Positions 1-64,000 of a stretch of 64,000 nt of DNA are shown piece after piece. The translations under genes were made by a program, and so were the position numbers. Location of the stretch: assembly GCF_000186865.1 (NCBI RefSeq), contig NW_008705588.1, positions 328,489 to 392,488 of the forward strand. The letters are read 5' to 3'. The notes below the pieces were generated by a model. The model saw nothing but the letters and a program-made list of their open reading frames with translations, did no database searches and was not told where the DNA came from. Each line of letters begins with the position of its first letter. Positions within the stretch are counted from its first letter, which is position 1. The stretch comes from Aureococcus anophagefferens (Eukaryota > Sar > Pelagophyceae > Pelagomonadales > Pelagomonadaceae).

Positions 1-1
1 C

Positions 2-355
2 AACGTCATCCGGAAGCTGGTCAACGAGCTCGAGAAGCGCGGCTCGGGCGGCAAGCTCCGCAAGAGCCGCCTGAGCCACCCGAACATCTCGCCGTCGAAG
101 CACCTCGTGCCCCCGGCGGGGGACAAGCCGCCGAGCCCGCGGCCCGCGTCCGCGCAGGACCTCACGCCGCGCGCGCCCGGCGGCGGCGGCGACGACAAGT
201 CGGGCAACATCTTCGCGGAGCTCCTAGGCTCGCCGTCCTTCCTCGGGTCCCTGCCCAAGGCGGGGAACGTCGCGGACCTGAGCCTGCCGACGCTGCCCCA
301 CCGCCCCGCGGCCGAGCGCTCGGGCGGCAACGCGCCGAGCCGCTGGAGGAGGTGA
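2..355 (+). CDS. 3' end of an unidentified gene (partial)
   Basis: An open frame enters from the left edge and runs to a TGA at 353-355, giving the last 117 residues of a protein that starts outside the window. The first part is basic and helix-like (VNELEKRG, LRKSRLSHP). The rest is rich in Pro, Ala and Gly with short hydrophobic patches (IFAELLGSPSFLGSL) and ends SRWRR. Third positions are almost all G or C, as in the neighbouring genes, which supports real coding. No domain is recognised; a disordered regulatory tail is the simplest reading. The next gene faces it tail to tail, and 356-542 shows only AT-richer spacer. Confidence 0.5.
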   Translation, partial: NVIRKLVNELEKRGSGGKLRKSRLSHPNISPSKHLVPPAGDKPPSPRPASAQDLTPRAPGGGGDDKSGNIFAELLGSPSFLGSLPKAGNVADLSLPTLPHRPAAERSGGNAPSRWRR

Positions 356-542
356 GCGCCCGAGCGGCGGCCGCGAGCGCCGCCGCGAGATCCCGCGCGC
401 AGCCCGACACAAGTTAACACGGGGCTCCCGGTATTTCTTCTGGGGCGGGGTGGGCTCAACGCTAGTGAATGGCATTGATATCGATTACGATTACCTCGCC
501 GAGCGCCTGCGGGGACCTCGTCGTCCGACAAATGTTAAAAGC

Positions 543-1727
543 CTAACGCTCAGTTAGCGAGGCGACCGCGTCGTTTGCCTCCTCAACGCTCCTCCTCAAG
601 GCCCTTTGAAAGGCACTAGTGCCCTTGGCGGCCGCGCGACGCACAGGCAGCGTGTCGAGTACTTCGATCGCATACTTGTCGCCCTTGGCCGCGGCCTTCG
701 TGAACCAACGTTCGGCTTCCTCGAAGTCTTGTTCCACGCCTTCGCCCTCTAAGTAACGAATACCGAGGTTGTGCTCTGCAAGGGTTAAGCCAGCGTCTGC
801 GGCGAGCCTGTAATGGTATACTGCCTCTTTCATATGGCCGCGATCCCTGAAAAAGTTTCCAAGATTGAAGTGGGCGTCACAGTGACCACGCTCCCCAGCC
901 ATTCGCCACAGGCTTATTGTCTTCTTCCTGTCCACCTTGACGCCTTCTCCACCAGACCAGCAAAGTGACCCAAGTTTCAACATCGCATCCGCGTTCCCGA
1001 GCTCCACAGCGCGCCGGTAAATCTTCGCTGCTTTTCTTTCGGATTTTGGAATACCGAAGTCCTCATCACCGTCGCGGTAGCAATCTCCCAAAAGCGAAAT
1101 CGCTTCCGGTACCTCGTTCTCCACGTGGCGACGAATCAGAGCCAAATCTTCCGCTCCAGTTTCGGACATCGGGGTTCGACACAGCGGACACGGCTCGAAG
1201 CCGATGTGATTAGCACACGACATGCAGATCTTTCGGCAGCAGCAAATTCGAAGGACGTCTTTCTTATTCGCGTCCCAGTCCTCGCGGCAGATCGGGCAAC
1301 ACGGGCCGTGCCGCGCCGACAGCGGCTCGGGCGCCGGGTTCGCCTCGCGTCGCAGACGAGCGGCCTCGTGTTCCGCCGCGATGCGCGCGCGAATCTCGTC
1401 GGCTTGCGACCGCGGCGCGGGGCCGTAGAACACGTCCCGCGGCGGCGACGGCGGGGGCGTCGGCGCCTCCGCCCGCGCCGCCTCGGCCGCCCGCTCGTTT
1501 CGAATCTTTTTGCACGCCTTCCGGTGGCCGCGGTCGCGCCAGTCGATGCGTTGACATTCGGTCGAACAATACTGCGTCGTGCCACAAGGACAATTCAGCT
1601 TCGCCTTCTCCGAGCAGATGGAACAGGTCAGGCGGAGCTTCAAGGCTTTGGCTCGAGCTTTTTTGATTTCGTACTCGCGTTGCTTTTTACGCCATTCCGG
1701 CTCGTCCGGGGGGGGTCGTGAGTCCAT
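543..1727 (-). CDS. MYND zinc finger / RING-like / Sel1-repeat protein
   Basis: Intronless 394-residue protein. Residues about 35-72 form a MYND-type zinc finger (CSIC, then CPCG, YCSTECQ, HRKAC), normally a protein-interaction module. Residues about 140-185 hold a second Cys-rich RING-like cluster (CCPIC, CMSC, CPLC). Residues about 195-365 are four or so Sel1-like helical repeats (AxxLGxxY and GxxxDxxxAxxW patterns), which act as scaffolds. There is no catalytic domain. By analogy with families of this layout, it is probably a cytosolic or nuclear adaptor, possibly for ubiquitin ligation; the function is inferred only. It diverges from the gene at 1972 across a 244-bp spacer that must hold both promoters. 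Another MYND gene with a different layout lies at 44390. Confidence 0.85.
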   Translation of the reverse strand: MDSRPPPDEPEWRKKQREYEIKKARAKALKLRLTCSICSEKAKLNCPCGTTQYCSTECQRIDWRDRGHRKACKKIRNERAAEAARAEAPTPPPSPPRDVFYGPAPRSQADEIRARIAAEHEAARLRREANPAPEPLSARHGPCCPICREDWDANKKDVLRICCCRKICMSCANHIGFEPCPLCRTPMSETGAEDLALIRRHVENEVPEAISLLGDCYRDGDEDFGIPKSERKAAKIYRRAVELGNADAMLKLGSLCWSGGEGVKVDRKKTISLWRMAGERGHCDAHFNLGNFFRDRGHMKEAVYHYRLAADAGLTLAEHNLGIRYLEGEGVEQDFEEAERWFTKAAAKGDKYAIEVLDTLPVRRAAAKGTSAFQRALRRSVEEANDAVASLTER

Positions 1728-1971
1728 GCTCTATCCTTCGACAGGTCTCGCGTTGTGACGTCGGGCGTTTGTTGTGCTCACGGCGACGGCGGCGGCGAGC
1801 GGCAGTCGCTCCTTCTCCTCTGGTCTTGAGGCGCTCTTCGCACTACTCGACTGTGGCAAAAAATCTGCGGCCGCGCGCTGCGCATATGCGGAGGTGGCAG
1901 GCTCGCCCGACGTTGTACGATGGCACATTTAACAAAACTGTCGCCGCCGAAATTCTGAAGCTCGACACATA

Positions 1972-3540
1972 ATGTGCAGCTTCCTCTTCATCGCTATCCT
2001 CCACATCACGACCGCGCAGACGGCCCTCGGCCTGCGCAAAACCCCAATCATCCACCGCGAGAAGCGCCACACCTACGGCGCCGCCTGGCTCTCGACGATG
2101 GCCCGGCTCTTGCGCGTCGCGGAGAAGAGCGGCGATCCCGCGAAGCTGGTCTCGAACCTCGAGGCCGGCACGTACCAGTTCACGGGGAAGCTCCCCGGCT
2201 GCGGGCGCAAGAAGGATGGCTTCCCGCACGCGCGGGACGTGTTGGATTTCATGTCCGTGCACCTCGGCGCGCTGCACCGGCTCGCGCCGAAGGCGACGGC
2301 GGCGCACGCGTCCGCCGTCGACGGTCTCGCGGCGTTCTTCGAGGACCGCGCGGCCCGCGAGGCAATGCGGCGGACGGCCGAGGATGCCCGGAGCCACGCG
2401 GCGAGCCTCGGTCTGGTGAGCCTCTGTTTCGACTGCTCGCGCGCCGGCCATCGGCGGAGCACGGAGGGGAAACGGCTGGAGCTCGCGTACGCGCGCGCGA
2501 CGGCCGCGAGCCTCCGGGCGACGTGCGGCGCCGTCGTCGCGGGCGTCATGCGCGACGTCGCGGCCAACGAGACGGCCTGGGCGCGGGCGGCGGGCTTCGA
2601 CGGCGTCTTCGTCGTCGACCACCGCGACCGGCGAAAACCGGGGAACGCGTCGCGGCGCGGCTTCCACCCGCCCGACGCCATGCACCCCGTGCAGACGTGG
2701 CTCCGCTTCGCGACGACCGTCCGCGACCTCCGGGCAAAGGGCCAGAGCGACGCCGCGGCCGTCCGGTGGTTCCGCGAGCCGCCGCGAGATCGCGTCTTCG
2801 ACTTCGTGGCCTGGAGCGAGCAGGACCAGGCGCTCGTCCAGCGCGCGTCGAACGCGGCGTTGATCGCCGCCGTCGACGATTTTTGCAATTATACGCTCGG
2901 CGCCGCGATCCCCTACCGCGGCGTCGCGTACCCGGAGAGCCCCGCGCGCCGCAACCGCCGCGTGCCGCCGGGCCTGTCGCCCCTGCGGCCGGACCAGACC
3001 TTCGCGACGGGCGCGGACCTCCTGGAGAACGTGTCCTGCTGCCTGCCGGGCAAGCGGTCCAAGTTCGAGCGCTCGTTCGTCCCGGGCTACGCGGCGCGCC
3101 GCGCGTCGAACGCGCCCGCGGGCGGCCTCCGCGGCGCGGGCGGCGCGGGCGTCGACGTCATCCTCGCCGCCGACGTGCAGATCCGCGCCGCCGGCCTCCC
3201 CGCCGCCGTCTGCGTGCCGCGGCGCCGCCGCGGCGCCGCGCGCCCGGGGCTCTTCGACGACTGCGCCTATGCGGACGCGCCGGAGAACGCCACCGAGGCG
3301 CGCTACGGCCGCGGCCACCGCGGCCCGCGGAAGAAGCAGAAGCAGGCCGCTGCGACGCGCGGGGCGCCCGCGCCGCCCGCCGCGGCTCATCTGCGGGCGC
3401 GGGCCGATGCGACGCGCGGGGCGCCCGCGCCGCCCGCCGCGGAGCCGCGTGCGGAGCCCGAGCCGCGCGTCGCTCGCCCACCGCCTCGCTCGCCCCTCGG
3501 CTCTCTCGTCAACCGAGTCGTCGACGCGATGGTTGCATAG
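1972..3540 (+). CDS. secreted protein of unknown function with Ala/Pro repeat tail
   Basis: Predicted 522 residues. The first about 20 residues are hydrophobic and end in a small-residue cleavage-like site (signal peptide), so the product is likely secretory. The middle (residues 30-420) has paired Cys (CFDC, CC) and many charged segments but no family I can name. The pattern VDVILAADVQ near residue 395 loosely recalls a glycosyltransferase-type beta-alpha unit; I do not call it. The tail (about 460-500) holds two copies of a TRGAPAPPAA unit separated by about 20 residues, a minisatellite-like coding repeat. The start ATG at 1972 is the first after the divergent spacer and gives the signal peptide. 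Confidence 0.7.
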   Translation: MCSFLFIAILHITTAQTALGLRKTPIIHREKRHTYGAAWLSTMARLLRVAEKSGDPAKLVSNLEAGTYQFTGKLPGCGRKKDGFPHARDVLDFMSVHLGALHRLAPKATAAHASAVDGLAAFFEDRAAREAMRRTAEDARSHAASLGLVSLCFDCSRAGHRRSTEGKRLELAYARATAASLRATCGAVVAGVMRDVAANETAWARAAGFDGVFVVDHRDRRKPGNASRRGFHPPDAMHPVQTWLRFATTVRDLRAKGQSDAAAVRWFREPPRDRVFDFVAWSEQDQALVQRASNAALIAAVDDFCNYTLGAAIPYRGVAYPESPARRNRRVPPGLSPLRPDQTFATGADLLENVSCCLPGKRSKFERSFVPGYAARRASNAPAGGLRGAGGAGVDVILAADVQIRAAGLPAAVCVPRRRRGAARPGLFDDCAYADAPENATEARYGRGHRGPRKKQKQAAATRGAPAPPAAAHLRARADATRGAPAPPAAEPRAEPEPRVARPPPRSPLGSLVNRVVDAMVA

Positions 3541-3629
3541 CGTCTATTTACATCCCGCATTAGTATATGGCGGCGCGGCGGGGCGAGTCCGTCCCGGCCG
3601 CGCGGCCGCGGGGAAATCGGGCGCGTTTG

Positions 3630-3775
3630 TCGGGAAGAGGGTTCGTTCGCGAACGCGCGTCGCGTGTGTGGGGGCGACTTGGTCGGGAAGAGAGATCGAC
3701 GGACGCGCGTTCTAGATCTTGCTTCGCGCTTGTGGGGGCGGGAAAAACGATTCGTTCGCGAACGCGCGTCGACGG
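3630..3775. repeat. degenerate tandem repeat with palindromic core
   Basis: The segment cgttcgcgaacgcgcgtcg occurs at about 3644 and again at about 3753, and a third, decayed unit lies between them near 3690-3715. Each unit begins near tcgggaagag and ends near gtgggggcg, so the period is roughly 54 bp. The core cgttcgcgaacg is a perfect 12-bp palindrome. It lies in the spacer between the 1972 and 3776 genes, which are tail to tail, so a promoter role is unlikely. Confidence 0.6.
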
Positions 3776-4132
3776 CTAGAGTCCCGCGAACGGGTCATCG
3801 GTCTCCTCCGTCGGGATCACTTGCGTCTTCTTCGGCGAAGCCATGGCGGCCATCGACCCCTCCTTGGGCGCGGCTTGGGGACTGCTCGGCGTCACCCTTC
3901 GCACTTGCGCGAGGAGCGTCGCTTCGTTGATTATTGGGGACGACTTCGGGGGCGCCGGCGCTTGCGGACTCGACGCGGGCGGCGGCGCGGCCATGGCCTT
4001 CAAGAATTCAGAACTCATGTGTCTAGTGTGGGAGCGTGGTCCGCGCAAATTCTGGTATATAGCCAGCGCTAACAGCACGAGCAGCGGCAGCGTTCTGACC
4101 AAAAAACGTATGCTTGTGTCTCGAGGCCGCAA
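3776..4132 (-). CDS. small single-pass membrane protein
   Basis: Predicted 118 residues: a short basic N terminus (MRPRDTSIRF), one hydrophobic segment (about residues 10-26, VRTLPLLVLLALAIY), then a Pro/Ala/Ser-rich soluble tail ending DDPFAGL. The layout fits a signal-anchored or tail-exposed membrane protein. The DPF tripeptide near the C terminus resembles adaptor-binding motifs of endocytic proteins, but one tripeptide is weak evidence. No family is recognised. Coding is supported by the coherent membrane segment and a clean stop, but base composition is less biased than in its neighbours. Confidence 0.5.
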   Translation of the reverse strand: MRPRDTSIRFLVRTLPLLVLLALAIYQNLRGPRSHTRHMSSEFLKAMAAPPPASSPQAPAPPKSSPIINEATLLAQVRRVTPSSPQAAPKEGSMAAMASPKKTQVIPTEETDDPFAGL

Positions 4133-4162
4133 AATCCCTCAAAATCTTACCTAAGAGGCCTC

Positions 4163-4500
4163 CTAAGGACCAACTTTAACCAAGCCCACACCTACTAGTA
4201 GCGTCGAGTTCATGTCGTTCTCCATGCCCCCCTTGGCGGCGGCGTCGTGCTTGCGGCGGGCATCGCGTTCAAGAACGCCAGAATCCAGACCGCGAATGTC
4301 GGCGCGGAGAGGAACGCGGCAGCGCCAATCACGACTCCAAGTCGCCCGCGCGCAAGCGCAGCATCTCGGGCGACGGTAGGCGTGAAGACTAGTCGGGCCG
4401 CGGGATCGACGACGGAGCGCCGATGAGGCCGAGGCCTTCGATGAGGTCGCAGATAGGTCGCCGAAAATTTTACCTTTTAAAAAAGCAGGGCTGAAATCTC
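4163..4500 (-). pseudogene. remnant of a small membrane-protein gene, frames broken
   Basis: Reading the minus strand, good protein-like sequence moves between frames. One frame gives CDLIEGLGLIGAPS (about 4445-4405). A second gives VVDPAARLVFTPTVAR and then the hydrophobic GVVIGAAAFLSAPTFAVWIL (about 4405-4260). A third gives ARRKHDAAAKGGMEND and a Gly/Val-rich end (about 4260-4165). Joined, they would make a protein of roughly 100 residues with one membrane helix. At least two single-base shifts separate the pieces, with no convincing splice sites there. It may be a pseudogene or low-quality sequence. The spacer to 4520 holds the start of the methyltransferase gene. Confidence 0.35.
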
Positions 4501-4519
4501 CACTGTCGCGCCCCACGCG

Positions 4520-5881
4520 ATGCCCTTCTATATTCTAATCGCCGCCCTCCTGGCCTCAACGACGGCCCAGATCCTACCGGGTCTCACCGACTTTCGAGGC
4601 GTTAGCAAAGACGTGTGTGAACCCAGCGACCCGACCTGCCGCGTCGTCTGCCAAGACAAGCCCGGGTTCACGGGGAACCGGGGGAAGTGGGACAACTGCG
4701 CCGCACTCGAACGCTGGGGCGCCGGAAGAACGCGAAAGAGGGGGCAGATGGGCGTGGCGCCGTGGGCGGATCGCGTCGAGCACGCGCGCGCGGTCGTCGA
4801 CCGCGAGGGCACGAGCGCCGTCGACGCGTGCTGCTTCTTCGGCGGGGGGAGCCAGATCATCCTGCGGGAAGCGCGGCCGCTCTTCGACGCGAACGTCGAC
4901 GCCAAGGCCGCGAAGAAGGTCGTGCCGGCCGCGTGCGCCGACTACCTCGCGACGTCGTTCCCGTCGATCGGCGACCTCACGACGCCCGGCCGCGGCCACG
5001 TCGGGGACCGCGGCGGCTACTGGACGGCCTGCACGCACCTCGACATCTACGGGCTCAACTTCGCGTCGTTTTTGGCGCGCCACATCGCGTACGGCCTCCG
5101 GCCGCGGACCGTGCTCGAGTTCGGCTGCGGCCTCGGTACGACGAGCGACTTTCTGGCGCGACACGTGCCCGGCGGCGCGCACGTCGTCTGCCTCGAGCCG
5201 TCGACGATGCTCGGCGAGGTCTTCGCGTCCAAGAGCCGCGTCCACCCGCAGCGGCCCTACCAGCTCGCCGTCGACGTCTTCGACCCCGCCGCGAAGGCGT
5301 GCGCGCGCGACCTCTTCGCGCGCAAGTTCGACCTCGTGCTCTCCTTCGAAGTTGCCGAGCACCTTGATTCGGACCGCCTCGCGCCGCTCGTCGAGCGCCT
5401 CGCGGCCGCGACGGGCAGGTACCTCGTCTTCTCGGCCGCGCGGCCGAAGCAGGGCGGCACGGGCCACATCGACGGCTCGATGAAGCCCAGGGAGTGGTGG
5501 ATCGACCAGTTCGAACGGCAGGGGCTCGTCTACCTCCCCATGCTGAGCGGCCGGCTCAAATGGTCCGCGAAGCCGGACCGCGAGTACGACCTGGGCCCGA
5601 ACCTCATCGCCATGGGCGCGCCGGGCGCCGTGGACCGCTCCGACGTGCCCCCGGAGGTCGGCGGCGGCTGCGCGTCCTACGGCCACAAGTTCTGCACCCA
5701 CGACGGGGACACGGTGGCGGCGACCTACACGCGGGAGCAGCGCCTGGAGGAGAAGGAGCAGGAGAAGCACAGGCGCGCCTACCAGCGCGACAGCCAGGCC
5801 GCGGCGCTCTGGCCCGAGCTCCACGCCATCGAGCGCGCGCTCAAGGCCGGCACGCTCTCCTGCTCGTCGCCCGCGCGCTAG
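4520..5881 (+). CDS. secreted SAM-dependent methyltransferase-like protein
   Basis: 453 residues. It begins with a signal peptide (residues 1-17, YILIAALLASTTAQ). Residues about 33-115 form a Cys module typical of stramenopile secreted proteins (CQDKPGF, a mid Cys, then CCFFGGG). Residues about 190-330 are a class I methyltransferase fold: motif I VLEFGCGLGTT, an acidic residue after the second strand (CLEPS), and motif IV LVLSFEVAEHL, the SFEVAEHL form seen in Methyltransf_11/25-type enzymes. A His and Gly run (GTGHIDGS) follows. It presumably methylates a small molecule or glycan in the secretory path; the substrate is unknown. It is tail to tail with the alpha-kinase gene, 9 bp apart. Confidence 0.82.
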   Translation: MPFYILIAALLASTTAQILPGLTDFRGVSKDVCEPSDPTCRVVCQDKPGFTGNRGKWDNCAALERWGAGRTRKRGQMGVAPWADRVEHARAVVDREGTSAVDACCFFGGGSQIILREARPLFDANVDAKAAKKVVPAACADYLATSFPSIGDLTTPGRGHVGDRGGYWTACTHLDIYGLNFASFLARHIAYGLRPRTVLEFGCGLGTTSDFLARHVPGGAHVVCLEPSTMLGEVFASKSRVHPQRPYQLAVDVFDPAAKACARDLFARKFDLVLSFEVAEHLDSDRLAPLVERLAAATGRYLVFSAARPKQGGTGHIDGSMKPREWWIDQFERQGLVYLPMLSGRLKWSAKPDREYDLGPNLIAMGAPGAVDRSDVPPEVGGGCASYGHKFCTHDGDTVAATYTREQRLEEKEQEKHRRAYQRDSQAAALWPELHAIERALKAGTLSCSSPAR

Positions 5882-5890
5882 CTTCGCCGA

Positions 5891-7900
5891 TTAATCCCCC
5901 TTGCCCGCCGCGGGCGTCGTCGAGGGCCCCGCGAAGAGCAGGGACTGGAGGAGCCCCGCGGCGAAGTAGTTCTTGCGGAGGAAGAAGGGCGACCAGGAGA
6001 AGCTCCGGTGGACCTTCGTGATGCCCGTGGCGAGGTCCTCGGGGTAGGGGTGGGCGAGGCCGAGGGCCCGGCAGCAGCCCTTGCACTCGTGGGACGCGAA
6101 GAACGCGCGGATGTGATCCAGCGACTGGCCGTTGCCCGCGCCGAAGTCGTCGCAGGACCGGCACGTGTGGATCTGCGGGTCCGTGATCGTCAGCGTGTCG
6201 CTCGCCGTGCGCACGCCCTGGATGTCGCATACCACCAGCTCGCGCTTCGACCGCTCGTAGGTGAAGTGGGAGAACGCGCCGCTGATCGTCTCCGCGTGCC
6301 GGTCGGACAGCAGCAGCAGCGCGTTGAACGTGTTGCTGTTGTACTTGTTGAAGCGCTCGTAGGCGCCGTCGATGAAGGGCTCGACGTGGACGTAGCGCCG
6401 GTCGCTGCCGAGCGCAAAGGCCGCGTCGCCGTCGCCGGCGACGGAGATGATCTCGACCACGGCCGCGGCGCCGACGTCGACGCGCGCGGCGACGCCCGCG
6501 GCCGCCGCGGCGCCGTTGAAGTCGCGCGCGAGGGCCGCGGTGCGCTCGTGGACGTAGACGTCGCGGAAGTAGACCGCGTCGCCGACCTTCTGGTGCTCCC
6601 AGAGCCACTCCTTCGTGTCCCGCGTGTAGGCCTTGGCGACGCAGCGCTCGACGCCCAGGATCGCCGACCCGTCGACGCGCGCGAGCTCGCGCATGGCGCC
6701 CTTGATGCGCACGTCGAGCGGCGCGTCGGCGATCTTCGCCTCGACGTAGCCCGACACGGTCCACTTGCCGGGCGCGACGGCCATGTCGACGTAGGCGTCG
6801 TCGCCGGCCGCGTCGTAGCGGTAGACGCGCACCTTCATGGTCCGCGCCGTCGCCGGGACCCAGGGCTCGTCGGCGCGCGCCGTCGCGTCGTCGTCGACGG
6901 ACGGCGACCGCGGCTTCGGGCGGCCGTTCGAGCCCCGGCCGCCGGCGACCGCGCGCTCGACGCCGAGGAGCAGCCCCTGGACGAGCTGGGGCGCGCGCGC
7001 CCAGCGCACCTTGAGCAGGGGCTCCCGGTTCGCGACGGACACGAAGAAGACGGCGCTCTCCGCGAGGGCCGTGCAGAAGGGCACGAAGTTCGCGTCCAGC
7101 GCCACGTGGCGCCGCCACGCGCGGTGGCCGACGAGCGCGTAGAGCATGCCGTGGGCCACGCGCACGGCCTCGCAGCCCATGGCCACGCCGAAGAGGGGGA
7201 ACCCGTGGGGCGCGGCGAAGACGGCCTCGCGCACCTGGAGCGCCCAGTTGACGTAGCGGCTCGGCGCGAGGAGCAGCGCGATCGACGTGTGCCGCGCGTT
7301 CCGGTCGCTCAGCGCGGCCGAGCTCATGACCATGGAGCTCAGCAGGTGCATGACGTAGTACGCCCCGGCGTAGGCCGGCACGCCCGGCGACGCCGTCGGC
7401 CGCCCCGCGCGGAACTCGCCGAGCAGCACGACGGCGATCGCGCCGAAGCAGGCGACGTGCGCCGCGCGCGCGAGCGCGATCGCGCGCGTGACCCAGGCCG
7501 GCACGGGCCGCCAGCTCCCGCGGCGCGCCGCGTCGAGGGCCGCGCGCCGGTGCCGGTCCGCCAGGATGCCGAGGAAGGACACGTGGAGCACGGCCGTGGC
7601 GACGAGGCCGGGCGTGCCGAGGAGGAGCCGGAGCCACGGCGCGACGCGCCCGTAGGCCGCCGCCGACGACAGCGGCTCCAGTAGAAACGGCGCCGCGGCG
7701 ACGACGGCGAGCGAGTGCGTCGACGCCGGCAGCACGTTGACGACGACGAGCGCCGCGACCTCGAGCGCCAGGTTCAGGTCCGTCGGCGCCGGCAGCGAGC
7801 GCTTCGCGTCCCAGGCGTAGAGCCCGACGACGATGACGAGCGCGAGCCAGAGGTGGCGGTACGTCCCCGGCCAGAGGTGCCAGACGTCGCCGGGCCACAT
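5891..7900 (-). CDS. multi-pass membrane protein with C-terminal alpha-kinase domain
   Basis: 669 residues. The N-terminal half (about 10-310) has some seven hydrophobic segments, beginning HLWLALVIVVGLYAW and including LEVAALVVVNVL and AIALARAAHVACFGAIAVVLL. The C-terminal third (about 390-640) is an atypical alpha-kinase (MHCK/EF2K type). It shows VAKAY near the nucleotide-binding Lys, FNKYNSN, AFSHFTYERS, VVCDIQGV, ITDPQIHT, DFGAGNG and a HECKGCC zinc-site end. These match the conserved core of eEF2 kinase and TRPM6/7 kinases, so it should be an active Ser/Thr kinase facing the cytosol. The membrane part is not recognisably a TRP channel. The only neighbour on the same strand is the 7997 gene, 96 bp upstream. 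Confidence 0.88.
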   Translation of the reverse strand: MWPGDVWHLWPGTYRHLWLALVIVVGLYAWDAKRSLPAPTDLNLALEVAALVVVNVLPASTHSLAVVAAAPFLLEPLSSAAAYGRVAPWLRLLLGTPGLVATAVLHVSFLGILADRHRRAALDAARRGSWRPVPAWVTRAIALARAAHVACFGAIAVVLLGEFRAGRPTASPGVPAYAGAYYVMHLLSSMVMSSAALSDRNARHTSIALLLAPSRYVNWALQVREAVFAAPHGFPLFGVAMGCEAVRVAHGMLYALVGHRAWRRHVALDANFVPFCTALAESAVFFVSVANREPLLKVRWARAPQLVQGLLLGVERAVAGGRGSNGRPKPRSPSVDDDATARADEPWVPATARTMKVRVYRYDAAGDDAYVDMAVAPGKWTVSGYVEAKIADAPLDVRIKGAMRELARVDGSAILGVERCVAKAYTRDTKEWLWEHQKVGDAVYFRDVYVHERTAALARDFNGAAAAAGVAARVDVGAAAVVEIISVAGDGDAAFALGSDRRYVHVEPFIDGAYERFNKYNSNTFNALLLLSDRHAETISGAFSHFTYERSKRELVVCDIQGVRTASDTLTITDPQIHTCRSCDDFGAGNGQSLDHIRAFFASHECKGCCRALGLAHPYPEDLATGITKVHRSFSWSPFFLRKNYFAAGLLQSLLFAGPSTTPAAGKGD

Positions 7901-7996
7901 CGCCGCCGGCGCGCGCAGCGGGCAGCCGGGGCGCAGCCCCCAGAAGCTCTCGAGGCAGAAAGGGCATCATGCACCGCATGGTTCCCTCAACATTGC

Positions 7997-10900
7997 TTAC
8001 GCGACGAAGGCGAGGTGGCGCGCGTTCGCGTCGCGGACGCGCATGAGGTCGACGCGGTCCTTGAGCGGCCCCGCGGCCCCGCGGCGGATGAGGGCGTCGT
8101 GGAACGCCTCGGCGAGCTTCGGGTGCGACGACGCGGCCGCGTCGTCGCCGAGCGCGAGCGCGAGCGGCAGGCGCCAGTCGTCCAGGCGGTAGGCGCCGAC
8201 GAAGGCGAGGAGCGCCGCCGCGAGGGCCTCGTCCTCCGCCGACGCCGGCTCGCCGGCGCCCGGCACGACGCGGAGCGCGAGCGACAGCGCGTCCAGCACG
8301 TGGTCCGCGACGGCCGCGCGCGTCTCGCCCGGCCGGTGGTGGATCTTGACGACGACGCTCGCCGCCGCGGCGCGCCCGGGCCAGGCGGCGTCGACGGCGC
8401 GGAGCGCCGCGCAGAGCTCCGCCGCGCGGCGCACGGACGCCGGCGACGCGGCCGCGAGCAGCCGCGCGACGGCGCGCGCGGCGACCTCGTCCGTGCCCGC
8501 GCCGTCGGTCCAGCCCGCGTCGTCGCCGCCCTCGTCCCACTCGCAGAACGTCACGTCGACGCGGCCCAGCGCGGCGGCGCCGCCGCCCGCGGCCTCGCAG
8601 CGCCGCGCGAAGCGCCAGACGTCCTCCAAACCCGTCGCCGTCGCGGGCTCGCCGTCGTCGCCCGGCGCGGGCCGCGCCTCCGGCGGCGCGCCGAGGCACC
8701 GCCACAGCAGGGCCTTGGCCGCCGCGAGCATCGTCGCGCGGCACACGTCGCCGTCGCCCACGGCGTCGTCGACGGCCGCCGCGGACACGAGAGGCAGCAG
8801 CTCCGCGGCCGTCGCGAGCTCGTCGGCCTTGAGCGCCGCGGCGAAGAGCGCCCGGGGCCGCGCGAGGCGGCCGTCGGCGAAGGCCGCGGCCGCCCGCTCC
8901 GCGCCGCCCGCGAAGAGCGCGTCGAGCTCGGGCGGCTCCAGCGGCCGCGCCGCGCGGCACGCGACGCGCAGCAGGCCCGCGCCGCCGAGGGCGTCGCCCG
9001 CGAGCCAGAGGTAGCAGCGGCTCGCGAAGGCGCGTCGCCCGTCGCCGCGGCTCGCCTCGCGCGCGGCGGCCGCGACGGCCGCCGCGAGCGCGTTCGCGCC
9101 GTCGGCGGCGTCCGCGGCTCGTAGCGCGTCGCGCGCGCGCCGCAGGTCCACGTCCGCCGCCGGGTCCGGCGCCGCGGCGAAGGCGTCGTAGGCAGATTCG
9201 CAGGCGTCGGCCTCCTCGCCGTCGAGGGACGCGGCGTAGCGGCCCGCGCAGCGGCCGACGCAGGAGTCGACGACGGCGGCGAGCGGCGCGCGCGCGTCGC
9301 GCCGCGCGGCGGGCTCGTGGACGTTTCCGCGCCGCGCGGCGACGACGCGCACGAACGCGCCGGCGCCGTCGCCGCCGGCGACCCAGGCCGCGGGGCCGAG
9401 GTCGTCGACGGCGCGCGGCGCCGCGGGCCGCGCGCCCACGGGCCCGTCGAGGCCCGGCGCCCACGCGGCCGCGCGGCCGCCGGAGACGACGAGGACGCCG
9501 CCGAAGCCCGGCCGCGTCGCCAGCGCGTCGACGTCGGCGGCGATGGGGTCCCAGGAGCCCGCGCCGGCCGTCGCGGCGACGCCGCCGCGGCCGTCGAGCA
9601 CCGTGAGGACCGCCGCGCCGTCGCGCGCGCGCGTCGCCCAGGCCGCCGCGACGACGTCGACGTCGGCCTTGCCCGGCGCGAAGTCGCCCGGCGCTACGAC
9701 GTAGAAGGGGTCCTCGTCGCCGACGGTCCGGCCCGCGCGGACGACGAACGCGGAGAGCCCGGCCGCGCCCGCGGCCGCGACGCGGTACGCGTCGCCGTCG
9801 CGGCCGCAGGCCAGGAGCCGCGCCGGCGTCTCGGGCAGGCGCCCGTCGAGGGGCAGGCGCCGGCAGCCGCGTTCCACGTCGTAGAGCTCGAGGCCCCGGT
9901 CCGCCGCGGCCAGCAGGAGCGCGTCGCCGAGCCAGAGCGCGTCGTCGACGCGGGACCCGCGGCAGAAGGGCCACCAGTCGCCGGCGTCGAGGTCGACGAC
10001 GGCGCCGCCGCCGGGCCCGCCGACGGCGAGGCGGTGCGCCCGCCGCGCGGCGGACGTCGGCGCGGCGCCGACGCCGAGGCCTCGGACGGCGAGCTTCGAC
10101 CACGGGCCGCCGCAGTTCGCGACGACGGCGGCGCCGGCGCCGAGAAACACCGCGCCCCGCGACGCCACAACAAAGGGCACGCAGGCGACGCCGCCGGCGG
10201 CGTCGACGACGGCGCACGCGGCGCCGCCGCCGCACCACGCGAGCCCCGCGACGGCCGCGGCCGACGCGCCGCGCGCGAGGACGCCGCGGCCCCGCGCGTC
10301 GAGCGCCACCCATCGCGCGCCCGAGCCGTAGCAGAGCGCGCGCCCCGCCGGCGCCCAGGCGACGCGCGCGCCCGGGCCCAGCGCGCCGTCCGCGAAGCTC
10401 CGCGTCGGCGGCCCGCCCTCCGCGCGGTGCACCGTGAGCCCGCCGACCCAGGCGACGACGACGTGCGCCCCGGACGCCTCCAGCGCGACGCCCACGGCGG
10501 GACCGAAGCCCAGGGACGCGTCGCGGCACGCGCGCCGCCGCCGGCCCAGCGCGGGCTCGAGCCTGGGCAGCGAAAGCGTTCCCGACTTCGAAGGCTCCGA
10601 TCTCGGCCGCTTCCACTCGTTTCGGCTGATTTTTGGACGAGCGATCATCCCTCGGCGCGCTCTCGAAGCGTGGGCGTTTCTTCGGGACTACGCGCGCGGC
10701 GAACACTCACGTTGGAGCGACGTCGAATCACCCCTCGTCGGCGCGGGCTCGAGCAGCGCGACGAACGCGCCCTCGTTGAGGTGGCCGTCGGACATCTGGC
10801 GCACGACGGCGGCGACGAGGCCGCCGGCGCAGGAGCAGGCGTCGTAGACCTCGAGCTCCGTGCCCACGGCGGCGGGCACGACGCGCGTCGCGCCCGCCTT

Positions 10901-11365
10901 GGGGTCCGCGGGCGCCGCGCCGCGCCAGCTCAGCTCGACGAGCGCGCCGCACCGCGTGACGACGACGACGCCCTCGCCGGGCGCCTCGCAGAGCCAGCGC
11001 GGCGCGCGGCCCCGCGTCTTCTTCCCGGACGCGACGCGCCGCAGGGACGCGCCCTCGGCCGCGAAGAACGCGGCCTCGGCGCCGCCGTCGCGAAAGCGCC
11101 GCAGCGCGGCGACGCGGCCGCCGCGCGCGGCGACGCAGCCGCCGACGGGTCGCTCGGACCGGTCCGGCAGCCGCTCGCTGCAGAGGCTCGTCGGCGTGTT
11201 CGTGCCGTCGACGCGCACGAGCGTCACGCGGTCGCTGCTCAGGCAGGCCACGTCCGTCTCCTCGCCGCGCGCGCCGCAGGCCACCGCCAGGACCGTTTCC
11301 GTCGCCGCGTCGTCGAAGAACGTCGCCGCGGAGCCGCGCGTCTCCTCGCCGAGCGCGAGCATCAT
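7997..11365 (-). CDS. beta-propeller-like / helical large protein, two exons
   Basis: Exon 1 is 10755-11365 and exon 2 is 7997-10562, joined across a 192-bp introner in phase 2; the total is 1058 residues. The first about 600 residues are a chain of short beta-rich blades (repeated VxVxxxxGxVxAW and GDALLLAAADRG-like strands) typical of a WD40/beta-propeller. The rest is Ala- and Leu-rich helix, as in vesicle coat, nucleoporin or RIC1-type proteins. No specific family is certain. The start is placed at the MM pair at 11365, because the longer open frame upstream (to 11473) has atypical composition. Splicing restores a continuous VALLEPALGRRRR across the junction. A conserved role in trafficking is a guess from the fold only. 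Confidence 0.72.
10563..10754 (-). mobile_element. introner copy A (192-bp intron, GC-AG)
   Basis: The exact direct repeat gcgcgggctcgagc lies at 10549-10562 and 10741-10754. On the coding strand the intron opens with GC of the left repeat (GCTCGAGCC) and closes with CTGCCCAG just before the right repeat. Removing it restores phase exactly (611 nt before, 2566 nt after). The GT sites inside the element (GTGATT, GTGAGT) are in phase 1 and cannot join to this phase-2 acceptor. The interior (GATTCGACGTCGCTCCAACG, CCAAAAATCAGCCGAAACG) is shared with copies B-E. Confidence 0.88.
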
Positions 11366-11570
11366 CGTTTCCTCGGCGTCAGCGCAGCAAGGCGTGGGAT
11401 TTTGCGCGGACCATTGCTCTGCTTTGGGCCGCAAGGTGCAGTCGAGTTGCACTGCAAAGCACCCGTCCGCCAACCCCCTCCCCGACGACTCGGGGACTCC
11501 TCGGGGGCCAGCGCGTGCTTAGTTGGCTGGTCTGGTGTCTTGGGTCGTCGTCGGAGCGGGCGCGTCGCGA

Positions 11571-13733
11571 TCAGCCTTGGGTGCTGATGGAGAAGTTGTT
11601 GATGTTCGCGCCGTCGGGCGTCTCGAGCTTGAGCGTCTTCTCGTTGCAGAGGTGGAGGAGGCCTGCGCGGGACGCGAGTCGGAAACACGGGAAAAAAAAA
11701 GGGACGCGGCGCGCCGGACAGATGAAGTAGAAGGGCATGGTGACGTCGGCCTGCTTCTGCTTGCCGGCGACGTCGGCGACGAGGCTCGCGAAGTCCGTCT
11801 CGGGCTCCTCCTCGACCTGGCGCCACATCTGGGTCTTGAGCTGGCGGACGTCGACCTTCTTGGCGCGCGTCGCGAAGGAGATGTTGATCTTGTCGACGAC
11901 GCGGCCGCAGGCGAGGAGCTCGGGCCCGAGGAGCGAGCCGCCGAACGACGTGCCGCGGCCCGCGAAGGACGTCGGCCGGCCCGCGAAGGACGTCTTCCGG
12001 CCGTAGTTCTCCTCGTCGTCGTCGGGGATGGCGAAGCGGTCGCCGTCGTCGGCGTCGTCCTCGGGGCCGCCGCAGTCGTCGTAGTCGTCGCCGCCCGGCG
12101 CGGCGCCGTCGCCCCACGCGGCGCCGTCGTCGTACGCGAGCGCGGCCGCGGCGCCGTCGCCGCCGGCGTCGCCGCCCGCCGGCGGCGCGACGGCGGTGAC
12201 GACGACGTCCTCGAGGAGGAAGAGGGACCGCAGGTCCTTGAGCGTGACGCGGAGGTCCTGCGGCAGGCTCAGCGCGCGCGCGTTCGCCGCCGCGCGCTTC
12301 AGCGCGGCCGCGCCGAGGCAGAGCGGGTCCCCCGCGCCGCGCTTCTTCGCCGGCGGCGGCGCGAGGGCGTCGGCGGTTTTCCGGTCAAATCTCTCGAAAA
12401 TCGTCACCGCCACAGGACGCTGGGCCTCGCCCGCGGCGAGCGCGGGCCGGCCGAGCGCGCCGCCGCCGAGCGCGAAGGCGTCGACGAGCGTGTTCTCGAT
12501 GCCCTCGTCGCCGAGGCCGCAGTCGTCCTCGACGTCCGGGTAGTCGTCGTCGCCGTCGTCGTCGCCGCCGAAGAACGCGGGCGCGTCGCCGCCGTCGTCG
12601 TGGCCGTCGTCGCCCGCCGGGTACGCGCCCGCGTCGCCGCCCGCCGCCGCGTCGGCGACCTCGCGCCGGAGCGCCGCCAGGGGCGGGCAGACCTACAAAG
12701 TTTCTCATCGTTTTCCCAACTCAAATCTCTCGAAAATCGTCACGGCCACCGGACGCTGGGGCAGACCGACGGCGGCAGCACGCTCCGCGGGAGCAGATTC
12801 TTGAAGGGGATGACGGACACGACCGCGTCCTCGCCGTCGTCGTCGTCGTCCGCGTCGCCGTCGCCGAAGGACACGCAGGCCGCGTCCGCCGCGAGGCGCT
12901 GGAGCAGCATGGCCCGCGCGGACCCGCCGTCGACGAGGCCCGAGCCGCCGCCGCCGCGCGAGATGCGCGAGAAGAACGCGTCGCGGTCGTCCTCCTCGAC
13001 GGCCACGGCGTCGATCTGGGCCGACGTGCCGAGCGTCGCCGACGCGTCGGCGTGCGTCGCCGCCTTGCGCGCCTTGCGCTTCTTCGGCGCGGCCTCCTCG
13101 CCCTCGAGCGGCGCGTCGTCCTCGTCCTCGGACTCGTCGTCGTCGGACTCGCCGCCCTTGGTCTTGCCGCGGTGGAGGCTCTCGAGCACGCGGTACGACG
13201 TGTTCAGCGTGTCGTCGACGCGGCTGCTGTAGATCTTCACGCCGGCCTCCAGCGTGCAGCTCGCGCGCGTGAAGTTGAAGATCTTGCGCGGCTTGTTGTG
13301 CTTCGGGTTCTTCTTGCCCTCGTCGCCGCCCTCGTCCTCCTCGCGGACGACGTCGCGCATGTGGTCGATGAGCGGCAACGACCACGCGTTCTTCGCCGTG
13401 ATCTTGTTCTCCTGCGACGGGAAGCGAGTTCGATGCGCGAAAATGGGAAGCGAGTTCGACGCGCGAAGACGAAAAGTGACGGACGCGGTCGTCGACCGCC
13501 GCCATCTTCAACGTCGTGCTGTACATGGCGGCGACGTCCTCGGGCGACAGGTCTTCGATGGGCTTGCCCTTGCCGCCGCCGGACTTGCGGCCGCCGAAGG
13601 ACCGGCGCGCGCCGGAGCGCCGCCGGTTCTTGTTGGCGAGCTTGGGGGCCGGAGCGGCCTCCTCGTCCGAGGAGCCATCGTCGAGGCCGGGCGCGAGGAG
13701 CGCGGCGCCTCCGGAGAGGCGGCGGCGCGACAT
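11571..13733 (-). CDS. NCAPH: condensin complex subunit 2 (CAP-H / Barren, kleisin)
   Basis: Four exons: 13497-13733, 12767-13411, 11720-12692 and 11571-11662, giving 648 residues. The kleisin joins SMC2 and SMC4 and recruits the HEAT subunits of condensin I for mitotic chromosome compaction in the nucleus. Family landmarks are MYSTTLKMA followed by ENKITAKNAWSLPLIDHM, then IFNFTRASCTLEAGVKIYSS, an acidic linker, SLPQDLRVTLKDLRSLFL, KKVDVRQLKTQMWR and PFYFICLLHLCNEKTLKLE. The last is contiguous only after removing intron 3 (57 bp, 11663-11719, a multiple of three without a stop). Introns 1 and 2 are 85 and 74 bp, both phase 0; intron 3 is phase 1. The start Met precedes a basic, Ser-rich head. 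Confidence 0.93.
12384..12426 (-). repeat. second copy of the 74-bp intron sequence, read as coding
   Basis: CCCAGCGTCCTGTGGCGGTG followed by ACGATTTTCGAGAGATTTGA on the coding strand repeats the start of the intron at 12693-12766 with about two mismatches over 42 bp. Here the frame stays open and in register with both flanks (EAQRPVAVTIFERFD), and no AG acceptor plus direct repeat follows. It is either a partial insertion now exonised, or an intron whose right end has diverged. The flanking protein is a poorly conserved linker, so homology does not decide. Confidence 0.55.
12693..12766 (-). mobile_element. 74-bp introner-like intron in the condensin gene
   Basis: The 8-bp direct repeat GTCTGCCC (coding strand) marks both ends: 12759-12766, where it supplies the GT donor, and 12685-12692, just after the TTGTAG acceptor. 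Perfect excision restores phase 0 and a continuous VLPPSVCPPLAALRR. The first about 42 bp after the left repeat (CAGCGTCCGGTGGCCGTGAC, then GATTTTCGAGAGATTTGA) recur at 12384-12426 in the same gene. No similarity to the 190-bp family is apparent, so it looks like a second, shorter family. Confidence 0.75.
13412..13496 (-). repeat. condensin intron 1 with internal tandem duplication
   Basis: An 85-bp intron (GTCGAC at the donor, GTCGCAG at the acceptor, coding strand). Inside, a 26-bp unit beginning gggaagcgagttcga on the plus strand is present twice back to back (about 13419-13471). No direct repeat brackets the intron, so unlike the introners it shows no sign of a recent insertion; the duplication may be slippage. 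Confidence 0.65.
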
Positions 13734-13737
13734 CTGC

Positions 13738-13839
13738 GTCGGGGGGCGTCTCTCGACGGCGCGCGTAGCGCGTCGGGGGGCGTCTCTCGACGGCGCGCGT
13801 AGCGCGTCGGGGGGCGTCTCTCGACAGCGCGCGCAGTGC
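13738..13839. repeat. three 34-bp tandem repeats upstream of condensin
   Basis: The unit starts gtcggggggcgtctctcgac and ends ggcgcgcgtagcgc. Copies lie at 13738, 13772 and 13806; the third has a few substitutions. They sit directly 5' of the condensin start at 13733 and extend towards the gene at 13952, so they fall in the shared upstream region of two divergent genes and may influence promoter activity. Confidence 0.8.
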
Positions 13840-13951
13840 GACGACGTTGCGCGGCGCGCGACGACGTTACGGGATCTGACGGCGCGCGCGCGACGCGCGC
13901 GACGCGTTGTAGCGCGTCGACGATATGCACACTCTCTTATGACACACCCCG

Positions 13952-14659
13952 ATGTCCCCGCCCCTCAATTCACGCCCCAAAACGCCGAAAGACACTGACC
14001 ATCGCGTCGAAAGCAAACCGCGCGTCTGTTCAACGTCGACGTTGTCGTCACCACCCAAAGTTGAACCAGCGTCTGATGCGAGCGTTGCTATCGAGGTCCG
14101 AAGATGTGCCACTAGCAGCCACACACAGAGACGCGACAAGATCAGAGTAACTGTGAATATGACGCGAGATCAATCGGTTGCAATAAGTGACCAGGTTTCA
14201 CTCGATTCGAGTGGGGAACAGGACAACACTCAACGAAACAGTGCCGTAGTGACGCACGCGCTGCGACGCCGCAATTGCTCCGCGGCAGCAGCTGTAGCCT
14301 TCCTCCCTCGGCGCGCCGCACGACGAAGAGACGAGACCGACGCGGCGACGCCGGACCTGAGCAAGCTCGGCCTGCTGCCGCTCGAGCTCATCGAGCGGTC
14401 GTTGGCGTACCTGCCGCTCCGATTCTTATCCAACAACGTAACGCACGTCAACCCCCGATACCGCGAGCTCGCCCTCCCGCTCCTCATCCGGCGCGTCCTG
14501 TGGCTCGAGCGGGAGCTGTCCCACGACGAGTTCGAGGCCGTCGCGGGCGACGCGTTCGCGCGGCGGCGGCCCTACTTTGTCGAGCTCGAGCAGCTCTGCA
14601 AGACGCTCAAATGCGCGACGTACATTCAGCCGCCGCCCGCGGAGCTCCTCGAGTCGTGA
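13952..14659 (+). CDS. F-box-like protein
   Basis: 235 residues from the first ATG; a shorter start at 14159 (MTRDQSV) is possible. The N-terminal 120 residues are Ser/Thr-rich, of lower GC, and may be partly 5' leader. Residues about 138-185 read LGLLPLELIERSLAYLPLRFL and then NPRYRELALPLLIRR, the pattern of an F-box helix trio (L-P-E/LI-xx-L-x-YL). F-box proteins link substrates to SCF ubiquitin ligases through SKP1. The remaining C terminus (WLERELSHDEFEAV and on) is helical, with no substrate-binding repeats visible. The assignment rests on pattern, not on a diagnostic residue. Confidence 0.55.
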   Translation: MSPPLNSRPKTPKDTDHRVESKPRVCSTSTLSSPPKVEPASDASVAIEVRRCATSSHTQRRDKIRVTVNMTRDQSVAISDQVSLDSSGEQDNTQRNSAVVTHALRRRNCSAAAAVAFLPRRAARRRDETDAATPDLSKLGLLPLELIERSLAYLPLRFLSNNVTHVNPRYRELALPLLIRRVLWLERELSHDEFEAVAGDAFARRRPYFVELEQLCKTLKCATYIQPPPAELLES

Positions 14660-14827
14660 GTTGTCGCACCCCGCGCCGCGGACCCGCGCGCGGGGCGAAA
14701 TTGCACATAGTAACGTTCGCGCATCCTCCGACCGGGCGCCGTGCGGGCTCTCGAAGAGCGGCGCGGGTCTACGGCGCTCTACGGCGCGGGAGCATGCCGC
14801 TCGACATGAGACACACAAACCCCCACC

Positions 14828-15859
14828 CTACTTCCTCTTGCGCGCGCCCGGCGGCACGCGGAACTCGGACGACGTGAAGAAGTTGGAGATCGCGTGCTCG
14901 GAGAGGAGCTGGAAGCCGTCGACGAGGAGCTCCCGCGTCGCCGCGTTCACGGTCTCGAAGACGACGAGGGCCTTCTCCGGTTTGACGACGCCCGGCACGT
15001 AGACCGCCGCCGGGAAGGACAGGGCGAAGCAGGCGTCGCCGTGGCCGCCGGGGAGCTCCGCGACGCGGAAGCCGCCGACGTAGTAGCTGTCCAGGGCCGG
15101 CGCGCCCGCGGCCGGCGTCCAGGAGATGACGCGGCAGTCCTCGGAGAGCGTGACGACGTGGGAGCGCCGCGCCCCCGCGTCGTGCTTGATGAGCCGGAAG
15201 CCGGCCTGAAGCATCGCGACGAAGCTCTTCATGAAGTCCGTCAGCGCGAGCGCGTCCTCGTAGCTCTGGGGCGTGTAGGGCGCCGCGGCGGCCTTTTCGG
15301 GCCGCGCGGGCGTCGCCGGGGCCGCCGCGTCCGCCGGCGCCGCGCCGGCCGACGAGCCGCCGAGCGCGTACTTGAGGATCGGGTACTTTGGCACCTCGGA
15401 GCCCTCCTCGATCTTCGCGTTGATGAAGTTGTCCCAGGTCGCGGCGGCCGCGGCGCGCGTCGTCGCGTAGGCCTTCTCGATGTCCTACAGACGGATGGTT
15501 CGGCGTCGATGCGACGGGGACTGACTGGGCGCCGGCGTCGCGCGAGCGCCGGCTCGACCTCGGGGGCCCCGACGTTCGAGATGCGCCAGCCCTCCTCGTA
15601 GCTCGGCTCCGCGATGCTCTGCCAGACGGCCTCGTGCTCGCCGTCGCCGTCCACGGACGAGCCTAAAGGTTACGCGGTGAGGGCGCCGCGCGGGGCGGGC
15701 GCGCGCACCGCTGTCGAGGTCCTGCGGGCCCATGGGCGTCTTCTCCTCCTCCGCCGCCGCGGGGTCGGCGCTGCTCTCCCCGACCCCGGGCGCGTCGGTG
15801 CTGCTCTCCCGCCACGCCGACTCGAGCGGGTCCATCGCGGACTCGGCCAGCGTCGTCAT
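14828..15859 (-). CDS. PH-like domain protein, three exons
   Basis: Exons 15709-15859, 15526-15662 and 14828-15484 give 314 residues. The introns are 46 bp (GTGCGC to CTTTAG, phase 1) and 41 bp (GTCAGT to CTGTAG, phase 0), very short but both frame-consistent. The head is acidic (MTTLAESAMDPLESAW). The second exon carries AVWQSIAEPSYEEGWRI. Residues about 200-300 look like a pleckstrin-homology fold: LQAGFRLIKHDAG, HVVTLSEDCRVISWTP, and a closing helix (ETVNAATRELLVDGFQLL). PH domains bind phosphoinositides or proteins at membranes. The tail ends in RKRK. An alternative donor for intron 2 (GTCGGG) would shorten the second exon. Confidence 0.65.
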
Positions 15860-15932
15860 CGTCCTGGGCTGCCCCTCGTCATGTCGCGGGTGTGGGAAAC
15901 AAAGTTGAAGGGGCTGCAGGCCGGGGTGAACA

Positions 15933-16103
15933 ATGCAGGAAACAAAGTTGAAGAAGGGGCTGCTCAATGATGGGCAAATGATCGATGCGCCTCTAGATGA
16001 CATGGAGCTCTACGAATTGGTGATCATCGTCGCCGTTTGTGTGACCACCTTCGCCATCCTCGACCGGCGCGTGCGACGAGGGCGCGTCAAGAAGGCCGCG
16101 TGA
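15933..16103 (+). CDS. 56-residue single-pass membrane microprotein
   Basis: ATG at 15933 to TGA at 16101-16103. The head is polar and acidic (MQETKLKKGLLNDGQ, DAPLDDMELYE), then one membrane segment (LVIIVAVCVTTFAIL) and a basic tail (RRVRRGRVKKAA), a coherent inside-positive layout. The TGA overlaps the ATG of the next gene (TGATG). A near copy of its first 20 bp (aaacaaagttgaaggggctg) lies at 15899, so the 5' part arose by local duplication. It is either a tiny gene or an upstream ORF controlling the 16103 gene. Confidence 0.5.
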   Translation: MQETKLKKGLLNDGQMIDAPLDDMELYELVIIVAVCVTTFAILDRRVRRGRVKKAA

Positions 16104-16204
16104 TGCGCCGCTGCGTGCTGCTCCTATTGCAGCCCATCGTCGCGGCCGACGTGATGCGCCGCTGCGTGCCGCTCCTATTGCAGCCCATCGCCGCGGCCAA
16201 CCTC
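16103..16204 (+). repeat. tandem 51-bp duplication of the signal-peptide coding segment
   Basis: Two in-frame 51-bp units, 16103-16153 and 16154-16204, differ at only a few bases. Each encodes MRRCV-LLLQPI-AA, that is, a start Met, an Arg pair and a hydrophobic core. Either Met could start the protein. Confidence 0.85.
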
Positions 16205-17340
16205 CTCGACCTGCCCGGCTGCGAGACGGTGGCCTTCTGCGCGTCCGTCGCCGGACCGGTCTGCGGCGCGGACTCGGCGGTCGTGCGGCTCGCCGGCGAC
16301 GCGGCCTGGGCGCCGCCGCGGCGCCTCGCCGACCTGGCGGTGCCCGCGTACGCGTCGTTCACCTTCGACCTCGAGCTCCGCACGACGGACCAAGACTGCG
16401 CGCGCGGCTACGGCGCGACGCCGCGCGTCGAGGCCCACGGCGGCAACGGCGGCGGCGTCGCCGCGGGGCGGCTCGTCGCCGCCGCCGGCGGCTGGCGCGC
16501 GACGGTGCCCACGCGCGGGCCCGGCAGGTACGTCACGTCCGCGAGCGTCGACTTCGACCGCTGCGAGGCCGCGGGCCGCTGCGACGCCGGCGCGACGAAG
16601 GTCGCGGGCGCGCGGCTCTTCGCCGTCGCCGTCCGCGTCGTCGCGGCCGCCGAGCGGAACGGGAGCGCGCCGGGCTGGGCCATGTCCGAGAACAGGCTCG
16701 CCTGGGCGCCGGCGCCGCGCTACGACGTCGACAAGCTGCGAAACCTGTGGATCCACGGCATCGGCATGTCGATGACGCGGACCTTCCTGGCCGACGTCGT
16801 CGCGGAGGTCGAGCGGGCGACGGGCGAGGCCGCGGCGCGAGAAGGGCCGCCGCACGGCGGCCGGGGCTCGCCGCTCTTCCCCATGCGCTGCGACCGCCAC
16901 GTCCACCCGGACGCGACGTTCCCGACGCTCGGGCTGCGGATCAGCCAGCTCTGCCACGACCTCGGCGTCGAGCCGCGGGACGGCGGGCGGCTCAACGCGA
17001 CGCGCCACCTGGCCGCGGTCGGCGGCGGTACGCCGGACGTCGTCGTCATCAACAAGGGCCTCCACGTCGCCGCGTCCGTGGGCGGCGAGACCGTCCTTTC
17101 CGACTACCGCGCGAGCGTCCTGGCGCACGTCGACGCGTTCCTCGGCGTCGCGCCCCGGATTTTCTGGCGAAGAAACCTCCCGACGCACTTCCGCCGCGCG
17201 GGCGCCCGGCCGCCGGACTCGTGGAGCTGCCGCACGGCCGAGCGGCTCCGGTGCCTCAACGCCGTCGCCGACGCCGCGCTCCCTCGCGACGTCGAGGTCC
17301 TCGACGACTGGGACCTCGCGGCCGTGCGGCCCGACTGCGT
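16103..17340 (+). CDS. secreted SGNH / PC-esterase-like protein (3' end in gap)
   Basis: At least 412 residues up to the N run. It begins with two successive signal-peptide-like segments, the product of a tandem duplication. Residues 40-200 form a beta-rich Cys-containing domain. The rest resembles PC-esterase/TBL-type SGNH acyl-esterases: IHGIGMSMTR near 218 (in place of the usual GDS block), PDVVVINKGLH near 310, and LDDWDLAAVRPDC at 400-412, where the family has its last catalytic D-x-x-H. The catalytic Ser context is atypical, so activity is uncertain. Members acylate or deacylate cell-wall glycans. Another PC-esterase-like gene starts at 63544. Confidence 0.62.
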
Positions 17341-17429
17341 NNNNNNNNNNNNNNNNNNNNNNNNNNNNNNNNNNNNNNNNNNNNNNNNNNNNNNNNNNNN
17401 NNNNNNNNNNNNNNNNNNNNNNNNNNNNN
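17341..17429. other. assembly gap (89 N)
   Basis: A run of N hides the 3' ends of two convergent genes, the SGNH-like gene on plus and the MOSC gene on minus. Its true size is unknown. Confidence 1.
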
Positions 17430-18567
17430 CGCGGGTTTGTTTCGCGCCGGTGCGGACCCAGAAGCGGCGGTCGTCGAGTTCGAACTCGTCCGGGTGCCGC
17501 GCGCGGTTGTGCGCCCAGATCGACGGCCGCCCGATGGGCGTCGGCGCGACGTCGTCGCCCTCGCGGACGACGACGCCGACGGCGTCGTCCGGCGCCGCGA
17601 AGACCGCAAGGTGCGGGTTCGCGCCCGGCAAGGGGCCGTGCGTCGCCGCGTCCTTGGCCAGGAACCGCTTCATGCCCGAAAAGACGTCGTGGCCCCGGGG
17701 CCGCGCGCCCGGCGCCGCCTCGCCGGCCTGGTCGACGGTCACCATGGTGCAGCGGTAGCAGTCCATCAGCGCGCGGATCGGCACGCGGCGCGCGCCGACG
17801 TGCACGCGCGCCCAGGTCGTCTCTTCGAAGGCGCGGCAGCCGGCGATGACCACGTTGGGCCGGAAGTGGAAGGGCGGCAGCCGCGCCCGGACCCGCCTGT
17901 TGACCGCGGCGACGGACGCTTCCCCGACCCACGTCAGCGGCGCGCCGTCCTGGTAGCGGCACCGGTCCCGGTCGTCGAGCGACACGGGCGCTAAACGCGT
18001 GCCCCGCAGCGGCCGCGCGCCGCGGAGCCGGCAGAGCGTCACGTCGAGGCCCAGGTGGTCGCTGAGCCACGCGTCGCCGAGCGGGTAGACGACGGCGCTC
18101 AGCGGGCCGTCGTGGCCGGACCACGTCGTCGTCGCGTGGTCGCCCGTGGTCCGCACGTCGACGCGCACGCTCCCGCCGCCGGGGGAGCTCAGCACGAGCT
18201 CCAGGAGCTCGCCGACGCGGCCGTAGACGGGCCGCGGCGAGACGGCCGCGAGCGCGGGGTACTGCTTCTGCGAGAGCACCTCGCCGGTGGCCCGCTTCAC
18301 GACGGCGAACTCGCGGTCGTAGCGCAGGCCCGCGCGGTCGAGGCGCGCCTCGGCGACGCGCACGCCGCCGCACGATTTCACGGGATAGATCCAGAGCTCG
18401 GCGACGCGGAGGCGCCGCGTGCAGCGGTGCGCGACCTCGCCCACGAAGAGCGCGACCGTCGCCGCGGCGCAGCAGGCGAGCATGGCGAAGCCGATGACCG
18501 CGAGCACCGTCTCGACGGCGCTCAAGTGCTCGACGCCCATTATGGCGAGCAGCGAGCTGCCCACCAT
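17430..18567 (-). CDS. MOSC-domain molybdoprotein, mARC-like (C terminus in gap)
   Basis: About 379 residues are visible. The N terminus is a hydrophobic anchor (about 16-39, ETVLAVIGFAMLACCAAATVALF) followed by RR-rich sequence. The MOSC N-terminal beta-barrel starts ELWIYPVKSCGG and continues to LRYDREFAVV. The MOSC domain follows, with FRPNVVIAG, then the molybdenum-ligand Cys region DCYRCTMVTVDQ (about 267) and HLAVFA. This order and the membrane anchor match the mitochondrial amidoxime-reducing component, which reduces N-hydroxylated compounds with cytochrome b5. The last residues fall in the N run. Met at 18567 is chosen because upstream codons lack coding bias. Localisation (outer mitochondrial or other membrane) is inferred. 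Confidence 0.85.
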
Positions 18568-18678
18568 CGTGCACGCTGAGTCACTTTGGCAACAGTGCAG
18601 CCGTGTTGAACCCCCTCCGTAGCGTAGATCATCCAACAGCCCTATCCTCGTTCGCACGCCCCGCCGATAGCGCGCGTC

Positions 18679-19930
18679 TCACTGGCCCGGCGCGAAGTTG
18701 GAGACCTTCTCGAGCTCGTAGCCGAAGGGCAGCTCGTCGCGGAAGGGGTAGTCCGGGTGGTGGCTCGTCTCGCGCCAGTGGAGGTGGCGCCAGCCGCAGT
18801 TGAGGCCGTCCATGAGCTTCGTGTCCTCGGGCGACAGGTCCCAGTCGAAGAGCTCGAAGTTGGACTCGACGCGCGCCTTCGTGACCGACTTGGTGACGAC
18901 GGCGATGCCGCGGGCGATCGCGTGCTTGAGGATGACCTGGCCCGCGTCCTTGCCCGCGCGGTCCGCGATGGCGTTCACGACGGGGTCCTTGAGCGGCGTC
19001 GTGCCCGTCGGCGACGGGCCGACGGCGAGGTTCGTGTCGCCGGAGCCGAGGGGCGAGAAGGCCTGGAACGCGACGCCGTGCGTCCGGCAGACGTCGACGA
19101 GGTCCTTCTGCTGGAGGTACGGGTGGCACTCGTTCTGGAGGATCGACACGGGCACCTTCGCCATGGCGACGACCTCCTCGAGCTGGGCCTTGTTGAAGTT
19201 GCTCAGGCCGATGGACCGGCACTTGCCCGCGGCGACCAGCGCCTCCATGGCCCGCCACGTCTCCGTGTAGTGGCTGCCCTCGTCGGAGGAGAAGTAGCCT
19301 AGGGAGCAAAGGAATCGCCTTCGATGGAAGAAAAAAAGAGGCGCCGCGCGCCGCGCCGTCGTCGTCCATGGGGAACATGGGGTTCTCGCTGTAGTGGCGC
19401 GCGTCCGCGCCGTCGACGCGCGTCGACGCCTGGAGCCCGCTCGCGGGGCAGGCCTGGGGCCAGTGGATGACGTAGGAGTCGACGTACTCGAGCTGGAGGT
19501 CTTCCAGGCTCTGGGCGAGGTCGACGACGACGTGCTCCGGCCGGTGGTTCGCGTTCCAGAGCTTGCACTGGACGAAGAGCTCGTCGCGCGTGACGACGCC
19601 CTCGGCGATGCACTTCTTGATCGCCGCGCCGACCTCGGGCTCGTTGTTGTAGTCGTTCGCCGCGTCGATGTTGCGGTAGCCGGCCTTGATGGCGGCCTAA
19701 ATGAAGCGTCGTGTTTGATTTGTGCTCGCGATTTTTAGAGAACATACCTCGACGGCGGCGCCCGTCTGGCCCGCCGGCGCCTTCCAGGTGCCCAGGGCGA
19801 CCACGGGCATCTCGTAGCCGCTGGCCAGCGTCACCGTCGGCGCGAGGGCCGTGCGCGTCAGCTCCGGCGCCAGCGCGCGGGCCGACATGGCGCGGGACGT
19901 CAAGGTCAGGGCGGAGAGGGCGCGCATCAT
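18679..19930 (-). CDS. aldo/keto reductase, three exons
   Basis: Exons 19748-19930, 19357-19696 and 18679-19298 encode 380 residues. Intron 1 (51 bp) is GTATGT to TTTAG, phase 0. Intron 2 (58 bp) has a GC donor (ACG|GCGCGG) and CCCTAG acceptor, phase 1. The catalytic tetrad is visible: Asp72 and Tyr77 (NIDAANDYN), Lys106 (VQCKLWN) and His139 (YVIHWPQ). Later strands carry SIGLSNFN, ILQNECHPYLQQ, FSPLGSG, and the cofactor motif VVTKSVTKARVESN, so it should be an NADP(H)-dependent carbonyl reductase. A 20-residue head rich in Ser, Thr and Arg may be a transit peptide. It is head to head with the plastid protein gene at 20037, 106 bp apart. Confidence 0.92.
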
Positions 19931-20036
19931 CGTATTGTATTCCGCGATGGGGATGAGTCTGGGCAGCACCTTGGGCTGCACGCAAGGCGGCAAGTCAAAC
20001 AAACGCGACGCCCTGCCAGCGAGTTGGTGCTCCGCG

Positions 20037-20435
20037 ATGAAGTCTTGTTTGTGCTACCTCCTCGCGCTCGTCGCCGCGGCCAACGCCTTCACGGCGAGCC
20101 GGTCGGCGCTGCCCGCGCGCGCGTGCCGCGCCGCGGCGCCGGCGCTGTCCATGCGCTACGGCAAGAAGCAGGTGAAGATCCGGCAGAAGATCAACCGCAT
20201 GATCCTCGACGCCAACACCATCGAGGACGTCGCGGCCGTGCTCCAGCACCCCTTCCTCGCGGCGTCGTCGCGGCGCATGATGAAACACCTCGTGCTCAAG
20301 GCGCGGCGCAAGGCCATGCTCATGGGCTACCAGATCGGGTACCTCGACGACGACGAGGAGGACCTGCTCGACGAGATGGTCGAGTTCGACGTCGACTCCG
20401 ACGTCCTCGAGGTCGACGACGACGACGAGGCGTAG
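20037..20435 (+). CDS. small plastid-targeted protein of unknown function
   Basis: 132 residues. The first 18 are a signal peptide (CLCYLLALVAAANA), followed at once by AFTASRSALPARA, the Phe-containing motif that marks bipartite plastid targeting in stramenopiles with secondary plastids. A basic transit stretch leads to RYGKKQVKIRQKINRM, then a helical region (VLQHPFLAASSRRMM, LVLKARRKAML) and a very acidic end (DVDSDVLEVDDDDEA). The mature part is small, basic first and acidic last, which suggests binding to RNA or to a plastid complex; no family is recognised. The start at 20037 is the only one giving the presequence. Confidence 0.75.
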   Translation: MKSCLCYLLALVAAANAFTASRSALPARACRAAAPALSMRYGKKQVKIRQKINRMILDANTIEDVAAVLQHPFLAASSRRMMKHLVLKARRKAMLMGYQIGYLDDDEEDLLDEMVEFDVDSDVLEVDDDDEA

Positions 20436-20604
20436 GTCGCTCGCGCGACGAAGGCGCGGAGGTTAAGGAGCCCGCGCATCCGCGCGTCGCGGGGCGAACG
20501 GCGCGCCGCCGGCCGCTTCGGCGGGGCTGGCGGCTCCAGGAGCGCGGCACCTGCTCGATGCCTGTGATAGGACAGGCAGAGCAGTCGCGACCCCTGGTAG
20601 CGCG

Positions 20605-22338
20605 TTACGCGAGCGCCGCGGCGACGGGCTCCTCGAGGCGCGGCCGGAGGCCGAGCACCGCGGCGACGGCGGCCGGGTAGAGGCCGAAGACGAGCGCCGC
20701 GTGCCACAGCGTCGTGGCGCCGCGCCGGCTCGACAGCGCGGCGACGGCGGCCTGGACGACGAGGAGCACGAGCCCCTCGGCGACGTAGTCCCAGGCCTCG
20801 GCGCGCGCGAGGAGCCACGCGAGCAGCACGCCCAACGCCAGCGCGTTGCGCATCGCCGCGGCGCCCAGGAGCTGCTCGAAGATGTAGGCCAGCGACCGCG
20901 GCGTCCGCTTCGCCGCGAAGCCCCGGATCGCCGCGACCTCCGAGAGCTGCGTGCACACAGGCACGAAGACGAACGCCGCGATGAAGTTGGACACGCCGAA
21001 GCGGTCCGCGAGGACCTCGAGGCAGTCCGGCAGGGGCGCCGACGCCAGCACGACGAGCACGACGCCGAGGCCGAGCTTCGCCCAGGCCCGCGCGGCGATG
21101 GCCGCGCGCTGCGCGCCGAGCGACTCGAACCTCGCCTCCGCGAACTCGTCGGGGCAGACCGACAGGGCGTCGTCGTCGTCGCCGTCGTCGCCCGCGTCGG
21201 GCGCCGCCGCGGCCTCCTCGTCGTCGGAGCAGTCCCAGGCCGTCGACAGCGACGACGCGGACGACGTGTCGCTGGCCCGGAGCCGCGCGGCCCGCCGCCG
21301 CGCGTCCCGGCGCGCGCGGCGGCGCCCGCGGGCCTGGAGCCGCCCCGCGTAGGCGCGCACGCCGGCGACGAAGCCGTCGAAGTCGAGGACGTCCGTCGGC
21401 GTCGGGCCGAAGGACCGCTGGACGTCCGCCTCGCTCGCGGGCTCGCCCGCGTCGTCAAAGACGCGGCCCACGCGGCCGACGGCGAGCTTGCCGAGCGCGT
21501 CGGCGCGCCGCGCGAAGAGCGGCCGGAGGATCGCGCGGAGCGCCGCGTCGCCGCCGAAGGTCCTCTTGCGCGGCGGCGGCCGGTCGACGCCCGCGGCCGC
21601 GCGCGCGTCCGCGCGGAGCTCCGCGGCCGCGCGCTCGAGCTCCTCGGCCGTCGACGCGTCGACGACGTCGGCGATGGCGGCCATGAAGCCGCTCCGGTTC
21701 CGGAACCGGTCCACGGCGGACCTCCGGCGCCGCTCGTGGACGAGCCACCGTTCGTCGCCCGCGGTCCGCGACCGCGCGCGCAGGAGCGCGCCCAGGAGCG
21801 CGACGCCGCAGCAGGCCGAGGCCGCCGCGAGCGCCCCGCAGACCTCCAGCACGACGTAGGGCACGGCCGCGGCCGCGAGCCAGCGCGCGGCGCGCCGCGC
21901 CGCGCCGAGATAGGCGCCGCAGTCCGCGGCGCGCCGCGACCGCCGGTCGTCGTAGTCCGCGCGGCCGTCGGCGAGGCCCACGGCGCCGGAGGAGACGGCG
22001 ATGGCCCAGGGCACCGTGAGCATGAACACGGTGTTGCCGAAGAGGCTGCCCGCGCCGACGTCCAACCCGCCGCGCGTCCTCGCGCCCGAGCAGCAGAGCA
22101 GCACGGCCTCGGGGAAGGCGATGAGGAGCGGCAGGAGCACGGCGCCGACGGCGTCCTCGTAGCGCGTGAGCAGCAGCAGCTCCGCGCCCTCGTTGACGCA
22201 GGCGCAGCCCCGCGACAGCACGCCGCCGTAGAGGAGCACGAGCGTGGCCACCTGGAAGGCGCCGCGCGTCTCGTCGTCGGCGACGATGGTGTGCGGATCG
22301 ATGTAGGGCCACGCGAGCAGGCTGGCGAACATGCTCAC
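20605..22338 (-). CDS. cation/Ca2+ exchanger with cytosolic loop (NCX/NCL-like)
   Basis: 577 residues with two groups of membrane helices around a long acidic loop. The first group includes the alpha-1 repeat-like GAELLLLTRYEDAVGAVLLPLLIAFPEAVL (split here as GAELLLLTRY and LLPLLIAFPEAVL) and then GAGSLFGNTVFML. The second includes VSNFIAAFVFVPVCTQLSE and GAAAMRNALALGVLLAW, the alpha-2 counterpart. The loop (about 230-420) has an EF-hand-like stretch (DDAGEPASEADVQ, DFDGFVAG) and Ser/Asp runs. Plant NCL-type exchangers combine EF-hands with this fold. It likely moves Ca2+ against Na+ or H+ at the plasma or vacuolar membrane. One alpha-repeat Asn/Ser residue pattern is unusual, so ion specificity is open. 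Confidence 0.78.
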   Translation of the reverse strand: MSMFASLLAWPYIDPHTIVADDETRGAFQVATLVLLYGGVLSRGCACVNEGAELLLLTRYEDAVGAVLLPLLIAFPEAVLLCCSGARTRGGLDVGAGSLFGNTVFMLTVPWAIAVSSGAVGLADGRADYDDRRSRRAADCGAYLGAARRAARWLAAAAVPYVVLEVCGALAAASACCGVALLGALLRARSRTAGDERWLVHERRRRSAVDRFRNRSGFMAAIADVVDASTAEELERAAAELRADARAAAGVDRPPPRKRTFGGDAALRAILRPLFARRADALGKLAVGRVGRVFDDAGEPASEADVQRSFGPTPTDVLDFDGFVAGVRAYAGRLQARGRRRARRDARRRAARLRASDTSSASSLSTAWDCSDDEEAAAAPDAGDDGDDDDALSVCPDEFAEARFESLGAQRAAIAARAWAKLGLGVVLVVLASAPLPDCLEVLADRFGVSNFIAAFVFVPVCTQLSEVAAIRGFAAKRTPRSLAYIFEQLLGAAAMRNALALGVLLAWLLARAEAWDYVAEGLVLLVVQAAVAALSSRRGATTLWHAALVFGLYPAAVAAVLGLRPRLEEPVAAALA

Positions 22339-22871
22339 GAGCTCAGGGCATCCTCATAAGGGCTGCTTTGAACATCGTGCAAACATAGACATGACCCAAA
22401 CTAGGGATCACAGGGTACGACCTAGGCTAGCCGCACTAGGGCAGTCCAAGATAACAATACTCCGCCCGGGGCCGGTTTGGCAGACCGCAAGGTAAATGTT
22501 GGCTGGCTGGCTGGCTCGGTCGCTGGCAGCCACCCATTTCTTCAATGTAGACGTTGCATGTGCAAATCTTGCGATTTTCGCGCGGGAATCATGTCAAAAT
22601 CTAATTAGGCGCCCGGAGTGGCCGCCGGGGGTGACGGAAGCGCGAGCGCCGACGCGCGTGGCCGGCGGCCAGCCGGTCGCCGCAGCCGCCCCACGACGGC
22701 GCGGCGCGCCGTAGGCGCGCGTTGTAGAGGTTGTAGCGAGGGGTCGTTTCGTGGACTGGACGTCCCTGGCTGGCTGGCTGGGTCGGCCCCGGGCGGCTGG
22801 CTGCGGTCTTGGCCTGCCCTTGAGCCGCAGGACACTCGCGGACGGGCTGTAGACCGCGCGCGGCACCTCGG
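22339..22871. other. 533-bp divergent spacer, GGCT-rich repeats
   Basis: It lies between the exchanger (minus) and PSMA3 (plus) starts, so both promoters are here. The left 150 bp is AT-richer than the surroundings. Runs of ggctggctggct occur at about 22500-22512 and again at 22768-22785, and cggccggc-type blocks are scattered. No open frame with coding bias and no structured RNA is evident. Confidence 0.6.
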
Positions 22872-23651
22872 ATGGCTTCGACGGGCGCGGGCTACGACCT
22901 CTCGCCGACGACGTTCAGCCCCGATGGGCGCATCTTCCAGGTCGAGTACGCGACCAAGGCCGTGGAGAACGCGGGCACGGTCGTGGGCATGAAGTGCAAG
23001 GACGGCGTCGTCCTCGGCGTGGAGAAGGTCATGCTGTCGAAGATGCTCCTGCCGTCGAGCAACCGGCGCGTGGCGACCGTGTCCGCGCACGCGGGCGTCG
23101 CGCAGGCGGGCCTCGCCGCGGACGGCCGCCAGGTCGTCGCGCGCGCGCGCGAGGAGTGCGACAACTACGAGGAGGTCTACGGCATCCCCATCCCGCCGAC
23201 GGTGCTCGCGCAGCGCCTCAGCGAGTACGTCCACTACTTCACGATCCACGGCGCGCTCCGCCCCTTCGGCACGTCGACGATGATCGCCGCGTACGACGAG
23301 CGCGAGAAGGCGCACCAGCTCTACGTCCTCGAGCCCACGGGCGTGTGCCTGCGCTACTTCGGCGCGGCGCTGGGCAAGGGCCGCCAGAGCGCCAAGAGCG
23401 AGATCGAGAAGCTCGACCTGACGACGCTCACGTGCCGCGACGCGCTCAAGGAGATCGCGAAGATGATCTACACGTGCTACGACGAGTCCAAGGACAAGCC
23501 CTTCATCCTCGAGATGGCCTGGCTCTGCGAGGAGACCAAGTTCGAGTACCAGCTCGTGCCCCAGGACCTCATCGACGCCGCGGAGACGTGGGCGAAGAAG
23601 GAGCTCGAAGAGGACGACGACGACGACGACGACGACGAGATGGCGTCCTAG
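22872..23651 (+). CDS. PSMA3: 20S proteasome subunit alpha type-3 (alpha-7)
   Basis: 259 residues, intronless. The N terminus GYDLSPTTFSPDGRIFQVEYA is the alpha-subunit signature (helix H0 plus YDxxxxxFSPDGRxxQVEYA; shown here in parts: GYDLSPTTFSPDG, RIFQVEYATKAVE). Residues KCKDGVVLGVEK, YVHYFTIHGALRPFG and a long acidic C-terminal tail (EEDDDDDDDDEMAS) identify alpha-7, whose yeast counterpart is Pre10. It forms part of the outer ring that gates the proteolytic chamber, in cytosol and nucleus. The acidic tail is a known casein-kinase-2 type site in homologues. No catalytic Thr is expected or seen. Confidence 0.96.
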   Translation: MASTGAGYDLSPTTFSPDGRIFQVEYATKAVENAGTVVGMKCKDGVVLGVEKVMLSKMLLPSSNRRVATVSAHAGVAQAGLAADGRQVVARAREECDNYEEVYGIPIPPTVLAQRLSEYVHYFTIHGALRPFGTSTMIAAYDEREKAHQLYVLEPTGVCLRYFGAALGKGRQSAKSEIEKLDLTTLTCRDALKEIAKMIYTCYDESKDKPFILEMAWLCEETKFEYQLVPQDLIDAAETWAKKELEEDDDDDDDDEMAS

Positions 23652-23724
23652 GGCCCGCCTCGCGCGCGCCCCCGACCGCCGCGGCGCCCCCGACCCGCTA
23701 AGAGGCGCCCGTTAGTCGTCTTCG

Positions 23725-25188
23725 TCACTTCTTCTTCTTCTTGCCGCCCCCCTTCTTGCCCTCGGACTTCTGCTTCTCGAGCATCTCGCGCCGCGTGCGC
23801 TCCTTGGCCTCGCGCCGCTGGGCCGCCTCCTCCTCGTCCTTCTTGGCCTCGAGCGCCGCCTTCTCGCGCGCGGCCGTGCGCTCGCCGCGGCGCTGCTCGA
23901 TCCACGCGTCGACCTCCGCGGCCTTCTCGCGCCGCGCCTCCTCGACGGCGCGCTCCTTGGCCTCCGTCCGCCGGCGCCTCGCCTCGGCCTTGGCCGTCGT
24001 GGACCGGTCGTCGAGCGCGTCGCGGTTCCGCCGGAGCGTGTCGTCGACGTCGCGCTGGTCCTCGGCGAGCACGTCGTTGCCGCCCGTCTCCACGAGGATG
24101 AGCAACTCGTTGCTCCGGAGGCCCTCGGCCAGCGTCCGGCCCGCGGCCTCGCTGAGGCCGCAGCGCCACAAATTGAGCTGCGTGAGCGCCCTGGCTTTTC
24201 CGAGCGCGGCGCAGAGGCCGTCGAAGGGCTTCTCCAATTTCCCCCCCCGCGTGAGGTCGTTGCCCTCGAGGCTCAGGGACGTCAGCGTGCCGTTGGACAC
24301 CAACACCTCGGCGAGCTCCGCGCAGGCCCGGGGCCCGACGTCGTTGCCGTCGAGCTCGAGCTTCACGATTCGCGAGCCCGGCGCGCGCGTCGCGCGCGCG
24401 ACGTACGCGGCCGTCGCGTCGTCGAGGTCCGCGCGGCAGAGGTCCAGGGACGTGACGCTGGCGTTGGCCCACAGGGCCTTGGCGAGGGCGCGGCCCGCCG
24501 CCGCGCAGCGCAGCGCGCCCTTCAAGATCGCGCCGAGGCACACGTCGCGCGGCGTGCCGTCCCGCGCGACGAGCTTGAGCCACGCGCAGAGCTGCTCGTC
24601 GGCGTCGGCGACGATGGTCTCCGCCTCCTCGCGCAGCTTGCGGTGGATGACGATGCGGTGCCGGTGGCGCGCCTTCTGGAGCTTGGACTCGCGGATCCGC
24701 GCCAGGTGCGTCTCCCGCAGGCTCTCGACGCGCGCCTCGTGCTCGTCGTCGAAGAGCTTCTGGAGGGTCTTGGCGTCGTCGTTGAAGAAGCCCTTGGCCG
24801 CCATGCCCCGCTTCTGCAGCTCCGCCATGACCTCGGCGGACGTGAGGCTGAACGCGGACATGGGCTCGACGGCCGACGCGTCGAACGCGTCGCCGTCGTC
24901 GTCGTCGTCGTCCTCGTCGACGGCGAAGGGCCGGCTCACGGTGCCGTCGGCGCCGAGCTCGACGACCTTGTCCGGCGCCTCGAGGTCGTCGAAGTGGCCC
25001 GTGACGCCCAGCACCTGGAGCAGGGCCTCGTCCTGGGCGCGGCCCATGGCCGCGATCTGGTGCTTCTCCAGGATGTCCTGCACCTCCCAGGGCGACTCGC
25101 CCTGCACCTCCTCCTCCTCCTCCTCCTCCTCCTCCGGGTCGCCGTCGACCCTGGGCTCGGCGTCGCCGCCGTCGGCGGCGTCGGCCAT
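23725..25188 (-). CDS. leucine-rich repeat protein with coiled-coil, basic tail
   Basis: 487 residues from MADAADGG. The order is: a strongly acidic head (residues 18-30 nearly all Glu; a second Asp run near 100), a helical region (about 130-220, RVESLRETHLARIRESKLQKARHR), about five ribonuclease-inhibitor-type LRRs (250-375: SVTSLDLCRADL, RIVKLELDGNDVG, TLTSLSLEGNDLT, ALTQLNLWRCGLS, ELLILVETGGNDV), then a charged coiled coil to the Lys-rich end (GKKGGGKKKKK). It resembles LRRC34/74 or axonemal LRR proteins, but no specific orthologue is claimed. LRRs bind partners; a scaffold role is inferred. Confidence 0.8.
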   Translation of the reverse strand: MADAADGGDAEPRVDGDPEEEEEEEEEVQGESPWEVQDILEKHQIAAMGRAQDEALLQVLGVTGHFDDLEAPDKVVELGADGTVSRPFAVDEDDDDDDGDAFDASAVEPMSAFSLTSAEVMAELQKRGMAAKGFFNDDAKTLQKLFDDEHEARVESLRETHLARIRESKLQKARHRHRIVIHRKLREEAETIVADADEQLCAWLKLVARDGTPRDVCLGAILKGALRCAAAGRALAKALWANASVTSLDLCRADLDDATAAYVARATRAPGSRIVKLELDGNDVGPRACAELAEVLVSNGTLTSLSLEGNDLTRGGKLEKPFDGLCAALGKARALTQLNLWRCGLSEAAGRTLAEGLRSNELLILVETGGNDVLAEDQRDVDDTLRRNRDALDDRSTTAKAEARRRRTEAKERAVEEARREKAAEVDAWIEQRRGERTAAREKAALEAKKDEEEAAQRREAKERTRREMLEKQKSEGKKGGGKKKKK

Positions 25189-25394
25189 GCTGCCCCCTCG
25201 AAGCGCTAGGCTAAGACGGTGCCGGCAAGTTGTAGATATGCACGACGAAATTTCGTTTCGGGCCACCCCTCTTCGGCCTCCCAACGAGGGGCTGCCCCCA
25301 GTTCCTCGCGCAGAAGGGCGGCGCCGCACCGACGCGCCGCGCGGGCGCCGGCCGCGCCGCCGTCGCCGCCGCGCGCCTCGGGACGACGAGGACC

Positions 25395-28244
25395 ATGCGC
25401 CGCCTCGCGCTCCTCGCGGCCTGGGCGGCCGCCGAGGACGCCTACGCGCCCTCGGCGGCGCCGACGGTCCAGCCGACGTCCTGCCCGCGGCTCCGCGCGG
25501 CGACGTCCGACGAGTGTCCGGACGATTCCAACGTCAACGTGGCCTGCACGGCGAGCCTCCTCGTCGTCGGCGACGTCTGCGAGGGCGACGGCGAGTGCGG
25601 CACGGACACGGACCTGAACAACTGCGAGCACTACGGCGAGATGAGCGGCGACATCTACGTGGTCATCGCCGAGCCGACCTACGCGCCGACCTACGCCCCG
25701 TCCTACGCGCCGTCGCTCGCGCCGACGGCGACGAACTGCCCCGACTACCTCGTCGCGCTCGACGAGGGCTCGGACGACTGCCCGGATCCCGTGGTCCTGA
25801 CGGCGTCCTACCCGCACTGCGGGTCCGCCCACCTCGCCGTGGGCGACCTCTGCGAGGGCGACGGCGAGTGCGCGACGTCGAACAACCTGGACAACTGCGA
25901 GGACGCCGAGGGCCGCTACGAGGCGGACATCTACTTCGTCGCCGGCGCGGCGCCGACGCGGTCCCCGACGCCCAAGACCTGCCCGGAGTTCCTCGTCGCC
26001 CTGGACCTGGCGAGCGACGACTGCCCGGAGCACGCGCTCATGACGGCGTCCTACCCGGCCTGCAACCACGCGTCCCTGGCGACGGGGGACCTCTGCGAGG
26101 CCGACGGCGAGTGCGGCACGTCGAACAACGAGGACAACTGCCTCGACGCGGAGGGCCGCTACGAGGCCGACGTCTACCGCGTCGTCAACGGCGACCCGAC
26201 GGCGGCGCCGAGCACGGGCGCGCCGACGCCCGCGATCTGCCTCACCTACGAGGCCGTCGAGCTCTGGGACTGCCCCGACGACGCGGACCTCGAGCCGTGC
26301 AGCACGCCGGGCCTCGAGGAGGGCGACTACTGCGAGTCCGACGGCGAGTGCGGCCTGAGCCACGACCTCGACAACTGCTTCTACGGCGGGGTCCAGCAGG
26401 CCGACATCTACGTCGTCGTGGCCGCGCCGGACCCGACGGCCGCGCCGACCGCGTCCTTACCGCCGACGCTCCAGGTCTGCACGTCGTACCGCGAGGCGTC
26501 GTCCGACGAGTGCCCCGAGGACGCGGACATCCAGAACTGCGGCACGCCGGGCCTCGAGGTCGGCGACCTCTGCGAGTCCGACGGCGAGTGCGGCCTGGAC
26601 CACGACCTCGACAACTGCGAGTACGGCGGCGAGCAGAACGCGGACATCTACGTCGTCACCGACGGCTCGACGGGCGCGCCGAGCGTCGTCGCGACGACGG
26701 CGCCGCCGAGCGCCTGCGCCGACGACGCGTCCTGGCACAAGACGGACGTGCCGTCGAAGACCTGCGACTGGGTCGCGGCCTACCAGTACGGCCGCTGCCA
26801 CGTCAAGGGGTACGACGCGAACGGCGACCTCCGCGAGGCCGTCGACGCCTGCGGCGCCGCCTGCGGCTGCACGAGCTACCCGACGACGGCGCCGAGCGGA
26901 GGGCCGGGCCCGACGGCGTCGCCCGCGCCGACGGGCTGCCAGGACGACGCGTCCTGGTACAAGCTGCTCGAGCCGAGCAAGGACTGCGACTGGGTCGCCG
27001 AGGACTACGACCGCTGCCACACGCAGGGCTTCGACGGCGAGGGCAACGAGCGCAAGGCACTCGAGTCCTGCGGCCTGTCCTGCGGCTGCACGGAGTTCCC
27101 GACGGTCTCGCCAGCGCCCGTCGCGTCCGACGACGCGGCCGACGACGGCGGCGCCGGCGACGACGGCGGCGCCGGCGACGACGGCGGCGCCGGCGACGAC
27201 GGCGCGACCGCCGCGCCGACGGTCGCGGGCGACGACGGCGGCGCGGGCGACGACGGCGGCGCGGGCGACGACGGCGCCGGGGACGACGGCGCCGCCGGGG
27301 ACGACGGCGCGGCCGTCGCCACCGCCGCGCCGACGATCTCGCCCGCGCCGAGCCTCTCGAAGGCGCCGTCGGCGACAAACCCGACGGCCGCGCCGAGCGA
27401 GCTCGTGCACGACGACGCGACGGTCTACAGCTCGTCGGCCGTCGTCCTGTACGGCATGTCGCCGGACGAGTTCGGCGACGTCGAGGAGCTCGAGTTCGCG
27501 AGCGTCGTCGCCCTCGCGCTCGACGTCGTCGCGTCGCCCGACGACGTCGAGGACGTCACGGGCGGCGCCTGGGTCGCGGGCGACCTCCGGCGGCACCTGC
27601 GCGTGCGGAAGCTCGAGGAGGCCGCGCTCGAGGCCGCGGACGCCGCGAACGCGACGACCGTCGCGTTCTGGGCCGAGCTCGGCGCCGGCTCCTCGATGAC
27701 GGCGGAGTACGGCCTCGAGCTCCACCTCACCTTCGTCGACCAGCTGACGGCGTCCGTGGACGACGGCACGTTCCAGGCCGCGCTGATCTCCGCGGGCAAC
27801 CTGAGCGTCCTCGGCACGACCGTGCTGGCCGTCAACGAGACCAAGGTCGCCATCGCCGAGGACACGAGCGTGATCTTCTCCTGGGACGGCGACCCGAGCG
27901 ACCTCGCGGCGGCGCTCGCCGACGACGGCGGCGGCGGCGGCGGCGGATCGAAGGACGACGACGGCGCGGACAACGCGGGCTTCGACTTCATGTACGTCAT
28001 CATCGGCCTCATCGCGCTGCTCGTGCTGCTCTGCTGCATCTTGCTCGTCGTCCTCTTCCGCCGGGCCGAGAAGGAGGAGAAGGAGAAGGCCGAGCACATG
28101 CCCGCGCCCGTCGTCGTCGACGAGCCCCGGCGCCGCCCGCGGCCCGAGGAGGAGTTCAAGGAGGGCAGCGTCGACGCGCTCGTCGTCGGCTTCCTCAACT
28201 CCGACTGGGAGTCCCAGGAGGCCCTCAGCTCCGGCGACGTCTAG
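25395..28244 (+). CDS. large cell-surface protein with two kinds of Cys-rich repeats
   Basis: 949 residues: signal peptide (1-16), five type-A modules of about 60 residues (near 30, 114, 195, 281, 361), two type-B modules (441-493, 515-567), an Asp/Gly stretch of DDGGAG units (579-640), a beta-rich domain (about 665-850), one membrane helix (about 866-889, IIGLIALLVLLCCILLVVLF) and a cytosolic tail of about 60 residues ending SSGDV. Type A reads C, DECPDD, C, GDLCEGDGECG, LDNCE, DIYVV. Type B reads CxDDASWxK, CDWVA, RCHxxG, CGxxCGCT, a ShK-like stramenopile pattern. S/T-A-P linkers (TYAPSYAPSLAPT) join modules, as in cell-wall or adhesion proteins. It is probably plasma-membrane; ligand unknown. 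Confidence 0.82.
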   Translation: MRRLALLAAWAAAEDAYAPSAAPTVQPTSCPRLRAATSDECPDDSNVNVACTASLLVVGDVCEGDGECGTDTDLNNCEHYGEMSGDIYVVIAEPTYAPTYAPSYAPSLAPTATNCPDYLVALDEGSDDCPDPVVLTASYPHCGSAHLAVGDLCEGDGECATSNNLDNCEDAEGRYEADIYFVAGAAPTRSPTPKTCPEFLVALDLASDDCPEHALMTASYPACNHASLATGDLCEADGECGTSNNEDNCLDAEGRYEADVYRVVNGDPTAAPSTGAPTPAICLTYEAVELWDCPDDADLEPCSTPGLEEGDYCESDGECGLSHDLDNCFYGGVQQADIYVVVAAPDPTAAPTASLPPTLQVCTSYREASSDECPEDADIQNCGTPGLEVGDLCESDGECGLDHDLDNCEYGGEQNADIYVVTDGSTGAPSVVATTAPPSACADDASWHKTDVPSKTCDWVAAYQYGRCHVKGYDANGDLREAVDACGAACGCTSYPTTAPSGGPGPTASPAPTGCQDDASWYKLLEPSKDCDWVAEDYDRCHTQGFDGEGNERKALESCGLSCGCTEFPTVSPAPVASDDAADDGGAGDDGGAGDDGGAGDDGATAAPTVAGDDGGAGDDGGAGDDGAGDDGAAGDDGAAVATAAPTISPAPSLSKAPSATNPTAAPSELVHDDATVYSSSAVVLYGMSPDEFGDVEELEFASVVALALDVVASPDDVEDVTGGAWVAGDLRRHLRVRKLEEAALEAADAANATTVAFWAELGAGSSMTAEYGLELHLTFVDQLTASVDDGTFQAALISAGNLSVLGTTVLAVNETKVAIAEDTSVIFSWDGDPSDLAAALADDGGGGGGGSKDDDGADNAGFDFMYVIIGLIALLVLLCCILLVVLFRRAEKEEKEKAEHMPAPVVVDEPRRRPRPEEEFKEGSVDALVVGFLNSDWESQEALSSGDV

Positions 28245-28728
28245 TGGTAACGGCGCCTGTTCCCCGCCGGTGTCGGAGGGGGGGGCGTCGGGGCGCCCGC
28301 GGCGATTGGGCCGAGTTGGATGAGGAGCACTTGGGACCGCCCTCGAGAGAGCTTCGGGCCATGCGCCTGCAAACCGTCGTCGGCGACAAGCCCAGGGACG
28401 AGCGCGCGAAGCCCCGGCACAGCCCGACTTAAAACCGCGATCGCTCGCGTGTTCGGCGTCACTTCGGCAGAGGCCCGTTATGAGTAGAAGGGGCCGCGGG
28501 TGCGAGACACAGTGACCATGGGATGTCGAAGCGCTTTCAGTGACCATGGGGTGTGCGTGTGGTGGTGCCGGGCCGCGCGTGTGGGTGCGCGGGCCGGAAA
28601 CGGAGGCGGGCCGGCGCGAGACGACGCGCCGGGCCGGGCGATGTTCTCGCCCCCCGCCGGGGCGGAGCCCGGGGGGGGACGGCGGCGCGGCGGCGGCGCG
28701 CCGCGCCGAACCTTGGGGGGCGGCCCGC
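28245..28728. other. tail-to-tail spacer, 484 bp
   Basis: It separates the surface protein and the aminotransferase, both ending here. A 13-bp word agtgaccatgggr occurs at 28511 and 28539. The right half is extremely G-rich on the plus strand (28600-28730). No coding bias and no RNA gene seen. Confidence 0.55.
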
Positions 28729-29955
28729 TCAGGCCGCGGCGTCCGGGAGCGGCGGGACGACGGAGCCCCAGCCGAAGGCGTCCGGCGCCTCGCCGAATTG
28801 GATCGCGCGGTAGCGGTCGTAGAGCCGCTCGACGTTGTCGATGGAGCCGTACTCGTAGACCTTGTCCTTGAGCGTGATGGACTTGACGCCCATCATGACG
28901 ACGGCCGTGCCGCAGCCCGCGACCTCGTCGAAGTCGTCGAGCTCCTCGACGGGCACGGGCCGGCGCTCGACGGCCATGCCAAAGTCGTCGGACGCCGCGA
29001 GCTCCATGAGGAGGTCGTTCGTCGTCGACCGCAGCACGCTGTCCGTGTCCGGCGTCACGTAGGTCAGCTGCCCGCCCGCGCCCGCCTTGAGCCCGACGAA
29101 GTTGGACACGGAGAACTCCTCGACGTACTTCTTCTCCTTGGCGTCCAAATAGAGCACCGTCGGGTAGCCCTCCGCGCGCGCGTTGAGGGTCACGAGGATG
29201 TCGGAGCCGTAGTTGCCGCTCGCCTTGACGTTGCCCACGCCCTGGGGCGCCGCGCGGTCGTAGCCGTCGGCGACGAGCACGTCGATGGGCTTGAGGCCGC
29301 CCGCGTAGTACGACGACACCGGGATCGCGAGCACGCAGAACGAGAACGTCGGCGCGGGCGACAGGCCGAGCTGGGGCCCGTGGCCGAAGATGTAGGGGCG
29401 GATGTACATGGCGCCCCCGCTGCCGTAGGGCGGCACGTAGGCCAGGTTCGCCGCGACGGCCCACTCGCAGGCCTTCACGAAGAGCGCCTCGGGCACCTCG
29501 GGCATCATCATCCGCGCGCAGCCCTCGGTCATGCGCTTCGCGTTGGCGTCGATGTTCCAGAGCCGCACCTCGCCGTCGGCGCAGTGGTGCGCCTTGGCGC
29601 CCTCGTAGACGCCCTGGCCGTAGTGGATCGCGGACGACATGACGTGCATCTTCAGGTACGGCTCCGGCTCGAACGTGCCCGCGTCCCAGCGGCCGTCCTT
29701 CCAGTCGAACTTGACGAAGCCGTTCGTCGGCTGGAAGTGGAAGCCGATGCGCGCCCAGTCCAGGCCCGCGGACCCGACCTCGACGCCGGCGCCCAGGCCT
29801 CGTCGGCTCCCGGCGCCGGGCGGCGCCGGCGGCCGCTGACATCGCACGAGCGGCGCCCAGGACGGCTGCCGGCCGCCATTGGCGCGGCTCGCGACGTGGA
29901 AACACCGCCGGCCGGGTCGCAGGGCCCGGCCTATTGATGAGGAAATGCTTGCCAT
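28729..29955 (-). CDS. BCAT: branched-chain amino-acid aminotransferase
   Basis: 408 residues, fold-type IV PLP enzyme, which transaminates Leu, Ile and Val with 2-oxoglutarate. Landmarks are FVKFDWKDGRWD, HVMSSAIHYGQGVYEG, RLWNIDANAKRM, YIRPYIFGHGPQLGL, the PLP Lys in GNVKASGNYG (about 242), YLDAKEKKYVEE with FSVSNFVG, and a late GTAVVMMG. The head MASISSSIGRALRPGRR then CFHVASRA looks like a mitochondrial presequence; a longer frame (to 30045) exists but has weak coding bias. The enzyme would act in branched-chain amino-acid metabolism in mitochondrion or plastid. Confidence 0.95.
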   Translation of the reverse strand: MASISSSIGRALRPGRRCFHVASRANGGRQPSWAPLVRCQRPPAPPGAGSRRGLGAGVEVGSAGLDWARIGFHFQPTNGFVKFDWKDGRWDAGTFEPEPYLKMHVMSSAIHYGQGVYEGAKAHHCADGEVRLWNIDANAKRMTEGCARMMMPEVPEALFVKACEWAVAANLAYVPPYGSGGAMYIRPYIFGHGPQLGLSPAPTFSFCVLAIPVSSYYAGGLKPIDVLVADGYDRAAPQGVGNVKASGNYGSDILVTLNARAEGYPTVLYLDAKEKKYVEEFSVSNFVGLKAGAGGQLTYVTPDTDSVLRSTTNDLLMELAASDDFGMAVERRPVPVEELDDFDEVAGCGTAVVMMGVKSITLKDKVYEYGSIDNVERLYDRYRAIQFGEAPDAFGWGSVVPPLPDAAA

Positions 29956-30130
29956 CGGCGGCCACGAGGCCACGACGCACGCGAGACGGGACGCTCGCTG
30001 TGCAACCTTGCCCCCCTTCATTGAGGCTTCAATCGCCGCATGCATGCAAACTTTCGGGAGGCTACGAAGGTCTACGACCGGCCGGAGCGGAGCGCCTCTC
30101 GAGAAGCAAACAAAAATAAGCCCCCCGGGG

Positions 30131-31976
30131 CTAGAGCCCGCCGTCCCCGCCCCCCGGCGGCGGGCGGCGGAACGTCGCGGCGGCGTCGGCGGCGGCCTCT
30201 TCCAGCAGGGGCCCGAGCTTCATGAAGGGCCGCTCGATCGCGAGGCTCAGGACGAGGCCCGACGCCAGGCTCAGGGCGAGGAGGCAGACGTAGAAAAGGT
30301 ACGTGTCGCCGTCGTCCGGGACGGCCGTCGCGAGGCGGCGAAAACCCTTGTAGCCGAAGCCGCCCGTGGCGAAGCCGTCGTCGTTGCCGCGGCCCTTGCC
30401 GGCGCCCGCGAAGACGGCGTCGAGCCAGACGACCTGGCTGAGGTAGGCCGTGTAGGACAGCGACGCCAGCGGGAAGAAGACGGGCAGCGCGAGGACGCGG
30501 GACGCGGCGCGGACCGGCGCCGACGGCGCGGCGCCGTCCGGCGGGTACCTGTGTGGAAATCACCCACTGGTTTGGGACGTCCCGACCAAACTTCGAAATT
30601 CTCTATCTCGATCAAATCGAAGTCGATTTGGCTGATTTTTGGACGAATCGATTGCTCTCATCGAGTTCTCGAAGCGCAACCGACGAGTCCGGCGCAATCC
30701 GTTCAATTATGCGCACATTGAAGTCGGGTCGAAGATTTGAGTTCCACACAGGCGGGTACGCCGCGGCGATGAAGCTCGCGGTCGCGGCGGCGGCGACGGG
30801 GAAGCAGAGCCAGCCGAAGAAGAAGGCGCGCCAGGGGCCGTCGTAGGGACGCCGAAGCCGAAGTTCGCCGGGTCGTGCTCGAAGAAGCAGCCGTAGGTCA
30901 GCGCGAGGAACCCGGCGAGGAAGACGACGAAGGCCGCCTCCGCGGAGGCGCCCGCCCGCCCGTCGGTCGCCGCGCCGCCCTTGGCCGCGTCCTCCCCGGC
31001 CTTCTTGCTCCGCCGCGGGAACGCGTAGTGGTAGGCCAGCACGCCGGCGAGCGTCTCCTCGAAGCGGTAGGGCAGCCACTCGTAGAGGTCCGCGTCGTGG
31101 TAGACGACCCACTTGTCCGTGAGCGTCGCGTCGGACTCGACGACGCGGTTCCAGAACGCGACGCCGCGGAGCGCGACGCAGCCCGCGAAGGCCAGGCCCG
31201 CGGCCGCGAGCCCCGCGCGCCGGTCGGCGACGATCGCCGCGACGAAGAAGGGCGCGATCGCGTAGCCCTGGACCTCGAGGGACACGGTCCAGGCGATGGA
31301 CGAGCAGGCCGCGTTCTGCTGCACGACGCCCATGCGCTCGAAGAGCCAGAGCCGCGGGATCGGGGAGTCCCCGCCGACGGAAGACGTGTCGAGGTCGTTG
31401 CCCAGGAACAGCGCGTTCGTGTAGAGCCAGGCGCCGAGCGCGCCGCTGCCGCAGCCGCTCAGGGCCGCGTGCCCCGTGAGCAGGGACTGGGTTATCTGGA
31501 GCGCGAGGCCGCCGAGCGCGAGCGCGGGCCAGATGCGGGCGAAGCGGCGCCAGAGGAAGACGCCGAGCGCGGGCCAGAACGTGCGCTTCTCCAGGAGGCC
31601 CGCGAAGACGTGGGCCACGAGGAACCCCGAGAGCACGAGGAACACCGTGACGCCGAGCCAGCTCTGGCGCGAGGGCGAAGAGCCACGGGCTTAAAGAGCC
31701 GAGCGCGAAGCCCTTCTCGAGCGCGTGGCCGCTGAGCACCCACATCATCGCCAGCGCGCGGAGGCCGTCGAGGGCGTCGAAGCTCACGTGGCGGCCCTGG
31801 CCCCGGCGCAGGAACATCTCCCGGACGTGGACCAGCGGGTGCCAGCACCGCAGGGCGCGCAGCCCCCAGGACGCGTCGTCGCGGACGAGCAGCGGCGCGC
31901 CCTCGGACGGGGCAGCCGCCTGCGCCGGGCTCGTGGCGACTTGCGTGTATTTGACGCGCATGAGGGACATGGTCAT
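30131..31976 (-). CDS. acyltransferase-3 family membrane protein, three exons, one frameshift
   Basis: Exons 31707-31976, 30760-31663 and 30131-30548. About 530 residues if one base is restored. Family landmarks are FDALDGLRALAMMWVLSGHA, then LGVTVFLVLSGFLVAHVF, the Arg-rich LWRRFARIWPALAL, and a late LSYTAYLSQVV; about ten membrane helices. Such proteins (OafA/NRF-6 type) O-acylate glycans or lipids using an intramembrane His, here in SGHALEK. Intron 1 (43 bp) needs a GC donor (TTC|GCGCTC to GCCAG). Intron 2 is introner copy E. In exon 2 the frame shifts at about 30846: a CCC run lacks one C between NFGFG and DGPWRAFFFGW. The exon phases fit only when that base is added, so a sequencing error is likelier than decay. 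Confidence 0.78.
30549..30759 (-). mobile_element. introner copy E (211-bp intron, GT-AG) with terminal inverted repeats
   Basis: The 9-bp repeat GTACCCGCC (coding strand) flanks it at 30751-30759 and 30540-30548. Just inside, TGTGTGGAA at the left mirrors TTCCACACA at the right, a perfect 9-bp inverted repeat. The donor GT comes from the left flanking copy and the acceptor CACACAG from the element end. Phase 2 is restored (AAAYPPDGAAP). The interior (CCAAAAATCAGCCAAATCGA, TCGAGATAGAGAATTTCGAAG) aligns with copies A-D but is AT-richer, so it is an older or separate lineage. Confidence 0.88.
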
Positions 31977-32131
31977 GGTGGCGTGCGTACGGGAATGCTC
32001 GCCCCGCCTAGGATGGCGCCATACTCGCGTGTGCAACCCGGTTCAAGATGCCGCATGTTCATCGCGGTGACGCGTCCGGAGAGGGTGTGGGGCAGCCTTG
32101 ATCGCAGCCCGCGCCGCGGCGGGCGCGAGCC

Positions 32132-33603
32132 ATGGGCGGCGGCGCCGACCTCGACGGCCACGGGTCCGTCAACGCCATCAGCGCCGCGGCGGCCTGGAGC
32201 TTCTTCCTCTTCGGCTACGACACGGGCGTCGTGTCGACGGCCATGACCTGGACGAAGCACTCCCTGGGCCTGAACAACGTGCAGTACGAGGTCGCCATCG
32301 GCGTGACGACCTGCGTCGCGGGCTTCGCGGCCCTCGGCGCGCGGACGTCCAACGCCTACGTCGGCCGCCGGGGCACGGTGCTCCTGGCGTCCGCGTGCTT
32401 CTTCCTCGGCGCCCTCGTCGTGGGCTCCGTGCCCGACAACGACGCCGGCGGCTTCTACCTGCTGTGCCTCGGGCGCGTCGGCATCGGCCTCGGCTGCGGC
32501 CTCGCGACGGTGACCGTGCCCGTCTACATCGCCGAGGTCGCGCCGCCGGAGACGCGCGGCACGCTCATCGCGATGGAGATCTTCTTCACCGTGCTCGGCC
32601 AGCTCTTCTCCNNNNNNNNNNNNNNNNNNNNNNNNNNNNNNNNNNNNNNNNNNNNNNNNNNNNNNNNNNNNNNNNNNNNNNNNNNNNNNNNNNNNNNNNN
32701 NNNNNNNNNNNNNNNNNNNNNNNGCTCGCGGCCAAGGGCCGGACGCTCGAGGCGCGGCTCGTGCTCGCGCGCGTCCGCGACGCGGACTCGGACGGCGAGC
32801 GCGTGGACCGGGAGCTCAAGGCCATCGAGGCGGAGATCGCCGCGGCGCGCGACGAGATGGCGATCCTGCCGCTCGCGGCGCACGCGTACGCCTCGTCGAA
32901 GCCGCTCTTCCGCGCGATGGTCGTCGGGTGCGGGCTCATGGTCCTGCAGCAGCTCGCGGGCATCAACACGATCATGTACTACTCGACGGTGATCTTCGAG
33001 AAGGTCGGCTTCTCGAACCTCCAGAGCGCCTGGCTCGCCTGCTGCTGCGCGGCCATGCAGGGCTTGGGCATCGCGTGCGTCGTCGGCTTTTCCTGGGCGG
33101 ACGTCCACGGCCGCCGCAAGGTGCTCATCGCGTCGACGCTCCTCGTCGCGCTCTCGCTCTACGGGTTCGCCGCGTTCTACGACGTTTCCATCTGGACGGC
33201 CTGCGCGTGCATCATGCTCTACCTCTTCTTCTTCGGCGCGGGCCTCGCGCCCGTCCCCTGGGCCGTGAACGCGGAGATCTACCCGCTCTACGCGCGGTCC
33301 GGCGCGATGGCCCTCGCGTGCTTCCTCTGTTGGGAGACGAACTTCCTCATCTCCGTGACCTACCTGACGCTGTCGAACGCGCTCGGCGTGCCCCTGCTCT
33401 TCAGCATCTACGGCACGATCACGCTCGCGGGCGCGGCCTGCGTCTACGTCTACCTCCCGGAGACCGCGGGCAAGCCCATCGAGGAGGTCTTCGCGGCGTT
33501 CAAGCACCCGAACGTCATCGCCGCGCGGGAGAACTTCCTCTCGTCCGCGACGGCGGACGACGCGGGCCTCGCGCCCCAGGCGCCCGCCGGGGGCGTCATC
33601 TAA
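32132..33603 (+). CDS. MFS sugar transporter (gap inside)
   Basis: Two parts, 32132-32611 and 32724-33603, interrupted by N. The major facilitator sugar-porter signatures are present: FLFGYDTGVVSTAM in helix 1, YVGRRGTVL (GRR) after helix 2, AEVAPPETRG, then after the gap QQLAGINTIMYYS in helix 7, ADVHGRRKVL, VPWAVNAEIYPL in helix 10 and YLPETAGKPIEEV after helix 12. QQLAGIN and the PETxGxxIEE end mark hexose or polyol/inositol proton symporters. The two parts are in different frames across the N run, so either the gap size is wrong or an intron lies in it. About 60 residues around helices 5 and 6 are missing. Confidence 0.93.
32612..32723. other. assembly gap (112 N) in the sugar transporter
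   Basis: N run within the transporter coding sequence, replacing roughly helices 5-6 and the start of the central loop. Confidence 1.
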
Positions 33604-33759
33604 AAGGCCGACGGTGGTTGGACGAGTTATCGAAGGGGATGCGCGCTCGAGGATCGAAAAGGTCGACTTCACGGACGGTGGTTGACCTGGCGTTGAACTT
33701 TAGGGCAGCCTTGCTAGCGCTGGGCTGGCCTTTCGAATCGGCCGCCGGCCGCGGCGGCC

Positions 33760-36700
33760 ATGGACGACGACGTCTCGCAGCTCGTCGACGAGGACGACGC
33801 CGACGCGGCGGCCGTCGACGGCATCCCGGAGCTCGACGCGCTGCGCCTCGAGCACTACCGCACGGAGATGCTGCCGCCCGTGGACCGGCCGGCGCTCGGC
33901 GCCCTGGCGCTCGTCAAGGGCAAGCGCGCCGCCGCGTCCCATATCGCGTGTGACGGCATTAAACAACGCCGCGCCCTAGGTCCTTCGCCGGCGAGCTCAA
34001 GGGCGAGCTCGAGGCGCTGTGCACGCCCACGCGGGGCCTCCGGTGCTTCTACCCGCTCGGCGTCGGCGAGCTCCAGACCGTCTTCGCCTTCAAGAAGCAC
34101 AAGCCCGTGCTCAAGCAGGTGCCCGGCGCGCCACCCGTGGACCGGCGGCGGCGCCGCGAGGCCGAGCGCGCGGCGACGGCCGCGGCGGCCGCCGCGCCCG
34201 AGGTCTGCGAGGTCGCGCTCTTCGAGGACGCGGCCGCGCTCCTCGGCGCGGCGCTCCCCCACGCGGCGGCCCTGCGCCTCGGCCAGCCCGGCCCGCCGGC
34301 GCGGCCGAGGAGCTCCGATGATTTCACCGTGGAGGTCGCGGCCGCGGGCGCGGCGCGGTCCGTGAGCCGGCTCCGCGGCTACCGGCGGAGCGGCGCGGCG
34401 CCCCTCGCGGGACCCGGCGGGTCCGGTGACAGCGCCCTCGTCACGCACTGGGTCGAGGGCGGCACGCTCGAGCGGCGCCTGGCGTCGAAGCGGCGCGTCG
34501 CGGAGCGCGACCTGCACCGGCGGGCGTCGGGGCGGGAACATGGTGATTCAACGTCGCTTCAACGTGAGTGTTCCGCGCGCGCACGTTTCAGCAAAAGCAT
34601 GCACGCGTCGAGACCGTCCGAGAGATGATCGCTCGTCCCAAAATCAGCCGAAACGAGTGAAAAACGGCCGAGATAGGAGCCTTTGGAGTTGGGAATGTCG
34701 CGTCCTGCCCAGGTGGGCGTGCGACCTCTGCCTCGGGCTCTGCGCGGTGCACCGCGGGGGCTACGCCTTCGGCGGGCCGACGCCGGACGTCGTGATCCTG
34801 TCGAAGCAGGGCTTCTGGCCCGAGGACGAGGCGCACCACAAGAAGGAGCTCGAGCGGTACGCGAAGGAGGTCGACGCGCGGAAGCAGGCCGAGGCCGAGG
34901 CGAAGGAGCTCGCCATCGAGCAGAGCCGCAAGGCCGCCGTCGAGGCCGCGGCGACGCCGGACAAGGCCAAGGCCGGCCGCTTCACGAAGAAGCAGGCCGC
35001 GCGCAAGGCCGCGTCGTCGAAGAAGCGGGACGCCGAGGACGACGACGAGGCCGTCAAGGTGCTGACGCTCCCGCCGCCGCCGGGCGTCTGCTACGGCGTG
35101 CTCCTCGGCGACTTCCGGCGCTGCGAGCCCCGGGCGCCGGAGGACCTGCTCTTCCCCGAGGAGGCCGGCGACGGCGCGGCCGCGCGCGACGACGACGACG
35201 ACGACGACGACGACCTCGAGGACGAGACGCTCGGCGCGTCGACGCTCGGCTCCGGCGGCGCGTCGACGCTCGAGGACGCCACGTCGACGCCGGGGCGCCG
35301 CGCGTCCCACGCCGGCGCCGGCTTCCGGGAGCTCGCGCGGCGGCCGCGGCCCGCGTGGTGCCCGGCGAGCTACAGGGCAGCTCAAGAGAGCGAAATTCCC
35401 AACTTCAAAGGCTCCGATCTCGGCCATTTTCCACTCGTTTCGGCTAATTCTTGGACGAGCGATCATCTCTCGGAACGGTCTCGAAGCGTGGCTGCTTTTT
35501 TTGGATCGCGCGCGCGCGGAACACTCACATTGAAGCGACGTTGAATCACCCTTGTGCTGCCCAGGCGAGCTACGAGCCGCCGGAGGGGTTCACGGACCTG
35601 CGCACCAAGGCCGACGCCTGGTGCCTCGGCTGCGTCATCTGGGAGGCGGCGACGCGCGTGCCCCTGGGCGACGGCGGCGCGCCGCCGCTCAAGGATTTGG
35701 GGCTCGAGTGGGCGCTCGCGCGGCTGCCGGCGCGCGTCGGCCAAACGATCCGCGTCTTCCTGCGCGCGGCCCTCGAGCCGGACCCCCACGACCGGGCCAA
35801 CGCCGAGGAGCTCTTCTACGTGTTGGAGCCCGCGCGCGCGAAGCGGCGCCACGCCGTCATCGAGCTCCGGCCGAAGCTCGCCGCGCTCCTGGAGCTCGGC
35901 TCGGGCGGCTTCGCGCGCGTCGCCGAGGCGCTCGGCGGCGGCGACGGCGCAGTCGCCGCCGCCGCCGAGGCGCCGCCGGAGAAGGACGACGCGTCCAAGG
36001 CGTCCAAGGGCGCCGCGAAGCCCGACGCGAAGGCCGCGGAGGCCCCCGGCGGCGAGGCCGTCGAGAAGCCGGCGCCGGAGCGCGCCGCGGCGGACAAGGC
36101 GCCCGCGGCGCGCGAGGCCCCGGCGACGCCGGCGGCGGCGCGCGACGACGACGGGCCCGCGAGCCCGACGACGCCGGCGAAGCCCCGGGCCGCCGTCGTC
36201 TCCGCGGCCGTCGCCGCGCAGCTCGCGTACGCCGCGGGGCGGGAACGGGGCGATTCGACGTCGCTTCGACGCGAGCGTGCCGCGCGCGCGCGTTCCAGCA
36301 CAAGCGTCTCCGCTTCGAGCGCGCTCCGAGAGATGGGCGCTCGTCCCAAAAACCGCCGACACGGGTGGAACACGGCCGAGCGAGGAGCCTTTGGAACGTC
36401 GCGCCCTGTTCCCGCCCAGGTACGACGCGAAGAAGTCCGGCGTCGACGACGACGAGGTCGAGGAGGACGAGGAGATGCCCGACGCCGAGCTCTCGGAGGC
36501 GCAGCGCGCGAAGCGCGCGCGGCGGCGCTTCGAGGAGTCGCTGTCGCCCGAGGCCCTCGCGGGGTGGAAGCGGTCGCTCGCGCGCGTCGAGCGGTACCAC
36601 CGGCGCAAGTGGTGGAACAACCTGCCCGGCGTGCGGCGCCAGCGCATCGAGCGGCGCCGCGCGCGGACCCTGGCGGCCCAGCAGCGCAAGCGCCGCCTCG

Positions 36701-39069
36701 CCGTCGCGCGGCACTGCGCCCTGGCCCACTTCTGGCGCGTCGCGGACGTCGCCAAGTGGGCGAAGATCGCCGCGCGCCGCGCGATCGACTGCCGCGCGCT
36801 GGCGCTGCTGAACCGCGACGGCTGGTACAAGATGCGCCAGCAGCGCAAGCGCGAGGAGGCCGCGGCGAAGCGCGCGAGCCAGGGCCGCTGGGGCGCCAAG
36901 GCCGCGGCCGCGGAGGCCAAAGCGGACGCGGAGGCCGGCGAGGCGAAGAAGGACGCGGAGGAGGCGAAGGCGCCGCCGTCGGGCGGCACCAAGGGCCTGG
37001 GCCGCCAGCCCATCCCGCCCGCGGAGACCGTGGGCGTCCTGCACCGCCTCGAGGACGCGCGCGTGTCCGGCGACGACGACCGGCGGACCGCGCGGCGCGT
37101 CATCGCGGAGTGCAACGCGGACCGCAAGCCCAAGAAGGAGGCCGCGGCGGCAAACGCCGCCATCGACCTCGTCTGGCTCGACGTCGCCGCGCGGCGCTAC
37201 TGCGAGCCCCTCGGCGCGTGCCTCGAGGAGTCGCGCGTCACGGGCCGGAAGTTGTCGGGCGCGATCCGCGCGGCCGACGAGGCCGCGGACCGGGGGCTCA
37301 AGCGCCTGCGGGCGGCGAACTCGCGCTGGCACGCGGGCTACGACATCGAGGAGCAGGACGCGGCGCGCGCGGCGCTCGTCGTCGCGGCCGTCGCGCGGAA
37401 CGAGTTCCTCAGCGAGCCCCTGCTCGAGGCCGCGGCCCTCGCGGAGAAGTACCGCCCGCCGCGCCAGGTCGCCGAGGACGACGAGAAGACGGAGAAGTCG
37501 GGGAAGACGGAGGAGCCCAATGACGAGGAGAAGGCCAAAATCGCGGAGGCCGAGGCCGCCAAGGCCGCGGAGGAGCTCCCCGAGGTGCCCCCGGAGGCGC
37601 ACCCGGAGCGCGAGCGCCAGGCGTTCCTGCTGGCGCTCGTGCTCTACAGCGCCTTCCACGTGACGCACGCGCGCGGCGTCGACGCGCGCGAGGAGTCCGC
37701 GGCGCGGATCCAGGCGCGCGCGCGCGGCCGCGAGGCGCGCGCGCTGGTTAGGCGCATCTACGAGGCCGAGGAGCTCGCCGACGACGAGCTCCGCGCCGCC
37801 GCCGCGGCCCAGGCGGCGCTGGAGCGCGAGGAGGCCGCGCGGCCCGTCGCGCTGCCGCCGCCGCCGCCGCCCGTCCGCGTCGTCGTCTAGCGGGCGCGGT
37901 CCGCGGCGCTGGGCCTGAGCGACGCGCTCCGCGACGTCGCGACGCGCGCGGGCCAGGCGCTCAAGGGCGCCGAGGCGGAGCCCCTGAGCCTCCTGGGCTG
38001 GCTCGGCGCGCCGCCGGACGTCGACGACCCGACGGCGCCGCGCGTTGTCTACCTCGAGCTCGGCCCCGCGGACGACGACGACCCGGAGTTCGACGGCGAC
38101 GCGCGCGACCGCCACCCGCCGGACGCGACCGGCGCGCCGGACCTGCACGCGGCGGTGATCCCGGGCCTGCGGCCGGCGACGACGTACACGGCGGTGCTGC
38201 GCATGACCGCGCGGACGCGGCAGCGGTGCCGGCGCGCGTGCGGCAAGTCCGTGGACTCGAGCCGGCTCCTGCCCCCCGAGGGCGCCGAGCTCGAGCGCGG
38301 CGTGGCGTTTTCCACGTTAGCGGACGCGCCGGACGCGCCGCGGCCGCCGCGCGCGAGCGTCTGCCGGTTACGGGGCGCCGCGGACCTCGCGGCGCTAATC
38401 GCGCCGCGGGGCACCGTGCGCTCGAAAGCAGCGACCCTCGAGGCCTCCGTGAAGCCCCCGGCGGACGTCACCGTCGCCGTGCGCGTCGCCTGGGCGCCGC
38501 CCGCGGCGAACGGCGCGGCGATCAGCGGCTACGCCGTCGACCGCGCGCGCGGCGCGCCGCGGGCGCCGCCGCCGAACGCGCCCGAGGCCTGGACGCGCGT
38601 CCGCGACGTCCACGGCGCCGAGGGCGACCTCGTGGACGTGCCGCCGACGCGGGGCCACGTCTGGTGGTACCGCGTCGCCGCGCGGAACCGCGTCGGCGCG
38701 TCCGACTTCGGGCCGCCGGCCGCCATCGACCTCGCCGAGGAGGCCGTCGAGGCCGCGCCCCACCTCAAGCCCCTGGCGCTCGAGGCCGAGGCGCCCGCGC
38801 TGTTCCTCGAGGCCGCGCCCGCGCCCGCGCCCGCGGCCTTCTGCGCGCCGTGCCCGGCGCCCGCGCCGGCGTCGTCTCTCCCCGAGGCGCCCGCGGACCC
38901 GCTGCCGCCCCTCGGCGGGCCGCTGGCGCGGCTCCGCCAGCGGCGGAAGCGGAAGACGAAGCCCGGCGACGGCGCCGTCGAGGCGAACCTCGCGTCGGGC
39001 CTCTTCTTCCAGGTCCTCGCCACGGACAAGCCCCTGCCGCGGAGCACGATGCGCTCGACGTTTCGCTAA
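33760..39069 (+). CDS. pseudokinase / IQ / fibronectin-III protein, six exons
   Basis: Exons 33760-33935, 33980-34519, 34713-35364, 35565-36226, 36420-37845 and 37891-39069 join to 1544 residues with every phase matching. Introns 1 and 5 are short (44 and 45 bp); introns 2-4 are introners. A protein-kinase-like fold starts near 200 (hinge LVTHWVEGGTLERRL), continues DLCLGLCAVHRGGY where HRD should be, then a long charged insert, LLGDFRRCEP near 371 in place of DFG, and the C-lobe SYEPPEGF with KADAWCLGCVIWE (456-482). Catalytic Asp of HRD and Gly of DFG are missing, so it is probably a pseudokinase. The middle is basic helix; an IQ motif (AARIQARARGREAR) lies near 1102, suggesting calmodulin binding; FN3 units lie about 1192-1260 and 1335-1435 (WAPPAANGAAISGYAV). 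Likely a signalling scaffold. Confidence 0.8.
34520..34712 (+). mobile_element. introner copy B (193-bp intron, GC-AG)
   Basis: Flanks GCGGGCGT (34520-34527) and GTGGGCGT (34713-34720) match at 7 of 8 bases and are read as a target-site duplication with one later change. The donor is GC of the left flank and the acceptor is CCTGCCCAG. The join restores phase 2 (DLHR then WACDLCLGL). The interior GTGATTCAACGTCGCTTCAA and ATCGCTCGTCCCAAAATCAG are the family core. Confidence 0.82.
35365..35564 (-). mobile_element. introner copy C, inserted in the opposite orientation (200 bp, GC-AG)
   Basis: The exact 9-bp repeat GCGAGCTAC lies at 35365 and 35565. The element is reversed relative to copies B and D in the same gene, yet still works as a sense intron because both ends carry the CTGCCCAG-type acceptor when read outward: left GGGCAGCTCAAGAG, right end reversed GGGCAGCACAAGGG (12 of 14). 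The donor is GC (GCGAGC). Phase 0 is restored (WCPASYEPPEGF). Confidence 0.88.
36227..36419 (+). mobile_element. introner copy D (193-bp intron, GT-AG)
   Basis: Flanks GTACGCCGCG (36227) and GTACGACGCG (36420) match 9 of 10. Terminal inverted repeats GGGCGGGAACGGGGCG and, from the right end, GGGCGGGAACAGGGCG match 15 of 16. The donor is GTACGC from the left flank and the acceptor CCGCCCAG. Phase 2 is restored (AAQLAYDAKKS). Internal GT dinucleotides of copies A and B are GC here (GCGATT, GCGAGC), which shows they are not needed for splicing. Confidence 0.88.
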
Positions 39070-39250
39070 GTTATTCTGCTTACATTAGTAAGAGTGTCGT
39101 TCATGAGACTTGAAAACGTGAGTAAAAGCGACAAGACCGATGATGATACAGGTGAGAGTGATGATAAGCATGGTAAGAGGAAAGTTCGGGTTCGAGGAAA
39201 GTCCGCGCGTCCGGATCTCCGGGCGCGCGCGCGCGCGCCCTCGGCCCGTC

Positions 39251-39703
39251 CTAGGCCTCGTCGTCGCCCTCGTGGATGACGGGGTCGTGGGGGTCCCGCG
39301 TCGGATTCTGGGGGCCCATGGACGAGAAGACGTCGCGGGAGTCCGACTGCTTTGGTCGCCAGAGCTCCGTGTCGTAGCAGAACACGGCGCCGGAGTACTT
39401 GTACTCCTCGGGGAAGTAGAAGGGCTGGTCCTTGTCCAGCTGGGCGACGTCGACGTCGAGGTTCGACGACCTGAGGGGGGCGCGGGGGGGTCGGGGGTCG
39501 CGCGCCGCGCCTCCGGGGACGCCGGCGGCGCGCTGGTCCTGGCAGACGCAGAAGTTGAAGATCTCGTCGAGCTCGCCCCGGGGCGCGACCTCGCCGCCCT
39601 CCTCGACGACCTTGTCGCTGTCGGCGTCGTCGTCCCGCGGCTCCTTGTCGAAGACGTCCGGCGCGGGGGGCGCGCCCCCCTCGGCGTCGTTGGGTGCGCT
39701 CAT
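39251..39703 (-). CDS. small acidic protein of unknown function
   Basis: 150 residues from MSAPNDAEGG. The first half is acidic and disordered (EPRDDDADSDKVVEEGGE). A short hydrophobic stretch IFNFCVCQDQ follows, and the second half has aromatic residues (QPFYFPEEYKYSGAVFCYD) and an acidic end. An in-frame block between QDQ and SSNLDV (about 39471-39535 on plus) is Pro/Arg-rich and ends CCCCTCAG before GTCG. It may be a retained 63-bp intron with a GC donor; removal keeps the frame either way. No family recognised. It runs divergently from the gene at 40004, with a 300-bp spacer carrying a repeated gggctggc word. Confidence 0.5.
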   Translation of the reverse strand: MSAPNDAEGGAPPAPDVFDKEPRDDDADSDKVVEEGGEVAPRGELDEIFNFCVCQDQRAAGVPGGAARDPRPPRAPLRSSNLDVDVAQLDKDQPFYFPEEYKYSGAVFCYDTELWRPKQSDSRDVFSSMGPQNPTRDPHDPVIHEGDDEA

Positions 39704-40003
39704 CCTCCGCCGCGGCTTCTTCGCCCTGTAGATCTCGACGACGCGCAGATCCCGGTCCGGGGGCGACGTCCCGCCGTTTCGCGTTCCCCCCGACGCGAAG
39801 AAGTCGAAACTCGCCGTGGCGGCACCCCGAGAAGCACGAGGGCAGCGTCTGGGCTGGCGGCGCGAAGCTCGGGCTCGATCACTGGAATCTGGGCTGGCAG
39901 CGGGCAACGCAAACACGCTGAAGCGCTCAGGCTTCAGACCTTGAAGCGCCGGCCTTGAACCTCGCGCCTCGCCGGAGCCTCTGCTGCTCGGTGTGCAAGG
40001 ACC

Positions 40004-40936
40004 ATGCTCGCGCGACTCCTCCTCGTCGCGGCCTCGTCGGCGGCGTTGGAGGCCAACCGCTTCGCCGCGACGCCGCTGGCGGCGCTGCGCGGCGGCGCGG
40101 ACGAGGCCGGGCTCGCGACCTTCGCCGTCGAGAGCGCCTACACGTCGGCGAGGGCCGCGGCGACGACGTCCGTGGCCCGGTGGCGGCGCGACGTCGACGA
40201 CGGGCGGCTCTGCCCCGCCGGGTGGTCCGCCGAGGCCGGGGGCCTCTTCACGGACACGCTCAAGGCCTACGACGGCGCGACGCGGAGCTACTGGCGCGAC
40301 GCGCGGCGCGCGGCGTCGCGCGCGCGGCTCGCGGGCTACCTCGCGTCGGAGATCGAGGCCGCCCACCGGGACCAGCTGTCGAGCGCCGCCGAGCGGCGCC
40401 TGCGCCAGCTCCGCGCGGCCCTCGGCAAGAGCTACGCGGCCGCGGGGACCGCCGCGGGCTTCGAGGCCGAGCTCGCCAAGGTCGAGCACGCGTTCGACGC
40501 CGACGCGACGCGCTGCGCCGTGCCCGCCCTCGAGCTCGGCGCGGAGCGGGCCAAGGCCGCCTTCCTCAACGAGGCCCGCGGCGTCGTCCGCGACTTCGAG
40601 GCGAGCCCGGCCGGCCAGCTCATCGCGACGCGCGGCGAGCGCGCGCGCGCGACCAAGGCGGCCAAGACGGCCCAGAAGCAGGCCGCCAAGGCCAGCGCCC
40701 GCGGGGCGCCGCCGTCCCTCGTGCCCAAGTCCATGAACGTCGCCTTCCAGCTCGTCGGCATGCTCCGGCCCCGCGGCTTCGGCAACATGCAGGGCTTCTG
40801 CTCCTACGCGCTCGGCCCCCACTCGCTCCTCTTCGGCTTCGCCGACGACCGCGACCCGGCGGGCGACATGGGCGGCGACGACGCGCTCCCGCTCCTCCGC
40901 CTCCAGCCCAAGTTCACCGTCGACCTCGACATGTAG
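40004..40936 (+). CDS. secreted or organelle-targeted helical protein, unknown
   Basis: 310 residues. The head LLLVAASSAALEANRF is a signal peptide, followed by FAATPLAALRGG, which may be a transit-like segment. The body is almost all helix with many Ala, Arg and Glu (RARLAGYLASEIEAAHRDQ, ERRLRQLRAALGKSYAAAG), resembling the stalk region of membrane-shaping GTPases such as Sey1/RHD3, but no GTPase domain is present and I do not assign it. The C terminus has GMLRPRGFGNMQGF and a beta-like end (LLRLQPKFTVDLDM). The start is preceded by a purine-rich AAGGACC context. Confidence 0.6.
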   Translation: MLARLLLVAASSAALEANRFAATPLAALRGGADEAGLATFAVESAYTSARAAATTSVARWRRDVDDGRLCPAGWSAEAGGLFTDTLKAYDGATRSYWRDARRAASRARLAGYLASEIEAAHRDQLSSAAERRLRQLRAALGKSYAAAGTAAGFEAELAKVEHAFDADATRCAVPALELGAERAKAAFLNEARGVVRDFEASPAGQLIATRGERARATKAAKTAQKQAAKASARGAPPSLVPKSMNVAFQLVGMLRPRGFGNMQGFCSYALGPHSLLFGFADDRDPAGDMGGDDALPLLRLQPKFTVDLDM

Positions 40937-40974
40937 GCCGCCGCCGCGCGCACGACTAGCGACGCTTCGTCGGA

Positions 40975-41045
40975 CTTAGTCGTCCGAGGCGGACCACTTA
41001 GTCGTCGTCCGAGGCGGAACACTTTCGTCGTCCGAGGCGGGACAC
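40975..41045. repeat. three short tandem repeats (about 25 bp)
   Basis: The unit gtcgtccgaggcggnncact occurs three times between 40978 and 41045 with small changes. It is in the 3' spacer between two convergent genes (40004 and 41046). Confidence 0.75.
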
Positions 41046-42500
41046 TTAGCCGTCCTCGTCGTCGTCCGCCTCGGCGAGGGCCAGGAGCCGCGCGAATTCG
41101 GCGTCGTCGACCTCGACGACGTCGTCGTCGCCGTCGTCGTCGTCGTCGTCGGCCGCGCCGCCGTAGAAGTGGCGGAGCACCTCGGCCTTGAACGCGTCGA
41201 CGACGACGAAGGCGTCGTCGTCGGCGACCTCGGCGTCGTTCATCTCCGCGCGGATCGCGGCGCCGAGGGCGACGGCGTGGTCCGGGTTTACCCTTCTCGA
41301 TATGGAGAGCGCCGTGAGCCGCGAGAGCGCGCGCTGCACGCAGGGCATCTTCGTCGCGGCGCCGACGAGGACGACGTCGTCGACGTCGCGCGCGCCCGGC
41401 GGCGGCGTCACGCGGACGCCCGGCGCGCGCTTCTTCAGATCCTCGAGCGCCGCGCGGTCCGCGCGCTCGGCCTTGCGCCGCTTCGCGCGCGTACTCGCCC
41501 TGCCCGCGTCGCTTCCCATCAACTCGGCGTCGCCTTTGAGCCGCGCGTCGCCGAGGTAGGCGGCCTCGCGCGCGGCGTCGGCGCAGCGCTCGAGGAGCGG
41601 GTCGAGGCAGGCCTCGAGCCGGGACCGCGTCACGTTGGCGCCCGCGGCCGTCGCCGCGACCTTGCGCGTCGTCAGCGCGATCTTCACGCGCTCCGCCTCG
41701 GCCTCGTCGATGTTCTCGGCCCGGGCGAGCGCCGCCGTGAAGTCCGTGCCGCCGAGGTTGAGGTCGCCGGCCGTGGCCACGACCTCCATGGTCCGCGTCT
41801 CTCCCCCGACGTCTACCAGCGAGCAGTCGAGCGTGCCGCCGCCGAGGTCGAAGACGAGCGCGAGGGCGTCGCCGCCGCCGGCGCCGACGCCGTGGGCGTG
41901 GGCGGCGAGCTCCGGCTCGTTGGCCGTCTGCACCTTGGACAGGCCGCAGCTCGCCGCCGCGCGCTCCGTCGCCTCGCGCTGCGACGGCAGGAAGCACGCG
42001 GGCACGCCGACGACGGCCCGGTCGGGCCGCGCGCCGCAGTGCGCCTCGCAGTCGTCCAGGAGGCTCGCGATGACGGCCGCGGCGCAGGCCTCGGGCCGCG
42101 CGCGCGCGGCGCCGCCGCCCTCCAGCGGCACCGCGGCGCCGATCCACCCGTCCGCGTCGCCGGCGCCGTCGTCGAGGCGGAGCCGTGTTCGCGTCGCGTC
42201 CTCGAGGCGCCACTTGGCCGTGGCGGCGTCGAGGCCGACGGCCCGCTTCCACGCGCGGATGATGCCCGCGCCCCGCGGCGGCGCGGCGTCCGGAGCGCAG
42301 AGCGCGGGCGCGCCGGCGCCGTCGACGACGCAGACCGACGGCGTCAGCAGGCCGCCGCCGTCGCGCCGCGGCACGAGCTCCCGCGTGCCGTCGGCGCGCG
42401 TCCACGCGACGCAGCTGTTCGACGTGCCGAGGTCGATGCCCACGCTGAGCGGGAGCGTGCGTTGTGGCAAGGCGAGGGCGACGAGGAGGGCGACGTGCAT
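41046..42500 (-). CDS. Hsp70-like ATPase, ER-type signal, no substrate-binding domain
   Basis: 484 residues. A signal peptide (MHVALLVALALPQRTLP) precedes SVGIDLGTSNSCVAW, the Hsp70 phosphate-1 loop. Further Hsp70/actin-fold motifs are VVGVPACFLPSQREAT, FDLGGGTLDCSLVD (phosphate 2, about 213), LGGTDFTAAL, VLVGAATKMPCV (adenosine loop, about 375) and VNPDHAVALGAAI. After the nucleotide-binding domain only about 60 residues remain, ending in an Asp-rich tail, so the beta-sandwich and lid of a standard Hsp70 (about 640 residues) are absent. Lobe II is also shorter. It may be a regulatory Hsp70 relative (STCH/HSPA13 has a similar truncation and signal). Its 5' end faces the JmjC gene. Confidence 0.85.
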   Translation of the reverse strand: MHVALLVALALPQRTLPLSVGIDLGTSNSCVAWTRADGTRELVPRRDGGGLLTPSVCVVDGAGAPALCAPDAAPPRGAGIIRAWKRAVGLDAATAKWRLEDATRTRLRLDDGAGDADGWIGAAVPLEGGGAARARPEACAAAVIASLLDDCEAHCGARPDRAVVGVPACFLPSQREATERAAASCGLSKVQTANEPELAAHAHGVGAGGGDALALVFDLGGGTLDCSLVDVGGETRTMEVVATAGDLNLGGTDFTAALARAENIDEAEAERVKIALTTRKVAATAAGANVTRSRLEACLDPLLERCADAAREAAYLGDARLKGDAELMGSDAGRASTRAKRRKAERADRAALEDLKKRAPGVRVTPPPGARDVDDVVLVGAATKMPCVQRALSRLTALSISRRVNPDHAVALGAAIRAEMNDAEVADDDAFVVVDAFKAEVLRHFYGGAADDDDDDGDDDVVEVDDAEFARLLALAEADDDEDG

Positions 42501-42891
42501 GCTGCGTCGTGGCGCGTTGCAACGCATTGGGCGGCGCGCACCCGAGCCGAGGTTCCTGGTGCGTGTCGATGTGGTTTGCATGCTCGCATGTTGTGTTGGC
42601 GGCGCTTGCAGGCGGGCTTGAGCCATCGCGCACTGCTGGCCTGCGGCAACACTGCCACAGATCGCCAACATCTCGCCAACACCGACCAAACACAAGCCTC
42701 GTGCTCGACGATAGAGCTCGCTCAGAGTCGTACGCGCCTTCGCACACGACCGACGGCCGACGCGCGCCGGTCGCCGCCGACGACCGTCGCAGCTTCATCG
42801 AATCGCCGTGAAACACCACAAAAAAAAGCCGCGAGCGCACGCAGAAAGCGCTCCAAAGTACCCACGACAACACACTCGCTCCCGTAACAAG
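42501..42891. promoter_or_regulatory. 391-bp divergent promoter region
   Basis: It separates the Hsp70-like start (minus, 42500) and the JmjC-like start (plus, 42892). It is less GC-rich than the genes and has runs of c/a (acaacactgccacagatcgc). No TATA box or heat-shock element array (nGAAn repeats) could be identified with confidence; no RNA gene seen. Confidence 0.4.
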
Positions 42892-44358
42892 ATGGCTCGC
42901 GAGCCGCTGGTCCTCAGCGACGCGGAGCGGCGCATGGTCGAGGGCACGTGGCCCATGGAGCTCATCACCGACGACGCGCGCCAGCCGCTCGCCGTGTCGA
43001 CGGCCACGGATTTCGCGATGCGCGTGCTGCTGAGCGACCACCTCGAGGACGTCGTCGTCTTCCGCGGCGGCGGCGACGCCCTGGGCCTGCCGACGTCGGC
43101 CTGCCTGCCCGGCTGGCTCCTCGAGTCCATCGCGGCCGGCGACGCCGACGGCTCGTCGGGCGCGTCCGTGCTCCGCTTCCTGCGGCACGCCGTCGAGAAG
43201 CACCCCGAGGCCGCGAAGACGCACAAGGCGACCGTGGAGTTCATGAACGCCGACGGCGTGCAGAAGGAGGCCAAGCCGAAGCGCCGCGAGCGGTCGCCCG
43301 TGCGCCGGCGGCCGCGGTCCGACGCGAGCGGCTCGCGGAGCCGGTCCCGGAGCCGGTCGACCGAGCGGCGGGACGCGCGCGCGATCTCCGCGAGCCCGCC
43401 GGCGACGGTCGAGGACGACCCCAAGTCCCTGGGCCCGCGCCTCGCCGCCGCCGAGGCCAAGGTCGCCGCGGGCGACGCGCGGGCCCGGGACCTCTACGTC
43501 TGCGAGCTCCGGCGGCTCCGGACGTACCGGCGGCGGCCGGCGTTCGACCTGGGCAAGGGCCCCTGCGCGCTCCTGGGCGCCCGGCGGACGAAGACGTGCC
43601 GCCACTACCAGGTCGCCGACGCGCTCGGGGACCTCGCGCGGTGGACGCTGAGCTGGGACACGCAGGACGACGGCGTCTTCGTCGGCGGCCGCGGCGCGGG
43701 CAAGGGCCTCCACGTGGACCAGGTGCTCTGGAGCAACGTGGGCCACAACTACTTTGGGCACAAGCTGCTGGCGACCTGGCCGCCGGGGGCCGTGTCGACG
43801 GAGCTCCACGCGTCGCTCCTCGACAGCGTGCTCACGCCGCCGCTGAGCGAGCCGCAGCTCGCGGCGCTCCGGGCCGCGTCGCGCGTCGTACTATTACGCC
43901 CCGGCGACGTCTTCCTCATGTCCGGCGGCGTCGCCCACGCCACGCTGAGCGTCTCCGACGACGCGCTCAACGTCACGGCCTACGAGTCGCTCGTGACGCT
44001 GCACCCGGCGCACGCGCGCCACTTCCTCCGCACGGGCGACACGTCCGGGCCCTACGGCACGAAGCGCGGCGCCATGCCCCCGGACGAGGTCGAGGAGTAC
44101 AAGGACCTCATGATCGACGCGCTCGAGGCCGTCGCGCTGCGGCCGCGGCCCGACGCGCGCACCGCGCGCTTCGACGTCGCGCCCGCGGACGCGTTCGCCT
44201 TCTCCACGGTGCTCCGCGAGGTCGCCGCGGCGACGGCGAAGCTGCTCGTGGAGGCCGACGCCTACTTCGACCGCCACGTCCCCTCGGCCGTCCGCGCGGG
44301 CCTCCGCCAGATCGCGGAGCTCGACCGCGACGCCGCGCGCAGGTCCGGGGGCGCGTGA
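42892..44358 (+). CDS. JmjC/cupin-like protein with RS linker
   Basis: 488 residues from MAREPLVL. Residues about 110-170 are an Arg/Ser segment (RERSPVRRRPRSDAS, SRSRSRSRSTERR) like splicing-factor RS domains. The C-terminal half is a double-stranded beta-helix of the JmjC type: GLHVDQVLWSNVGHN supplies the H-x-D iron ligands (about 273), YFGHKLLATW follows, and LRPGDVFLMSGGVAHATL has the distal His (about 348). This fits a 2-oxoglutarate/Fe(II) protein hydroxylase or demethylase acting in the nucleus. The substrate is unknown; the RS part suggests association with pre-mRNA processing. An upstream in-frame ATG (42808) adds Lys/His-rich sequence of unclear status. Confidence 0.78.
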   Translation: MAREPLVLSDAERRMVEGTWPMELITDDARQPLAVSTATDFAMRVLLSDHLEDVVVFRGGGDALGLPTSACLPGWLLESIAAGDADGSSGASVLRFLRHAVEKHPEAAKTHKATVEFMNADGVQKEAKPKRRERSPVRRRPRSDASGSRSRSRSRSTERRDARAISASPPATVEDDPKSLGPRLAAAEAKVAAGDARARDLYVCELRRLRTYRRRPAFDLGKGPCALLGARRTKTCRHYQVADALGDLARWTLSWDTQDDGVFVGGRGAGKGLHVDQVLWSNVGHNYFGHKLLATWPPGAVSTELHASLLDSVLTPPLSEPQLAALRAASRVVLLRPGDVFLMSGGVAHATLSVSDDALNVTAYESLVTLHPAHARHFLRTGDTSGPYGTKRGAMPPDEVEEYKDLMIDALEAVALRPRPDARTARFDVAPADAFAFSTVLREVAAATAKLLVEADAYFDRHVPSAVRAGLRQIAELDRDAARRSGGA

Positions 44359-44389
44359 GGCGCGCGTAAGTTACGGAGAGCTAGGTCAA

Positions 44390-45661
44390 TCACGCGCGCG
44401 CGTTGTGCGCCGCGCCCACGAGCTCGCTCGCGCGCGCGGCCTCGCGGTCCGCCTTCATCTTCTTGCAGATCTGCTTGTGGCCGCGCTTCCAGTCCTTTTT
44501 TTGGCACTCGGGCGAGCAGTAGTAGATCGCGAGGCACCGCGCGCAGCGGCTGAGCGCGACGTTCGCGTCGGCGCCGTAGCTCCATTTGCCGCAGCCCGCG
44601 CAGCACTGCTCCACGTCCAGGTGAGCGCTCTGCTTGATCTGCTTCTTCGCGTCGCGCGCGACCTTGCCGGGGTGATTGCTGAGAAAGTCGTCGCGCGGAG
44701 CTTCGTTTTCGTCCTCGCGCGCCGCCGGGGCGTTGCCGGCGCCTTTCTTGATCTCGCGAAAGTCCTCGCGCTGCATGCGGCCCGCGTGGAACTCGAGGTC
44801 GCGGTACCGCTTCGGCGGCGACCCGCGCGAGAACGACGACCGCTTCACGTGCGCATCGAAGGACCCGGCGATCTGGAGCGCGCGGAGCTTCCGGTCCTTG
44901 GTCGCGTGGCGCGCGTGCTCCGCGAACGACTCGACGACGCACTCGACGGCGTGCCCTCCGCGCTCGTCGTAGTCGACGACGAGGTCCCGGACCTTCCGGA
45001 CGAAGACGCGGCGCGAGTACTCGGCCGGATCCGTGCACAGCAGGTCGTTCGCGAGCGAATGCAGCATGACGACCTCCTTGAAGCCCGCCGGGAGCGCGCA
45101 ACCGTTCTGCATGAGGAGGAGAGACAGCAGGTGGATCGCGGAGCCGACGTAGGGCCGCTTGCCGCCGACGTAGTCGCGGATCTCGTGGTAGGGCCCGCAG
45201 AAATTCATGAGCTTCTCGAAGTTCTTCTCCAGGAGCTTGTGGCGACCCGTCGCCGCGCGCCAGCAAGCGAAGAACTCGTCGTACTCCGCGGGCGTGTGCC
45301 GCCCGACGAATAAGGTGGCTTCGCTGGGCCCGTATTTGTCCTTGAGGGCGTCCATGGCGGCGAGGGTCTTAGGGCTGATGTCGTTACCCGTACCGGGTTC
45401 TCCCACCATAAAGTACTCGCCGTCCGGGAGTTCGCGGCACATCACGACGGCCTTCTCGCCGCGCCGCGCCGCGTAGTTCTTCGGGCCCAAGCCCACGACG
45501 CTGAGCATCTCCATGGCGACCTCGAGCGTTGAGTCGCCTACCACGGTCATCTGTTTGAGTTTCCAGGCGAGAATCGTGCGAAAAAGCATATGCCAGTCGG
45601 CGGACGAGAGAGGACGCAGGGAGTCGCCATTGATGAAGGGAGCGATATCCCAAAGCCCCAT
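44390..45661 (-). CDS. C-terminal MYND zinc-finger protein
   Basis: 423 residues. The N-terminal 330 residues form a mostly helical domain with no recognised family (HMLFRTILAWKLKQM, SAIHLLSLLLMQNG, SLANDLLCTDPAEY). The end carries a MYND finger at about 365-405: CCAGCGKW, CARCLAIYYCSPECQ, KDWKRGHKQIC. MYND fingers bind Pro-rich peptides; the helical part probably sets specificity. No SET domain is present, so it is not a SMYD methyltransferase. It is tandem with the downstream minus gene but separated by 207 bp. Confidence 0.8.
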   Translation of the reverse strand: MGLWDIAPFINGDSLRPLSSADWHMLFRTILAWKLKQMTVVGDSTLEVAMEMLSVVGLGPKNYAARRGEKAVVMCRELPDGEYFMVGEPGTGNDISPKTLAAMDALKDKYGPSEATLFVGRHTPAEYDEFFACWRAATGRHKLLEKNFEKLMNFCGPYHEIRDYVGGKRPYVGSAIHLLSLLLMQNGCALPAGFKEVVMLHSLANDLLCTDPAEYSRRVFVRKVRDLVVDYDERGGHAVECVVESFAEHARHATKDRKLRALQIAGSFDAHVKRSSFSRGSPPKRYRDLEFHAGRMQREDFREIKKGAGNAPAAREDENEAPRDDFLSNHPGKVARDAKKQIKQSAHLDVEQCCAGCGKWSYGADANVALSRCARCLAIYYCSPECQKKDWKRGHKQICKKMKADREAARASELVGAAHNARA

Positions 45662-45868
45662 AGTGTATGCGTCGTCGAATATGAATGCGACGAGGCGCGG
45701 GCACTCGTGAACGCGATAGAGTAGAGGCGTGGCTTAGACCGCAGACTAATATCAAATGACCACAAACTGCCAGGCGGCAGGCGGCGGCCGCGAGGCGTCA
45801 GCTCTCGCACGCGATGGTCGGCGTTGGCCTATGACGCGCCCCCGAGGCGTCCTGCAGCGTTGAAAATC

Positions 45869-48800
45869 TTAGATCGACACGGACGCCCCCCCCTCGGCGA
45901 GGGCCCGGTCGTGGGCGCGCCGGGACCGCTGGGCGAGGGCCTTGTGGGCGAAGCGCAGGAGGTACTGGGCGACGACGCCCGAGACGACGGCCGCGGGCGC
46001 CAACAGCCACGCGCCCCGGTTCAGCTCCGTGACGACGTCGAAGCAGACGTCGTCGCCGTCGAGCTGCTTGTCGAGCACCTTGGCCAACAGCTTGTTGATG
46101 AGGTCGCAGCGGTCGCCGACCATGAACGCCGCGAACTGCGAGATCTCGACGAGCGCGACGACGACGGCGAGCACGAAGACGTCGAGCGCGGCCCAGGCGT
46201 TGACGACCTCGCAGGCCACGTACAAGCGCCGCGCGTGGCCCAGGGATAGAGGTAAGAGCCACAACATCAACAGCATGGGCAGCTGGAGCAGCGGCAGCGC
46301 GAACCCGTAGCCAAAGTAGACGGACGCGAGCGCGCGCGCGCCCGGTCCGTCCGGGTCTTTCGACGCCGCGGGCACGGCCTCGCCGAGCGCGACGAGCGAG
46401 TAGTGGCGCCGGGCGTCGTCGGGCCCGAGCACCCAGCCCGCGGCGCCCTTGATCTCGAAGTCGAAGCTGTCGAGCGTCGCGCCCGCGACCAATAACAAAA
46501 GCGTGCCGACGAGCATCGCCGCGACGCCGCGCGTCGCGAGCCGCGGCAGGGCCCGGCGGCCGCCGAGGTGGGGGATGGGCTCGTCGAAGGCGTGGTCGCA
46601 GAGCGCGGCCACCTTCTCCGGCGCGGCGGACGCGCGCGGCGCCGCGGCCGCGAGCGCGCGAGTCTGCCGCCGGTTCGCGACGCGGCGGTGCGACGCGATG
46701 GCGACGTGGCCGAGGACGAGGGACGCGCAGGACGCGCCGACGAAGACGAAGAAGGACGGCAACGCTTCGATGTAGACGTGGATGACGACCGCGTCGACGA
46801 GCGCCGCGGCGCGCGCGTCGCCCGTGACGTCGCCCAAGGAAATATCGAAGTGGAACGCGACCATCATGAGCGTCATCACGTAGGTGTCGATCAGGGACCA
46901 CTTGCCCAGCGCGTCGAGCCAGATCAAGAGCGTCTCGCGCCGCTCGACGGGCAGACGCGACGGCGGCGCGAGCCAGCACGTGCCCGCGAGCGCCAGTTTC
47001 AAGTACGGCCAGCCGCCGGAGCAGAGCGCGATGAGCATCGATAAAGGATAAACGCCGGCCTTCCACATGTCCTTGACGGAGTTGGCCAGCGAGAACTGGA
47101 ACATGCTGCCCAGGTCCACGCGGACCGCGCCGTGTTCTAAACCCGCGTTCTTGAGGAGCTCGAGCTCGACGTTCACGGACGCGGCGTACGTGAGGTTCGA
47201 CCAGAGGAACGCGCCGCACGTGAGGGCGAGCAGCGGCGGCACGAGCACGCGGAGCGCGAGAGGCACCTCGCCGTCGAAGCCCAGGGGCGCGTCCGGCGCC
47301 GCCGACGGCGCGGCGATCTCGAGGCGCGCGCTCCGTTCGACGAGCGGCTCCGCGAGCTCGTCCCGCACGCGCGCGCGGCGCCGCCGCGCGCGGCCGAAGA
47401 GGAACGCCACGCAGGCGGCGAAGATGAACGCGCAGGCGACGCCGAGGAGCGCCCGCTCCGCGGCGGTCCAGTGCTTTTCGCTTTTTTTTCCGCCCGTCGC
47501 GGCGCACGCGGCCGCGGCGGCCGCCGCGGACCGCGCGAGCGCGTCGTTGACGGCCGCCAGCGCGTAGTCGCGCCACACGATTTCCAGCTCCACGGCGAGG
47601 GCCGCGAGCGCGTTCGCCGCGGCGGCGTCGTCGACGGGCCCGAGGCCCCGGACCGCGGCCGTCGCCGACTCCGCGGCGACCGAGAGCGCGTCGACGGCCG
47701 GCGCGCCGCGCCAGGCCTCGGCGAGGCCGCAGCCCTTCGATAGGACGTCCCGGAGCGTCGCGTTGTCGAGGAGCGCCGCCCGGACGAGCGGGAGCTGCAG
47801 GCCGAGGCCGCCGGCGACGCCCGCCGTCGTTACCGTCGCGTTCATCCTCGGGATCGCGGGAAACTTCGTCTTTCGCAGCCCGGGGTCGTAGGCGACGCTC
47901 ACCGTCGCGGGCCCGTCGAGCGTCGCGTGCGACGCGACGTGCGCGCCGCCGTCGCGGCCGTCGCCCGCGAGGACCGTCAACGCCGTGAACGTGTCGAAGC
48001 CCGCGGCCTCGACCGTGACGCCGAAGTCGGACGCGGACCCCGCGAAGCACCGGGCGGCGAAGTTCGCCGCGTCGGCGTCCACAAGAGCGTCGAGGTCGCG
48101 GAGCAGGGCGCTGTCCTGCCACTGGACGAGCGCGCCGTCGCGCGCGTGCGTTTCCCCCGCGCACGGCTCTTCGCGCCAGGCCCGCAGCGCGTCGTCGACG
48201 GCCGCGTTTGCCGCGTCGCGGCCGACGCCGTCGAGGCCGCAGCGCAGGAGCCCGTCGACGAAGCCCGGGAAGCCGCCGAAGAGCGCCGCGGCCGCGACGT
48301 CCAGCACCTCGTCCAACCCCGCCTCGAGCGGCGCGGCCGCGGGCGCCGCGGGCGCGAGGGACACGTCGTCGTAGCCCGCGGCGCCAAAGGCGAGGTCCGT
48401 CGCCGCGACGCGCACCGCGGCCCGCGCCGCGCAGGGGCCCGGCGCGGCGTCGAGCGCGCCGAGCGTCGCGGAGAGCAGCGGCTCCGGGTCCGCGGCGACC
48501 TGGACGACGGCGGCGACGGCGGCGTCGGCGAGGGCGACGCGGGCGAGAAAGTCCTCGCGGAGCGGCGCCGCCGCGAGGGGCGTCTTGACGGTCACGGCGA
48601 GGCGGCCCGTCGCGTTGACGCGCGCCGGGGTCGAGGAACGAAGGTCCCACGACGCGTTCGCGGCGGGCGCGAGCGCCACTTTCGTCGCCGCGAGGCCCGT
48701 GACGTTGAGCTCCGCGAGGGACAGCGTCACCCGGGCGCCGGCGACGTCGAGGCTCGCCGTCGCGTTCGGCGCGAAGCGCCACGTCTCTTGGAACGCGCAC

Positions 48801-49540
48801 TCCGCGAGCCGCGCGACCGTTTTTCCCCCAAATTCCGCGGCCCGGGAGCCGGCCCAGTCGACGGTCGCGGGCGTCACCGCGGCGGCGGCGGCGGCCCGGG
48901 ACGCGGACGAGGCGGCGTCCGCGGCGGACGCGCAGGCTTTCGTCCGCGTCGTCGCCTCTTTGAGGAGCGCCGTGAGGTTCGTCTCCACCAGAGGCCCCAC
49001 GGCGTCGCAGAGCTCGTCGCCGAGCTTGGCGCTCAGCTCGCGCTCGACGAAGCCGCTCAGCAGCTTCAGGATCCACGCCGAGACGCCGCCGGAGAAGTCG
49101 AGGTCCGAGACGACGACGTCGGCGTCGCACGACTCGAGCGCCGCGCGGTCCGGGAACGCGCGCGCGGACCCGTCGGCGCCGACGGTCAGCGCCGCGCTCG
49201 CGCGGCTCTTCGACACCGTCGCGGCGACGGTGCCGGAGCCGCTGAGGTGCGGGAACGACTGTTCGGCGTAGCGCCAGTCCAAGCTACACGCGACGCCGAC
49301 GTTTGACGCGGTCACGGCGACGCGCGCGGGGGCCGCGCCCCCGCCGGCCGACAGCGCGCCGACGACGAGGTGCGTGCAGACGCCGTCCGTGAGGTTGAAG
49401 AGGAAGCCCTCGTAGGCCGCGGCGATGGGCGGGATGGGGATCTTCAGGTCGTAGAGCCACTTGCTCAGGGGGTCCATCTGGGCCTGCGCCGCGACGGCGC
49501 ACAGCGCGACGAGGCGGAGGAGGAGCTTGTGGCGCGCCAT
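45869..49540 (-). CDS. BPI-like lipid-binding protein fused to PqiA-like membrane domains
   Basis: 1223 residues, intronless. Signal peptide (1-20). Residues about 35-330 have BPI/LBP/CETP character: SGSGTVAATVSKS, DVVVSDLDFSGGVSAWILK, LCDAVGPLVETNLTALL; a second, more diverged lipid-binding half reaches about 680. A membrane helix lies at about 695-715 (ALLGVACAFIFAACVAFLF), another near 770. Two segments then resemble bacterial paraquat-inducible protein A: LGKWSLIDTYVMTLMMVAFHF (about 880) and AWAALDVFVLAVVVALVEI (about 1110), each the W-x-hydrophobic-D-V core of PqiA. BPI folds carry lipids; PqiA sits in lipid-transport complexes. The fusion suggests a lipid-transfer device at the plasma membrane or an organelle. 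Confidence 0.78.
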   Translation of the reverse strand: MARHKLLLRLVALCAVAAQAQMDPLSKWLYDLKIPIPPIAAAYEGFLFNLTDGVCTHLVVGALSAGGGAAPARVAVTASNVGVACSLDWRYAEQSFPHLSGSGTVAATVSKSRASAALTVGADGSARAFPDRAALESCDADVVVSDLDFSGGVSAWILKLLSGFVERELSAKLGDELCDAVGPLVETNLTALLKEATTRTKACASAADAASSASRAAAAAAVTPATVDWAGSRAAEFGGKTVARLAECAFQETWRFAPNATASLDVAGARVTLSLAELNVTGLAATKVALAPAANASWDLRSSTPARVNATGRLAVTVKTPLAAAPLREDFLARVALADAAVAAVVQVAADPEPLLSATLGALDAAPGPCAARAAVRVAATDLAFGAAGYDDVSLAPAAPAAAPLEAGLDEVLDVAAAALFGGFPGFVDGLLRCGLDGVGRDAANAAVDDALRAWREEPCAGETHARDGALVQWQDSALLRDLDALVDADAANFAARCFAGSASDFGVTVEAAGFDTFTALTVLAGDGRDGGAHVASHATLDGPATVSVAYDPGLRKTKFPAIPRMNATVTTAGVAGGLGLQLPLVRAALLDNATLRDVLSKGCGLAEAWRGAPAVDALSVAAESATAAVRGLGPVDDAAAANALAALAVELEIVWRDYALAAVNDALARSAAAAAAACAATGGKKSEKHWTAAERALLGVACAFIFAACVAFLFGRARRRRARVRDELAEPLVERSARLEIAAPSAAPDAPLGFDGEVPLALRVLVPPLLALTCGAFLWSNLTYAASVNVELELLKNAGLEHGAVRVDLGSMFQFSLANSVKDMWKAGVYPLSMLIALCSGGWPYLKLALAGTCWLAPPSRLPVERRETLLIWLDALGKWSLIDTYVMTLMMVAFHFDISLGDVTGDARAAALVDAVVIHVYIEALPSFFVFVGASCASLVLGHVAIASHRRVANRRQTRALAAAAPRASAAPEKVAALCDHAFDEPIPHLGGRRALPRLATRGVAAMLVGTLLLLVAGATLDSFDFEIKGAAGWVLGPDDARRHYSLVALGEAVPAASKDPDGPGARALASVYFGYGFALPLLQLPMLLMLWLLPLSLGHARRLYVACEVVNAWAALDVFVLAVVVALVEISQFAAFMVGDRCDLINKLLAKVLDKQLDGDDVCFDVVTELNRGAWLLAPAAVVSGVVAQYLLRFAHKALAQRSRRAHDRALAEGGASVSI

Positions 49541-49787
49541 GGGAGGTGGCGGCGCTCTTGGGACGCGACGTGGGCGCTCGTATCACGTAAACAGGCGGCC
49601 CATCACCAATCACCACGGATTCTGCCGCAGGCGCGGAGGTCGGCGGTGCCGTGCTCGTCTCGCTCGCCGTCGACGGGATCGCGCGCGGCTTCGACGACTT
49701 GAACGCGGCCGCCGACGCGACGCGCGTGCTCGGGTCTCGAACGCAAGGAGCCGCCAAAAGCGCATCGCATTGTCGCAAACCGCGACG

Positions 49788-52646
49788 ATGGTCGAGGCCT
49801 ACGCCGCGGACCCCGCCTGCGCCCTGGCGCTGTCCAAGGCGTCGACGGCGGACGAGAAGCGGGCCGTGCTGACGAGCTTCGGCTGGACGTGCACGGTGAA
49901 GAAGAACAAGAGCGGCTCGCGCTGGGAGTACAAGAAGGACGGCGGCCGCAGCGTGTCGTCGCTCCAGAAGATCGTCGACGAGATCTCCGCGGACGGCGTC
50001 GCCGACGAGCCGGAGGAGGCGGCGCCGGCGGAGGCGGACGCGCCGGCGGAGGAGGCGGACGCGCCGGCGGCGGCGGACGCGCCGGCGGAGGACGCCGCGC
50101 CGGCGGAGGCGGCGAAGAAGGCCGCGCCGACGTCGCGGTCGCTGACGCCGGCGGAACTCGCGCTGTTGCAGAAAGACGACGAGGCCGGCGGCGCGACGAC
50201 GCCCGTCGAGGGCGACGACCCCCCGAAGCGCAAGGAGAAGGGCGCCGACGCGAAGAAGGCGGCCGCGCTCGCGTTCTTCTCGACGGTGGGCCCGCCGGAG
50301 CTGCTCAAGGACATCGACGAGTCCAAGTACGACGAGCTCTCGAAGCTGCTGGGCTCGCTCCCGTCGGCGGTCGCCAAGCTCGTGGGCGAGGACCTGGGCG
50401 CCGGGCTCAAGCGCCAGCGCATCAACGACGTGGGCAACTGGCTGCTGAGCGGCGTGACGGCCGCGGTGACGGCCGCGGACGAGGCGAAACGAGAGAAGCT
50501 GCCCGAGGGCCTCGCGATGGCGCTGGGCAAGCTCGAGGCGGACTGCGACATCAGCGCGAAGACGGTGCTGCCCGCGGTCTGGCGCGACCTCGTGACGCTG
50601 CCCGAGGACAAGGCCCTGAGCGCCGTGGACCAGTTCCTCGCGGGCTACTCGAAGATTCGCCACGCGACCGGGTGGCTCCGGGCCAAGTGCGCGCAGCTCC
50701 GCGCCGGCGGCCCGCCGCCGCCGGCCTCCGGCGACAAGCCCGAGGCCGGCGGCGCCGGCGGCCGGCCGGGCGTCGACCGCGCGCGGACGCTCCTCGCCGA
50801 GGCGCTCGCGGCCATCGGCCGCCACGACCTCCTCGACGGCACGCTCGACGCCGCGCTCCACAGTCTGAGCGACGACGCGGCCGTCGCCTACGCGACCTAC
50901 GTGCGGAGCCAGCCGGGCCAGGTGCTCTGGGGTTTGGGGCCGGGCCTCGGGCCCTGGCTCCTCGAGGGCATCCGCAACGGCGCGAGCCAGGGCGGCGGCG
51001 GCGGCGCGCCGCCGGGGCCCTACGGCCCGCCGGGCGGCGGCGGCCCGCCGGGCGGCCCGGCCTACGGCGGCGGCGGCGGGGGCGGGAAGCCCCGGCCGAA
51101 CTACGACGACGACCGCCTCTGCTCGGGCTGCCGCGACGTCTTCCGCGATATGTACGACGACCGGAAGATGGACAAGTACGACCTGGACGACCAGACCGTG
51201 GGCCTGCTCAGCGAGCTGAGCCGGGCGGGGCAGATCGAGATCGCGGAGCACTTCGCGGCCTTCCCCCGGCACAAGATCAAGAATCTGTGCGGCTGGCTCC
51301 AGGGCGGCATCAAGCGGCTGCTCGGCAAGGAGGCCGACGCGCGGCGCCGCGGCGAGGACCCGGAGAAGCGCGAGCGGAGCGGCCGCGCGCGCGCGCGGTC
51401 CCGGAGCCCGCGGTCGCGGTCGCGGAGCCGCGGCCGCCGCCGCGGCCGGTCGCGGTCGCGGTCGAACCGGCGCCGCCGGTCGCGGTCGCGGTCCGCGTCG
51501 CCGAAAAAAAAGGCGCCGAGCCAGAACGAGGCCTTCTTCGCCAAGCTCGAGGGCGCCATCTCCGTCGGCGACGACCCCGACGCGGCCCAGTTCGCCGAGC
51601 TCGCCACGCTCGTCGGCGGCATGTCGGCCACGTGCGCGGAGAAGGCGGGCAAGAGCCTCGGCCGCCGCGTGCGGCGGGGCAAGGTCAAGCGCGTCGGCGC
51701 GTGGCTCCTCGCGTCGGCGAAGCGGTTCCTCGCGGAGCGCGACCCCGCGCGCGTCAAGCACCCGCAGCCCCTCGAGGACGCCATGCACCGCCTGCGGTCG
51801 TCGCGGCACCTCAAGAAGGCGGACTTTGCGTCGGGCACGCTCCGCGACCTGACGCTCCTGCTGCCGCCGAACGCCGCGCTCCACGTCGTCGACGGCCTCC
51901 ACAGCGCGCTCGAGTCGGACACGCCGCCCAGGGACGTCGACGAGGCGCTGGACGACGCCATCTCCGCGCGGCTCGCGGCCGCGGGCGACGAGGACCGCGC
52001 GGAGCCGCCCGCGCCGCGGACGCGCGCGGCGTCGAGTGCCGGCGGCGCCGGCGGCGACGGATCGCTGCCCGCCGAGGCGGCCAAGGCCCTCGAGGCGCTG
52101 GAGCCGCTGGGCGTGTCGGCGGCGGACCTCGGGGAGGAGAACCTGGACGCGCTCAAGACGCGGCTCGGGCCCAAGGACGCCGCGCAGGTCCTCGAGCTCC
52201 TCCACCTCTCGCTCAGCAAGCGGCGGAGCGCGCCGGGCGACGCGCGCGCCTGGGTGAAGACGGCCATCGACAAGCACGTCGCCAAGAAGGACGGCAAGTC
52301 CGTCGCGAGCGGCAAGTGGGCCGACAACGGCCGCAAGCGGTCGCGGTCGCCGTCGCCCCGGGGCCGCGAGAAGCCGCGGAAGCCGCCCGCGGCGGACCCG
52401 GCCGTCGACGTGCCGCCGGCCGTGACGGCCAAGTGGGCCGCCCTCGCCGCGGACCACGACCTCCCGAACGCCATCCCCGCCAAGGTCCGCGGCGACCTCG
52501 GCAAGCTCCTCGCCGAGGCCGAGGCTTGCGACGTCCTCGACCGCTTCGGACGCGCGCTCAAGAAGGACCGCAAGACCGACGCGGCGCGCTTCATCTTCAA
52601 CGAGGCGCGCAAGGTCTACTACGCGCGCAAGGACCGGTCCTCGTCG
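49788..52646 (+). CDS. RS-rich protein with tandem helical repeats (3' end in gap)
   Basis: At least 953 residues, starting MVEAYAADPA. After an acidic Ala/Glu linker (65-115), a helical module of about 45 residues recurs seven or eight times (near 183, 261, 350, 470, 604, 684, 773, 898). Its core is L-x-x-L, a short gap, helix A ending in L, then G-W-L-x-x-x-x-K-R. Examples are KNLCGWLQGGIKRLL and VKRVGAWLLASAKRFL. Between the fourth and fifth copies is a splicing-type RS domain (525-572, RARSRSPRSRSRSRG). A Gly/Pro stretch (400-430) and a second small RS/SP patch (about 855) add to an RNA-associated profile. No family recognised; nuclear RNA processing is inferred. Confidence 0.72.
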
Positions 52647-52696
52647 NNNNNNNNNNNNNNNNNNNNNNNNNNNNNNNNNNNNNNNNNNNNNNNNNN
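52647..52696. other. assembly gap (50 N)
   Basis: N run cutting the 3' end of the RS-rich gene. A single extra N is at 52737. Confidence 1.
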
Positions 52697-52756
52697 CGGC
52701 TAGACGCGCCGCTAAGCTACGAAGGCACCGGTGTGTNTGAGCCGGGTACTGCATCA

Positions 52757-52913
52757 TTACAAGGTGAAGGCACCCTCGATGTGTTTCCACCACAGCATGG
52801 CTTCCTCGATGTAGTGAAAGCACCAAGGTTTTGGCTGGCACGCGGCACGCTGCGAAGACGTGTGTGTGGTGAAAGGACCAAGGATTTTGGCTGGCACGCG
52901 GCACGCTGCGAAG
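52757..52913. repeat. 55-bp tandem repeats before the 52929 gene
   Basis: gtgaaagcaccaaggttttg at 52814 and gtgaaaggaccaaggatttt at 52869 begin two near-identical 55-bp units, both followed by ggctggcacgcggcacgctg. A third, weaker unit (gtgaaggcaccctcgatgtg) starts at about 52764. They lie immediately 5' of the start at 52929. Confidence 0.8.
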
Positions 52914-52928
52914 TCGCCCGTCGATGCG

Positions 52929-54056
52929 ATGGAGGCGGCGCGATGGCGCGAGGTTTTGGCGCTCGTGGCGACTCGCAAGTTCAGCGTCCTGCGGCGGGCC
53001 CAGGACGCGAGCGCCGCGAGCCGCGCGGACAGCGGCAACCGGCGCCGCGACAAGCGCAAGGTCGAGAAGCGGCTGGGGCTCCTGGAGGGCGGCGAGGCTC
53101 GGCGCGAGCTGCGGGAACGGGACGGCCGCCCGCTCGCGTCCGGCTACGAGGGCGTGGTCTACGGCGACCACGGCGCGTACGTCGAGGTGAGCGACGCGCA
53201 GCTCGGCTTTCACAGCAGTGATTTCGGCAAGCGCTTCGAGCTGAGGTGCCACGGCGACTACTACGACCTGTACAAGTCGAAGACGACGGCGACGGAGCTC
53301 TACCGCCAGACGCGGACCGTGGCCGACCGGCCGAATCCCCCGCGGGGCCGCGACTCGGCGCGCCGCGACCGGCGCGAGGGCTACGCCGACTACAGGGTGG
53401 GTCTCTGGTACGTGTCGCCAAAGTGCCTCGTCGTCGACGGCCGGACGATGGCGGCCGCGGCCGCGGGGGCGCCGTCGAAGCCCGTCGGCCGGGGCGACGC
53501 GATGCTCAGGGCCGCGGCCGCGGCGGGCCTCTTCCGCCTCCGGTCCGTCGACGGCGTCGTCGCGCGATGCCCCGGCGCGCGCGGGCGCAAGTACCGGTTC
53601 CGCCGCCTCGACTCCGCGACGCTCGCGCGCGACGCCCGCGTCGACGTCGACGCCTGCGTCTCGATCCGCGCCTGGCGCCGCGACGACGGCGACGGCGGCG
53701 GCGACGCGACGGCGCGGGACGTGCTCCTCGTCACCGTCGAGCCGTCCGCGGCGGCCGCGGCGGCGTCGCCCCTCGTCGCCGCGGCGCGGCGCCTCGGCCT
53801 CGGCGCCGGCCACGCGGCCCTCGCGGCGACGCTCCGGCGAGCCTCGACGTCCGACGTCGAGCGGGCCACGAACTGGCCGAGGAACTACGAGGCCCTGCCC
53901 CTCGCGCCGGAGGCCCCGGCCTCGGCCATCGTCCTCGTCGACGCGCGCGTCCTCGAACTGGACCAGATCTGCATCCACGTGCCGCGCGGCTTCCTCGCCG
54001 TCGTCGAGCCCGGGGCCCTGGTCCGACACGCGCGCGCGATCGTGGTTCGGACCTAG
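52929..54056 (+). CDS. hypothetical protein
   Basis: 375 residues from MEAARWREVL, the first Met after the tandem repeats. The N-terminal 70 residues are highly charged helix (RRRDKRKVEKRLGLLEGGE). Residues about 75-150 look beta-rich (GYEGVVYGDHGAYVEVSD, KRFELRCHGDYYDLYKSK) and include an ELYRQTRT motif. The rest is Ala-rich with DVLLVTVEPS and a final LDQICIHVPRGFLAVVE strand pair. No known family or catalytic pattern. Codon bias throughout supports a real gene. It is tail to tail with the dehydrogenase gene, 69 bp apart. Confidence 0.6.
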   Translation: MEAARWREVLALVATRKFSVLRRAQDASAASRADSGNRRRDKRKVEKRLGLLEGGEARRELRERDGRPLASGYEGVVYGDHGAYVEVSDAQLGFHSSDFGKRFELRCHGDYYDLYKSKTTATELYRQTRTVADRPNPPRGRDSARRDRREGYADYRVGLWYVSPKCLVVDGRTMAAAAAGAPSKPVGRGDAMLRAAAAAGLFRLRSVDGVVARCPGARGRKYRFRRLDSATLARDARVDVDACVSIRAWRRDDGDGGGDATARDVLLVTVEPSAAAAAASPLVAAARRLGLGAGHAALAATLRRASTSDVERATNWPRNYEALPLAPEAPASAIVLVDARVLELDQICIHVPRGFLAVVEPGALVRHARAIVVRT

Positions 54057-54125
54057 ACAGTGCGCGTCCCTCGGGAAGACAGGGAGTCGCATATACACGC
54101 GCGCTATTGCTTTTCGCGCACGGCT

Positions 54126-56486
54126 CTAGACCTGGTAGTCGACGAGCGCCTTGACCGCGAGGACGAGGTCCGCGCCGCGCTTGACGACGGCCTCCTCCAT
54201 GGAGGACGCGTAGGGCACGGGCGCGTCGTCCATGCAGAGGCGCTTGACGGGCGCGTCGAGCTCGTCGTAGAGCTCCTCGGAGACGCGCGCGGAGATGGAC
54301 GCGCCGACGCCGCCCGAGAGCGTCGACTCGTCGAGGATGCAGAGCTTGTGCGTCTTCGAGAGCGACGCGGCGATCGTGTCCATGTCGATGGGCTTGAGGG
54401 AGCGCAGCTCGATGAGGTCGATGTCGTTGCCGTTGGCGTTGATGTCCGGGATGGCGTTGACGGCCTCGCGGACGCCGTGGAGGTACGTGAGCACCGTGAC
54501 CGCGTCGCCGTTCGCGACGGCGGCCGGGTCCGCGGCGTAGACGAGCGCGGCCTTGTTCAGGGGCATGCAGGTGCCGACGTCGCAGGGCACCTTGGCGTCC
54601 TTCATGAGCTTGACGGGCGTGAAGAGGATGCCCGGGCCGTCGTCGCGGATCATGGCCTTGCAGAGGCCGTAGGCCGCGTCCGGGCTCGCGGCCGTGCAGA
54701 TCTTGAGGCCGGGGATGCCCATGACGTAGGCGTGGAAGGGCTGGGAGTGCTCGGCGCCCAACGCCTGGTTCGGCGCCGTGCCGCCGGCGCCGACGACGGT
54801 CATGGGCATCTTGAACTGGCCGCCCGTCGTCGCGTACGTGTTGCCCGCCGACGAGAGCTCGGCCATGCCGTAGATGCCAAAATTGGCGTTCATGAGCTCG
54901 ACGATGGGCCGGTAGCCGTTCATGCCCTCGCCGAGGGCCTTGCCGAGGAAGTGGCCCTCGTCGATGATCTCGTCGGCCGCGCGGAGCGCGCCGAAGGTCT
55001 GCTGCGTGAGCTTGGGGATGTCGTAGCTCGAGCCCGCCTGGAGGTCCTCCGCGTGGATCGTCGTCATGGGGTCGCGCACCATCTCCTCGAGGATGGCGAG
55101 GTTGAGCGCGTCGCCGATGTTGATGCCGTCGCCCTTGGCCGCGTCCTGGAGCATCTTGATGCGCGCCTCGCAGTCCGCCAAATTCCCCGCGGGCACGGAC
55201 CGCGCCGTGATCGCCGCGCCGTCGACGGGCGCGGGCTTGGCGTTGTAGTCCGTGTCCGGCTTGTCGGGGTACTCGAGCTCCTTGGCGAGCTCGCGCGGCG
55301 GCGGCGGCGACGCCTTGGCGAAGGCGACCGCGTCCTTGACGACCTGCGAGGCCTTGGCCTTGCGGTCCGAGAGCACGTCCTCGGGCAGGACGCCTAAAGC
55401 CTCGAAGATCTTGAGGGGGTCGGCCTCGGCGCGGGCCCAGGTCTTCTCGGCCTTGCGCCCCCGCTCGTGCTCCGGGTCCGCGGGGCTGTGGCCCTGGAGC
55501 CGGTACGTGTGGACCTGGAGGATCGCGGGCGACGACGTAGAACGGACGTGGTCGATGACCGCGCGGCCCGTCTTGAGCACGTCCTCGAGATTCTGGCCGT
55601 CGACCTTGGCGCCGGGCACGCCGTAGTGCTCGCCCGCGCGCCAGACCTCGCTGTTCTGGGCCACGTCGGGCGTGAACGTGTTGATGGCCCGGCCGTTGTC
55701 GATGCAGAGGATCAGCAGCGGCAGCGACTCCTTCGCGGCGACGTTGAGCACCTCGGCGAGGCGGCCGTTCTGCGAGCCGCCCTCGCCGCAGAAGACGACG
55801 GTGAGGCGGTCGTCGTCGCCGCCGTCGGCCTTGGCCTTGGTGAGGCCGAGCTCGCGGTCGAGGAGGATCGACCGCGCGGCGCCCGCCGCGTAGGGCAGCT
55901 GCTCCGCGACGAGGGCCCAGCCGCCCTGGAAGTGGGTGTCGACGTCGTAGACGTGCATGGAGCCGCCCGTGCCCCGGCACGTGCCGCCGTCCTTGGCGAA
56001 GAGCTCCGCCATGACCTTCTCGGGCGGCACGCCGGACGCGAGCGCGTGCGTGTGCTCGCGGTAGTAGGAGTACTTGATGTCGTCCTTCGTGAGCTGGTCC
56101 GCGATGAGGGCCGGGATGGTCTCCTGGCCGTTGTCGAGGTGCATGAAGCCGCGGATGCTGCCCTGCATGTACGACTGCGCGCACGCGTTCTCGAACTGGC
56201 GGCACAACTGCATGGTCTCGTAGGCGTCGGCGAGGTCGTCGTCCGACACGGCGTCGTACTGGGCGAGGTGGTCGTCGCTGAAGCCGAAGGCGCTCTTGAG
56301 CCGCGCCTTGTTCTCGTCCCAGGCCGTGAAAATCCGCGGCCGCATGGGGCTCCCGTCGTCGGGCACCTCGACGCGCGCCGCCGGGTTCTCGAGCGTCGAC
56401 GTGCGCAGATTGATGTTGTTGCGCGTCGGCGGCGCCTGCGGCGCGCGCAGCGCGCCGCAGAGCGGGAGGACGAGCGCGAGTTTCAT
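54126..56486 (-). CDS. pyruvate (2-oxoacid) dehydrogenase E1, alpha and beta fused
   Basis: 786 residues without an intron. A short hydrophobic head (KLALVLPLCGALRAPQ) suggests a signal plus organelle, perhaps plastid, presequence. Residues about 80-410 are E1-alpha: YREHTHALASGV, GTGGSMHVYD, GEGGSQNGRLAE (thiamine-diphosphate/Mg loop, with GEG where GDG is usual), HTYRLQGHS. Residues about 455-786 are E1-beta: GDALNLAILEEM, HAEDL, GAEHSQPFHAY, GPGILFTPVK, TLSGGVGASI, and a closing PYASSMEEAVV. Normally the two are separate chains of an alpha2beta2 enzyme that feeds acetyl-CoA synthesis. The join (about 415-455) is Pro-rich. The frame is open throughout and both halves keep the expected order, so the fusion is not a gap artefact. 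Confidence 0.9.
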   Translation of the reverse strand: MKLALVLPLCGALRAPQAPPTRNNINLRTSTLENPAARVEVPDDGSPMRPRIFTAWDENKARLKSAFGFSDDHLAQYDAVSDDDLADAYETMQLCRQFENACAQSYMQGSIRGFMHLDNGQETIPALIADQLTKDDIKYSYYREHTHALASGVPPEKVMAELFAKDGGTCRGTGGSMHVYDVDTHFQGGWALVAEQLPYAAGAARSILLDRELGLTKAKADGGDDDRLTVVFCGEGGSQNGRLAEVLNVAAKESLPLLILCIDNGRAINTFTPDVAQNSEVWRAGEHYGVPGAKVDGQNLEDVLKTGRAVIDHVRSTSSPAILQVHTYRLQGHSPADPEHERGRKAEKTWARAEADPLKIFEALGVLPEDVLSDRKAKASQVVKDAVAFAKASPPPPRELAKELEYPDKPDTDYNAKPAPVDGAAITARSVPAGNLADCEARIKMLQDAAKGDGINIGDALNLAILEEMVRDPMTTIHAEDLQAGSSYDIPKLTQQTFGALRAADEIIDEGHFLGKALGEGMNGYRPIVELMNANFGIYGMAELSSAGNTYATTGGQFKMPMTVVGAGGTAPNQALGAEHSQPFHAYVMGIPGLKICTAASPDAAYGLCKAMIRDDGPGILFTPVKLMKDAKVPCDVGTCMPLNKAALVYAADPAAVANGDAVTVLTYLHGVREAVNAIPDINANGNDIDLIELRSLKPIDMDTIAASLSKTHKLCILDESTLSGGVGASISARVSEELYDELDAPVKRLCMDDAPVPYASSMEEAVVKRGADLVLAVKALVDYQV

Positions 56487-56746
56487 GGTCTCGACGTAGG
56501 TCGGTGTGCGCCGTCCCAGAGCGTCGGCTTACGTCGATCTCGTCAACCTACAAGTAGGCTCGCTACGCTGCGCGTTCGCCCGCACGCTGCTTCGCGCCGC
56601 AGCGCAGCGACGGCGTCGCCTCGCCCTGGGTCCCAAGTTGCTATCTCCCCCCTCACGCTCTCCCACCTGTTCGTTCTCGGACGCGAGAGTCCTCGTGGGC
56701 ACCAGATGGCTCCAAGGCCCCCGGGGGCAGCGCGCACGTCTCTCTA

Positions 56747-57171
56747 CTAGCCGCCGCGGCTCATGATCTTGCCGAGCTCGTAGGCGTGGCGGCGCTCCTT
56801 GGCCTCGTGCCACTCGCGGTACATGCGGTTCCGCTCCTCCGTCGAGGCGGCCTGCATGAACGCGCGGTTCTGCTCGATGGACACGAGGCCGTCGAGGCGG
56901 AGCCAGAATTCCACAGGTCGACGATCGAGCGCATCGGCAAGAACACCCCCGAGGCCGCCAACGACTCGACGGGCTTCGACGCCCACGGCTTCCACGTGGC
57001 CGCGAGCGCGTCCCGCAAGGGCCGCGTCAAGATCAAGGCGGGCAAGTCCCGGAAGACGACGACGCGGGACTCGGCCGCGCTCAACGCGGGCTCCGAGTCC
57101 GCCATCTCGAGTGGGGACAAGTATTGGATCGGATTCGTACCTGGACCGTGATGTCGCATTCGCCGTAGCAC
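56747..57171. other. short coding-like fragments on both strands, unassigned
   Basis: The minus strand, 56747-56915, has a coherent helical end (LDGLVSIEQNRAFMQAAST, EWHEAKERRHAYELGKIM, stop at 56747). The plus strand, about 56916-57151, reads RIGKNTPEAANDSTGFDAHG, then HVAASASRKGRVKIKAGKSR and ends at a TGA, but has no Met in that part. The two meet near 56915. They may be the last exon of one gene and an exon of another, or one gene broken by a small assembly inversion. No splice partners could be placed, so no CDS is drawn. Confidence 0.3.
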
Positions 57172-57250
57172 GTGCGACGACTGGCCCGATCTGGTAAACG
57201 CGCAAGGGAAGCGGCGTTCAGCTCCGGTGTTTTTGTGAAGCTAACACTGA

Positions 57251-57512
57251 CGGGCCCCTGCGCGACGGTCCGGCCCCGGGACGGGGGGCGGGGACGGCGG
57301 GCACGGGGGTTCCGGCACGGTAAATGCGCTCAGGGCACGCGGCCCGGCACGGGCCCGGCACGCGGCCCGGCACTCGGCACGGGCCCCGGGCACGGGCCGG
57401 GCACGGGCCGGGGAGGCCCGGCACGGGCCCGGCACGGGGCCCCGGGCACGGCCCGGGCACGGGCCGGGGACGTGGCCGGGGACCGCGGCACGCACCGTCG
57501 CGCAGGGGCCCC
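57251..57512. mobile_element. 262-bp MITE-like element with 18-bp inverted ends
   Basis: gggcccctgcgcgacggt at 57252 is repeated inverted as accgtcgcgcaggggccc ending at 57511. The flanks aacactga (57243) and tacactga (57513) match 7 of 8 and look like an 8-bp target-site duplication. The interior (57330-57480) is a GC-only run of cggcacgggcc-like units. It encodes nothing and lies between genes, so it is a non-autonomous DNA-transposon relic. Its ends do not match the introner ends. Confidence 0.75.
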
Positions 57513-57678
57513 TACACTGATTGTTGCATCGACGGAGCCGTGCGGCGAGAAGCATTTATCTCGCTCGCCTCACTGCTTGCACCTGAGTCATCCCTGGTCC
57601 CCACCGGGGATCCCCCCTTCGAACACGACAAAAAACACAGTGATCACTCGCCTGCTTGCCCCTCGTCGCTCAAAGAGC

Positions 57679-59184
57679 ATGGATGCACCATCGGTGACGC
57701 CTTCGCCGACGCCTTCGCCGGCGCTCCCCGAGCCACCAGTGGCGAAGCGCGCGAGGACGGTCGACTCCACCCTCCTTGAGGACTGGCCGACGTCGACGGC
57801 AAGCGCGGCGCTCGCGGCCTCCGCGCGGGCCGAGCGCGCGGCGCGCGCGACCGTCGCCGCCGCGGAGATCGCCGGGCCGCCGGCGCCGGACCTTACCTTC
57901 GAGACGTGCCGCGACGCGACCGCGGTGCTCGAGCTCTACGCGAGCTTCGCGGGCGACGCGGCCGAGACGTCGCCGGCGCGCCTCGCCGTCGCCCTGCGGG
58001 CCCTCGCGAACCGCGTCGACGGCGCGCGGCGCCTCCGGCGCTCCGCCGTGCTCCGGCAGGACCCGGCGTTCCGCGTCCTCCTCGAGGACCTGGAGCGCAA
58101 GCTCGAGGCGGCGCCCGGCGGCGACGGCGGCGCCGCCGCCGTCACCATCGTCGCGGGTTTAGCGGACCTGGGCTGCGTCGTCGGCGGGGGATTTCGGACC
58201 TTCGAGCGCGTGCTCGAGCTCGCCGCGCGCTCGGCCGCCGCGAACGTGCCGCGGCTCGGATTGGTGCACCTCGCGCGCGCCGCGGGCTCGCTCGTCAAGT
58301 GCGGCTTCGACGCGGGCAGCGCCTGCTTCGCGGCGCTCGCGCGGGGCGTCGAGGCGTTGGTGCGGCCGCTGGCCGTGGGCGACACGGTCGTCGACGCGGA
58401 GCTGCTGAGCCGCCTCGTCTGGGCCTTCTCGCGCGTGAAAGCCGACGTCGCGTCGCTCATGCTGAGCCTCGCCGTGCTCGCGGCCCGCGTCCAGCACTTG
58501 TTGCGGCCGGGGGACCTCGCGGCGCTCGCCATGGCGCTCGCGGCGGCGCGGCCGCCGCGGGGCCGGCTCGACGACCTCTTCCGGCTCATCGCGTTCCGCG
58601 TCGCGCCCGAGCTGGGCACCGTGAGCGACCGGGACCTCGCGGGCCTCGCGTGGGCCTTCGGGACGGCGCGCGCGCCGGCCCCGGGCCTCTACGCCGCCGT
58701 CGCCGCCGAGGCAATCGCGCGCGTCCAGAGCTTCGAGTTCCACGAGCCGCGGGACGTCGTCGCGATGGCCGAGGGCTTCGCCCGCGGCGCCGCGGCGGCG
58801 AAACGATTCGACGGCGCCGGGGCCCTCTTCGAGGCGCTCGCGCTCGCCTACGGCCGGCGCCGGGGCGCCTACAAGCTCTCGGAGGTCGCGGCCCTCGCGG
58901 GCGCGATCTTCGACTGCCGGCAGGCGCTCGACGCGGGGCCGTCCGCGAGCCTCGTGGCGCGCTTCGTCGCGACGGAGGCGTCCCCGGCGTTCGCGGCGGA
59001 CGCGGAGGGGGGCGCCGCGGCCGCCGCGGCCGCGCCGCCGCCCGCTTCGCCCGGCCCCGAGCCCGCGGCGCTCGCGGCGCCCGCGGCGGCGCTCGTCCCC
59101 GAGGAGCCCGCAGAACCCGCGCCACCCGCGGCGCCCGTCCCCGAGGAGCCCGCAGAACCCGCGCCGCCGCCCGCCCAGGAGTAG
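57679..59184 (+). CDS. FASTK/RAP-like helical repeat protein
   Basis: 501 residues from MDAPSVTPS. A disordered, Pro/Ser-rich head includes a basic VAKRARTV (possible nuclear or transit signal). Residues about 75-440 are tandem helix pairs with the pattern LxxLAWAFGxxRAxxPxLYxxVAxE (clearest: DLAGLAWAFGTARAPAPGLY, LLSRLVWAFSRVKAD, DVVAMAEGFARGAA), the arrangement found in FASTK and RAP-domain RNA-binding proteins of organelles. The terminal RAP nuclease-like domain is not seen. The tail has two EEPAEPAPP repeats. A role in mitochondrial or plastid RNA handling is inferred from the family. Confidence 0.7.
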   Translation: MDAPSVTPSPTPSPALPEPPVAKRARTVDSTLLEDWPTSTASAALAASARAERAARATVAAAEIAGPPAPDLTFETCRDATAVLELYASFAGDAAETSPARLAVALRALANRVDGARRLRRSAVLRQDPAFRVLLEDLERKLEAAPGGDGGAAAVTIVAGLADLGCVVGGGFRTFERVLELAARSAAANVPRLGLVHLARAAGSLVKCGFDAGSACFAALARGVEALVRPLAVGDTVVDAELLSRLVWAFSRVKADVASLMLSLAVLAARVQHLLRPGDLAALAMALAAARPPRGRLDDLFRLIAFRVAPELGTVSDRDLAGLAWAFGTARAPAPGLYAAVAAEAIARVQSFEFHEPRDVVAMAEGFARGAAAAKRFDGAGALFEALALAYGRRRGAYKLSEVAALAGAIFDCRQALDAGPSASLVARFVATEASPAFAADAEGGAAAAAAAPPPASPGPEPAALAAPAAALVPEEPAEPAPPAAPVPEEPAEPAPPPAQE

Positions 59185-59210
59185 CCCCGTTCCTCGGAAT
59201 TAACCTACTA

Positions 59211-60533
59211 CTACGTCGTCCGCAGCGGGAGGAGGTCCCCCTCGGCGACGAGCTCCGCGACGACCGCGCGCGCGTGCGCGGACGCGTCGAGGTCCGCGCG
59301 GATGTCGGCGAGGTCGATGGCCGGGGTCGACGCGAGGCGCCCAACGAAGTCGCCGAGCGCCGGGTCGAGCCTCCGGCAGGACCCGTTCGCGCAGAGGAGC
59401 ACGCCGTTCTCCGCGGGCACGCGCGCGAAGCGCGCGCCCGCGGCGTGGGCGAGGGCGTCGGCGTCGTCGAGGGCGACGATGTCGCCGCCGAGGCTCGCCG
59501 CGAGCGCGTCGTCCCAGTCCGCGCCGGCCGCGGCGTCGTCCGGCGCGTCCGCGCGCGGCGCCGTGACCAGCCCCCCGAACCAGGCCGCGAAGCCGTCGCC
59601 GTCGGCGAGCCGCGCGTCGACGGCGGCGCGCACGGCGTCCTTCGCCGTCGCCAGCGCCGCGGCGGGCACCGTGGCGCCGTCCGCCGGGTCCCAGGCCGGG
59701 TCGGCGAGGACGTCGACCTCGTCGGCCGCGGGCGCCAGCGCCTCGTCGGCCCAGCGCCACGCGAGGGGCCGCGGCGCGTAGGTCCGCAGCCCGAAGGAGA
59801 AGGTCGAGGAGACGCCGTCCCCCAGGGCGACGCCGTCGTGGGGCAGTCGCGGCGGCACGTAGAGCAGGTCGCCGGCTTCCAGCGTCCACGCCGCGTCCGC
59901 GCGAAAGTCCGCGAGCGTCCGGCAGCAGCCGTCGGCGTCCCTCGTCCGCCGCCGCTCCTCGGCCTCGTCGACGAAGCCGAGCTCCACGCTCCAGCGCCGC
60001 GACCCCCGCGCCTGGACGAGGAATACGTCCGACGAGTCGACGTGCGGGCCGACGCCGCCGCCGTCGGCCGCGAGCGACGCCATGACGTCGTCGCGGCGCC
60101 AGCCCGCGCCCTGCGCGCCCAGGCACCAGTGCGCCGCCGCGGGCCAGAGCGCCGCGACGTCCGGCGAGCACCGGTCCGCGTCGTTGAGGAGCAGCGTCCA
60201 GCCGCGGTCCGGCAGCGCCTCGAGCCGCGCGGCGTCGAAGGGGCCGACCTCGACGGCGAACGCCGGCGCCGTCACGAGCCGCGACACGACGTCGTCCTCG
60301 AGGGCGAGGCCCGCCAGCAGGTCCACGTCGCAGGCGCGGTCCAGCGCCTCCGCGTCGAGCGCGCCGCGGATGAGCAGCGGCGCCTTGCGCCAGATGTCGG
60401 CGGCGAACTGCGCGCGCCGCGCCGCGGCGGCGACGCCGTCCGTCGCGGCGTTCCACTCGTAGCAAATCGGCGCGAGCGCGAGCGCCGCGCGGATGCACGC
60501 GAGGCGCAGCACTGCTGCAAAACCCATTCCCAT
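59211..60533 (-). CDS. RoxA/YcfD-type ribosomal protein hydroxylase (JmjC fold)
   Basis: 440 residues. A hydrophobic head (GFAAVLRLACIRAALALAP) may be a signal or organelle presequence. KAPLLIRGALD begins the cupin-4 domain. GGGVGPHVDSSDVFLVQARG has the H-x-D iron ligands (about 163) and RRWSV follows. AGDLLYVPPRLPHDGVAL carries the distal His (about 232). A C-terminal winged or helical part includes ENGVLLCANGS. The sequence of motifs is that of bacterial RoxA/YcfD, which hydroxylates an Arg of ribosomal protein L16, and of its eukaryotic relatives RIOX1/2. Plastid or mitochondrial ribosomes would be the natural substrate; this is inferred. It is tail to tail with the 57679 gene and divergent from 60585, 51 bp apart. 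Confidence 0.85.
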   Translation of the reverse strand: MGMGFAAVLRLACIRAALALAPICYEWNAATDGVAAAARRAQFAADIWRKAPLLIRGALDAEALDRACDVDLLAGLALEDDVVSRLVTAPAFAVEVGPFDAARLEALPDRGWTLLLNDADRCSPDVAALWPAAAHWCLGAQGAGWRRDDVMASLAADGGGVGPHVDSSDVFLVQARGSRRWSVELGFVDEAEERRRTRDADGCCRTLADFRADAAWTLEAGDLLYVPPRLPHDGVALGDGVSSTFSFGLRTYAPRPLAWRWADEALAPAADEVDVLADPAWDPADGATVPAAALATAKDAVRAAVDARLADGDGFAAWFGGLVTAPRADAPDDAAAGADWDDALAASLGGDIVALDDADALAHAAGARFARVPAENGVLLCANGSCRRLDPALGDFVGRLASTPAIDLADIRADLDASAHARAVVAELVAEGDLLPLRTT

Positions 60534-60584
60534 GCGTCGCGCACGTCAAGGAAATGTCGACATCAACTCAGCGCCTGAAGCGCG

Positions 60585-62262
60585 ATGGGCAGCCCCCGCG
60601 CCGCCCTCGCGCTGGTGTTCGCCCTCCGCGGCGCGTCGGCGGGCGAGATCGCCGTGAGCGTCGCCGGCGGGCAGGCCGTGCTCGCCTTCGACGGCGACAC
60701 GGACCTCGCGGCGGCGGCGCACGCCTTCGCCGACGCGCACGGCCTCGAGGGCGGCGAGGGCTGCGAGGGCCGGTCCTGCGTCGTCGACATGCTCGTGACG
60801 GCCATGCGCCAGGACCTCGGCGGGTGCGCCGGGAGCGCGGGCGACGGCTGCGTGACGCGGACGTCCGTGTCCGGCGCGGTCTACCGGGCGCAGGGCGCCG
60901 AGGAGGTGTCGCGGCAGGAGGCGGCCTACGACGTCGAGGCGACGATCTACGACCGCCTCGCCATGTACGCCGCCGTGCGGCCCCAGCGGCGCGCCGCGGC
61001 GCCCTGCGCGCCGCCCTACTGCGACTTCGAGTGCGCCATCGGGAGCGCGGCGTTCGAGGACGAGTTCGCGCGCGCCTTCATCGAGGAGGACGACGAGCTG
61101 CGGCGATTGATGGTCGACTACCCGGCGCCGCGGCGCTGCCCCGGCGGGAAATTGTACCCCATCTTCATCGGCATCCCGGCGTCCGAGTTCGTCGACTGCG
61201 CGCCGCGGAAGTACCGCGCGTTCCAAGGCGGCGTCAAGGAGCCCGGCGCGGGCCGCTACGCCTTCGAGCCCCACGAGGAGGCCGAGTACAAGCGCGCCTA
61301 CCGCGAGGCCTACTTTGGCGTCACGAAGAAGAAGGCGGGCTGGGACTGCATGCGCCACTACGAGATCGTCGCGAGCGGCGCGCGAAACGACGCGCGAGCC
61401 GGCTTTCCGCACTTCTCCGTCGCATCGTTCGGACGAGTCGTAATCGATCGTCGAAAAAGTCCAAGCTCGGAACCGTCAAATTGCACGCAAATGGAATGAT
61501 TGCCCACCCGCGCAGGTCGCGAGCGGCGCGTTCCCGTTCTTCACGGACGACCTCGCGACGTGCCCCGAGGGCACGCTCGCCTTCTGGCCCAAGCGACTCC
61601 TGACGGCGGCCAAGTCCTGGGCCGGCGTCCACGCGCACAACCTCACGGCGGACACGCGGCTCGTCGATCGCTCCGCGGTCTTCGCGGAAGCGAACGCGGC
61701 ACTGCTGCACTACGCTCGCCGGAATTTGACGTCAGAGGCGCTGGCGACCTATGTCCTCGAGGCGACGGGCCACGCCGACGCGAAAAGCGTGCTCATCCTG
61801 TCGGCGCACCCGGCGCCGGACTTCCAGCGCGAGATGCTCGTCCACGGCTTCCGGAGCAAGCTCGGCAACGGCGCCGTCGACTTCGTCAAGCCGCCGCACC
61901 TGTACCGGCCCGGGCCGGGCGTCGAGGCGCCGCCGCGAGACATCTCCGAGACGGCGCGGCTCTACGGCTACGGTTTCACCTACGCGCACCGCCTCTGGGA
62001 CGACCCGAGCGTGAACCGGTCCTTCGTGCGGCAACGCGTCGAGGAACACGAGTTCGACCTCATCGTGTACGCAAGCGTTCACCGCGGCCTGCCGTACTTC
62101 GACGAGGTTCTCGAAAAATACTCGCCGGACGACATCGTCTTTGTGGACGGCGAAGATGAGCATGGCTTCAGCAACTTCTCCGCGGCCCTCCCGGCGCTCG
62201 GCCACTACTTCATGCGCGAGCTCCCCGACGGTTGCCCGCCGCCGCCGCCTCGTCAAGACTAA
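60585..62262 (+). CDS. secreted two-exon protein of unknown function
   Basis: Exons 60585-61367 and 61516-62262 give 509 residues, phase 0. A signal peptide (ALALVFALRGASAG) leads to a Cys-containing domain (CEGRSCVVDMLVTAM, CAPPYCDFEC, CPGGKLYPIFIGI). The second exon has CPEGTLAFWPKRLLTA, SWAGVHAHN and NLTADT (possible N-glycosylation sites), then a Rossmann-like segment (SVLILSAHPAPDFQREML), LYGYGFTYAHRLWDD, FDLIVYASVHRGLPYFD and DDIVFVDGEDEHG. The order recalls a glycosyltransferase of the secretory path, but no DxD or family signature is decisive. Splicing restores EIVASGAFPFFTDD. Confidence 0.7.
61368..61515 (+). mobile_element. 148-bp intron between 15-bp direct repeats
   Basis: GTCGCGAGCGGCGCG is exact at 61368-61382 and 61516-61530. 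The GT opening the left copy is the donor and the CGCGCAG before the right copy the acceptor, so splicing restores the uninterrupted sequence in phase 0. It lacks the core words of copies A-E and clear inverted ends. It behaves as an introner of another family, though the long repeat could also come from a tandem-duplication type of intron gain. Confidence 0.72.
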
Positions 62263-62264
62263 AA

Positions 62265-63530
62265 TTAGCGCGAGAAGTGGCGCCCCGGGCACTGGTTCGG
62301 CGTCCGCGGTTCCCAGGTGCGGCAGACGCTCGACGGCTCGCCGAAGGTGCCGTCGTACGTGTGGTTCCCCTGAAGACAGCAGAAGTTGAGCGCGGAGAAG
62401 ACATCGGCCTTGGACAGCGCGGTGGTGCCCTTGCAGCCCATCCTTTTCGCTTTGCGCTCGAGCATCGCCGTCGACTCCGCGCTGAGGCCGTAGGTCGCGA
62501 CGAGGTACGCGAGGACGGCCTGGCGGACTGGTGCCTTGGGACATAGCAGAAGCAAGTGGAAGGGCGTCTTGCGGTAGACCTCCTGGTCGAACCCAGCGAA
62601 GATGACGAGGTCGATCGAGAGCACGCCGCGGCACCGCGCGTCGCGGGCCGCGGGGTCGCACGCGGCCGCCGGGCCGAGGGCGTGGTCGAGGAAGGCCCTC
62701 ATCATGCCGTGACCGGACGTGAGGTAGGGCTTCGGATGCTCCAACGGCGGGTTCGCCGCGAGCGCGAGGATGGTGTCGAGGTTCGCGGCGACGGCCTCGA
62801 CGTGCCAGCGCTCGAGCACGAAGTGGAAGTCGCCGCCGGCGCCGCCGTGCGAGTTGCAGTAGGCCTCGCCCAGCTTGCGGCTCAGGCGCGTCAGCGGCAG
62901 GTCGCGGAACAGGAGGAGGTCGGGCCGAGTCAGGACGAAGCGATCGTACCGAACGCCGGTAGCTTGCTCGTGGGCGAGCGCGAGCGCGGCGACCTTGGCG
63001 TGGCTTAAACTGTGGCTTAACGCGCCAAAGTGCTGCTCCTCCGGCTCGCGCGTCCAGGCCGGCGCGCTTGGACCCGACGCAAAGACGTTCGCGAGTCGAG
63101 CCGGATACGGCTCGTTGTCCTCGAACTCGGTGGCGGCGAAGTCGTAGAGGCTCTCGAAGCGGTCTCTGAGATCCGGGTTCCACGAGTGTATGAGCACGTC
63201 CCAGGTCGTGTTCGCGTCCGTGTTCGCCTCGATTACGTGCTTCGTAATGGTCGAAGCGCAGAACTCGATATCGCTGTACTCGCCACCACTCCCTGGTAAT
63301 TTGTCGACGAAGTTGCCACCTTCTCGCGAGACGGCGCCGCTGAGGAGTAACGCAATCCGTTCAGCGCGTGACGTCGCGAAGAGGGCTGCTATAGCTGCGT
63401 TCCAAGCCCTCATCGCGGCAGCATTACGAAAGCATTGCGCCGGCCGATCTTCAAGGTGAATGATGCTGTGCCCTTTCAGTGTCAAGCAATGCGATGGAGG
63501 CCGATATGAAGGCCTTAGGCAGTCAATCAT
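62265..63530 (-). CDS. glycosyltransferase-like protein
   Basis: 421 residues from the Met at 63530. An early segment RIALLLSGAVSREGGN is followed by IEANTDANTTWDVLIHSWNPDL and RYDRFVLTRPDLLLFRDL, the V-x-H-x-W and R-x-D-L-L-F pattern of a widespread group of poorly defined nucleotide-sugar glycosyltransferase-like proteins in algae and plants. RPDLL would take the place of the metal-binding DxD. Later come CPKAPVRQAVLAYLVA and a Cys pair in FCCLQGNHTYDG with NHT (N-glycosylation site). No clear signal peptide is found at this start, although Golgi lumenal location is expected. It faces the 63544 gene head to head, 13 bp apart. Confidence 0.65.
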   Translation of the reverse strand: MIDCLRPSYRPPSHCLTLKGHSIIHLEDRPAQCFRNAAAMRAWNAAIAALFATSRAERIALLLSGAVSREGGNFVDKLPGSGGEYSDIEFCASTITKHVIEANTDANTTWDVLIHSWNPDLRDRFESLYDFAATEFEDNEPYPARLANVFASGPSAPAWTREPEEQHFGALSHSLSHAKVAALALAHEQATGVRYDRFVLTRPDLLLFRDLPLTRLSRKLGEAYCNSHGGAGGDFHFVLERWHVEAVAANLDTILALAANPPLEHPKPYLTSGHGMMRAFLDHALGPAAACDPAARDARCRGVLSIDLVIFAGFDQEVYRKTPFHLLLLCPKAPVRQAVLAYLVATYGLSAESTAMLERKAKRMGCKGTTALSKADVFSALNFCCLQGNHTYDGTFGEPSSVCRTWEPRTPNQCPGRHFSR

Positions 63531-63543
63531 CGTGTCCTTGAGG

Positions 63544-64000
63544 ATGCGTTCGCGGCGAGCCGCGCTGCTCGTTGCGGCTGCGGCAGCGTCGGACCTCGTT
63601 GCGACTGCGGTAGCGTCGATGGATGCATGCCTCGCCTCCGGCGCCGGCGACTGGGTGGCGTCGTCGTTGGAGCCCGTGAAGCTCTCGCCGAGCTTCCTGA
63701 AGAACTGGCAACAGTCTGTTTTCTTTTGGGGCCAATGCGAGGAAGCGCCGCGCGCGCTGCGCTGGGAGCCGCGGGGCGACGGCTGCGACGGCCTCGCCGC
63801 CGCCGCGCGGTCGCCGACGCTCGCGCGGGACTTCTGCGACGCGTTTTCCGGCGCGAGCATGATGCTCGTCGGCGACAGCGTCCAGGGCGAGCTCTTCTCG
63901 ACGCTCGCCGCGCTGCTCGGCGCTGACCGCGGCGTCCAGGACGAGGCCGCGGCGCGGCGGCGGTGCCTGCCCGGCTCTCGCCTCATGGCTCATCACGCCC
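63544..64000 (+). CDS. PC-esterase-like secreted protein (5' part, runs off the window)
   Basis: The first 152 residues are visible with no stop before the window edge. A signal-like head (MRSRRAALLVAAAAASDLVA) precedes WQQSVFFWGQCEEAPRAL and CDGLAAAARSPTL. SGASMMLVGDSVQGELFSTL contains the GDS block of SGNH/PC-esterases, with Ser as nucleophile. Such enzymes acylate or deacylate wall polysaccharides. The catalytic D-x-x-H would lie beyond 64000. The 5' region overlaps the promoter of the divergent glycosyltransferase-like gene. Confidence 0.7.
   Translation, partial: MRSRRAALLVAAAAASDLVATAVASMDACLASGAGDWVASSLEPVKLSPSFLKNWQQSVFFWGQCEEAPRALRWEPRGDGCDGLAAAARSPTLARDFCDAFSGASMMLVGDSVQGELFSTLAALLGADRGVQDEAAARRRCLPGSRLMAHHA

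Follow-up and report, generated by a model that had tools for sequence, protein, structure and literature searches.

The window, a 64,000-nucleotide stretch of Aureococcus anophagefferens contig NW_008705588.1 (assembly GCF_000186865.1, positions 328,489 to 392,488), contains a plus-strand gene whose coding sequence is interrupted by three predicted introns, termed B, C and D (Table 1). With the repeat and element of B, C and D deleted, 1113 stop-free codons follow from 33960. The gene product has two related proteins, one in Pelagophyceae sp. CCMP2097 (42%, query coverage 96%) and a second one (40%, coverage 54%); the protein search with this product returned no near-identical annotated protein. 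An additional upstream exon and a short intron likely precede the coding part that begins at 33960. The open frame downstream of D ends with a stop codon at 37888-37890, and homologous proteins go on for several hundred residues (window 37888-39110). Because homologues extend beyond this frame, an additional intron probably lies near its end, just before the stop. The putative assignment of the gene as a kinase is weak, based as it is on a match under the Pfam cut-off (PF00069, 19.3 bits vs 31.7) that covers residues 406-486 only. The homologous protein P0002 has precomputed PF07714 and PF00069 domains.

Table 1 Coordinates of the gene parts, predicted introns, elements and target-site repeats in the window.
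Feature	Position	Strand	Description
Diverged copy	10563..10746	-	184 bp, AG at right end of core; perfect 8-bp repeats GCTCGAGC
Upstream coding sequence before B	33960..34519	+	Open frame and protein homology; start chosen by analyst
Predicted intron B	34520..34712	+	GC-AG, 193 nt, phase 2
Left target-site repeat of B	34520..34527	+	Supplies GC donor
Element proper of B	34528-34712	+	185 bp, putative subfamily R (AG at right end of core)
Right target-site repeat of B	34713..34720	+	First 8 bases of next exon; 7/8 identical to left
Exon B-C	34713..35364	+	652 bp
Predicted intron C	35365..35564	+	GC-AG, 200 nt, phase 0
Left target-site repeat of C (GCGAGCTA)	35365..35372	+	
Element proper of C	35373-35564	+	192 bp, core inverted, putative subfamily L (AG at left end)
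Right target-site repeat of C	35565..35572	+	8/8 identical to left
Exon C-D	35565..36226	+	662 bp
Predicted intron D	36227..36419	+	GT-AG, 193 nt, phase 2
Left target-site repeat of D	36227..36234	+	Supplies GT donor
Element proper of D	36235-36419	+	185 bp, putative subfamily R; most diverged of B, C and D
Right target-site repeat of D	36420..36427	+	7/8 identical to left
Open frame 3' of D	36420..37890	+	Stop codon included; open frame and homology

Each of the three predicted introns begins with the upstream 8-bp direct repeat, followed by the element. As the preliminary description of this stretch had proposed, B, C and D are copies of one core between direct repeats with C inverted, and its coordinates, exon lengths and phases (2, 0, 2) were all recovered here. 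If retained, B and C would introduce in-frame stops at 34626 and 35542, respectively, and D would shift the frame without an in-frame stop. Two homologous proteins (P0001 and P0002) align gap-free across the B and C junctions; at the D junction P0001 is again gap-free and P0002 shows a 2-residue gap. Removal from repeat to repeat does restore the frame, as had been claimed, but this provides no independent evidence of splicing because it is automatic for any insertion that duplicates its target. A long open frame on the minus strand is overlapped at its upstream end by the additional diverged copy, which lies on the same strand.

The genome comprises 49 Mb in 86 contigs, and a kinase stretch of 260 amino acids elsewhere in it shows 100% identity to a protein assigned to A. 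anophagefferens. Searched genome-wide with up to one mismatch allowed, the 23-mer core matched 1152 times (584 forward, 568 reverse), and the reversed control pattern yielded no match. The core is far from chance, and many near-identical copies are dispersed genome-wide. Besides the window, we read L009-L038 (30 loci, ranked by how similar they are to B), L039-L068 (30 taken from the pattern list) and L069-L108 (40 additional stretches). Here a loose core pattern matched 117 times, and 105 copies were delimited without requiring AG. Twelve matches were dropped, two because they were cut by the locus end and ten with ends or repeats under threshold, one of which is unlike any copy; among the dropped copies displayed, several retain the AG end and have a degraded opposite end. 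Classified by the side of the core on which AG lies, left (L) or right (R), the 105 copies break down as follows: the similarity loci contributed 34 (17 L and 17 R), the pattern loci 30 (14 L and 16 R), the additional stretches 39 (28 L and 11 R) and the window two, with B and C counted under L009. The element is exactly 192 bp long in 88 of the 105, and the 8-bp repeats are identical at 8/8 positions in 91 copies, 7/8 in 10, 6/8 in three and 4/8 in one. When 68 copies were delimited earlier, the two repeats agreed closely at 8 positions exactly, and beyond these the agreement fell to background.

All 105 delimited copies have exactly one end that reads AG outward, located to the left of the core in 59 and to the right in 46. 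The other end reads TG in 80 copies, CG in 22, GG in two and TC in one. The two ends are inverted repeats whose outer 8 bp differ mainly at position 2: the acceptor-side end starts with CTGGG in 105/105, and on the donor side position 2 is A in 81/105. Thus the mirrored base is changed on the donor side in 24 copies, to G in 22, to C in two and to T in none, and the acceptor A is changed in none of the 105, as expected if the acceptor is selected after insertion. The same polarity was found in 19 additional copies picked for a left AG end, all of which (19/19) have a non-AG right end. Among the matches listed, an exact right-AG partner was found for 0 of 100 left-AG copies and for 60 of 76 left-non-AG copies, the 76 being those of 100 listed left-non-AG positions that lie within range of the two lists compared. 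Up to C2:2.017 Mb, where all four end lists are complete, we counted 74 copies with one AG end, none with two and none with neither, and 20 were unpaired.

Using exact patterns genome-wide, AG is present in 490/852 left ends and 447/1337 right ends. Under strict polarity, with exactly one AG end per copy, these shares should total 1; their sum of 0.91 counts marginally against it but does not settle the matter, as the left and right patterns catch different sets of copies, and genome-wide there may be a class that lacks AG at both ends. Exact right ends without AG (890) outnumber exact left ends with AG (490). There may be an additional subfamily with another left end.

Based on sequence comparison, the copies appear to form two subfamilies with AG on opposite ends of one core, with C assigned to L and both B and D to R. 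When the outer 8 bases are excluded, 82 of the 88 full-length copies have nearest neighbours from their own class only, four from the other class only and two from both. The class-linked positions include 132, 141, 176 and 178. A tree of the 88 full-length copies requires 6 class changes compared with a mean of 29 after shuffling, and 0 of 500 shuffles gave a number that low; the starred branches of this tree force 3 changes, 57 of its 85 inner branches being weak. L and R are not clean single clades, although a single clade was not rejected (p-AU 0.143). Thus the AG side is for the most part handed down within an element lineage and has switched once or a few times. Mismatches to the consensus of the own and the other subfamily number 15 vs 18 for B, 12 vs 18 for C and 34 vs 38 for D, so that the three fit their own subfamily only moderately better.

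The repeat beside the AG end starts with GC in 62 of the 105 copies and with GT in 43, leaving no copy with another dinucleotide, compared with a background share of GC/GT in the flanks of 0.20. Beyond the first two bases the target repeat is little conserved between copies. Genome-wide, GC or GT follows an exact AG end in 481/490 cases on the left and 436/447 on the right. The few AG ends with another dinucleotide next to them (9/490 left, 11/447 right) may be unspliced or non-genic insertions. Although GT makes up a fraction of just 0.215 of the GC and GT in the flanks, it begins 43/105 target repeats, so that GT donors are preferred even though GC donors are many. GC donors are given as 39.6% of the introns of A. 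anophagefferens and described as unusually common there (PMC3033335), and the 62/105 found here fit this abundance.

The copies also lie in coding sequence read in the sense direction. With a codon model trained on 2060 codons from eight kinase loci, all 104 testable copies (one was too short) gave the highest coding score for their joined flanks in the predicted sense direction. When the flanks were scored apart, both were sense in 96 of the 104 and one flank was antisense in eight. The frame is equal on both sides in all 96 copies with both flanks sense; this is no extra evidence because target duplication dictates the frame, but the agreement in strand does count. As for the controls, a fraction of 0.76 of random 300-mers from the window reached about the 5th percentile of the flank scores on either strand, and shuffled flanks stayed under it. 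If a quarter of the copies were non-coding, about a dozen antisense calls would be expected; none was observed.

We consider it very probable that a short non-autonomous transposon, a MITE-type Aureococcus introner of about 192 bp, has inserted three times into one coding gene, giving B, C and D. A transposase supplied from elsewhere would insert the element and duplicate 8 bp of target. Each element would bring a single splice signal, a CTGCCCAG-type acceptor from one of its two inverted ends, and the donor GC or GT would be the first two bases of the upstream target copy. The spliceosome would then remove repeat and element, leaving the mRNA unchanged. The element is polarised, one end reading AG outward and the other being CAGGG (outward CCCTG) or a decayed form of it, and copies persist almost only with the AG end toward the 3' side of the gene and with a target starting with GC or GT. 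The anatomy, copy number, repeats, end polarity, GC/GT rule, location in sense-coding sequence and lineage signal are direct observations; we infer from them that the introns are spliced, that a transposase of a given type acts, and that selection produced the bias.

Since the ends are inverted repeats that differ mainly at position 2, it would be natural for both ends of one element to serve as acceptors, allowing a single type to splice either way round. This is how the preliminary description explained the reversed copy C: it took both element ends as outward CTGCCCAG-type acceptors and regarded the acceptor as independent of orientation. We give this reading practically no credence, as no delimited copy has two AG ends, none of the listed left-AG copies has an exact right-AG partner, and, read outward, the donor-side end is CCGCCCCG in B, CTGCCCTG in C and CCGCCCCG in D, none of them AG. 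What stands from that interpretation is the predicted introner anatomy, a non-autonomous element with an 8-bp duplication and one co-opted splice site, which agrees with the AG plus GC/GT found in 105/105 copies. The mechanism proposed for C does not; its core would be reversed because C belongs to the sister subfamily with AG on the other end of the core. Overall, orientation relative to the core is free, whereas orientation relative to the AG end is not.

The sense-coding flanks of all testable copies are also what would be obtained if excised introns reverse-spliced into mRNAs and then returned to the genome. Nevertheless, such spread through RNA is barely credible: the first 8 intron bases match the downstream exon of the same copy, and intron bases 3-8 vary between copies although reverse splicing would carry them along. 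Unspliced transposon insertions in a decaying gene would be in line with the weak kinase match. However, this is highly unlikely, as neither the combination of GC/GT and AG in every delimited copy nor the sense-coding location is necessary for transposition, and, apart from the insertions, the gene keeps an open frame that can be aligned to related proteins.

Within the preferred explanation, and compatible with it, lies the sub-question of how the mirror subfamily originated. It is possible, if somewhat unlikely, that it arose from one polarised element, either by recombination between the inverted ends, in which the core flips and the outer ends stay, or by copying of an end module. In support of this, the acceptor sides of both subfamily consensuses have CACCCTTTT.CTGCCCAG in common, the L donor-side right end and the R acceptor-side right end differ also at 176 and 178, and more than one class change is needed on the tree. 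On the other hand, a nearly equal pattern would result if a single base had changed independently at each of the opposite ends, and the classes are distinguished by core positions as well, 132 and 141 among them; the sites are too few to tell. That no copy with two AG ends was seen may reflect history (two sources with opposite ends), end exchange or a constraint on transposon ends. The absence was considered as proof of such a constraint and rejected, as 0 T among the 24 changed donor-side ends fits chance.

Work by Huff, Zilberman and Roy reportedly describes Aureococcus introners as short, non-autonomous elements that provide one of the two splice sites and take the second from the duplicated target; the introners of Micromonas are said to be transposon-made introns in the same work. 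The copies analyzed here resemble the published Aureococcus introners in being short elements with a target duplication, one carried and one co-opted splice site, and no feature tested contradicts their membership; those of Micromonas belong to another lineage. The characteristic length of Aureococcus introners is quoted as about 210 bp in a Pelagomonas paper. The published elements are described with direct repeats and inverted ends of constant length and with canonical splice motifs, whereas 62/105 of the present copies have GC donors. An example from another isolate, Aureococcus sp. (Gozashti et al. 2022; PMC9860276, Fig. 2F), is depicted as carrying both splice sites and adding 12 bp, whereas the present copies would add nothing to the transcript. 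The review PMC10228655 attributes insertion in both orientations to Huff et al. 2016, so that in itself this is no novelty. The observation is a true, well-formed example of a known phenomenon, to which the present analysis brings a corrected mechanism for the reversed copy C. The locus is a clean and easily read instance of intron gain through transposition, in an organism where this has been reported. The correction matters for models, in which the acceptor would be polarised and largely inherited within element lineages. It also raises a question, since a copy with two acceptors could splice in either orientation, yet none was seen.

The 8-bp repeats and CAGGG ends suggest that the introner may belong to the hAT superfamily. 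According to PMC3441728 and PMC10368747, hAT transposons and MITEs have 8-bp target duplications and ends fitting CAGNG. The introner shares the 8-bp target duplication, and one of its ends starts with CAGGG, fitting CAGNG; in contrast, the acceptor end starts with CTGGG and departs from CAGNG at position 2, the target repeat lacks the nTnnnnAn pattern, and no linked hAT transposase was found by the PF05699 and end-pattern searches. The target repeats show little pattern beyond the needs of splicing. If the element is a hAT MITE, the acceptor AG would correspond to a change from CAG to CTG at end position 2, and it could be, although we find this doubtful, that one end tolerates the change and both cannot. 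If true, each source element would have given up one end, on both sides, resulting in two mirror subfamilies and no two-ended one.

The searches for an autonomous partner of the introner found none. A pattern for the introner ends followed by other sequence gave 39 hits compared with 42 for the reversed control; inspected by eye, the 39 hits include no facing pair within 20 kb, and some are variant introner ends. The PF05699 profile gave four matches over the genome with 22.4-24.3 bits, barely above the cut-off of 21.4, and in the 3-kb loci around them introner-like ends occur only with 2 substitutions. One locus (L112/L113; G000:C6, ~240,000) contains an open frame of 1217 amino acids with a hAT dimerisation match barely above cut-off, and the 8.5 kb around this frame contain no introner-like ends with ≤1 substitution. 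The hAT-like open frames at two further loci (L110 and L111), on contigs C1 and C13, are almost the same and may stem from duplication of an element or segment.
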